NCBI GenBank assembly: GCA_945861575.1
Contig: CAMAVD010000023.1
Span: 1-34,717 of the forward strand
Direction: 5' to 3'
Length of the DNA: 34,717 bases
From: Akkermansia muciniphila
GTDB taxonomy: Bacteria; Verrucomicrobiota; Verrucomicrobiia; Limisphaerales; UBA11320
Shown here: one piece after another, positions 1 through 34,717 of the stretch
How positions within the stretch are numbered: the stretch's first letter is position 1
Layout of the letters: each line of letters begins with the position of its first letter
Notes under the pieces: generated by a model
The model's input: only the letters and a program-made list of their open reading frames with translations
Told to the model about the DNA's origin: nothing
Database searches by the model: none
Made by a program: the position numbers and the translations under genes

Positions 1-311
1 TCTCCCTTCACCGCTTCCACCGCCTCGACAACCTGCTTCCAATTCGGGCGCACCTGCAACCTCCGGACCTCGGGCTGCTCCTTTGCATCCCCCTTCACCA
101 CACGGCGCATCTGTTCCACCCACTCCTTGGCTCCTAGCAGGATCCCACCCTCCAGGGAATCCCAAGGACTATCCCCATCCCTCTCCCCAATCTTTGTTTC
201 AGCCTCCTGACGATAGAGTGACTTAGGCCGGAAACGGAGCAAAATGGAATCGGAATGGGGCTCCGGCACCTTCTTCGATTTGCTTCGCAGCGAGACAGGG
301 CTACGTTCAAG
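1..311 (-). pseudogene. C-terminal remnant of a REP-associated (RAYT/IS200-like) transposase, partial at the left edge
   Basis: A minus-strand frame is open from a TAG stop at 312-314 to the left edge, with no ATG in it. Its conceptual translation contains SPWDSLEGGILLGAKEWV, then a GD..EQPEVRRLQ stretch and a repeated VEAVEAVKGE-type motif. This resembles the C-terminal part of Y1-transposase-related RAYT proteins of Verrucomicrobia and Planctomycetes, in which a 'LG...FV..M' segment is followed by 'EQP..R.L...P.W..VV.AVEAVKGE'. The N-terminal catalytic half, with its HUH motif and tyrosine, would need several hundred bases upstream, but the stop at 312 cuts it off and I see no continuation in the other minus frames up to about 600. 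I infer a 5'-truncated, probably dead copy. The family assignment rests on remembered motif similarity; its 3' end lies outside the window. Confidence 0.5.
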
Positions 312-568
312 CTACTGAAATCTGCGGGGGGCAGGAACTCGGTCTGGGGAACCCTGGCTCTGCAGAGCAACGGCTCCGATTGACTGGTCTGGCTGCCCGA
401 CACGTCCTGGCCGTGTTGAATGGACCCCCGCGACACTTCATGCGATGGTGATTAGCCGTGCGGATGGCGGATGTGAACAACTGGATGTGCCCGAGTTAAG
501 GCTGCCCGGGTTGGGCCAGAGCAAGTGATTTTAGGTCCAAAGCCTAAGCATCACAAAATCAACCAAGT

Positions 569-585
569 GGAAGAAGCAGTCTTCC
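569..585 (-). terminator. Possible hairpin terminator after tRNA-Pro
   Basis: Six-base arms GGAAGA (569-574) and TCTTCC (580-585) enclose the loop AGCAG. It lies about 23 bases past the 3' end of the tRNA on the minus strand. The T-rich run after it on that strand is interrupted (TTGATTTTG), so the call is weak. A T/C-rich stretch also lies between the tRNA and the hairpin. Confidence 0.3.
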
Positions 586-607
586 AGGAATTTAGAAGAA
601 AAGAAAA

Positions 608-684
608 TGGTCGGGGCGGTGAGATTTGAACTCACGACCTCTTGTACCCGAAACAAGCGCGCTACCAAGCTACGCTACGCCCCG
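608..684 (-). tRNA. tRNA-Pro (anticodon CGG)
   Basis: The minus strand folds as a complete 77-base tRNA. The acceptor stem pairs CGGGGCG (684-678) with CGCCCCG (618-612), followed by discriminator A and an encoded CCA (610-608). The anticodon arm is CUUGU-UUCGGGU-ACAAG, which places CGG at positions 34-36 and therefore decodes CCG. The T arm is GUGAG-UUCAAAU-CUCAC. The CCA end is genomically encoded. No other tRNA is next to it. Confidence 0.95.
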
Positions 685-1086
685 AACCAAGTCTTAGATA
701 TGCCTGCTTTCTAGTCAGGATGCAATGGGCAAATTTTGGTGTCACAGGCCCTCACCTCAGGCCCTTGTCTAAGCCATTCCCAGCTCTAACAAGCTTGCCA
801 GTCTCCGAATAAAACAGAGGGACGACGACACTCCTTTCTGTCTTCGGGGGCCGCCTAAGTAGATTTCATCGCTTTTTCTGTAAGCCTCCGCTCGCGTTTC
901 CGGAATCTCCAATGGGCGATGGCCTCTAGGATCTTGCGGTTGTCTAAAGCACACCGACCGACCCAACACGATCGAACTCTCTACGGATGTCCGCTTGATG
1001 AGCATCCCATTTCATGCATATTTGCATCCTTACGTTTGCGACGCGGCGCTCAGGCCCAATGAGTGGGCCGCATGCTGGAGAAGTTG
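685..1086. other. Intergenic stretch between tRNA-Pro and the Ig-domain gene
   Basis: About 400 bases with no gene I can support. A minus-strand frame at 769-1005 (78 residues, start MLIKRTSVES) is rich in Arg and Pro, matches no family I know and has no clear ribosome site. The region must hold the promoter of the four-gene plus-strand block that follows, but I could not pick a convincing -35/-10 pair. The octamer ATGCATAT plus TTTGCATC just before 1030 is A/T-rich by local standards. Confidence 0.4.
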
Positions 1087-3129
1087 ATGAACCCTGGATC
1101 CAATCTGTTCTGGCTGCGGCTCCGGTCGCTGGGAGTGCTTGTCCTACTCTGGATTCACCTCGCAGCGGCTCCCCTCCGGGCTCAACCAACCTCGGCTCGC
1201 GTCGAGCCGCCTTTGGTCCTCGCGCCGCTGGACTCGTCGACCCGCCTGTGCATCGAGGCGACCGGATCAGCCGGGCTCCGTTATCAATGGCAGAGGAACG
1301 GTGTGAATCTCCCAGGACAAACCAATGCCTGCCTGGAGGTAGACCGCGTTTCGATCGAGGATGGCGGAAGCTATCGTGCCACGGTCTCCGATGCCGAGGG
1401 GACACTCCAGAGCGACGAAGCTTCCTTGGTTGTAGACCTCAAGCTTCTCCCAGGGGCCGATGGCTTTGTCGACGGCACCCGGGTCGCTGCCGTCAGCAAC
1501 AGCATTAGGGGAGTGATGTTTGCCGCGACTCGAGAGCTTGGCGAACCTGTGCACTCTGGACTGCAGACGAGCAATTCAGTTTGGTATTCTTGGACTGCTC
1601 CCGCCAGTGGGATCGTCACCTTCGACACCCGTGGCAGTGCGCTCGACACCGTGATCGCTGCCTATTCTGGTAGCGACCTCGCTCACCTGACTGAATTGGC
1701 CAGCGACGATGACGAGGGAGGATTTCATACCAGCCTGATCCGCTGGAATGCGGAGGCTGGTTCCCTCTACCACATCGCGATCGACGGCGTGACCGCTGAA
1801 ACCGGGACCTATCTGTGCAATTGGAAGCTGGAGGTCACTGCAGACCGTCTGCCTGTGGTCAGCGCGCGTCCACAGGGGCAAACAGTCCTCGCAGGGGCAA
1901 CGGCTCGCTTTTCAGTCACCGCACGTCCCGAGCCCGGCCTGACCTTCCAGTGGTTTCACAACGGTCAATCACTCCCAGGAGAAACCGCCCCTACGCTAAC
2001 GCGGGCGACCGTGGGGAACAGCAGTCTCGGCGTCTACCGAGTGCGTGTGACCAATGCCTCGGGACGCTCCGTGATCACTCCGCCCGCAGATTTGGAGATC
2101 GGCCCCGACCCTGAAGTGCGTTCACGAGACAAGATTGCTCAGATGCCAGACATTGACTCGGTGTTTCTCGCAGCTTCGGCTCGACCCCGATTGATGGGTC
2201 TTGGCTCGGGAGGAAGCTTCTCCCTCACCGCCGGCACGGTCATCAATCAACGGTTTTTCAACGCAGGAACGGTCGATCGATGTGAACCAGCCCATTGCGG
2301 AGTTCCTGGCGGTGCTTCACGTTGGTTTCAACTCGTGGCGGCCTCCGATGGTATCTGCACTGTCGACACTCAAGGCAGCGATGTGGACACAGTCTTGGCT
2401 TTATATCTCCAAAACTTTTCCATCTGCACCAAACTTTACGAACCCCTGGTGGATTGCAATAACGACACTCTCGGAGTTTGTGAGGAGATCCTAGCGCCAA
2501 ACGGCTCGCCGGAGCGGACCAGCCGGATTAGCTTCTCGGCCATCGCTGGCACGGTGTACCGGGCTGTCGTGGATAGCGTCGGAGGGGTGAGGGGCACGAA
2601 CATCCAGTTCAACGTTCGTTATGAGACGGGAGAGTCCTTGTCGACCAATCTGGTGACCTTGGCCGACAACACCAACGCCTTGTTGCAGATTCGGGGAAGC
2701 AGTGTGACGCTTGTGGCGGCGCCTCACGCCCCCCTCTCGAATGGGAGTTATCGCTGGCAGGTCAACGGACGGACGATCGCGGGCGTGACAGGTGACCGCC
2801 TTAGGCTCCCCTTCCTCAACTACTCGGATGCGGGCCAGTATTCCGTGACCTGGCACATGGGAACCGTCGCGACTTTCCTAGGAGCTGCTGGAGTGTCCGT
2901 CGTCTCTCCCTGCCTTCAGGAAGCAACAGGGCAACCGCTTACTACTGAGAGGACGTTTCAACTTCTGGGCCGAGCCGCCGGGTCGGTTCTTCTGGAGGCA
3001 TCGCCCACTTTGAATTCCGCCTCCGCCTGGCGCATGATCGGACCGATTCGGGCTTCCAGCCAACCCACATTGTGGAACGTGAGCACGGGATCAAGCCTGT
3101 TCTACCGAACGGTTCGCACCGCCCCCTAG
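1087..3129 (+). CDS. Secreted multidomain Ig-like/PPC-like protein
   Basis: I chose the ATG at 1087 because GGAG (1077-1080) sits six bases before it; in-frame starts at GTG 1063 and ATG 1072 lack such a site. The product is about 680 residues. It opens with a Sec signal peptide (hydrophobic LGVLVLLWIHLAAA, likely cut after LRAQ). Domain order: an Ig-like fold with the 'YQWQRNG...GSYRATVSDAEG' signature (about residues 40-115), a beta-sandwich module resembling pre-peptidase C-terminal domains ('SVWYSWTAPASGIVTFDTRGS..DTVIAAY', about 125-245), a second Ig-like fold ('FQWFHNGQSLPG...GVYRVRVTNASG'), a second PPC-like module with several Cys ('SRWFQLVAASDGICTVDTQGSDVDTVLALY'), a third Ig-like fold, and a C-terminal strand region ending in FYRTVRTAP. 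Such proteins are exported and are presumed to bind ligands or cell surfaces. No catalytic residues are visible. It ends 12 bases before the FecR-barrel gene, so the two are probably co-transcribed. Confidence 0.85.
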   Translation: MNPGSNLFWLRLRSLGVLVLLWIHLAAAPLRAQPTSARVEPPLVLAPLDSSTRLCIEATGSAGLRYQWQRNGVNLPGQTNACLEVDRVSIEDGGSYRATVSDAEGTLQSDEASLVVDLKLLPGADGFVDGTRVAAVSNSIRGVMFAATRELGEPVHSGLQTSNSVWYSWTAPASGIVTFDTRGSALDTVIAAYSGSDLAHLTELASDDDEGGFHTSLIRWNAEAGSLYHIAIDGVTAETGTYLCNWKLEVTADRLPVVSARPQGQTVLAGATARFSVTARPEPGLTFQWFHNGQSLPGETAPTLTRATVGNSSLGVYRVRVTNASGRSVITPPADLEIGPDPEVRSRDKIAQMPDIDSVFLAASARPRLMGLGSGGSFSLTAGTVINQRFFNAGTVDRCEPAHCGVPGGASRWFQLVAASDGICTVDTQGSDVDTVLALYLQNFSICTKLYEPLVDCNNDTLGVCEEILAPNGSPERTSRISFSAIAGTVYRAVVDSVGGVRGTNIQFNVRYETGESLSTNLVTLADNTNALLQIRGSSVTLVAAPHAPLSNGSYRWQVNGRTIAGVTGDRLRLPFLNYSDAGQYSVTWHMGTVATFLGAAGVSVVSPCLQEATGQPLTTERTFQLLGRAAGSVLLEASPTLNSASAWRMIGPIRASSQPTLWNVSTGSSLFYRTVRTAP

Positions 3130-3141
3130 CCTCTCCCCGCC

Positions 3142-6100
3142 ATGAAGGATGCATTGTCTCCAGGATGGAAAGGGTGGAAGGAAACACGCTCACGGTTTTG
3201 CGCCTGGCGGTGGCTGCCGCGGAAAGGCGTTGAACGTTTGTTTTTGTGGGCCTTTCTTTCCATGAGCCTTCACCTCAGCGTTGAGGCCAATGATCAGGGG
3301 GATGTCCTCGTGCCCACGAACGGTGTTCAGGTCATCGCATTGCAAGGCACCAACTGGTGGGTCGCTCCCAACGGCGCGGCCGATTGGGTTCTAGCCTCCA
3401 CCCGCATGCCTCAGAATGTCTATCCGGGAGACCGCATTCGGACGGGCCGACACACTCGACTGTTTCTCCGGACGCAGCATCTGGGCGTGATCCAAGTGCC
3501 CCCGCTAAGCACCTTGGAAATCTCGCGACCTCCGGGGGAGGGAACCTCACTTGGGTTGAGGATTCTCAACGGAATGCTCTACCTCTTCCATCGAGGCACA
3601 CCGACTGATGTGGAGGTCTACTCCCGGAGCGCGTCCGCTGCCGTTCGGGGCACCGAGTTTGTTGCTGAAGCGTTGGAGGATGGCGGGCTTGCGATTCGTA
3701 TGGTGGACGGGCGTGTCGATCTGCGCAACGAGCGTGGCAGCGTCGTGTTGCAGAAGGGGGAGGATGGGGTCGCTGCGACGGGAGTCCCCCCCCGACAGAC
3801 ACCCGCACTGTTCGCTCTCAACGCCATTCAGTGGTGCCTATACTATCCGGCCGTTCTGGACACGGAGGAGCTCTCGCTTGACGCTGAGACGGCTGGCCTC
3901 CTGCAGGAATCTCTCTCCGCCTACCGTTCGGGAGATCTTGTTGGCGCGCTGGCAAAGTATCCTTCGGGCAGGACCGCTGTTACCACAGAGGAACGGGTCT
4001 ATCTCGCGGCGCTGTGGTTAAGCCTTGGGCAGGCCCCACAAGCGGAGGCCTTGATGGACGGCCTTGACGGGGCTCGCTCTGTGACGACGAACGCGAATCG
4101 CTTAGCCGGGGCCCTCCGGCTTATGATCGCCGCCACACAGGCGCAGACGCGCCCAGCGAGCGCCTCCTCCGCGCCGGAGCTGGCCAGCGAATGGATGGCG
4201 GAATCCTACTTCCTACAAGGGCAGGACGATCTGGAGGCTGCACGTCATGCAGCCCAGAAAGCCACGCGAACATCCCCGCGCTTCGGTTTTGCCTGGGCTC
4301 GCCTCGCGGAATTGGAATTCGGGTTCGCGCGCATTTCCGAGGCGAGTGACGCCTTGAAAGTGGCCCTGGAGATCTCTCCGCTCCACGCAGCAGCAGTGAC
4401 CCTCCAAGGCTTTCAACTCTGTGCGAGGAATCGTATTCCCGAGGCCCTAGAAACATTCAATCAGGCGATCCATTTAGATCCAGGACTTGGGAATGCCTGG
4501 CTTGGACGGGGTCTGTGCCGGATACGGCAAGGCCAAAGCCAGGCAGGCTTGCAGGATCTAGAGGTCGCGGCCGCGGTGGAACCACAGCGTGCGCTCCTTC
4601 GAAGTTATCTGGGAAAAGCCTTTTCCGCTGCGGGAGACGGGGCGCGTGCAGACAAGGAGTTGGAGCTTGCACGCGAGATGGATCCCAATGATCCCACCTC
4701 CTGGCTCTACTCAGCTCTGCTGGATCAGCAACGGGGGCGCATCAATCAAGGTATCCGCCATCTCCAGAGGTCGAAGGAGCTGAACCAGAGCCGTGGCCTC
4801 TATCGATCACGCCATCTTCTCGATCAGGATCAGGCCGTCCGTGGTGCGAACTTAAGTGCTCTCTATCGCGACGCCGGGCTCTTGGATTTGAGCCGAAGGG
4901 AGGCGGTCGAGGCCGTCAACACCGACTATGCCAACGCCTCTGCGCATCTCTTCCTGGCCAACAGCTACAATGATTTGCGTGACCCAGGGCAGGTGGATCT
5001 GCGCTACGAGACACCCTGGTTTACAGAGTATCTGATCGCCAATCTCCTGGCACCTGTGGGTGCGGGCATTCTATCGCAAACCGTCTCAGCCCAAGAGTAC
5101 TCACGACTGTTTGAGCGGGACGGGGTGGGAGTGGTTTCTCTGACGGAGTATGCAAGCAATGGGGATTGGCTCCAAGCAGGGGCCCAGTACGGGCTCCTTG
5201 GAAATCTAGCCTACAGTTTGGAGGGAGACTATCGCGTCAGCAACGGGCAACGGGCCAATCAGACTCTCGAGCAGCGTGCCTTGTCCTTCAAGTTTAAGCA
5301 GCAGCTGGGAATCAACGATTCGGTGTATGTTCAGGCCGTTCTCTACGACGCACAAGGGGGGGATCTCGGGAGGGCGTATGATCCAACCGATCCAGCCCTG
5401 TCCCGCCCAGGCTACCGCTTTCGGGAAAAACAGGAGCCACTCCTCCTTGCTGGCTTTCATCACCAATGGTCACCGGGACAGCACACACTCGTTCTGGCCG
5501 GACGACTGGCGGACGAGTCGGTTGCGACAGATCCGGCTCAGCCGGTCCTTCTGGTGTCCAAAGATCTGAGCGGAGCCGTCACTGGAACCGTGCGCACCAG
5601 CGTCGATCAGCGGTATCGAAGCGAGCAGGAGCTCTACAGCTTGGAGCTCCAGCATATCGCCCAGGTGGATCCGTGGACTTTCATTGTGGGCGGACGCTCA
5701 CAGCGGGGTGAATTTGATGTCTCCAGCCGTCAATCGAACCTAGCGGATCAGGCTCCAGCCCTTCCGACCCCCCTCGATCAGCATGTGGAGCCCGGTCTTC
5801 AGCGACTGAGCGCCTATGGTTATGCGCAGTGGAAAGTGTTGGATTCCCTCTCCTTGTTTGGAGGGTTGACCTTCGACCACCTTCGGATGCCCTCCAACCA
5901 TCGGTTCGCGCCGCTGCTCGATGAGGAGGAGAGCCGGGAACAGTGGTCCCCCAAAGCGGGAGTCGCGTGGAAAGTGGGGCCGTTGTCGACCTTCAGCGCT
6001 TCTTACACCCATTCTCTCACCGGGGTAGGCCTGGATCAGAGCTATCGTCTCGAGCCCTCGCAGGTTGCCGGTTTCAATCAAGCTTGGCGCGGACTCATTC

Positions 6101-6762
6101 CGGAGTCGGTGGCAGGCGCTGGCGCTGGAGCGCGCCTGGAGATGGTTTCACTGCAGTGGGATCAAAGACTCCCTAGTGAGACCTATCTGGCGCTTCGGGG
6201 AGATATCGGCCGATCCACCGCACAGCGTCGCCTGGGCGTCTTCGATTTACCTTTCCTGGCCGAGCCCTCCAGCACCACTGAGCGGTTGGACTTCAGGGAG
6301 GAGACCCTCACCCTCCATTTGAACCAACTCGTGGGAACAGGGGGAGTTCTGGGGGCTCAGTATCGACTCAGCAAGGCCCAGTTGGATGAGAACTACCTGA
6401 GCATCCCGGGATCAGCCCTTCACTTCTTTTCTCCCTATCAGCTCCAGCCGCAGACCCGCCTGGAGAGCGTTCTTCATCAGATGCAGCTCTTCTCCCTGTG
6501 GAACCATCCGTCCGGCGTCTTTGGCCGATTGGAAGCGCTGTGGTCCACTCAGAGTAATCAGGGCTATTCCCCAGATCGACCCGGGGACAGTTTCTGGCAC
6601 TTCAACGTCTTCGCTGGTTATCGTTTCCCCCGTCGACGGGCGGAGATCCGGCTGGGAATCGTCAATCTAGCGGACCGCGACTACCGTCTAAACCCTCTCA
6701 ACCTCACCCCTGAGCTTCCTCGCCATCGCACGTTCGTCGCGAGCGTCCGGCTTAGTTTTTAG
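3142..6762 (+). CDS. FecR domain-TPR-outer membrane beta-barrel fusion protein
   Basis: A 1206-residue protein. A long basic N-region and a hydrophobic core (LFLWAFLSMSLHLSVEA) give a signal peptide; ATG 3262 (MSLHLS) is a possible internal start, but it would cut into the core. Residues about 53-217 form a FecR domain: 'VYPGDRIRTG.HTRLFLR', 'STLEIS', then 'SASAAVRGTEFVAEA...MVDGRVDLRNERGSVVLQKGEDGVA', where VRGTEF and the DG.V.L motif are family hallmarks. Residues about 243-565 are TPR-like helical repeats with typical 'A..L.P....AW..LG' spacing. From about 606 the sequence alternates polar and hydrophobic residues as in transmembrane strands and closes with TFVASVRLSF, a terminal aromatic residue typical of BAM-assembled barrels and reminiscent of TonB-dependent receptor C-termini. 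I see no plug domain or TonB box. FecR proteins normally relay signals to ECF sigma factors. Here the sensor is fused to a putative barrel, and a kinase and a sigma factor follow. The exact function is inferred. Confidence 0.8.
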   Translation: MKDALSPGWKGWKETRSRFCAWRWLPRKGVERLFLWAFLSMSLHLSVEANDQGDVLVPTNGVQVIALQGTNWWVAPNGAADWVLASTRMPQNVYPGDRIRTGRHTRLFLRTQHLGVIQVPPLSTLEISRPPGEGTSLGLRILNGMLYLFHRGTPTDVEVYSRSASAAVRGTEFVAEALEDGGLAIRMVDGRVDLRNERGSVVLQKGEDGVAATGVPPRQTPALFALNAIQWCLYYPAVLDTEELSLDAETAGLLQESLSAYRSGDLVGALAKYPSGRTAVTTEERVYLAALWLSLGQAPQAEALMDGLDGARSVTTNANRLAGALRLMIAATQAQTRPASASSAPELASEWMAESYFLQGQDDLEAARHAAQKATRTSPRFGFAWARLAELEFGFARISEASDALKVALEISPLHAAAVTLQGFQLCARNRIPEALETFNQAIHLDPGLGNAWLGRGLCRIRQGQSQAGLQDLEVAAAVEPQRALLRSYLGKAFSAAGDGARADKELELAREMDPNDPTSWLYSALLDQQRGRINQGIRHLQRSKELNQSRGLYRSRHLLDQDQAVRGANLSALYRDAGLLDLSRREAVEAVNTDYANASAHLFLANSYNDLRDPGQVDLRYETPWFTEYLIANLLAPVGAGILSQTVSAQEYSRLFERDGVGVVSLTEYASNGDWLQAGAQYGLLGNLAYSLEGDYRVSNGQRANQTLEQRALSFKFKQQLGINDSVYVQAVLYDAQGGDLGRAYDPTDPALSRPGYRFREKQEPLLLAGFHHQWSPGQHTLVLAGRLADESVATDPAQPVLLVSKDLSGAVTGTVRTSVDQRYRSEQELYSLELQHIAQVDPWTFIVGGRSQRGEFDVSSRQSNLADQAPALPTPLDQHVEPGLQRLSAYGYAQWKVLDSLSLFGGLTFDHLRMPSNHRFAPLLDEEESREQWSPKAGVAWKVGPLSTFSASYTHSLTGVGLDQSYRLEPSQVAGFNQAWRGLIPESVAGAGAGARLEMVSLQWDQRLPSETYLALRGDIGRSTAQRRLGVFDLPFLAEPSSTTERLDFREETLTLHLNQLVGTGGVLGAQYRLSKAQLDENYLSIPGSALHFFSPYQLQPQTRLESVLHQMQLFSLWNHPSGVFGRLEALWSTQSNQGYSPDRPGDSFWHFNVFAGYRFPRRRAEIRLGIVNLADRDYRLNPLNLTPELPRHRTFVASVRLSF

Positions 6763-6824
6763 CAGGGTTTTCGTTTGCAATTCCAGCGTTTGCATTTGCA
6801 GTGTTGCCTCTCGCTATCGACCCC

Positions 6825-8816
6825 ATGGGAACTCGCAACGCATACCTGAGATACGAAACGATAGCCGTGCTGTCCGTCGTGGCGTTGGGTTGCCTCTGCG
6901 TGCTCCCGCTTCACACCCCACCCTTCCTGGTGCGATGCAGTTACGATCTTCTACAACTGGCAATGCCCGCTCAGAAGGCACCCCCCCCTATCGTCATCTA
7001 CATGGACGAACAGGCCACTCAGGATTACCAGCAGAAGCCGGGTCAGCCGTGGAGCCGGGCCGTTCACGCTCGCTTACTCGACCGTCTGACCCTCGATAAG
7101 CCCAGCGTGGTGGTCTTTGATGCGATTTTCTCCGAAGCGGGAGACCCGCAGTCCGACGCCTTGCTCGCACGCGCCATGCGTCGCAATGGCCGAGTGGTGT
7201 TGGCGGGAGATCGTGTGTCGACGGCGGGACAAAACGGCTACACGCTCTTCCCCCCCCTCGACCCGTTCGAGACCAACGCAGCAGGTTGGGGAACCGCCAA
7301 GGTATACGTGGATTCAGATCGGGTGGTCCGCCGCTACGATCCGGGGGATGACCAGCATCCAAGCCTTGCCTGGAAAGCGGCGACAATTTCAGGCGGGAAA
7401 GGCACGGCGTTGCCCCATCGTCGGTTGAGCGAGGATCGCTGGCTCAACTACTACGGCAGCGCCTCCCCATTCGCGAGCCATTCGATGAGCTATTCCAATG
7501 CCGAAACGCGTGCGCCGGGATTCTTTGCGGGGAAGGCAGTGTTTATCGGTGGCAAACCGCAGACACTATTGCGCGGGGAGGTGGCCGATGTGTTTGGAAC
7601 ACCGTTCACCCTCTGGAAGGGAAGCTTCGTTCCCGGAGTGGACATCACCGCGATCGCCTATGCCAATCTGATGGCCGATGATTCCTTGCACCGGACAGGA
7701 TGGCTGAGCGAGCTGGGAGTTCTAATTTTGGTCGGAGTGGGCGCAGGCGCTGTCTTTCCCAGGCTTGGCCGCACCCAGTTGGTTTGTGTGGCAATAGGTT
7801 GTGGAGCGCTGGGGGCAGTGATTGCGGCGGGCATCTGTCTCAGCTGGGGGGTGTGGTTTCCCTGGGTGGTTGTTTGCGGCATACAAATCCCCTCCGCGCT
7901 GGTTCTTTCACTGGTGTTCCGTTGGCCTAGCCACAACTCAACCGCTGCAGCGTTGAAGGCATCCCCCCCCTTGGATGCAGAAGCCAGTCATACTTCAGGA
8001 AGGGTGTTGGAGATCCCGGATCATGCTCTGATCCGGTGCATCGGCGAAGGTGCCTACGGCCAAGTCTGGATCGCGCGCAATGCCATTGGTCTTCATCATG
8101 CCGTAAAGGTGGTGTATCAGAATCGCTTCGGTGGAGTGGAGCCCTATCAGAGAGCGTTTCGTGGCATCCAAAAATTCATGCCCATTTCCCGATCCCACAA
8201 AGGATTCGTGAACATCCTGCATGTTGGGCGGAACGAATCGGTCGGCTACTTCTTTTGTATCATGGAACTCGGGGACGACCAAAAGACCGGACAAGACATC
8301 GATCCCTCCTGCTATCTTCCACGGACACTCTCCAGCGACCTGAGACAACGAGGAACGCTTCCCCCGCGCGAATGCCTCGGCTTCATGCTAGCTCTGACCG
8401 AAACGGTCCATGAGTTGCACCTGCAACGCCTGGTGCATCGGGACATCAAGCCGGCGAACATCCTGTTTGTGAGGGGAAACCCTAAGCTTGCCGATATCGA
8501 CCTGGTCACCGACATCTCCCGGATGGGCGAGACCAGCCGTATTGGAACCGAAGGGTATATGGCCCCCGAGGGACCAGGGGCTGCGCAAGCGGACGTCTAC
8601 AGTTTAGGACGAGTTCTCTATGTGGCTCTTACCGGCAAGTCGCCGGATCAATGTCCAGAGCTCCCCACCCAGATCGGAAGCGTTGAGGATCCAGGTCTGT
8701 TCATGGAAATGAATCAAATCCTCTGCAAAGCCTGCGACGCGAATCTGACTCGCCGATACCCATCCGCCGCCCTGATGCGCGCGGATCTGCTCAAGGCCTT
8801 CCACAAGCTACAATAA
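6825..8816 (+). CDS. CHASE2-domain transmembrane serine/threonine protein kinase
   Basis: I chose ATG 6825 (MGTRNAYLR, 663 residues); a GTG at 6801 would add eight residues. One membrane segment (about residues 15-35) is followed by an extracytoplasmic CHASE2 domain ('PPIVIYMDEQATQDY', 'RAVHARLLDRL...VVVFDAIFSE', 'GKAVFIGG', 'VPGVDITAIAYANLM'), then three hydrophobic helices (about 290-380) and a cytoplasmic kinase domain from about 400. Visible kinase motifs: Gly loop GEGAYGQVW, catalytic Lys in HAVKVV, HRDIKPANI, and TEGYMAPEGPG as activation-loop end with APE. The DFG metal-binding triplet reads DID (in KLADIDLV), keeping the Asp but not Phe-Gly; from memory, DIG is usual in this bacterial subfamily. 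The product likely phosphorylates Ser/Thr in response to an external cue. It sits between the FecR-barrel gene (62 bases before it) and the sigma factor gene, which suggests that it phosphorylates the sigma factor or another regulator. Confidence 0.92.
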   Translation: MGTRNAYLRYETIAVLSVVALGCLCVLPLHTPPFLVRCSYDLLQLAMPAQKAPPPIVIYMDEQATQDYQQKPGQPWSRAVHARLLDRLTLDKPSVVVFDAIFSEAGDPQSDALLARAMRRNGRVVLAGDRVSTAGQNGYTLFPPLDPFETNAAGWGTAKVYVDSDRVVRRYDPGDDQHPSLAWKAATISGGKGTALPHRRLSEDRWLNYYGSASPFASHSMSYSNAETRAPGFFAGKAVFIGGKPQTLLRGEVADVFGTPFTLWKGSFVPGVDITAIAYANLMADDSLHRTGWLSELGVLILVGVGAGAVFPRLGRTQLVCVAIGCGALGAVIAAGICLSWGVWFPWVVVCGIQIPSALVLSLVFRWPSHNSTAAALKASPPLDAEASHTSGRVLEIPDHALIRCIGEGAYGQVWIARNAIGLHHAVKVVYQNRFGGVEPYQRAFRGIQKFMPISRSHKGFVNILHVGRNESVGYFFCIMELGDDQKTGQDIDPSCYLPRTLSSDLRQRGTLPPRECLGFMLALTETVHELHLQRLVHRDIKPANILFVRGNPKLADIDLVTDISRMGETSRIGTEGYMAPEGPGAAQADVYSLGRVLYVALTGKSPDQCPELPTQIGSVEDPGLFMEMNQILCKACDANLTRRYPSAALMRADLLKAFHKLQ

Positions 8817-8883
8817 ACCCTCTGTGTCCCGCTGGGTAAGCTCGGGGATCTTTCCGGGATTGAATTTGCAGGACCTTTGGCGG

Positions 8884-8920
8884 AGGATGCTCTCAACGCA
8901 TCAGGATGCGAGAGTATCCT
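8884..8920 (+). promoter_or_regulatory. Long hairpin/inverted repeat just before the sigma factor start
   Basis: AGGATGCTCTC (8884-8894) can pair with GAGAGTATCCT (8910-8920): eleven pairs with one G-U in RNA. Inside, GCAT and ATGC extend the fold after a three-base bulge. It ends nine bases before the ATG at 8930, where a ribosome site would lie, and no Shine-Dalgarno motif is visible in the short single-stranded spacer. It could be an RNA switch controlling translation, a terminator-like attenuator without a T run, or a dyad operator. Only the fold is seen; the role is inferred. Confidence 0.5.
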
Positions 8921-8929
8921 GAAGACTGA

Positions 8930-9703
8930 ATGTCCACCGACGAATCGAACGACGAGGCCCAGAAGGGGCAGCGGTTTCCGGCCACCCACTGGACGGACAT
9001 TATGGCCTCGCGTGGGGAAGGGTCGGCGGCCGCCGGGGAAGCGCTGAACCGCCTCTGCACCTCCTACTGGTATCCCATCTACGCCTACATCCGGCGCAAA
9101 GGCCACTCGGATGCGGATGCCAAAGATATTGCCCAAGGCTTTTTCCACCACGTCCTTGAGCGGAATCTCCTGGGGTCGGCTGATCGCACCAAAGGGAAGT
9201 TTCGCTCCTTTCTGCTAGGTGCCCTCAACTACTTCCTGGCGAATCTCTACGAGTTTGAACGAGCCCAGAAGCGTGGCGGGGGTGCCGTGTTGATCTCGCT
9301 CGACGACAAGACGGGGGAAGAGCGCTACGCCCTGGAGCCGGTGGACGATCTTTCTCCGGAGAAACTTTTTGAGCGCCGATGGGCTCTCGATCTCCATGAT
9401 CAGGCGATCCTACATCTTCGGGAGGACTATTGCCGACAAGGCAAGGAGCAGCTTTTCCAGCATCTGAAGCCCTTTCTCATCGATCAGACCGACCCGGGCG
9501 ACTACGCCAACGTCGCGCGGGCTCTCGACATGTCACCCGGAGCGGTGACCACGGCGTCGAGTCGTTTACGCAGCCGCTATGGGGAGTTCATCAATGCGGA
9601 GATTGCCCGTACCGTCGCGAGCCCGGAGGAGATTCCCAGCGAACGCCGCTATATCTGTGAGATGCTCTGCCTGGCCAACGCTTCCTCTGATCCTCGGAGA
9701 TAG
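8930..9703 (+). CDS. RNA polymerase sigma factor, ECF-like (sigma-70 family)
   Basis: 257 residues. The N-terminal FPATHWTDIMASRGEGS segment and the region-2 motif 'CTSYWYPIYAYIRRKGHSDADAKDIAQGFFHHVLER' (residues about 40-80) match a family of large ECF-like sigma factors that I associate with Planctomycetes and Verrucomicrobia, often encoded next to Ser/Thr kinases. 'GKFRSFLLGALNYFLANLYE' follows, as in core-binding helices. The C-terminal third holds a helix-turn-helix ('DYANVARALDMSPGAVTTASSRLRSRY') fitting sigma region 4, which contacts the -35 element. It is longer than a standard ECF factor of about 180-200 residues because of a central linker and a C-terminal tail. No anti-sigma gene is adjacent; the upstream FecR-barrel protein or the kinase may do that job. 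It converges with the ROK gene 78 bases downstream. Confidence 0.9.
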   Translation: MSTDESNDEAQKGQRFPATHWTDIMASRGEGSAAAGEALNRLCTSYWYPIYAYIRRKGHSDADAKDIAQGFFHHVLERNLLGSADRTKGKFRSFLLGALNYFLANLYEFERAQKRGGGAVLISLDDKTGEERYALEPVDDLSPEKLFERRWALDLHDQAILHLREDYCRQGKEQLFQHLKPFLIDQTDPGDYANVARALDMSPGAVTTASSRLRSRYGEFINAEIARTVASPEEIPSERRYICEMLCLANASSDPRR

Positions 9704-9781
9704 CACAGGTTCCGGAAAAGCCTGCGCGCTGACACGCGTGGCCACGAAAGCGATATTACAACTCCCAGCGCCTACGTCGGA

Positions 9782-10720
9782 TCAGAGCAACGGCCGGGTG
9801 TTTGCACGATCGAGATTGGCTGTCAGGCCACGCCGGGCAGCTCCCAACGCTCCTGCAAACTCACCGAGCTCCGCGGGGAGGAGGCGCACACGATGTCCGC
9901 CGGGTCGCCACTCCATAGGCTCCAAAAAGTCGGCCAGAGGCTCAAAAAGCGCCGGCCCGGAACGGGCTATGCCGCCACCGATGATCACCGCGGACGGGTC
10001 GAGGATATTGATGAAAGAGGCGAGTGCGGCGGCCAGTCGACGGACGGAGTCGAGCCATACCTTCGAAGCCTGTGCATCCCCTGCCAGATGGGCTTGGACA
10101 AGCTCGTGCGTGTTCGCAAAGCGGCCGCCGGCGCGGGCAGGTAGCGTGCAATTGCCCATCGCGAGCTCCAAGCTTCCCGGAGTACCACAGATGTCCGGCA
10201 CGCCCCAGGCATCGAGGGAGGCATGCCCCAGATGGCCCGCCCTTCCAATCTCTCCTTGCAGAAGGTGCCCATCCACCATCGCGGCTCCACCCACCCCGGT
10301 ACCGAGCGTCACGAGGATCACGTTCCTGAGCCCTCGAGCCGCTCCCAGCCATACTTCACCCAGCAGGGCCGCATGGGCATCGTTTAGCACCGGGATCTCC
10401 GTAGGTGATTTGAGATAGCGGGTCCAATCCAGATTCTCCAGACCGCCGAGGCGACCGGGCATGAATGCGATGCTTCGCCCATTGCGGGAAGCAAGGCCCG
10501 GAGCCGCGAAGCCGATCGTATCCGGGGGGCCCTGCCGTTCAGAAGTGTAAGCAGCGACTAACTCCGCGATGCGCGCGGCCCAGTCCATGCTGGAGCTCGC
10601 ATCAAACTCCACCTGGCGTCTTGTCAGCACCTCGCCCGAAGACGTCACCGCTACGCTTTTTACGCTGGATCCGCCCAGATCCAAGCCAAGGGAATAGGAA
10701 GTCTTGCTCGAATCACTCAT
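9782..10720 (-). CDS. ROK-family sugar kinase-like protein
   Basis: About 312 residues from ATG 10720 (MSDSSKTSYS), preceded by GAAGGG; a frame extending to 10780 is unlikely because it runs into the upstream gene. ROK features: the phosphate-1 motif 'GLDLGGSSVKSVAV' near the N-terminus, 'PVLNDAHAALLGEVWLGAARG' with the catalytic-type Asp, 'LVTLGTGVGGAAMVDG' (phosphate-2) and 'VIIGGGIARSG' (adenosine motif). Family members phosphorylate glucose, fructose or N-acetylated hexoses. The usual zinc-binding CxCGxxGCxE segment is degraded: the sequence reads VPDICGTPGSLE, leaving a single Cys, although the preceding GHLGH His residues remain. Its start overlaps the SDR stop by eight bases (10713-10720), so the two are translationally coupled and may act on the same carbohydrate. 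Substrate unknown. Confidence 0.88.
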   Translation of the reverse strand: MSDSSKTSYSLGLDLGGSSVKSVAVTSSGEVLTRRQVEFDASSSMDWAARIAELVAAYTSERQGPPDTIGFAAPGLASRNGRSIAFMPGRLGGLENLDWTRYLKSPTEIPVLNDAHAALLGEVWLGAARGLRNVILVTLGTGVGGAAMVDGHLLQGEIGRAGHLGHASLDAWGVPDICGTPGSLELAMGNCTLPARAGGRFANTHELVQAHLAGDAQASKVWLDSVRRLAAALASFINILDPSAVIIGGGIARSGPALFEPLADFLEPMEWRPGGHRVRLLPAELGEFAGALGAARRGLTANLDRANTRPLL

Positions 10721-11507
10721 GGTATTGCCCTTCTGAAACACTCCACCCTCCATCGACCGCCAGCACCTGACCTGTGACAAAGCGCGATTGCTCCGACATC
10801 AGATACACCGCAGCCCCGTCCAGATCCTCGGGCTGACCGATACGCCCGCCATCCAGAGGCTGTTTCGTGGTCATGAAACGAAGGATCGACTCATCACCCT
10901 GGGCTCGCTGCGACATCGGGGTAGCTACCAGCGCCGGGGCAATCACATTAAACCGGATGTTTTGAGCGGCATAATAGGCCGCCGAAGAGCGAGTCAGCCC
11001 AACGATCGCCGCCTTCGCTGTGGCGTAGGCATGGGTGCTGAAGAAACGGGGAGACGGAGAGAAGCCAAGGACGGACGCCATGTTGAGGACCACGCCCCCT
11101 GTGCCCTGCCTGAGGAACTGCTGCACTGCGGCGCGATTTGAGTAAAAGAGTCCCGTGAGGTTCAGGTCCAAGGTACCCGCCCAGCCTTGATCGGTGATCT
11201 CGTGAAGGGGGCCGTCGCCCAGACGTCTTCCACTGCCTCCCGCGACATGGTAGAGACCGTGGAACTTCCCGAAAGCCTCCAAGGCGGTGTTGATGGCCCG
11301 CTGAGCCGTGTCTGGATGGGCGGCATCCCCCGCCAGTCCACGGCTATTCGCACCCAGAAGCGCCACGGCTCGCTCAACGCTCTCGCTGTTCCGTCCGACT
11401 ACCGTGACCTGGGCTTGGGCGGCAATGAAGGCCTTCGCTGCGGACAGACCCAGACCGGTCGTGCCCCCAATCACCACTATAGATCGCCCCGCAAGCGCGT
11501 CAGACAT
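10713..11507 (-). CDS. Short-chain dehydrogenase/reductase (SDR)
   Basis: 264 residues, the usual length for a classical SDR. It shows the nucleotide-binding glycine motif as GGTTGLGLSAAKAF (residues about 14-27), the 'VAGGSG' region in place of NNAG, the catalytic Ser in NMASVLG, the YATAK (YxxxK) dyad, then 'IRFNVIAPALVATPM' and the C-terminal 'GQPEDLDGAAVYLMSEQSRFVTGQVLAVDGGWSV'. It is expected to be a cytosolic NAD(P)-dependent oxidoreductase acting on a sugar or hydroxy compound. The coupled ROK kinase gene downstream suggests a role in carbohydrate use. The substrate cannot be read from the sequence. No Shine-Dalgarno motif is clear before ATG 11507. Confidence 0.93.
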   Translation of the reverse strand: MSDALAGRSIVVIGGTTGLGLSAAKAFIAAQAQVTVVGRNSESVERAVALLGANSRGLAGDAAHPDTAQRAINTALEAFGKFHGLYHVAGGSGRRLGDGPLHEITDQGWAGTLDLNLTGLFYSNRAAVQQFLRQGTGGVVLNMASVLGFSPSPRFFSTHAYATAKAAIVGLTRSSAAYYAAQNIRFNVIAPALVATPMSQRAQGDESILRFMTTKQPLDGGRIGQPEDLDGAAVYLMSEQSRFVTGQVLAVDGGWSVSEGQYHE

Positions 11508-11720
11508 ACCGGAGGATTACCTGGAACGGAGGGGTTGGAAAGCAAAGTCACTGCTCGCAGGCCGTCGGACCTAGAATGTCATTCCGGCAGGGTGCCCACC
11601 GAGGCTCTTTCTTGGTCCAGGGCTTTCAACTCGATAGTGACGAAGCGGGGACCCATGCAAAGCGCGACGCTGATGGTTTTCTTGAAGAGAGAGTAAGAGT
11701 GAGCCGCGCGGGGAGGAACT

Positions 11721-12410
11721 TCAACGCTTGCGATGAAAGCTGTCCTGCGAGTAGCGACCGGCGTGCAGGGCATCCGCGCAGCGTTTCCATTCGGGCGCAC
11801 CAGAAAACTCTCCCCAGCCTGTGCCCCAGGCAACCGTGGCCGTTTCCTGCAGACTCCTCTCCCACTGACCGCGGCTCAAGGAAGGAGGCTGACGCTGGAT
11901 GGACCCCTGAATGAGCAGTCCATCGCGCGTGCGCCTTTGGGCTGCCCCCGCAATCTTCCCTCCGTCTCGTAGAAGGTCGAACTTTTCCGGGCCCGCGAAG
12001 CACTGTCCCGGGAGCTCCTTTGCACAGCAAGTCGACAGCTCGGTGGCCACACCCAGTTGGGTGAAGGAATCGCGGATCCACTCATGCAGCCTGCGATAAC
12101 TCTCCTCAGCCCGCAGCGAATACCACGAGTGCGAGGACGGAAAGATCAGGCTGTAGGTCCAGTCCGCATCGTGAGGAACGAGGCCGCCAGCCGTCGGACG
12201 CCGGACCAACGGGCGCAGCGCTGTGACCTTCTCCATCTCCGCGTAGTGCTGAAAATAGCCAAAGCTCGCGGCCGGCTGCGTCCAGGAGTAGACGCGCAGC
12301 ACCGGCATCGGCCATTGCGACGCTCGCTCCAGGAGTGCCTCGTCCGCTGCCATATTCCATCCAGGATCGCATGCACCCGAGTCAAAAAACGACCAAGTCT
12401 CGGAGCTCAT
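11721..12410 (-). CDS. Biotin/lipoate A/B protein ligase family protein (lipoate-ligase-like)
   Basis: 229 residues from ATG 12410; the TGA of the upstream CotH gene overlaps this ATG by one base (TGATG), a coupling arrangement. Family signs: 'NMAADEALLE' near the N-terminus, 'PVLRVYSWTQPAASFGYFQ', 'RRPTAGGLVPHDADWTYSL' (the RRxxGGGxVxHD lipoyl-AMP pocket, with Ala replacing one Gly), 'QCFAGPEKFDLL', and 'GGKIAGAAQRRTRDGLLIQGSI', which carries the conserved Lys. The protein should bind lipoate or octanoate and transfer it to a carrier protein, or act as an octanoyltransferase of the LipM type; the Cys before FAGP is compatible with either. It is shorter than two-domain LplA (about 340 residues) and lacks the C-terminal accessory domain. 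The GC-rich 3' end and 213 bases up to the SDR gene hold nothing clear. Confidence 0.8.
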   Translation of the reverse strand: MSSETWSFFDSGACDPGWNMAADEALLERASQWPMPVLRVYSWTQPAASFGYFQHYAEMEKVTALRPLVRRPTAGGLVPHDADWTYSLIFPSSHSWYSLRAEESYRRLHEWIRDSFTQLGVATELSTCCAKELPGQCFAGPEKFDLLRDGGKIAGAAQRRTRDGLLIQGSIQRQPPSLSRGQWERSLQETATVAWGTGWGEFSGAPEWKRCADALHAGRYSQDSFHRKR

Positions 12411-14113
12411 CAAGGTTTTCCTTCCAGCTGAGGAACCAGTTTGCGAACGCGTAGCGAGTCACTTTCAAAAAACGCACGTCCCTTCTTTGCCCGCAGGTCA
12501 CAGATCAATTCGATCTCTTCATCAGGATCCTCAACGACAAATTCATGGGTGACTTCCTGCCAGGGCGTATCGCCGCTCAGCGCGTTGGTACGACGACGCT
12601 GAGAGACACGAAGCCCTGCGCCCGAACCGCGAACCAGCTTGCCAGCCACTTCGACACCTTCAGTCCGAACGCGCCCTATCAGTGCGTAGCGTCCCGGGGG
12701 AAGCTGAAGTGCGACACGATACGAAGCCAGGCAAGCCTCCTGCGGTTTGGCCTCCTTACCGTTGACGGGGGTGCTCGTCACCTCGATCCCCAGCACGCGG
12801 GCGCCATTCACCGCCTGATCGCTAAACTGTGCTTCACCGGCATCGAGCCGGCTTTTCCATCCCTTTACCAGCAGTTCGCCCTTCGCGTCGAAGGCCAGCT
12901 GATTGGTGTCGCGCGCTCCGAACCGCCGGCCTAGGAAGGCCGCTCGCTGAGCCACCTGTCTTCTCAGATTTCGGACGCTCTCTTCGTGCGCCATGGCTTG
13001 ATCGGGTTCGACCGACGCTAGGGCCGGATGGATCCGCTCATAGATTTGAGTCATTCGATTGGTCAGCAAGGAGGCGAGAAAAAGATTGGTGGTGAGCCAT
13101 GCAGCGCGATCGCGGAACATCGCTGCCCCGGCAGGAGTGTTGAGGACTGCCTGTGCAACAAGCCCGTCGGCACCTGGGCGGACGGTTCCGTTGGCGCTCC
13201 AGAACATCTGATCCATTCCATGCGGAAAGAACACAACACGATCCGATTCCGGATCGTGGTAAACCCGGTAATTGTTCCTCTTCATGAGATATCCATCCCA
13301 ATGCCAGGTCATCATTTCCAGAGCAAGGAAAGAGACAAATCGGTCCAGATCGAGACGTTGACCGATGGCAGCCAAACGCTGGGCGGGGTCCTCGATGTCA
13401 CAAGCCTTGACCAGCCGATCCGCTGCGGGTTGGCCTTCACCCTCGTCACCCGAGATTTTCTGCAATGGCTCGGAGATATCGCGAAGAAATCCTCCGTCAT
13501 AGAGATTTCCTGTGGCGTTCTTGAAATGGCGTTTCAGGAACTGCTTTCCAAAGCCTTCCTTGAGGACATAAAGCCCGAGCTTTCGGCCATTGAGTTCAAC
13601 CACTGCGTGTGTGGTGCGGGCTGCGGGCACACCTGCCGCGAGGAAAAGCTCGCTGCACAGGAGTTCGGTCATGTAGCTGGGATCTTGGACGGAGTTGTTG
13701 AGATGAAACTTGCTCAGACCGAAGAGGCTTTGACCGGGGATGAACTTGTCGAGGTTCAGGGTCAAGGCGGGACGATCGTCAATGCTCCGAGAGCTTCCGG
13801 CGGCACCTTTGACGTGGATACCTACGTCCGAGACCGTCTTGTCCCCGTCTCGAATCCTCGCTTTGACGTAGTTGCGCGGGTTGTGTCGCAGTTCCTCCAT
13901 GCCCGCGGCAGAGATCTCGATCCGCAGGGTAGGAATGATTCCGCTTTCGAAGAAGGGATCGGCCTTGTCCCGACGGATCGAACTTAGGTTATTGGCAGGC
14001 GCAGGGTCAAAGCCGTAAGAGAAGGTGGGGAGAAGGCACGCGGCCGCCAAAGCCAGCACAAGCCGGCTGGCAGCCAGAGGAATCCGTCGAGACAGATAAG
14101 ACGCCTGACGCAC
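12410..14113 (-). CDS. Secreted CotH-kinase family protein
   Basis: 567 residues from a GTG at 14113; an in-frame TAG at 14123-14125 rules out a longer form and there is no nearby ATG. A signal peptide is evident (LVLALAAACLLPTFSYG). The CotH fold is shown by 'GIHVKGAAGSSRSIDDRPALTLNLDKFIPGQ', 'FHLNNSVQDPSYMTELLCSELFLAAGVPAART', 'GLYVLKEGFGKQFLKRHF...GNLYDGGFLRDI' and 'MMTWHWDGYLMKRNNYRVYHDP...FFPHGMDQMF', the last holding candidate catalytic Asp residues. CotH proteins are atypical kinases that phosphorylate secreted proteins; in Bacillus CotH modifies spore-coat proteins. The last 150 residues form a beta-rich region ('YALIGRVRTEGVEVAG...TPWQEVTHEFVVEDPDEEIELICDLRA') that looks like a carbohydrate-binding-type sandwich. 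It is coupled to the lipoate-ligase-like gene downstream. The biological target is unknown. Confidence 0.88.
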   Translation of the reverse strand: MRQASYLSRRIPLAASRLVLALAAACLLPTFSYGFDPAPANNLSSIRRDKADPFFESGIIPTLRIEISAAGMEELRHNPRNYVKARIRDGDKTVSDVGIHVKGAAGSSRSIDDRPALTLNLDKFIPGQSLFGLSKFHLNNSVQDPSYMTELLCSELFLAAGVPAARTTHAVVELNGRKLGLYVLKEGFGKQFLKRHFKNATGNLYDGGFLRDISEPLQKISGDEGEGQPAADRLVKACDIEDPAQRLAAIGQRLDLDRFVSFLALEMMTWHWDGYLMKRNNYRVYHDPESDRVVFFPHGMDQMFWSANGTVRPGADGLVAQAVLNTPAGAAMFRDRAAWLTTNLFLASLLTNRMTQIYERIHPALASVEPDQAMAHEESVRNLRRQVAQRAAFLGRRFGARDTNQLAFDAKGELLVKGWKSRLDAGEAQFSDQAVNGARVLGIEVTSTPVNGKEAKPQEACLASYRVALQLPPGRYALIGRVRTEGVEVAGKLVRGSGAGLRVSQRRRTNALSGDTPWQEVTHEFVVEDPDEEIELICDLRAKKGRAFFESDSLRVRKLVPQLEGKP

Positions 14114-14548
14114 AGACGCACGCTAGCAGTGGAGCTAGGCAGGAGCAAGTGAACTGAGCCTGGATCTCATCGAGGGTGCGCGAAACTACATCAAGCCAAG
14201 GAAAGTTTGAGGCGCGTCCGTTGAACATTGCAGCGTTTGCTCAGGCACCACCCAAGGATGATTTCGCAAATCCCATTGCTCTGATTTGAGAATTGCAGTG
14301 GCTACCATGCCTTCGCCGGTCGGCTATCTATCGACCGTTCACTGCTCCTTGGAAAAATCGAGCGTGTCGTGCATCCGCGTCGCCCGGCCATCCGTATAAT
14401 CAGTCATAACCGTTGAATGGTGTATCGGGCCGACAACCCCCAAGCGTTCCCGCTTGGACTCAGGTGCAAGTTCGCCACTCCGCAGCCATTCCGCGAACAC
14501 AACACAGCTTATCCGTAATATACTCTATCCGTGAAACCCATCCTCACC
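14114..14548. other. Divergent intergenic region between the CotH gene and the DUF4394 fragment
   Basis: About 435 bases with no supportable gene. A small hairpin, CCAAGCG-TTCC-CGCTTGG, lies at about 14442-14459 with no T run after it. Divergent promoters for the CotH gene (-) and the DUF4394 fragment (+) should lie here. A/T-richer sequence (CCGTATAATCAG near 14391-14402 and CCGTAATATACTC near 14513-14525) contains TATAAT and TAATAT, plausible -10 boxes for the plus-strand fragment. Confidence 0.35.
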
Positions 14549-14995
14549 ATGAAGTCTCATCGACCTGCCACCCACCGTCGGCTCGCCAGCACCGCACTGC
14601 TCTGCGCCACTGTTTGCGTTTCATCCGTAAGCGCCGAGACCATCGTCGGTCTGACACCGAACAACACCCTCGTCACGCTCGACAGCTCAAACCCAGGGAC
14701 TCTCGCCACAAGCCAGGTCGTTCAGGGGCTCGGCTTGGCCAAAGCCCCGCGCGTAGACAGAGCGAAGAGCTGCGAGGCAGACTACGTGTTTCCACTCGGT
14801 GTGTTCGCCACACCCGCTCTCAGACCAGAATCTTGTGTGCCACATTCCCGAACACGTCGGTCAGCCGGTAGTCCCGTCCGGCGTGAGCGTAGGTCAGTCG
14901 GGTGTGGTCAAGTCCCAGCAGGTGCAGAATGGTGGCGTGCAGGTCGTGGATTGTGCAGCGATCTTCCACCGCATGGTATCCGAACTCATCGGTAG
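14549..14995 (+). pseudogene. Truncated DUF4394-type secreted protein gene
   Basis: From ATG 14549 (a GTG at 14531 is also in frame) the frame encodes a clear signal peptide (STALLCATVCVSSVSA) and then 'ETIVGLTPNNTLVTLDSSNPGTL' and 'VVQGLG', the start of a DUF4394 repeat, which from memory reads 'I.GLT..N.LV.FDS..PGT......GL..GE.L.GIDFRP'. Homology stops at about base 14740. The rest of the open frame (to 14995) is simply the antisense of the DUF1501 gene from 14820 on, with Arg/Ser-rich nonsense composition. A full DUF4394 protein has some 230 or more residues after the signal peptide. I infer that the gene lost its 3' part when the downstream block arrived or through a deletion. It might still be transcribed toward the DUF1501 gene. 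Confidence 0.6.
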
Positions 14996-16259
14996 CTCCG
15001 TATCGGAAACCCGGCTTAATACCCCCACCAGCCATCCAAAGCGTGAAGCCGTCGGGATGATGATCGCGTCCTTTGGGCCCCTCGCCGGACTGGACCGTCG
15101 GCGTGCGACCAAACTCGCCGCTCCAAACGACCAACGTGTCCTCCAACAGACCCCGCGCCTTTAAGTCCTGGATGAGGCCGGAGATCGGCTTGTCGATCTG
15201 TTTCACGTTTATGGAGTGACCCTTCTCGAGATGGCTGTGCTGATCCCACTGCTCATTGTTGAACTTCAAGCTGCCGGCATGGCTTACCTGGATAAACCTG
15301 ACATCGCGCTCGGCGAAGCGTCGTGCCAGAAGGCACATATGACCAAAGTTTTGCGTCTCTGGCTCGTCCATTCCGTAAAGCGCACGGGTGGCCGGTGTTT
15401 CCTCGCGAAGGTCGGTGGCCTCGGGGGCGGCCGTCTGCATGCGGAAGGCCAGTTCGAAAGACTGGATGCGTGCCTCCAGATTCGGATCCATTCCGGCCGT
15501 GGCGATGTCCTTTTCGTGAAGACGACGCAGCAGATCAAGCTGCAACCTTTGTTGGACTGGGTTCGAATTCGGACTGGCGATGTAGTTGAACTTCGCGTCC
15601 TTCGCCGAGGTGTTCGGATACCCCGGCGTGCCCAACGGCACACCTTGATGAACGGCAGGCAGAAAGGACGAACCATAATTGTTGACCCCGCCATGCAGCG
15701 AGGTCGGGCAGATCGTGATGAAAGCCGGGAGGTTTTGATTCTCTGAGCCGAGGCCGTAGCTGATCCAAGAACCCATGCTGGGCCGGACGAATGCCTCATG
15801 CCCGCAATGCAGGTGCATGCAGGCTCCGCCATGGGAAACGTTGGTTTCACACATCGAGTGGACCATGCACAGCTCGTCGGCCACCCGAGGCAGGTGCTGC
15901 CACAACTTGGACATCCACAGGCCTGACGCCCCCACCTGCCTGAAGTCCCAGAGTGGCCGCATGATATTGCCGCGGCTGGCAAACTGGACGGACCGCTCCT
16001 TAAAGGGGAGCGGTTTGTCGTGGTCGGCGAAAAGACGGGGCTTGTAGTCAAAAAGATCGATGTGCGAGGGGCCGCCGTGCATGAACAGAAAAATCACCCG
16101 CTTGGCCCTTGCCCGGAAGGGAGGCACATGGGGCTGCAGAGGATTGGCAGCCATCGATGCATTGAAAGCCAGGCCCCCGAAGCCAAGACAGAGCTGCTGC
16201 AGGAGCGCACGTCTGGAAAGACCCAATCGGGCATGAGGAGAGGGGGTGAGGATACTCAT
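14820..16259 (-). CDS. DUF1501 domain-containing (sulfatase-like) protein
   Basis: 479 residues. The N-terminus LSRRALLQQLCLGFGG is a Tat-type twin-arginine signal, so a folded, exported protein is expected. The DUF1501 core starts with 'AKRVIFLFMHGGPSHIDLFDYKP' and continues through 'SHGGACMHLHCGHEAFVRPSMGSWISYGLG', 'LPAFITI', 'QVSHAGSLKFNNEQWDQHSHLEKGH', 'VVWSGEFGRTPTVQ' and the C-terminal 'IHDLHATILHLLGLDHTRLTYAHAGRDYRLTDV'. The fold belongs to the alkaline phosphatase/sulfatase superfamily, but no formylglycine motif (CxPxR) is visible. In Planctomycetes and Verrucomicrobia it is almost always paired with a PSD1 protein, as here, with 21 bases between the two genes. The function of the pair is unproven; polysaccharide processing is commonly suggested. 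Confidence 0.95.
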   Translation of the reverse strand: MSILTPSPHARLGLSRRALLQQLCLGFGGLAFNASMAANPLQPHVPPFRARAKRVIFLFMHGGPSHIDLFDYKPRLFADHDKPLPFKERSVQFASRGNIMRPLWDFRQVGASGLWMSKLWQHLPRVADELCMVHSMCETNVSHGGACMHLHCGHEAFVRPSMGSWISYGLGSENQNLPAFITICPTSLHGGVNNYGSSFLPAVHQGVPLGTPGYPNTSAKDAKFNYIASPNSNPVQQRLQLDLLRRLHEKDIATAGMDPNLEARIQSFELAFRMQTAAPEATDLREETPATRALYGMDEPETQNFGHMCLLARRFAERDVRFIQVSHAGSLKFNNEQWDQHSHLEKGHSINVKQIDKPISGLIQDLKARGLLEDTLVVWSGEFGRTPTVQSGEGPKGRDHHPDGFTLWMAGGGIKPGFRYGATDEFGYHAVEDRCTIHDLHATILHLLGLDHTRLTYAHAGRDYRLTDVFGNVAHKILV

Positions 16260-16280
16260 AGCTCTGGTTCGGTCTCGAGG

Positions 16281-19067
16281 TTACCAGGAATGGACGAATT
16301 CATTTGAGATGAGCAGGGTTTGACAGAGGGCCGTCCAAGCGAGCTCCGGGTCTTTGACTCCTGCGATTCCCGTCGCCGCCGCGCCATACGCCTCCAGAAA
16401 ACTCAGACTCCACTCCAACTCAGCGGGTGAGGCGGGACGGCTGAAGAGCATCCGATGCAGATAGTCCAGCCGGGAGCGCTCCCCTTCGAGACGTGCATCG
16501 CTGCGCACACGATTCACAAGGCGACGGGCCTGGCTGATCAGGAAGGGATTGTTCATCATCAGCAACGCTTGTGTCGGCACCGTGGTGGTAACTCTGTTCC
16601 CCTCCGGGGTCGAAGCGTTCGGAAAGTCCAGCAGGGTCAGGAGATCATACACATTGGAGCGCACCACCGGCAGATAAACAGCTCGGCGTGGCGACTCTTC
16701 ATAAACCTTCCGGTTCTTCTCCAGATCTGATGGGGAGGGGTCCCCAGAGACCACCTTGAGCGGCGTACCGCCCGTGCGGAGGTCCAAGGTGCCTGCCAGC
16801 ATCAAAAGCGCATCGCGAAATGCCTCGGCTTCCAGGCGGAGGATATCTCGCTTCCAATAGAGAGTGTTGGCCAGGTCCATCTGTTCGGCTCTTGGATTTC
16901 GCACCGCAGAGGCCATCTGGTAGGTGCTCGAAAGCAGAATCCGCCGGTGCATCGCCTTAATCGACCACCCGTCCTGAATGAAACGCCAGGCCAGATGATT
17001 CAGCAGATCAACATGCGTTGGACGCTCCCCTTTGGTTCCAAAATTGTCTGGGGATCCAACGATCCCTTTGCCGAAATGCCAGCGCCAGATTCGGTTGACC
17101 ATGACCCGGCTGGTCAGCGGATGATCTGGACGACTGAACCATCGTGCCAATTCCAATCTTCCGCTGACCCGAGGACTCAAAGAGGGCCTCCCATCCGCTC
17201 CGATCTTGCTCAAAAAGCCGCGAGGGACCTGCGCTCCCAGAGACGTGTGGCTTCCACGAATGTGGATCTTCGCGTCGCCAACACTGCCGTCCCTGACGGC
17301 CATGACTCTCGACGGCTGTGGGGCATCGGCACGGACCTGGCCGAGATTGGTGGCCTGTTGCGAGACGTAGGCAACTGCTTCGCTGAGGGCGTTGGTCGAG
17401 CGCACCGGCGTCAGCCTTATCTTGTCGAGATGAGCCATATTCGGCTTCGACTCCAACCGAAGAACATTGCGGCCGACTGGAATGGCAAAAACGCCTTGAG
17501 AACACCACCGTTGGTTTGCGGGCATCCAACCCCCGGTGGTTTCGGCAAGTGCCTTCACCTTGACCTCACCACCGTTGAGAAGGATTCGCCCAGGCCTGGC
17601 CTCAAGTGCGGCATAACGAATCTCCATCAAGTACGAGGCCGCCTCGGCAACCTCCAGATCGTATTCCACGAAATTATCCTGCGCGCCGGGATCCGAGATG
17701 ATGCCTATCTCCTTGCCGAAGTGGTTGGTGTCGCGGGACGCATTGCCACGGAGAAATGATTCGGCTTCGATCTCGATCTTGGCTTTCTCATCGAGCATGT
17801 CTCGCCTCTTCTTCTCAGCTTCGCTTAGCTCCAGCTCCGCGCGCTTGAGCCGGGCTTGATGGGCGGCCAAGGAGTTCCGGTAGGCCGTCGTTTCCAATGG
17901 AAGATCTTCGATGGTCGTGCTGTGAAAGATGCCCGCCAGAGCATAGTAATCCTCCGTGGGAATGGGATCAAACTTGTGGTCATGGCAGCGAGCGCATCCA
18001 AGGGTCAAACCCACAAACGCTTTGCCGCAGGTGTCGATCTGCTCATCGACAATGTCGGCGCGCATTTTAACTGGGTCCTTCTCCGCAAGAATTTTGGTGC
18101 CGATGGCTAGGAAGCCGGTGGCGGTAAGCCGCCTAGCCTGCTCGTCGGGCTCTGGCGAGGGTGGCAGTAGATCCCCTGCAATCTGTTCTTGCAGGAAGCG
18201 GTCATAAGGGACGTCTTGGTTGAAGGCGTCGATCACATAGTCTCGATAGCGAAAGGCGTAGGGGTAGTAGCGATTCTCGTCTCCGCCATTGGAGTCACCA
18301 TAGCGGGCGATGTCCAGCCAATGGCGCCCCCAGCGCTCGCCGTATTGGGGTGAGCCAAGCAGCCTGTCCACGACCCTGGCAAATGCGCTCGGGGAGGTGT
18401 CGGCCAGGAACTCAGTCACCTGTTCCGGGGTTGGGGGCAATCCGATCAGGTCGAAGTAGGCCCGGCGAATCAAGACGCGAGGCTCGGCCGGGGGAGCAGG
18501 TCGCAGCCCTGCCTCCTCCAGCCTGGCTAAAACAAACACATCCAAGGATTGCGTCGCCCAGGCGCTTTGGATCACCCGCGGAAGTGGCGGATCCGCCGGG
18601 GCGACGAAGGCCCAGTGGGTTTCGTAGCGGGCTCCCTCGGCGATCCAGCGTCGTAGCAGATCGATCTCGGCATCGGTAAGGCGGACCCCTTTCTCCACGG
18701 GAGGCATGCGCTCTTCCTCGTCGCGACTGGTTATTCGCGTGATCAAGGAGCTCCCGGCCGAGTTACCAGCCACGATGGCCGGCGCGCCGGATTTTCTTGG
18801 GGCGGTCGCGTGCTCGAAAGCGTCTAGGCGAAGTTTGCCTTTGCGGTTCTGGGAGTCCGGACCATGACACTCGAAACACCGCCGGGAGAGAATAGGGCTG
18901 ATATCACGATTGAAGTCGATGGGGGGGGAAGCGCCCTTGTGCTTCTGATGAACTTCGTCTGTGGGCACCGGGACCTTTTCGGCAGCCCAACCGGGCAGCC
19001 CCCAAGTGAGCACGGCGGCCAGCAGAGGCAGGAATGAGGCAAATCGAACTGGAGGCGTCACACTCAT
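16281..19067 (-). CDS. PSD1 and planctomycete cytochrome C domain protein (DUF1549/DUF1553)
   Basis: 928 residues with a signal peptide (FLPLLAAVLTWGLPGWAAE). Order: planctomycete cytochrome c domain with heme motif CFECHG ('ISPILSRRCFECHGPDSQNRKGKLRLD', residues about 55-80); DUF1549/PSCyt2 ('LIRRAYFDLIGLPPTPEQVTEFLAD', 'YGERWGRHWLDIARYGDSNGGDENRYYPYAFRYRDYVI') with a second heme-type motif in 'LGCARCHDHKFDPI'; a helical, charged stretch rich in Glu/Lys (about 395-435); a carbohydrate-binding-like beta sandwich ('ASYLMEIRYAAL...RILLNGGEVKV'); and DUF1553/PSD1 ('RLELARWFSRPDHPLTSRVMVNRIWRWHFGKGIVGSPDNFG'). An exported c-type cytochrome is expected, perhaps passing electrons for a periplasmic reaction. 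It begins six bases after the mutY stop and is followed by the DUF1501 gene, so an operon is likely. Confidence 0.95.
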   Translation of the reverse strand: MSVTPPVRFASFLPLLAAVLTWGLPGWAAEKVPVPTDEVHQKHKGASPPIDFNRDISPILSRRCFECHGPDSQNRKGKLRLDAFEHATAPRKSGAPAIVAGNSAGSSLITRITSRDEEERMPPVEKGVRLTDAEIDLLRRWIAEGARYETHWAFVAPADPPLPRVIQSAWATQSLDVFVLARLEEAGLRPAPPAEPRVLIRRAYFDLIGLPPTPEQVTEFLADTSPSAFARVVDRLLGSPQYGERWGRHWLDIARYGDSNGGDENRYYPYAFRYRDYVIDAFNQDVPYDRFLQEQIAGDLLPPSPEPDEQARRLTATGFLAIGTKILAEKDPVKMRADIVDEQIDTCGKAFVGLTLGCARCHDHKFDPIPTEDYYALAGIFHSTTIEDLPLETTAYRNSLAAHQARLKRAELELSEAEKKRRDMLDEKAKIEIEAESFLRGNASRDTNHFGKEIGIISDPGAQDNFVEYDLEVAEAASYLMEIRYAALEARPGRILLNGGEVKVKALAETTGGWMPANQRWCSQGVFAIPVGRNVLRLESKPNMAHLDKIRLTPVRSTNALSEAVAYVSQQATNLGQVRADAPQPSRVMAVRDGSVGDAKIHIRGSHTSLGAQVPRGFLSKIGADGRPSLSPRVSGRLELARWFSRPDHPLTSRVMVNRIWRWHFGKGIVGSPDNFGTKGERPTHVDLLNHLAWRFIQDGWSIKAMHRRILLSSTYQMASAVRNPRAEQMDLANTLYWKRDILRLEAEAFRDALLMLAGTLDLRTGGTPLKVVSGDPSPSDLEKNRKVYEESPRRAVYLPVVRSNVYDLLTLLDFPNASTPEGNRVTTTVPTQALLMMNNPFLISQARRLVNRVRSDARLEGERSRLDYLHRMLFSRPASPAELEWSLSFLEAYGAAATGIAGVKDPELAWTALCQTLLISNEFVHSW

Positions 19068-19073
19068 TTATCT

Positions 19074-20297
19074 CTACCCACGGAACCGGGTCTGTATCGG
19101 ATCTTGTCTCCCTTTCCTCCCGTCAGGACCCACGCATGCTTCACGCCAAGCGGCGCGAATACGCGAGTGGGCGGCAGAAAGGGGGAGCGCCTCCAGGGTC
19201 TCACCGTTTACCCATCTCGCTTCCGACCATCCCAGCAGGATTTGTGCACCCTCTAGCCGGGTGCGAAGGGTCAGGGCAAGGTGAACCCGATGACCCATGG
19301 TCAGAATTCGAAAGCGGGTGATGGAATGTTTCACCTCCAACAAGGCGTCGAGTCCGGTCGGCCGAATCCCAGCCCAACGGAGGAAGTCCTCGGCAGGTTC
19401 GCTGGGCATCCCCTCAGCCAGTTCCACTCCGGGAAACTCCCAAAGTCCGGCGTTTGCACCTCCGTCTACGCGACGTCCCACCCAGACGCCATCGCCGGAC
19501 TGCACCACGAACACTTGAAATCTTCGCGGGGTTGCTTTCACCCGCTTCACTGCCCTCGGATACCGAGCCACGCGTCGGGTACGGTGGGCCTTGCACACCG
19601 CTTGTAAGGGGCAGGAGCTACAGGCAGGATCACGTGGGGTACAGACCAGGGCACCCAATTCCATGAAGGCTTGGTTCAGGGCCGAACAGTTTCCAGCAAG
19701 AGCTGGAGCATGCTGCGGGGGAAATAGCTGCGTCGCCTTCACGAGCCGGGTGGCCAGATCCCAGAGCAGCGCGTTCGTTTTTCCAGATCGCGGATCGCCC
19801 GGGACTGCCCAGACGCGGCAGAGCACGCGGATTACATTGCCATCCAGGATGGGTGCGGGCTGATTGTAGGCGATGCTGCAGATAGCTCCAGCGGTATAGG
19901 GGCCAATTCCTGGCAACTCAAGGACCGTGGCATGATCCGTGGGGAAGCGTGCGTCGTGCTGGTCTCGAATCTCCACAGCCGCACGATGGATGTTTCGAGC
20001 CCGGGAGTAATACCCCAGTCCCTCCCAAAGCTTGAGCACGCGATCGCTCCGGGCCGAGGCAAGGGCTTCAACGGTGGGGAAGGCCTCCATCCAGCGCTGC
20101 CAGTAGGGGATCACAGTCTTGACCTGGGTTTGCTGCAACATGATCTCGGAAATCCAGATCGCGTAGGGATCCTGGGTCCGACGCCAAGGAAGGTCGCGTG
20201 CGGTCAGAACAAACCAGGGCAGCAGCGCGATCGCCACCGCCTTTTCTGAGGCAGTCGCGGAGTCATTGACCGAGGAGCGTCGCGGGGCGCGTGGCAT
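19074..20297 (-). CDS. mutY: A/G-specific adenine glycosylase MutY
   Basis: I chose ATG 20297 (MPRAPRRSSV, 407 residues); the frame is open to 20396 but that would overlap the divergent rnhC start at 20352. MutY removes adenine opposite 8-oxoguanine. Visible: 'LPWRRTQDPYAIWISEIMLQQTQVKTVIPYW' with the catalytic Glu, 'LWEGLGYYSRARNIHRAA', the helix-hairpin-helix 'LELPGIGPYTAGAICSIAYN' followed by 'ILDGNVIRVLCR' with the catalytic Asp, and the iron-sulfur loop C-x6-C-x2-C-x5-C (CTPRDPACSSCPLQAVC). A C-terminal NUDIX-like domain ('VWVGRRVDGGANAGLWEFPGVEL') recognises oxoguanine. The insertion 'SGKTNALLWDLATRLV' is typical of the family. It shares a strand with PSD1, six bases apart, an unusual but maybe accidental operon partner. 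Confidence 0.97.
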   Translation of the reverse strand: MPRAPRRSSVNDSATASEKAVAIALLPWFVLTARDLPWRRTQDPYAIWISEIMLQQTQVKTVIPYWQRWMEAFPTVEALASARSDRVLKLWEGLGYYSRARNIHRAAVEIRDQHDARFPTDHATVLELPGIGPYTAGAICSIAYNQPAPILDGNVIRVLCRVWAVPGDPRSGKTNALLWDLATRLVKATQLFPPQHAPALAGNCSALNQAFMELGALVCTPRDPACSSCPLQAVCKAHRTRRVARYPRAVKRVKATPRRFQVFVVQSGDGVWVGRRVDGGANAGLWEFPGVELAEGMPSEPAEDFLRWAGIRPTGLDALLEVKHSITRFRILTMGHRVHLALTLRTRLEGAQILLGWSEARWVNGETLEALPLSAAHSRIRAAWREACVGPDGRKGRQDPIQTRFRG

Positions 20298-20351
20298 CTT
20301 GCGAAGCTTAGCGGGAAGACCTAGAGTTGCGCCAGAGAACTTTAACACGGG

Positions 20352-21335
20352 ATGCCACCACTCACTTGCCATACTTGCAAACTCGACGCCACCCAAAGCG
20401 CCCGGCTTAGGGAACTCTTGATCGATCGAGGCTACTTTTTTGGGGTCGCCCCTCCCTACGCCGCCTTCTCAGCTGAGAAGGAGAAGGTTAAAGTGGTGCT
20501 CTACGAGAGCGGGAAACTGGTGGTCCAAGGCAAAGGGACGCCGGAATTCGTCGAGTTTATCCTAGAGCCTGAGGTGCTCCAGACCGCACGTGTCGGTTAC
20601 GAGGAGGTGCTAGATCCCGACCTGCTCCTGCCCAGGTTGGGAGTGGACGAGTCGGGCAAAGGAGATTTCTTCGGGCCCCTTTGCATTGCCGGTGTTTATG
20701 TGAACGCGGGCATCGTAAGGGCTTGGAAGGAGTCCGGAATACGCGATAGCAAGTCGATCGGCAGCGATCGAAAGATGGCGGAGTTGGCGAAGTGTATTCG
20801 TGAAACCCCTGGCTGTATCTTCTCCGTCGTTCCGATCGGCAATGAGGCCTACAATCGCCTCTATAAAACCCTGCGCAGCGTGAACGCCATCCTAGCCTGG
20901 GGCCACGCTCGAGTGATCGAAAATCTCATGCTCCAACGGCATCGCATGGACCCGCCCCCGGTGCGAGCCATCAGCGATCAGTTCGCCGCGAGCAAGGAAG
21001 TGGTCGGCAAGGCCTTGATGGGATTGGGACGTGAGATCGAATTGGTGCAACGCCACAAGGCGGAAAGCGATTTAGCGGTCGCGGCTGCGTCCATACTAGC
21101 GCGCGATGAATTCGTGAGCCGATTGGATAAGCTCGGTAAGCAGCTGGGCCGAACCTTGCCCAAAGGCGCATCCGCAGCAGTAGACAAGGTTGCCAAAGAC
21201 TTGGTCGACGAGCGTGGGAGCGATTTTCTAAAGACCCTCGCCAAGGTTCACTTCCGCACCGCCAATCGAGCAGCCGGGCTTCCAGAGCCTCCCAAAAAGG
21301 AGTGGCGCAAGCCCCCAAAGGCCCCAGAAGGGTGA
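20352..21335 (+). CDS. rnhC: Ribonuclease HIII
   Basis: 327 residues. The N-terminal 90 residues are the TBP-like substrate-binding domain of RNase HIII ('EKVKVVLYESGKLVVQGKGTPEFVEFILEPEVL'). The catalytic domain begins with LGVDESGKGDFFGPLCIAGV, the type-III version of the RNase H2 motif; D98 and E99 head the DEDD set. 'IRDSKSI', 'LAWGHARVIENLM', 'VRAISDQFA' and 'KAESDLAVAAASILARDEF' supply the remaining active-site acidic residues. The enzyme nicks the RNA strand of RNA-DNA hybrids. RNase HIII is common in Firmicutes, Chlamydiae and related PVC bacteria, in line with the taxonomy suggested. The gene is divergent from mutY (54 bases) and converges with lpxD. Confidence 0.96.
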   Translation: MPPLTCHTCKLDATQSARLRELLIDRGYFFGVAPPYAAFSAEKEKVKVVLYESGKLVVQGKGTPEFVEFILEPEVLQTARVGYEEVLDPDLLLPRLGVDESGKGDFFGPLCIAGVYVNAGIVRAWKESGIRDSKSIGSDRKMAELAKCIRETPGCIFSVVPIGNEAYNRLYKTLRSVNAILAWGHARVIENLMLQRHRMDPPPVRAISDQFAASKEVVGKALMGLGREIELVQRHKAESDLAVAAASILARDEFVSRLDKLGKQLGRTLPKGASAAVDKVAKDLVDERGSDFLKTLAKVHFRTANRAAGLPEPPKKEWRKPPKAPEG

Positions 21336-21409
21336 GAAGGGCGATCGGTAACGAATATGTACCAACGCCAGGATTTCAAGGGTCGCCAGCCCTTCGGGGC
21401 GAGGGAGGG

Positions 21410-22426
21410 CTATCTCTCGATTCCAGCCTGCTTCTCCAGTTCGTGGACCCTTCGAAGCAGTTCGGGAAGTTGCTGCAAGGCGATCAGCTGTCGTTTGGTC
21501 TGCCGGTCCGGTCGAGCTGGGGACCCCAGCCATTTCTCTCCGTCTGGGATATGATGCATCACCCCGGACTGCGCCGCCACGGTGACATCATTGCCTAGCT
21601 TGAGATGGCCCGCGACACCCACCTGCCCCCCGAGCGTGACATGCGACCCGAGCCGCGTGCTCCCCGCGATGCCGACCTGTGCCACCAAGACGCTATGATC
21701 CCCGATCACCACGTTATGGCCCACCTGGACTAAATTATCGATCTTGGTCCCTCGACCAATCACCGTGGGCCCCAAAGCGCCCCGATCGATCGTCACATTG
21801 GCCCCTATCTCAACATCATCCTGGATCACCACACTCCCCACCTGGGGAATCTTCAGATGACGTCCAGAGTCAAAGACATATCCAAAGCCGTCCGACCCCA
21901 CCACCGTTCCGCTATGGATCCACACTCGATCCCCGAGCTTCACCTGCGGATAAAGGGTCACCCGGGGAAACAAATGGCAGTCCTCCCCCAACTCGACCCC
22001 CTCGCCCAAATGACAACCACTCTGAACAATCGAGTTAGGGCCAATGCGTACTCCGGCACCTAGAACAGTCAAAGCCCCGACGAAGGCGCTCGGATCAACA
22101 ATCGCCGTGGAATCGACGATAGCCGAGGGGTGAACCCCCGGGCAGAACTGGGTAGGCGGGAAAAACAACGGAAGCACGCGAGCGAACGCGACACGCGGGT
22201 TCTTAACCCGGACTAAGACCTTGGCAGAGGCGCAAAACTCGCTGGGGACAAGAATCGCCGAGGCGGCGCCCTGTTCCGCCCGATCGAAGTAATACTCGTT
22301 CTCCGCGAAGGTCAGGTCCCCGGACTTGGCCCCCTCTGCGGAGGCGAAACCTGTTAGGAATGTTCCAGGGTCACCGACCAGTTCCCCTTCTAAGTGGGCT
22401 GCAATTTCTCCAGCTGTGTAAGGCAT
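21410..22426 (-). CDS. lpxD: UDP-3-O-acylglucosamine N-acyltransferase LpxD
   Basis: 338 residues, the usual length. The N-terminal uridine-binding domain ('[15 protein letters not shown]', '[26 protein letters not shown]') precedes a left-handed beta-helix of hexapeptide repeats ('[30 protein letters not shown]...'), with '[21 protein letters not shown]', the catalytic His in [14 protein letters not shown], and a C-terminal helix ('[21 protein letters not shown]'). It adds the second hydroxyacyl chain in lipid A synthesis, acting in the cytoplasm with acyl-ACP. It implies an outer membrane with LPS. It lies 119 bases after panD on the same strand; no shared pathway is obvious, and other lipid A genes are not in the window. 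Confidence 0.97.
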
Positions 22427-22545
22427 GATTTAGGGTCCGCCTCGTTTCACGTCAGAATGACGCCCGAGTCGGACAGATTGAATAACTCAATACGCGATTG
22501 TTTTCCCGTCCTCAAGGGACCGGGGACCGATTCCATTCTCTGACC

Positions 22546-22908
22546 TCAAAGGCCACGTGTCACTATGACCCCATTCTTCTCCCCAAGCACGATCACCTTG
22601 GGAATCCACTCGCGGGCTTCCTCATAGTCCAGTTCCGTATAGCTCATGATGGTAAGTCGGTCACCAACTTTTCCGAGGTGCGCTGTGGCCCCGTTCAAGA
22701 TAATGGCTCCGGACCCAGGCTCCCCTGGAATGAGATACGTTTCGAAGCGTTGGCCATTGGCAAGATTGCTGCACAGGACACGCTCGAATGGGAGGAATCC
22801 CACTTGCTGCATCAGGTCGCGGGCGACGGTCAGGCTTCCCTCATAGTCCACGCTGGCGGCGGTGACCTGGGCCCGATGGATTTTCGATTTTAGTAAATGA
22901 ACAAGCAT
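22546..22908 (-). CDS. panD: Aspartate 1-decarboxylase proenzyme PanD
   Basis: About 120 residues from ATG 22908 (MLVHLLKSKIHRA); a TTG three codons upstream (22917) is a less likely start. PanD makes beta-alanine from aspartate for pantothenate and coenzyme A synthesis. The self-cleavage site is the Gly-Ser in DYEGSLTV (near residue 23), which yields the pyruvoyl cofactor. 'NGQRFETYLIPGEPGSGAIILNGATAHLGKVGDRLTIMSYTELDYEEA' matches the family core, including the NGA.AH motif and the substrate-binding Tyr. The chain ends shortly after 'WIPKVIVLGEKN', which is normal. Other pantothenate genes are not nearby. No clear Shine-Dalgarno motif. Confidence 0.96.
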   Translation of the reverse strand: MLVHLLKSKIHRAQVTAASVDYEGSLTVARDLMQQVGFLPFERVLCSNLANGQRFETYLIPGEPGSGAIILNGATAHLGKVGDRLTIMSYTELDYEEAREWIPKVIVLGEKNGVIVTRGL

Positions 22909-22988
22909 ACGGTTCAAGTCACACGTTGACTTGAAAAACGGCTCTGACTATAAGCTGCACCGCATCACATTCAATCCCTACTTGATTT

Positions 22989-24152
22989 ATGCCAAAAACC
23001 TTACGTGTTGGAATGATCGGTTATCGCTTCATGGGCAAGGCGCATTCGAACGCCTGGAGGCAAGCGCCGCACTTTTTTCCGCTGAAGGCTGCCGTGAAGC
23101 TCCATACGATTTGTGGACGTGATGTCAAAGGGGTGGAGGCAGCCCGCGACCAGCTAGGCTGGGAAAACGCCAGCGCGGATTGGGAGGCGGTGATCAACAA
23201 TCCTGCGATTGATATCATCGACATCAACACCCCCAACGATTCCCATGCCGAGATCGCGATTGCCGCGGCCCGCGCGGGGAAGGCGGTCCTCTGCGAGAAG
23301 CCGCTCGGCTTGAACGTCAAGCAATGCGAGGAAATGGTGTCCGCGGTGAAAAAAGCCCGGGTGGTCAACATGGTCTGCCACAACTACCGCCGCATCCCAG
23401 CCATCGCACAGGCTAAGAAGATGATCGAGGCGGGGCTCCTGGGCGAGATCTTTCACTACCGCGCGCGCTACGCGCAGGACTGGATTGTCGATCCCAACTT
23501 TCCGCTGGTTTGGCGCTTGCAGAAGGGCGTCTCCGGGAGCGGCACCCATGGCGACATCAATGCGCATATCATCGATCTCGGCCGATATCTTGTGGGTGAG
23601 TTTAGCGAGGTCTGTGGTCTGATGAATACCTTCATCAAGGAGCGCCCCTTGGAGGAAGCAGCCGGCAAGGGCGATGGCCTTGGTGGTAAGGGCAGTCGCA
23701 AGATGGGCAAAGTGACTGTGGACGACGCTGCCCTCTTCATCGGACGCTTCAAAAATGGAGCCATCGCCAATCTGGAAGCCACTCGATTTGCGCTGGGACG
23801 CAAGAATCACATCACCTTGGAGATCAACGGAAGCAAGGGTTCGCTGGCCTTCGACTTCGAGGACATGAACCGCCTCAAGTTCTTCAGCAACGACGACGCG
23901 GCGGGCATCCAGGGCTTCCGGGACATTCTGGTCACAGAACCCGGTGGAAAGCACCCCTACGTCGGCAATTGGTGGCCCCCGGGCCATATCATCGGATACG
24001 AGCACACCTTCGTTCATACCATCGCCGACTTCATCAATGCGGTCGCGGAAGGCAAGTCGGTCCAGCCGACCTTTGAGGATGGGCTGCGCAACGAGCAAGT
24101 GCTTGAGGCCGTGGAAGCGTCTGCCAAGACACGCCAATGGGTGAAGCTCTAA
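22989..24152 (+). CDS. Gfo/Idh/MocA-family oxidoreductase
   Basis: 387 residues. A Rossmann N-terminal domain begins with RVGMIGYRFMGKAHSNAW (a GxxGxxxxxAH variant) and includes 'IDIIDINTPNDSHAEIAIAAARAGKAVLCEKPLGLN', with the family's EKP at residues 104-106, whose Lys is catalytic. The C-terminal domain has 'VCHNYRRIPAIAQAKKMIEAGLLGEIFHYRARYAQDW' and 'SGTHGDINAHIIDLGRYLVGE', the D...H motif completing the active site. Members oxidise or reduce sugars and inositols with NAD(P); this variant is long and resembles enzymes from sugar-degrading Verrucomicrobia and Planctomycetes. There is no signal peptide. It starts 80 bases past the divergent panD start and lies 15 bases before nuoA, so read-through into nuoA is possible. 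Confidence 0.93.
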   Translation: MPKTLRVGMIGYRFMGKAHSNAWRQAPHFFPLKAAVKLHTICGRDVKGVEAARDQLGWENASADWEAVINNPAIDIIDINTPNDSHAEIAIAAARAGKAVLCEKPLGLNVKQCEEMVSAVKKARVVNMVCHNYRRIPAIAQAKKMIEAGLLGEIFHYRARYAQDWIVDPNFPLVWRLQKGVSGSGTHGDINAHIIDLGRYLVGEFSEVCGLMNTFIKERPLEEAAGKGDGLGGKGSRKMGKVTVDDAALFIGRFKNGAIANLEATRFALGRKNHITLEINGSKGSLAFDFEDMNRLKFFSNDDAAGIQGFRDILVTEPGGKHPYVGNWWPPGHIIGYEHTFVHTIADFINAVAEGKSVQPTFEDGLRNEQVLEAVEASAKTRQWVKL

Positions 24153-24167
24153 ACGACCTCCCCTCTG

Positions 24168-24545
24168 ATGCACGAAAGCTATCCACCGTCCGTTTTCTTG
24201 GGGCTCTTCGTGATTCTGGCGCTGGCGTTTAGTCTGGCCCCTTTGGCGGCAGCTCGGCTCTGGGCCATTTACTTTTCTCCGGCTAAACCGGGTCCAGATA
24301 AGAATGCCACCTATGAATGCGGTCTGGCATCCCCGGGGGAAGTCACGGTCCAGTTCCGCTCGGAATACTATCTCTATGCCATCCTCTTCCTCGTGTTCGA
24401 CGTGGAGGCCGTTTTCCTAATCCCCTTCGCCGTCACATTTGCAGACCTCAGTGTGGGAGCTGCGCTGGCGATGCTGGTTTTTGTGCTGCTTTTGGTGGAA
24501 GGCCTGGCCTGGGCCTGGATGAAAGGGGTCCTGCGATGGACCTAA
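24168..24545 (+). CDS. nuoA: NADH-quinone oxidoreductase subunit A
   Basis: 125 residues with three hydrophobic membrane helices (residues about 9-30, 60-80, 88-112). The signature '[45 protein letters not shown]' contains the conserved loop Cys and the DVE acidic pair of complex I subunit A/ND3. It forms part of the proton-pumping membrane arm in the inner membrane. It lies four bases before nuoB, as in standard nuo operons. The start at 24168 has no clear Shine-Dalgarno motif. Confidence 0.96.
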
Positions 24546-24549
24546 TCCC

Positions 24550-25164
24550 ATGATTGACATCGCACTTCAGGACGAGCTCAAGAAGCAGGGTGTGTTCGTC
24601 ACCACTCTTGAGGATCTCTACAATTGGGGTCGGAAGAATTCGGTCTGGCCCTTGCAGTTCGGTTTGGCCTGCTGCGCCATCGAGATGATGGCCGCCAGCA
24701 TGGCTCGCTTTGATCTCGCTCGTTTCGGAGCTGAGGTGTTTCGGCCCTCGCCCAGACAGGCGGATCTCATGATCGTGGCAGGCACGGTCACCAAAAAGAT
24801 GGCTCCCCAGGTTGTGCGTCTCTACAACCAGATGCCGGAGCCCAAATACGTTATCGCCATGGGTGCCTGTGCCATCTCTGGCGGTCCATTCAAGCAGGGC
24901 TACAATGTTTTAAAAGGCATCGACCGCTTTATCCCCGTCGACGTCCATATTCCAGGCTGTCCGCCGCGGCCCGAGGCCCTCCTTCATGCGTTCATGACCT
25001 TGCAGGAAAAGATTGATGCTCAATCGCTAACCGGTCCCAACCGACCCAGGCACCTCCAGGCCGACCAACCGAGCGAGTTTCCTGTTCCCGAGTTTGGGGA
25101 TCATGATCTCGTTCCTCCTAAGAACCGTTCCCTCTGGACGCCTCCGACGCCGACAGGCTGCTAG
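24550..25164 (+). CDS. nuoB: NADH-quinone oxidoreductase subunit B
   Basis: 204 residues. It holds the N2 iron-sulfur cluster that passes electrons to quinone. Ligand Cys residues are visible in [10 protein letters not shown] (adjacent pair), [10 protein letters not shown] and [14 protein letters not shown]. '[44 protein letters not shown]' is diagnostic for the family. The C-terminal 35-50 residues (Pro-rich, ending PPTPTGC) extend past the family core and look disordered. Normally nuoC and nuoD follow; here the next gene, eight bases on, is a convergent AraC regulator, so this is a detached nuoAB pair. The remaining subunits must be elsewhere, or this is a second, partial set. Confidence 0.96.
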
Positions 25165-25172
25165 TCCTGTTG

Positions 25173-25997
25173 CTACGAGACTATCTCTACGGGCAGATTC
25201 GCTCGACGCCATTCGGTGGGCGTATGGTTCCAGCGTCGCTTGAAGGTGGAGTTGAAGAGCCCTATGTGGCGGTAGCCGCATTCCTGAGCCACTTGGCCGA
25301 TTTTTAAATGCGTTTCCCTCAACAAATGTGCCGCTTTCAGCATTCTAAGCTCGGTTTGACGAGCGCTCAGGGAAACACGGAATGATTGCTGAAAGAGTCG
25401 GTTGAGATGGCGGGTGCTGCAGCGGCATTCTTCTGCGAGGGCTTCCACAGTACACGCGATCAAATCATTCTCGGTCATTTGCCCTAAACGCTGCAGGAAA
25501 CGCTCTCGGGAGCGGGAGGCCTTGCCGGCTTGGCTAGCGGGAATCACTTCATTCATGCCAATGGCCTGCGAAATCCACTGCAAGATGGCGGACCGATGGG
25601 TGAGTGAGCTCCCCGCCTGGGATTCAGCAATGATTCCGGCCAGACGTTTCGCAAGCGGGGCCGAGGCGGAAATGAACTGGAACGCCAGTGTTCGCTGGGT
25701 CTGCTCCAGCTCAAGATAGTGGCGTTCGCCAGGGGTAAGTAGGCCCGTGAGTCGATCGGGCTGGAACCGGAAGCAGCTGAACTCCAGAGCCGCTAGTTGC
25801 GATGCCCTAACGACGGATCGTCCCGAGGGTGAAAGCACCAAAACGGAGCCGCTTTCCAACAGCTTCGGGTCCGGCTCAAGACAGTAGCCGTCGCCTGAAT
25901 GGACACTCAACACGCGCCAGCCTTCCCCGGGGAAGGTCCATTCCTCCCCAGGGCTGACAACGACCCTTTTTAGGAGCAGGTGTGCCTCGTACGTCAC
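25173..25997 (-). CDS. AraC-family transcriptional regulator
   Basis: 274 residues. The N-terminal two thirds look like a cupin-type sensing domain ('VVVSPGEEWTFPGEGWRVLSVHSGDGYCLEPDP...LVLSPSGRSVVRAS'). The C-terminal 100 residues hold the double helix-turn-helix of AraC proteins: 'TVEALAEECRCSTRHLNRLFQQSFRVSLSARQTELRMLKAAHLLRETHLKIGQVAQECGYRHIGLFNSTFKRRWNHTPTEWRR'-type spacing, with the second helix pair carrying the usual GY..... F...FKR motif. Its 5' side faces the intergenic repeat and the uxaE operon on the opposite strand, so it may control that divergent sugar-acid operon. That link is inferred from position. Confidence 0.92.
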   Translation of the reverse strand: MTYEAHLLLKRVVVSPGEEWTFPGEGWRVLSVHSGDGYCLEPDPKLLESGSVLVLSPSGRSVVRASQLAALEFSCFRFQPDRLTGLLTPGERHYLELEQTQRTLAFQFISASAPLAKRLAGIIAESQAGSSLTHRSAILQWISQAIGMNEVIPASQAGKASRSRERFLQRLGQMTENDLIACTVEALAEECRCSTRHLNRLFQQSFRVSLSARQTELRMLKAAHLLRETHLKIGQVAQECGYRHIGLFNSTFKRRWNHTPTEWRRANLPVEIVS

Positions 25998-26297
25998 GTC
26001 CTCGAGAGTTTCGTCAATTCGTTACGGTTTCGTGTCAGTGGAGCAACGTGTTCGCAAAAAGAGGCCCCACTCTCCGCTCCTGATCCCGAAGGGATCACAG
26101 CCCATAGCCGGTCGGTTGAGGACCTCCGGGACGACACCACCGGTTCTCTGTTTTAGTGGAAGGATCCTGGAGGGATCCCAGGCCTCGGCAAGCGTTTAGC
26201 CGTATGGGGGACAGGAGTTCCCTGCCATAATGTGAACTGCTGACCGGCTGCGTGGAGTGCTTGCCTCGAGGCAGAGGCTTCTCCAGGATCTCGCATC
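25998..26297. other. Divergent intergenic region between the AraC gene and uxaE
   Basis: 300 bases without a gene. The centre is filled by the palindrome-rich repeat at 26082-26178. Promoters for the AraC regulator (-) and the uxaE pair (+) are expected on either side of it. A/T-richer sequence near 26010-26040 could serve the AraC gene. I saw no clear operator apart from the palindromes. Confidence 0.4.
26082..26178. repeat. Palindrome-rich intergenic repeat element (GATCCC-GAA-GGGATC type)
   Basis: Two short hairpins bracket the element: GATCCC-GAA-GGGATC (26082-26096) and GGATCC-TGGAG-GGATCC (26162-26178). Between them, AGCCGGTCGGT (about 26106-26116) can pair imperfectly with ACCACCGGTT (about 26136-26145). 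Translated, it gives an 'IPKGSQPIAG...DDTTGS'-like string that I remember from spurious small proteins in Verrucomicrobia and Planctomycetes genomes, which suggests a dispersed multicopy repeat. Only one copy is in this window, so repetition is inferred. Confidence 0.5.
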
Positions 26298-27551
26298 GTG
26301 TCAGCGCTCGAACGTTTTTCCTTTGGGGTCGGGGACCGCTTTGCCCATCAGGCGAAGGCGCAGCTCCAGGCCTTTCTCCAACTCCAGGCCAAAGGTGTTC
26401 TGGCATCCCCGGTCTGGAATAAATCCAATCGGGAGCACAGCTTCATCGGCTCAGAACCACAAAGCGTCTTTGACGCCGCTCAACGGGCAGTCAAAGCACT
26501 GGGATGGACGGGAGCGTGGCATGTGGATGCCGACCATATCCGGCTCCAGACAGTGGACCGTTTCATGGCCTGCTCCGACTTTTTTACCATCGACGTGGCG
26601 GACAGCATCGGACAGCCGACCTCCCCGACAGACATTGACGCCTTTCTAGCTAAGCACAAAGAACTTACAGGCCGCATCGAGATTGCTGGAATCCCCCAGC
26701 CCTTCGATCTGGAGCCTTCCGAAACAGCACGTGTGGTCGGCAAGTATCTCAAAGCGGCACGAGAGGCGGGCGAGATCTTTCGACACATCGCGACGCGCAA
26801 GGGAGGCTCGGACCGCTTCATCGCTGAAGTTTCCATGGATGAAACCGACGCCCCCCAAACGCCGCCTGAGCTCCTGATCATCCTGGCCGCCTTAGCGGAC
26901 GAGGGAGTACGACTCCAGACCATCGCTCCCAAATTCACTGGCCGATTCAATAAGGGGGTCGACTATGTGGGAGACTTGGCTCAGTTCGCTCGAGAGTTCA
27001 GAGACGACCTGGCCGTGATCGAGCACGGGGTCAAACACTACGGCCTTCCGGCAGGGTTGAAGCTGAGTGTTCACAGCGGCAGCGACAAATTCTCCATTTA
27101 CCAAATCATCCGCGAGGCACTGCAACAAACGGGTGCCGGCCTGCACATCAAGACTGCGGGAACCACTTGGCTTGAGGAGTTAATCGGTCTAGCGGAAGCG
27201 GGCGGTGAAGGTTTGACGATGTCGAAGGAAATCTATGGCCAGGCACTGGACCATGTAGATGAACTCTGCGGGCCCTACGCCAGCGTGATCGATATTGATC
27301 GCGTCCAGCTACCGTCGGCGGTGGCGGTGCGCCAGTGGACGGGAGAGCAATACGCGAATGCCCTTCGGCATGTGCCGGGGCACCCCGAGTTCAATCCGCA
27401 CTTCAGACAGCTCCTCCATGTGGCTTTCAAGCTGGCCGCCAAGCAGGGCAGCCGCTACACCGGCCTCCTGAAGGCCAACGAGAGTGTCGTTGCCCGCAAC
27501 GTCACGGAGAACATTTTCGACCGCCACATGAAGCCCCTCTTTCTCGGATGA
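26298..27551 (+). CDS. uxaE: Tagaturonate/fructuronate epimerase UxaE
   Basis: 417 residues from GTG 26298, with AGGA nine bases before it. The whole length fits the UxaE family: 'FSFGVGDRFAHQAKAQLQAF', 'SPVWNKSNREHSFIGSEPQSVF', 'WHVDADHIRLQTVDRFMACSDFFTIDVADSIG', 'RFIAEVSMDETDAPQTPPELLIILAALADEGV', 'TIAPKFTGRFNKGVDYVGD', 'KLSVHSGSDKFSIYQIIREAL' and 'LHIKTAGTTWLEELIGLAEAGG'. The His and Asp/Glu residues in DADH, DET and SVHSGSDKF are likely metal or substrate ligands of its TIM-barrel-like core. UxaE interconverts D-tagaturonate and D-fructuronate, linking galacturonate to the glucuronate/KDG route. Its TGA overlaps the ATG of the aldo/keto reductase gene by four bases, so they are coupled. 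Kinase and dehydratase genes of the pathway are not here. Confidence 0.88.
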   Translation: MSALERFSFGVGDRFAHQAKAQLQAFLQLQAKGVLASPVWNKSNREHSFIGSEPQSVFDAAQRAVKALGWTGAWHVDADHIRLQTVDRFMACSDFFTIDVADSIGQPTSPTDIDAFLAKHKELTGRIEIAGIPQPFDLEPSETARVVGKYLKAAREAGEIFRHIATRKGGSDRFIAEVSMDETDAPQTPPELLIILAALADEGVRLQTIAPKFTGRFNKGVDYVGDLAQFAREFRDDLAVIEHGVKHYGLPAGLKLSVHSGSDKFSIYQIIREALQQTGAGLHIKTAGTTWLEELIGLAEAGGEGLTMSKEIYGQALDHVDELCGPYASVIDIDRVQLPSAVAVRQWTGEQYANALRHVPGHPEFNPHFRQLLHVAFKLAAKQGSRYTGLLKANESVVARNVTENIFDRHMKPLFLG

Positions 27552-28480
27552 AAACTCGACCTCTTGGCAATACCGGCCTCCAGCTCCCCATCTTGAGCTT
27601 CGGTGCCTCCTCCCTCGGCCAGGAATTCCGAAGCGTCAAAATCGAAGAAGCGCTCAACAGTGTAAGAGTGGCTCTCGACTGCGGACTCAACTTCATCGAC
27701 ACCTCCCCGTTTTACGGCCGCGGAATCAGCGAGGTGCTCCTTGGGGTGGCGCTTCGCGGCATTCCGCGCGACCAATACCTGCTCTGCACCAAGCTCGGCC
27801 GATACGACCTTCAACACTTCGACTTCAGCGCCAAACGGGTGGCTGAGAGTGTGGATGTGAGCCTTCATAGGCTGGGAACTGACCATCTCGATATCCTCCT
27901 CTGTCACGATATCGAGTTCGTCCCCATGCAGCAGATCGTGGATATCACCCTGCCAGCCCTCCGCAAGGCACAGCAGGATGGCAAGGTGCGCTTCATCGGT
28001 TTCAGTGGCTATCCCCAGAAGATCTTCCGCTTTATTTGCGATCAGGCGCCCGTGGACTGTGTGCTCAGCTACAATCAATACACCCTGCAGAACACCCGCT
28101 TCGCCAGCGAGACGGTTCCCTACCTCAAGGCGAAGGGTATCGGAGCGATGAATGCGGGCCCCTTCAGCGCTCGCCTTCTCACCAATGCCACCCTGCCCCA
28201 GTGGCTGAAGGAGCCGGAGTCGGTGAAAGCGGCGGCTCGACAGGCGGCAGAACTGTGCCGGTCACGCGGGGTGGACATCGCCCAACTCGCGCTCCAATAC
28301 AGCCTCGCGAATACCGACATCGCGACCACGATCTCGGGTAGCGCGAATCCTGAGAATATCAGGAACTGGGCTCGCTGGGCTGATCTGCCTATCGATCAGG
28401 CTTTGTTGGCAGAGGTACTCCAGATTTTCAAACCCGTCAAAGACTTGGGTCATCTGGAAGGTCTTGCTGAGAACAACTAG
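27548..28480 (+). CDS. Aldo/keto reductase
   Basis: 310 residues from ATG 27548, overlapping the uxaE stop as ATGA; an open frame back to 27335 is only antiphase overlap with uxaE. The TIM-barrel AKR pattern is clear: 'KTRPLGNTGLQLPILSFGASSLGQEF', 'ALDCGLNFIDTSPFYGRGISEVLLGVAL' (catalytic Asp and Tyr), 'LLCTKLGRYD' (catalytic Lys), 'SLHRLGTDHLDILLCHDIEF' (catalytic His), and the NAD(P) site 'TISGSANPENIRNWARWAD'. It resembles L-galactose/L-fucose dehydrogenase-like AKRs, but the substrate cannot be fixed. The tight coupling to uxaE suggests reduction or oxidation of a uronate or related sugar. Confidence 0.93.
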   Translation: MKTRPLGNTGLQLPILSFGASSLGQEFRSVKIEEALNSVRVALDCGLNFIDTSPFYGRGISEVLLGVALRGIPRDQYLLCTKLGRYDLQHFDFSAKRVAESVDVSLHRLGTDHLDILLCHDIEFVPMQQIVDITLPALRKAQQDGKVRFIGFSGYPQKIFRFICDQAPVDCVLSYNQYTLQNTRFASETVPYLKAKGIGAMNAGPFSARLLTNATLPQWLKEPESVKAAARQAAELCRSRGVDIAQLALQYSLANTDIATTISGSANPENIRNWARWADLPIDQALLAEVLQIFKPVKDLGHLEGLAENN

Positions 28481-28605
28481 CCAGCCTGATTTTCTGGCGG
28501 CGGTGTTGGCAGCAGGATCCTTTCCTGCGGAAATGAGCGCCGATCCAAGGCTGGTTTTTCCTCGATTCCTCTCTTGGATTCCGGCATCAAAGAGGTCGAT
28601 CGCTC

Positions 28606-30267
28606 ATGCCCGCAAACGCCACTTCAAGCCTGTCCCAGCTTCCGCCGCTCATTGTCCACGAGGACGAGGATCTGTTGCTCGTCAATAAGCCTGCCGGATG
28701 GAATACCCATGCCCCATCGCCCTACGCCAATGAGGGGATCTACGAATGGCTACGTCATCGAGATCCGCGCTGGGCTTCTTTGGCCATCATGCACAGGTTG
28801 GACAAGGAGACCTCCGGGCTTCTTCTCTTCACCAAAACGCCCGCAGCCAATCGATCGCTTACTCATCAGTTCAGCGAGCACCTCGTTCGTAAAGCCTATC
28901 AATTACTAACCGATCGCCGCGGTCCCCAGGGTCCTGTCACCGCCACGTTTCCCATTTTTCGAAACGGAGACCATTACGTGAGCGATCCTCGTGGTCAAAA
29001 TGCGGAGACTTCTTTTCACCCTGAGGACAATCCTTCTGGCAAGGTCGGAACGGGGAACGCAGTGCAGAGGCACATCCGGGCGGAGCCAACCACGGGCCGA
29101 ACGCATCAGATTCGCGTGCATGCCGCGACCCTGGGCTTCCCAATTCTTGGGGATGTTCTCTATGGCGGAAGTCCAGCCTCTCGGCTTTTTCTTCACGCCG
29201 CTCGCCTGCGTTTCACCCACCCCACAACCCAGGAGGTGCTGGACTTCCAGTGTCCGGCTCCATGGGAGAATCAGGGGCCGACCGATTCTTCCCTGGCATT
29301 TCGATCCCGCACCACCTCGATACCTATGGAGGAAACCAACGCCTTTCGCTTGGTGCACGGGGCCTCCGATGGTTGGGAGGGTGCCTATGTGGAGCAGCTA
29401 GGATCCTGTTTGTTGGCACAGACGTCGGAGCCGCTTAGGAAGGACCAGATCGCGATGCTAGAAAGCTGGAGCGCGACAGCCGGGTTTCCTGGAGGAGGCA
29501 TCTACCATAAACTCCTGCTTCGACGGGTGAGAGGGATAGCTCCACAGCAGGTTTCTCCGGAGCGTGTCTCAGGTGCCGTCGCCTCAGAACGCTTTGTCAT
29601 TCGTGAGAACGGATTGCAATTCGAGCTCAGCTTTCAGGAGGGGTATTCCATCGGGCTTTTCCTGGATCAGAGGGACAATCGTCGACGTTGGAAGTGTGGA
29701 CATGTGGCGGCTGGTTTCGACCTCAAGGTGCCAGGGTTCGAATCTCGGGAACTCTTAAATACATTCTCCTACACCTGTGGCTTTTCGGTAGCAGCGGCGG
29801 CTGGCGGATGGAGGACCACCAGCCTGGATCTCTCGAAAAAGTATCTGGAGTGGGGCCGTCGCAACTTCACACTGAACGGGATCGATCTCGTTGGGCAGGA
29901 TTTCGTCTATGGGGACACTTTGGATTGGCTACGTCGTTGGGCCAAGAAGGGACGAAAGTTTCAAGGCATTGTCCTCGATCCGCCCACCTTCTCAGAATCG
30001 AAGGAACACGGCCGCTTTCAAGCGGAGCGGGACTACGGAAAACTCGTGCAGGCTGCGGTCGGAGTGCTTTCCCCCGGAGGAGTGCTCCTCGCCTCCACCA
30101 ACGCCGCTAAGCTAGATCCCGAGACGTTTATTGCCGAGGTCCAAGCGGGCGTACGGGCGGCTGGCAAGAAGGTCGGGCAAACCCATTATGCTCCGCAGCC
30201 CCCGGATTTTCCGATCAGCCGTGAGGAGCCGGGTTACCTAAAGACGTATTGGGTTCGCGCGCTATGA
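28606..30267 (+). CDS. Bifunctional RluA-like pseudouridine synthase / RlmI-like SAM methyltransferase
   Basis: 553 residues from ATG 28606 (AGAGGT nine bases before). Residues about 1-235 are an RluA-family pseudouridine synthase: 'VHEDEDLLLVNKPAGWNTHAP', MHRLDKETSGLLLFTK with catalytic D66, and 'RAEPTTGRTHQIRVHAATLGFPILGDVLYGG'. Residues about 250-553 are an RlmI/PF10672-type rRNA cytosine methyltransferase without the N-terminal PUA domain: 'RLVHGASDGWEGAYVEQLG', 'GYSIGLFLDQRDNRR', the SAM site 'LNTFSYTCGFSVAAAAGG', 'SLDLSKKYLEWGRRNFTLNG' and LDPPTFS. So one chain has two RNA-modifying activities, presumably on 23S rRNA or tRNA. Both active sites look intact. It lies 125 bases after the aldo/keto reductase and seems independent. 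Confidence 0.9.
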   Translation: MPANATSSLSQLPPLIVHEDEDLLLVNKPAGWNTHAPSPYANEGIYEWLRHRDPRWASLAIMHRLDKETSGLLLFTKTPAANRSLTHQFSEHLVRKAYQLLTDRRGPQGPVTATFPIFRNGDHYVSDPRGQNAETSFHPEDNPSGKVGTGNAVQRHIRAEPTTGRTHQIRVHAATLGFPILGDVLYGGSPASRLFLHAARLRFTHPTTQEVLDFQCPAPWENQGPTDSSLAFRSRTTSIPMEETNAFRLVHGASDGWEGAYVEQLGSCLLAQTSEPLRKDQIAMLESWSATAGFPGGGIYHKLLLRRVRGIAPQQVSPERVSGAVASERFVIRENGLQFELSFQEGYSIGLFLDQRDNRRRWKCGHVAAGFDLKVPGFESRELLNTFSYTCGFSVAAAAGGWRTTSLDLSKKYLEWGRRNFTLNGIDLVGQDFVYGDTLDWLRRWAKKGRKFQGIVLDPPTFSESKEHGRFQAERDYGKLVQAAVGVLSPGGVLLASTNAAKLDPETFIAEVQAGVRAAGKKVGQTHYAPQPPDFPISREEPGYLKTYWVRAL

Positions 30268-30686
30268 CCGTAAACCTAGAAAGGAGAATGGAGCGGTGTC
30301 GAGATGCGCACTAGCGTGGATGGGCAGCCTCAGATCCTGACGTCGTCGCCTACAAGGGACTTCCGCATTCGGATGTAGCGGACGACGCCAGGCCTCGGGC
30401 CTGCCGAACGAGACTCCAGTTGGAAGGCCCCAGATAAAAAGGGTTCTTCCGGGATTGTCGGGGGATTTTTCATTGAGTCAGAATGCTCGGCAACCGACTC
30501 TTGAGCATCCTTGCCACCTTCTTGACCGGTTCCAATCGGCTTCGAATTGCCTAACTATACCAACGATCGAAGTGCTTCTCTGCCCATGCTTGGCTCTTGT
30601 AGCGCCACAGCTCGCGCCCTCCTACGGTTCACCCTAGCTACACTCGACCGTCAACAGACAATCCCCAGACAATCCCGGAAGAGGTA
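30268..30686. other. Intergenic region with a spaced inverted repeat
   Basis: About 420 bases with no convincing gene; short plus-strand frames at 30455 and 30547 have no family resemblance and no ribosome site. The notable content is the near-perfect inverted repeat at 30445-30465/30662-30682. The last bases lead into the terminator of the EF-hand gene. Confidence 0.4.
30445..30682. repeat. 21-bp inverted repeat pair flanking about 196 bp (MITE-like)
   Basis: TCTTCCGGGATTGTCGGGGGA at 30445-30465 (first 20 bases TCTTCCGGGATTGTCGGGGG) matches the reverse complement of 30662-30682 at 20 of 21 positions; the one mismatch is at 30460 versus 30667. The right arm is preceded by a partial direct copy (GACAATCCCC at 30657-30666). 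The interior has no gene. The shape suits a small non-autonomous element or a long-range RNA fold; I found no target-site duplication. Confidence 0.5.
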
Positions 30687-30720
30687 TAAAAAGAAACCCC
30701 CGGCGAAGAACCGCCGGGGG
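30687..30720 (-). terminator. Rho-independent terminator of the EF-hand gene
   Basis: On the minus strand CCCCCGGCG pairs with CGCCGGGGG (30697-30705 with 30712-30720, nine GC-rich pairs, six-base loop) and is followed by TTTCTTTTT (30695-30687). It lies about 50 bases past the EF-hand stop. This is the clearest intrinsic terminator in the window. Confidence 0.9.
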
Positions 30721-30771
30721 CGTCATCCAATCATGCATCGGCCACACACCAATGCCTGCATCCAAACCAAA

Positions 30772-31170
30772 TTAGTTCTTAGGGGCCGGCGGCACCGCTG
30801 GGAGAGCTGGAGGTGTTGGGGGCGTCGTGCCGGCTCCCGGAGCGCCAGGGCCTTTGCGGCGGGCGCCTGCTTCCTGGGCACGCTTCTTCAGATCTTCACG
30901 CATCGCTTCCTTCTCCGTCTCATCGAGCTTGCCGTCCCCGTTCTTGTCATACTTCTTCAGGCGTTCCTGTTCGCGTTCCTTGCGGCGCTCTTCCTGAGCA
31001 GCCGCCTTCTCGGTTTCATCGAGCTGTCCGTCGCCATTCTTATCATACTTCTTGAGCATTTCAGCTCGGCGGGCCTCGGCCTTCTTCACTTTGTCGGCGG
31101 GGGCGTCTTCGGCTTGAAGAAAGGTTGAGCTAAGCGCCAGGCCTAAGGCCAGAATCAGAATCTTTTTCAT
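30772..31170 (-). CDS. Small secreted EF-hand (calcium-binding) protein
   Basis: 132 residues from ATG 31170 (MKKILILALGLALSSTFLQA|ED), a clean signal peptide; the frame runs further upstream but that part has no signal or family character. Two canonical EF-hand loops of the DKNGDGxLDETE type (about residues 43-54 and 73-84) sit in nearly identical 30-residue units ('LKKYDKNGDG.LDETEK'), each followed by a highly charged Arg/Glu/Lys helix. The C-terminal tail is Pro/Ala/Gly-rich and probably disordered. The mature protein should be exported and bind calcium. Such small EF-hand proteins are common in Verrucomicrobia and Planctomycetes and have no assigned role. It is a single-gene unit, judging by its own terminator and the 213-base gap to the ATPase gene on the same strand. 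Confidence 0.85.
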   Translation of the reverse strand: MKKILILALGLALSSTFLQAEDAPADKVKKAEARRAEMLKKYDKNGDGQLDETEKAAAQEERRKEREQERLKKYDKNGDGKLDETEKEAMREDLKKRAQEAGARRKGPGAPGAGTTPPTPPALPAVPPAPKN

Positions 31171-31383
31171 AGAGTAGCTTGTCTTTTGTTTCTCTCTGCC
31201 AACCCTTGTTTCGGCTGGCATCCAACAAGACTGAAGACGGGAACGAAGGGTTACAGGCATTCTTCGAGCGCGGCCAGGGGTGCCGTTGTCGAAGGCGGTC
31301 AGAGCCAACCCTGGGCAAAACTCCCTACAGCATAGGCCACAGCACAGAAGCTGCCTGCAGGGGAAGGTGCCACCCAGAACCCA

Positions 31384-33534
31384 TCAGGCGGGTCTGGGTG
31401 CGCGAGGCTTGAATTGGATGGGAGCGGAGGCCGGAGGATGATCGTGGCTGTGCCCATGCCCCGAATGGTCATGCCCATGAGGGTGATCATGATCATGACC
31501 GGAACCCGCATCCAGAGGGGCGGGAGGCTGGAAGGGCTCAAGCTCCTCCCCCTGTCTGACAAGCCGGAAGCTATTGAAAACCACCAGGAGCGATCCTCCG
31601 ACATGCATGAGCGCGGCCACGATTGGATTGATAATCTTGAGCGCGGCGAGTGCAAGTCCTCCAATCACGAAAAGAACGCCAAACAAGAAATTCTGATTGA
31701 TCACCGCCCGGGTTTGACGGGAAAGCTTGATGAGGAAGGGAAGCCGGCGGAGATCGCTGTTCATCAGCGCAATGGTCGCGCTGTGGATCGCCACTTCGCT
31801 CCCGGCCGCGCCCATCGCAATGCCGAGATCCCCTGCTGCGAGCGCAGGCGCGTCGTTGACCCCGTCCCCGACGACCGCGACGCGATAACCCTTGGACTTG
31901 ATGGCACGCACGTACTCCACCTTGTTCTGAGGCAAGCAGTCACCCACGACCTCCTCGCAGCCGATTTCCAGAGCGACACGTTTGGCCACCGGCGTTCGAT
32001 CACCAGAGACCATGGCGAGGCGACGAACTCCGATCGCTTTTAGTTCCTGCAGGGCCTCCTTTGCTTCGGCGCGGGTCTGATCCTGCAAGCCAACCCAGCC
32101 GATGCACTTGCCGCTGCGCGCTACAAAGACCAAGCTGTAGCCTTCGGTCTCATTGAGGTCCACGGACTGCCCGAAATCCTCCGTGACTCCATTGTCCTTC
32201 AGCCACTGGGCACGCCCCACCAGGACCGCCTCCCCGTCGACAGTTGCGCGCACCCCGCGCCCCGCAGTCTCAGCGAAATCCAGGGGATCCGAAACCTTAA
32301 CACCCGCCTCCTGGGCCAGTTGGGACAGCGCCTTCGCCGTGGGGTGATTGCTATATTTTTCAGCGATCGCAGCCACACGTAGCAGCTCCGCAGGCGACGT
32401 CTCGGCCAGCGGGTTCAATCGGCTTACCGCCAGCTTCCCCGTGGTAAGTGTGCCGGTCTTGTCAAAAATAAACGCGTTGATGCGCGCCGCGAGCTCGATG
32501 TCTCCGACGTTCTTGATGAGAATCCCCAGGCGCGCCGCTGCCGACAAAGCGGCCACCATCGCGGTGGGTGTCGCAAGAACGAACGCACAGGGACACGCCA
32601 CGATGAACACCGCGATCACGCGGCTCAAATCTGAGGTGAACGCCCAGACCAGCGCTCCAATCACCAGCACCAACGGGGTATAGAACCCCATATACTGATC
32701 CACGATCCTCATGATCGGCAGCTTGGTTTTCTCGGCGGCCAGGATCAGCTCACGAACCTTGCCCAAGGTGGTGTCCTGGCCGGCGCGGCTGACTTTGATC
32801 TCCAGCACGCCTGTGAGATTCTGAGTTCCAGCATAGACCTCGTCACCCGTGCGCTTGTCAACGGGAAGCGATTCACCGGTGATGTTAGCCTGGTTGATAG
32901 AGCCCTGGCCGGTGATGATGAGACCGTCTGCGGCGACATTATCTCCTGGTCTGACACGGATCACATCGCCGATAGCCAGTTCCCGTACCGCCACTTCCTG
33001 TTCCACGCCACCCTTCAAACGCCGTGCCTTGGTAGGCGTCAAGCGGATGAGAGACTCGATCGACGAGCGGGCACCTTCGGCCGTTCGCGTTTCGATAATC
33101 TCGCCCAGCAGCATAAAGAAAGAAACCACACCGGCTTCCAGATAGCTGCCGGAGGCAAGGGAGGCGAGCACAGCTAGGCCCACCAACTCATTGGTACTAA
33201 GAACTCCCCGTCGGAGATCCTTGAAGGCCGTAATGATGATGGGAACACCAAGCAGCAGCGCTCCCACGAGCGCGCTCAGAGAGGCAAGGAGTGCTGACTC
33301 TGAAAACCACCATTCAATCAGGAGAGAGTTCAGAAGGAAAACAAGCCCGATGAAGATCTGACGCATCCGCACATTGGTATGCGAATGATCGTGTCCGCAC
33401 TGCGAGCATCCGTCCCCCGAGCCATGGTCGTGTTTATGATGCGAGTGATCATGATCGTGGTCATGGTCATGCGAATGGTCATGCCCGTGATCGTGGCCGT
33501 GTTGCGTTTTGGGACTGTGCGTCGAAACATTCAT
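31384..33534 (-). CDS. P1B-type heavy-metal ATPase with His-rich N- and C-termini
   Basis: 716 residues. The first 55 residues hold a long His/Asp run (about 31-50 alternating HD) plus CSQCGHDHSH, in place of the usual HMA domain. Membrane helices follow from about 57. Pump motifs: 'ITGESLPVDK' (TGES actuator), CPC at residues 314-316 in 'IVACPCAFVLATPTAM', the phosphorylation site DKTGTLT (D358), 'SNHPTAKALS' (the His-Pro of P1B pumps), 'MVSGDRTPVAKRVA' and 'VGDGVNDAPALAAGDLGIAMG'. The last membrane helix reads MHVGGSLLVVFNSFRL (643-658). CPC is shared by Cu and Zn/Cd/Pb pumps; the HVGGS helix looks like neither of the standard Cu (M..SS) nor Zn (DxG) versions. The C-terminus adds a second His-rich tail. 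It exports a soft or transition metal, identity open. It lies 20 bases after the SPFH gene. Confidence 0.95.
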   Translation of the reverse strand: MNVSTHSPKTQHGHDHGHDHSHDHDHDHDHSHHKHDHGSGDGCSQCGHDHSHTNVRMRQIFIGLVFLLNSLLIEWWFSESALLASLSALVGALLLGVPIIITAFKDLRRGVLSTNELVGLAVLASLASGSYLEAGVVSFFMLLGEIIETRTAEGARSSIESLIRLTPTKARRLKGGVEQEVAVRELAIGDVIRVRPGDNVAADGLIITGQGSINQANITGESLPVDKRTGDEVYAGTQNLTGVLEIKVSRAGQDTTLGKVRELILAAEKTKLPIMRIVDQYMGFYTPLVLVIGALVWAFTSDLSRVIAVFIVACPCAFVLATPTAMVAALSAAARLGILIKNVGDIELAARINAFIFDKTGTLTTGKLAVSRLNPLAETSPAELLRVAAIAEKYSNHPTAKALSQLAQEAGVKVSDPLDFAETAGRGVRATVDGEAVLVGRAQWLKDNGVTEDFGQSVDLNETEGYSLVFVARSGKCIGWVGLQDQTRAEAKEALQELKAIGVRRLAMVSGDRTPVAKRVALEIGCEEVVGDCLPQNKVEYVRAIKSKGYRVAVVGDGVNDAPALAAGDLGIAMGAAGSEVAIHSATIALMNSDLRRLPFLIKLSRQTRAVINQNFLFGVLFVIGGLALAALKIINPIVAALMHVGGSLLVVFNSFRLVRQGEELEPFQPPAPLDAGSGHDHDHPHGHDHSGHGHSHDHPPASAPIQFKPRAPRPA

Positions 33535-33554
33535 GGCGTCAGGGCGGTTTCCCG

Positions 33555-34717
33555 TCAGTTATTGTCGGCAGCCGGGTTGGTGTCGGTGTCTTTCTTGGCG
33601 GGCTCCAGACTTTCCTCCCGGTTCAGGAGGAGCCGGAGTTCCTGTTTGCCACCATCGGATCGGTCCTTGAGCACATACTTTCGTTCGATCGAAGGAGCTG
33701 CCTTCAGCATCATCTCACTCAGCAATCGCTGCCTCAGAAGTGCAGGGGATTCGAGATAGCTCGGCAGGAGAGCGCCGAACCGATTCGTCTCGTTGCGGAT
33801 CTGCACCAGCTCGTTGGTATACTCATTATGAGCTGAAAAGACGATCCGTGCCGCGATGTTCTCTGCCTCCTGACGCGTCCGAATGGCGACCGTGCTGGCC
33901 TCATTGACCTCCTTGTTTTTTCGTTCTGTAGCTTCCAGCACCTGATCAAAGAGCTGCTTCACCTGGCGTGGCGGAATGATCGTAGCGATCACCGCTTCGA
34001 CGCTGACACCGAGGCCCTGCTGTTGGACGAGCGCCGAAACCCGACCCCGCACTTCATCGGAGAAGGCCAAACTTCCGTCCCTCAAAAGATACTCCACCTT
34101 GAACCGGGCGGCAGCGTAAGTGATGGCGTTGTTCAGGGCGTTAGTCAGCAGCACCGGGGTGTTGGTAAAAGCAAAGAGATAGCGGGCAGGGTCCGTAATC
34201 CGGTAATTGAAGGACGCACGGATGTGAACGATATTGGTATCACCCGTGAGGGTGTAGCCGTCTGAAAGAGGGTTCAACGGCCCCGAGTTGGATTCGTCGT
34301 CTCCCGTAGCCTCGGTGACGGCGGATGTCCTGTACCAGCCGACGGTTGACTCCACCTGTTGCACACGGCTGATGGGCACCTTGATGAACTCATCGATGGG
34401 ATAGGGCCAGGCGAGTTTCGGGCCCGGCATGAGCAAGATTCCCTCCCCTTCGCCCACGGGGCGTCCAAAGCGCAGAATCACCCCACGCTCTTCAGGGCCC
34501 ACGATCCTAAGATTAGAGAAAAGGAACACCACGACCAACGCCGCCATAATGCCCTTCAAGATCCAGAAGCTGGACTTCAGCGCATCGGACAGCGCCCGGG
34601 TACCCGCATCGCTGCCCGAATCCGCAGCCTCGGACGGATGCCCCTTCTCGTGATCATGATCGTGGCCATGGTCGTGATCATGGGGATGCCCCCCCTCGTG
34701 ATGCGAGTGGGTAACAG
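33555..34717 (-). CDS. hflK: HflK-like SPFH/band-7 protein with His-rich N-terminus (5' end outside window)
   Basis: The frame is open to the right edge; a TTG at 34559 (MKGIMAALVV) is only internal. Upstream of it the reading continues as a His/Asp-rich stretch (HPHDHDHGHDHDHEKGH), then 'RALSDALKSSFWILKGIMAALVVVFLFSNLRIV', one membrane anchor, and 'GPEERGVILRFGRPVGEG', 'GPKLAWPYPIDEFIKVPI', 'TGDTNIVHIRASFNYRITDPARYLFAF' and 'VEAVIATIIPPRQVKQLFDQVLEA', diagnostic for HflK-type SPFH proteins, followed by a long helical segment rich in Glu/Arg and a hydrophilic C-terminus. E. coli HflK with HflC controls the FtsH protease. Here the neighbour is a metal ATPase, not hflC, though hflC could lie upstream outside the window. 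The shared His-rich tails suggest a joint role in metal handling. Confidence 0.92.
   Translation of the reverse strand, partial: VTHSHHEGGHPHDHDHGHDHDHEKGHPSEAADSGSDAGTRALSDALKSSFWILKGIMAALVVVFLFSNLRIVGPEERGVILRFGRPVGEGEGILLMPGPKLAWPYPIDEFIKVPISRVQQVESTVGWYRTSAVTEATGDDESNSGPLNPLSDGYTLTGDTNIVHIRASFNYRITDPARYLFAFTNTPVLLTNALNNAITYAAARFKVEYLLRDGSLAFSDEVRGRVSALVQQQGLGVSVEAVIATIIPPRQVKQLFDQVLEATERKNKEVNEASTVAIRTRQEAENIAARIVFSAHNEYTNELVQIRNETNRFGALLPSYLESPALLRQRLLSEMMLKAAPSIERKYVLKDRSDGGKQELRLLLNREESLEPAKKDTDTNPAADNN

Follow-up and report, generated by a model that had tools for sequence, protein, structure and literature searches.

Four consecutive genes in the 34,717-nucleotide window (the whole stretch of DNA that was analyzed) probably encode a trans-envelope relay of the NsrA type, with a Ser/Thr kinase and an ECF sigma factor as its output instead of a cyclase. 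This reading is favored because the second gene product, a FecR-TPR-barrel protein (FTB), shows full-length homology with NsrA, the outer-membrane receptor through which Sinorhizobium perceives its plant host and which itself signals through the adjacently encoded CHASE2 cyclase CyaK. The computed support comprises the domain order and predicted fold of FTB, its homology to NsrA, the linkage of FTB genes to CHASE2 and Ig/PPC genes, and the co-occurrence of sigma factor and kinase genes.

The four open reading frames all lie on the + strand and are separated by gaps of 12, 38 and 113 bp, which agrees with the preliminary description of genes running in one direction with short gaps. They encode a secreted Ig/PPC-like β-bead protein of 680 amino acids (gene 1, positions 1087..3129, + strand; Pfam Ig domains and AF2 model), FTB of 1206 amino acids (gene 2, 3142..6762, + strand; Pfam, AF2 and hhalign), an inner-membrane CHASE2-Ser/Thr kinase of 671 amino acids (gene 3, 6801..8816, + strand; Pfam CHASE2 and Pkinase) and a divergent ECF-type sigma factor of 257 amino acids (gene 4, 8930..9703, + strand; profile search against the PDB). 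The genes that follow the sigma gene encode a ROK-family protein and a short-chain dehydrogenase (SDR) and are located on the opposite strand; therefore no anti-sigma gene adjoins the sigma gene in the window, and the earlier statement that the block is devoid of one stands. A promoter and terminator scan yielded no signal above the shuffled expectation.

The AF2 model of FTB, built with 53 family members, has a mean pLDDT of 89.8 and a pTM of 0.87. A β-rich FecR domain is followed by a TPR α-solenoid and by 22 strands that form a barrel. Thus the proposal of a single polypeptide that contains FecR, the TPRs and a putative outer-membrane barrel is borne out by both Pfam and AF2, and the barrel anticipated from the sequence is present in the predicted structure. 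The FecR-type domain (3325..3804, + strand; AF2 strands and Pfam FecR), predicted to be periplasmic, spans model residues 15-174, corresponding to FTB residues 62-221, and is preceded by a signal-like hydrophobic stretch. Its Pfam match covers residues 97-192 with a score of 22.2 bits, slightly below the Pfam cut-off of 24, and FecR was found in 38/38 family members scanned by Pfam (37 FTBs and NsrA). The TPR α-solenoid (3883..5049, + strand; AF2 helices and Pfam TPR matches) comprises model residues 201-589, equivalent to FTB residues 248-636. It leads into the 22-stranded TonB-receptor-like barrel, which contains no Pfam plug (5125..6756, + strand; AF2, Foldseek and VIA). The Pfam family TonB_dep_Rec_b-barrel scores 38.4 bits in the window FTB and is present in 35 of the 38 members. 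Structural matches to the barrel are TonB-dependent receptors of the siderophore, copper and haem types, with Foldseek E values of about 1e-14 and VIA-align Z scores of about 20. Outer-membrane barrels usually end in Phe, and this is the C-terminal residue in 109 of 119 FTB homologues. Because the VIA alignments begin near model residue 520, the last TPR helices might be located inside the barrel.

The barrel score and the siderophore, copper and haem receptor matches would also suit a TonB-type nutrient uptake receptor with a FecR-like regulatory domain, regulating itself via the kinase and the sigma factor. Yet FTB possesses the 22-stranded barrel of the TonB-dependent transporters and not their N-terminal plug: neither the plug domain PF07715 nor the STN domain was detected by Pfam in any of the 38 members, and only ~25 residues connect the last TPR helix to the first barrel strand in the AF2 model, hence there is no separate plug. 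This makes an uptake receptor very improbable. Exopolysaccharide exporters are built as a TPR solenoid joined to a barrel, and this architecture, the plug-less barrel and the linkage of Ig/PPC genes to FTB are consistent with a TPR-porin exporter (BcsC, PgaA), or another channel, for the Ig/PPC protein or for a polymer, the export of which CHASE2 would regulate or monitor. However, export barrels of the BcsC/PgaA type have 16 strands, and the 22 strands predicted for FTB, together with the TonB-receptor matches, disfavor such an exporter. The additional FecR domain, the homology to a signal receptor and the lack of polymer synthesis genes in the block also argue against export, which we regard as improbable.

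The appropriate template emerged from a CHASE2 search of plasmids, which led to CyaK of Sinorhizobium meliloti. The cyaK gene overlaps by one base the gene of a 1197-residue protein annotated as a TonB-dependent receptor. This open reading frame was identified as NsrA from its position beside cyaK, its size and the described topology; nsrA reportedly lies immediately upstream of cyaK (Garnerone 2018). Comparison of the FTB family with NsrA using hhalign gave a full-length alignment of 1013 columns with 22% identity (probability 99.8, E 2.8e-28), and the order of Pfam domains in NsrA is the same as in FTB. Published accounts describe NsrA as the receptor in the outer membrane and CyaK as its cognate cyclase in the inner membrane (PMC7529298; PMC13001267). 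Signal perception by S. meliloti needs both proteins (PMC7529298), and without either one there is no response to the signal, which comes from the plant or is a ribosomal protein (PMC7529298; PMC13001267). The S. meliloti NsrA-CyaK (CyaD1/CyaD2)-Clr system thus resembles the window in placing an outer-membrane FecR-TPR-barrel protein of ~1200 amino acids beside an inner-membrane CHASE2 enzyme, which in the window is encoded 38 bp away from FTB. The two differ in output: CyaK has an adenylate cyclase end and acts through cAMP and Clr, whereas in the window a Ser/Thr kinase is attached to CHASE2 and an ECF sigma factor follows; cyclases are found in sister loci. Unlike the NsrA-CyaK arrangement, an Ig/PPC gene precedes FTB in the window, and genomes of Verrucomicrobiota carry several copies of the family.

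Signal passage across both Gram-negative membranes is well understood mainly for systems of the FecA-FecR-FecI type, which had served as the frame of comparison in the preliminary description. A 22-stranded outer-membrane barrel, a FecR domain and an ECF sigma factor are common to those systems and the window. In contrast to FecA-FecR-FecI, where the receptor carries a plug and an STN domain and FecR is an inner-membrane anti-sigma factor with a cytoplasmic N-terminal anti-sigma domain, FTB lacks plug and STN, the FecR domain belongs to an exported protein, and a kinase is inserted. Pfam detects no anti-sigma domain in FTB, and its FecR is a predicted periplasmic coupling domain rather than an anti-sigma factor. 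The FecA-FecR-FecI template was therefore rejected, and the right template is NsrA-CyaK.

The product of gene 3 combines a CHASE2 extracytoplasmic sensor domain (6933..7745, + strand; residues 45-315, Pfam score 113 bits) with a protein kinase domain (8034..8651, + strand; PF00069, residues 412-617, Pkinase score 88 bits), in accord with the earlier assignment of a CHASE2 kinase gene ahead of the sigma gene. The catalytic motifs VHRDIKPAN and APE are present in the sequence, and DID replaces DFG. BLASTP aligned the CHASE2 region with that of S. meliloti CyaK at 30% identity over 264 amino acids (E 1e-17). In a CHASE2 tree, the FTB-type domains are set apart from the FecR-linked type and from CyaK; the branches are long and the program warned of false joins, so only this coarse split was used.

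FTB homologues (36-66% identity) are widespread in the order to which the window's genome belongs, and a genome often carries several of them; FTB matches were recorded in 55 of 58 genomes, a tally that includes TPR-only matches. Among 288 genomes of the phylum, long FTB matches beyond the window's own genome were confined to three of the same class (G105, G308 and G325). Within the 58 order-level genomes, 36 of 72 FTB genes have a CHASE2 gene at most 5 kb away, compared with 0.75 expected from the CHASE2 counts, and 30 of these 36 neighbors are downstream of FTB. When the survey was extended to 126 distinct FTB loci, 74 had a CHASE2 gene within 6 kb and 49 of these had it within 300 bp. Ig/PPC homologues are linked as well: of the 70 best, 18 have an FTB gene no more than 6 kb away, against an expectation of 0.47. 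The grouping of FTB with CHASE2 and Ig/PPC genes exceeds chance. As to the Ig/PPC protein itself, which had been described as secreted with Ig and PPC domains, the Ig assignment was upheld by Pfam matches to Ig_3, I-set and Ig_2. The PPC domains gave no Pfam match, and the AF2 model of the protein, of low confidence (pLDDT 68), is a chain of β-sandwiches for which Foldseek returned generic Ig chains. The protein is a candidate surface partner of FTB or a candidate ligand-presenting protein.

Classification of the neighbors with HMMs built from the same 126 loci assigned the output behind CHASE2 as a Ser/Thr kinase at 21, a class III cyclase at 36 and a histidine kinase-receiver at 10, the output being cut off or unclear at the remaining CHASE2-bearing loci. 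Six more FTB loci have a kinase without CHASE2. On a FastTree phylogeny of FTB, the output switched at least 10 times when the CHASE2-less kinase loci were counted as kinase, and 8 times among the CHASE2-bearing loci alone. Neither a CHASE2 nor a kinase gene was found within 6 kb at 46 of the 126 loci; most genomes compared are fragmented MAGs and some of these loci end at contig ends, and ~15 or more of the 46 show over 5 kb of downstream sequence. The closest FTB (66% identity; G004, L035/L170) retains the Ig gene beside it and has no adjoining CHASE2 gene, and the sigma gene in its vicinity has a WD40 kinase as its partner. Conservation therefore does not extend to the exact order of the four genes. 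The genome from which the window derives contains at least five FTB loci, together with FTB-type CHASE2 genes of the histidine-kinase, cyclase and kinase types (L171, L173 and L174) that are situated apart from FTB; therefore, some partners may be encoded separately. The conserved unit is FTB plus the CHASE2 sensor, of which the sigma branch is one variant, and the exchangeable outputs suggest a modular route from surface signals to different internal responses.

The gene 4 product has no Pfam match and a weak NCBIfam sigma70-ECF match. A profile of this protein and its relatives searched against the PDB retrieved ECF sigma factors of the RpoE/SigE type (best E 2.4e-10). A sigma gene occurs within 6 kb at 19 of the 27 kinase loci, whereas the 46 loci with a cyclase or a histidine kinase have none (Fisher p 1.4e-11). 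To allow for the relatedness of the FTB loci, phylogenetically independent pairs were also compared; sigma accompanied the kinase and never the reverse, in only ~6 pairs with a median p of 0.125. The sigma proteins of the kinase loci belong to two different subfamilies, and one locus in G023 (L047) has FTB, CHASE2-kinase and sigma genes on one strand, with a sigma factor of the other subfamily. Sigma-kinase pairs also exist in the phylum without a CHASE2 kinase, for example with a WD40 kinase, and the pairing alone is therefore no proof that the receptor feeds the sigma factor.

ECF groups linked to Ser/Thr protein kinases (STPK) are a recognized class without anti-sigma factors (PMC8999054), and in ECF43 sigma factors a Thr at the sigma2.2 position is phosphorylated (PMC8999054, PMC13147305). 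The ECF43-STPK pairs EcfP-PknT and EcfK-PknS share with the window a membrane Hanks-type kinase beside an ECF sigma factor and the lack of an anti-sigma factor. They differ in that the described ECF43 systems contain no FTB and that their neutral sigma2.2 motif provides the phosphorylatable Thr, whereas the sigma factor of the window reads DAKD (9116-9127, + strand; read in the sigma sequence). This acidic motif rules out the ECF43 phospho-switch for the window sigma factor. The acidic residues are kept in the locus sigma factors in which the motif was located, and if phosphorylation activates the sigma factor, the site must be elsewhere. Phosphorylation of the sigma factor by the adjoining CHASE2 kinase is plausible. 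A less likely arrangement, to which we give a minor but real share of credence, is that FTB pairs with the CHASE2 kinase as NsrA does with CyaK, and that the sigma factor, instead of being a direct target of the kinase, is a neighbor in control of the locus or is switched on via an unseen anti-sigma factor or another phosphoprotein. With the acidic sigma2.2 residues retained, the sigma factors need not be intrinsically inactive; 8 of the 27 kinase loci, some of them incomplete at contig ends, have no sigma gene within 6 kb; and two sigma subfamilies are in use. Direct action of the kinase on the sigma factor is favored by the complete lack of sigma genes at the 46 cyclase and histidine-kinase loci, by the lack of an adjacent anti-sigma gene in the window and by the precedent of STPK-linked ECF groups that operate without one (PMC8999054).

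The association of FecR with CHASE2 extends beyond FTB. In the same order, a stand-alone FecR-domain gene is often found beside CHASE2 cyclases at loci lacking FTB (six checked), and the same adjacency recurs on a Pseudomonas plasmid. In Burkholderia, FecR-LysM occurs with a CHASE2 histidine kinase (BiofilmReg), and in Campylobacterota a FecR outer-membrane protein and a TPR protein occur with CHASE2 cyclases (PMC5192318 and PMC9239204, respectively). The BiofilmReg operon likewise couples a FecR gene to a CHASE2 signaling enzyme, but its FecR is carried by a LysM peptidoglycan-binding protein without a barrel and its output is two-component. In the Campylobacterota CHASE2 adenylate cyclase cluster, the FecR and TPR proteins are the products of separate genes, and the output is cAMP with a phosphodiesterase (PMC9239204). 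Since FecR genes adjoin CHASE2 genes in the FTB-less loci, in Burkholderia and in Campylobacterota, FecR looks like a general periplasmic partner of CHASE2, and the simplest reading is that the two domains touch in the periplasm. No description of an FTB-kinase or CHASE2-kinase-sigma system was found in the open-licence literature.

Taken as an NsrA-type relay, the block would operate as follows. The 22-stranded barrel in the outer membrane would detect a ligand outside the cell, perhaps assisted by the Ig/PPC protein. The TPR solenoid and FecR domain would extend through the periplasm as far as the inner-membrane kinase and touch its CHASE2 domain. CHASE2 would turn on the cytoplasmic kinase, which would phosphorylate and thereby activate the adjoining sigma factor without the involvement of an anti-sigma factor. 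In sister loci, the same receptor would feed a cyclase or a histidine kinase. Ligand binding, the FecR-CHASE2 contact, the direction of signaling and sigma phosphorylation are the steps that we infer. A broader formulation, which we advance tentatively and hold with somewhat less conviction than its negation, is that a general CHASE2 partner, FecR, has been fused to a plug-less TonB-type barrel to give a receptor chassis with exchangeable output, which in the window may reach an ECF sigma factor by phosphorylation, a previously undescribed route.

If this holds, the NsrA-CyaK scheme, studied in one symbiont, would represent a widespread Verrucomicrobiota receptor family with exchangeable outputs, and a role would be suggested both for CHASE2 domains and for FecR domains outside anti-sigma factors, each serving as the partner of the other.

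CHASE2 genes in the window's own genome (neighbourhoods L171, L173 and L174, on contigs C80, C230 and C58), with histidine-kinase, cyclase and kinase outputs, are of the type linked to the FecR-TPR-barrel receptor family (FTB), and none adjoins an FTB gene. The FTB copies on contigs C126 and C117 of this genome have no CHASE2 neighbour, and these distant CHASE2 genes and CHASE2-less receptors are possibly split partners.

Some FTB genes are immediately preceded by the gene of a large Ser/Thr kinase in which no CHASE2 domain is recognised, and a sigma gene adjoins the kinase gene (L077:2801-5773, L078:3070-5679 and L085:3035-5539; at L139, a 1044-residue kinase 5' of FTB); these kinases may be read as a second kinase design serving the same receptor. 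At L170, an ECF sigma factor of the window's subfamily (7980-8798) is paired with a WD40-repeat Ser/Thr kinase (4397-7909), and an Ig/PPC-FTB pair without CHASE2 follows approximately 2-3 kb downstream.

The FTB gene at L087:6018-9543 is split by stops into three frames, a probable pseudogene or assembly error. The FTB genes of L090, L103, L118, L132 and L159 most resemble those of subdivision 3 Verrucomicrobia; the Akkermansia muciniphila titles of these metagenome-assembled genomes are probably wrong. Elsewhere in the window, a CotH kinase-like gene (12410-14113) adjoins a DUF1501 and PSCyt1-PSCyt2-PSD1 gene pair (14820-19067, minus strand), a pairing typical of Planctomycetes and Verrucomicrobia.

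CHASE2 cyclase genes unlinked to FTB, including on a Pseudomonas plasmid, are adjoined by stand-alone FecR-domain genes (L178:2843-3715, L184:5331-6080, L185:1321-3033, L186:1-867, L187:6704-7723 and L193:3283-4059; L197:2831-3832), which suggests that FecR and CHASE2 form a general partnership.
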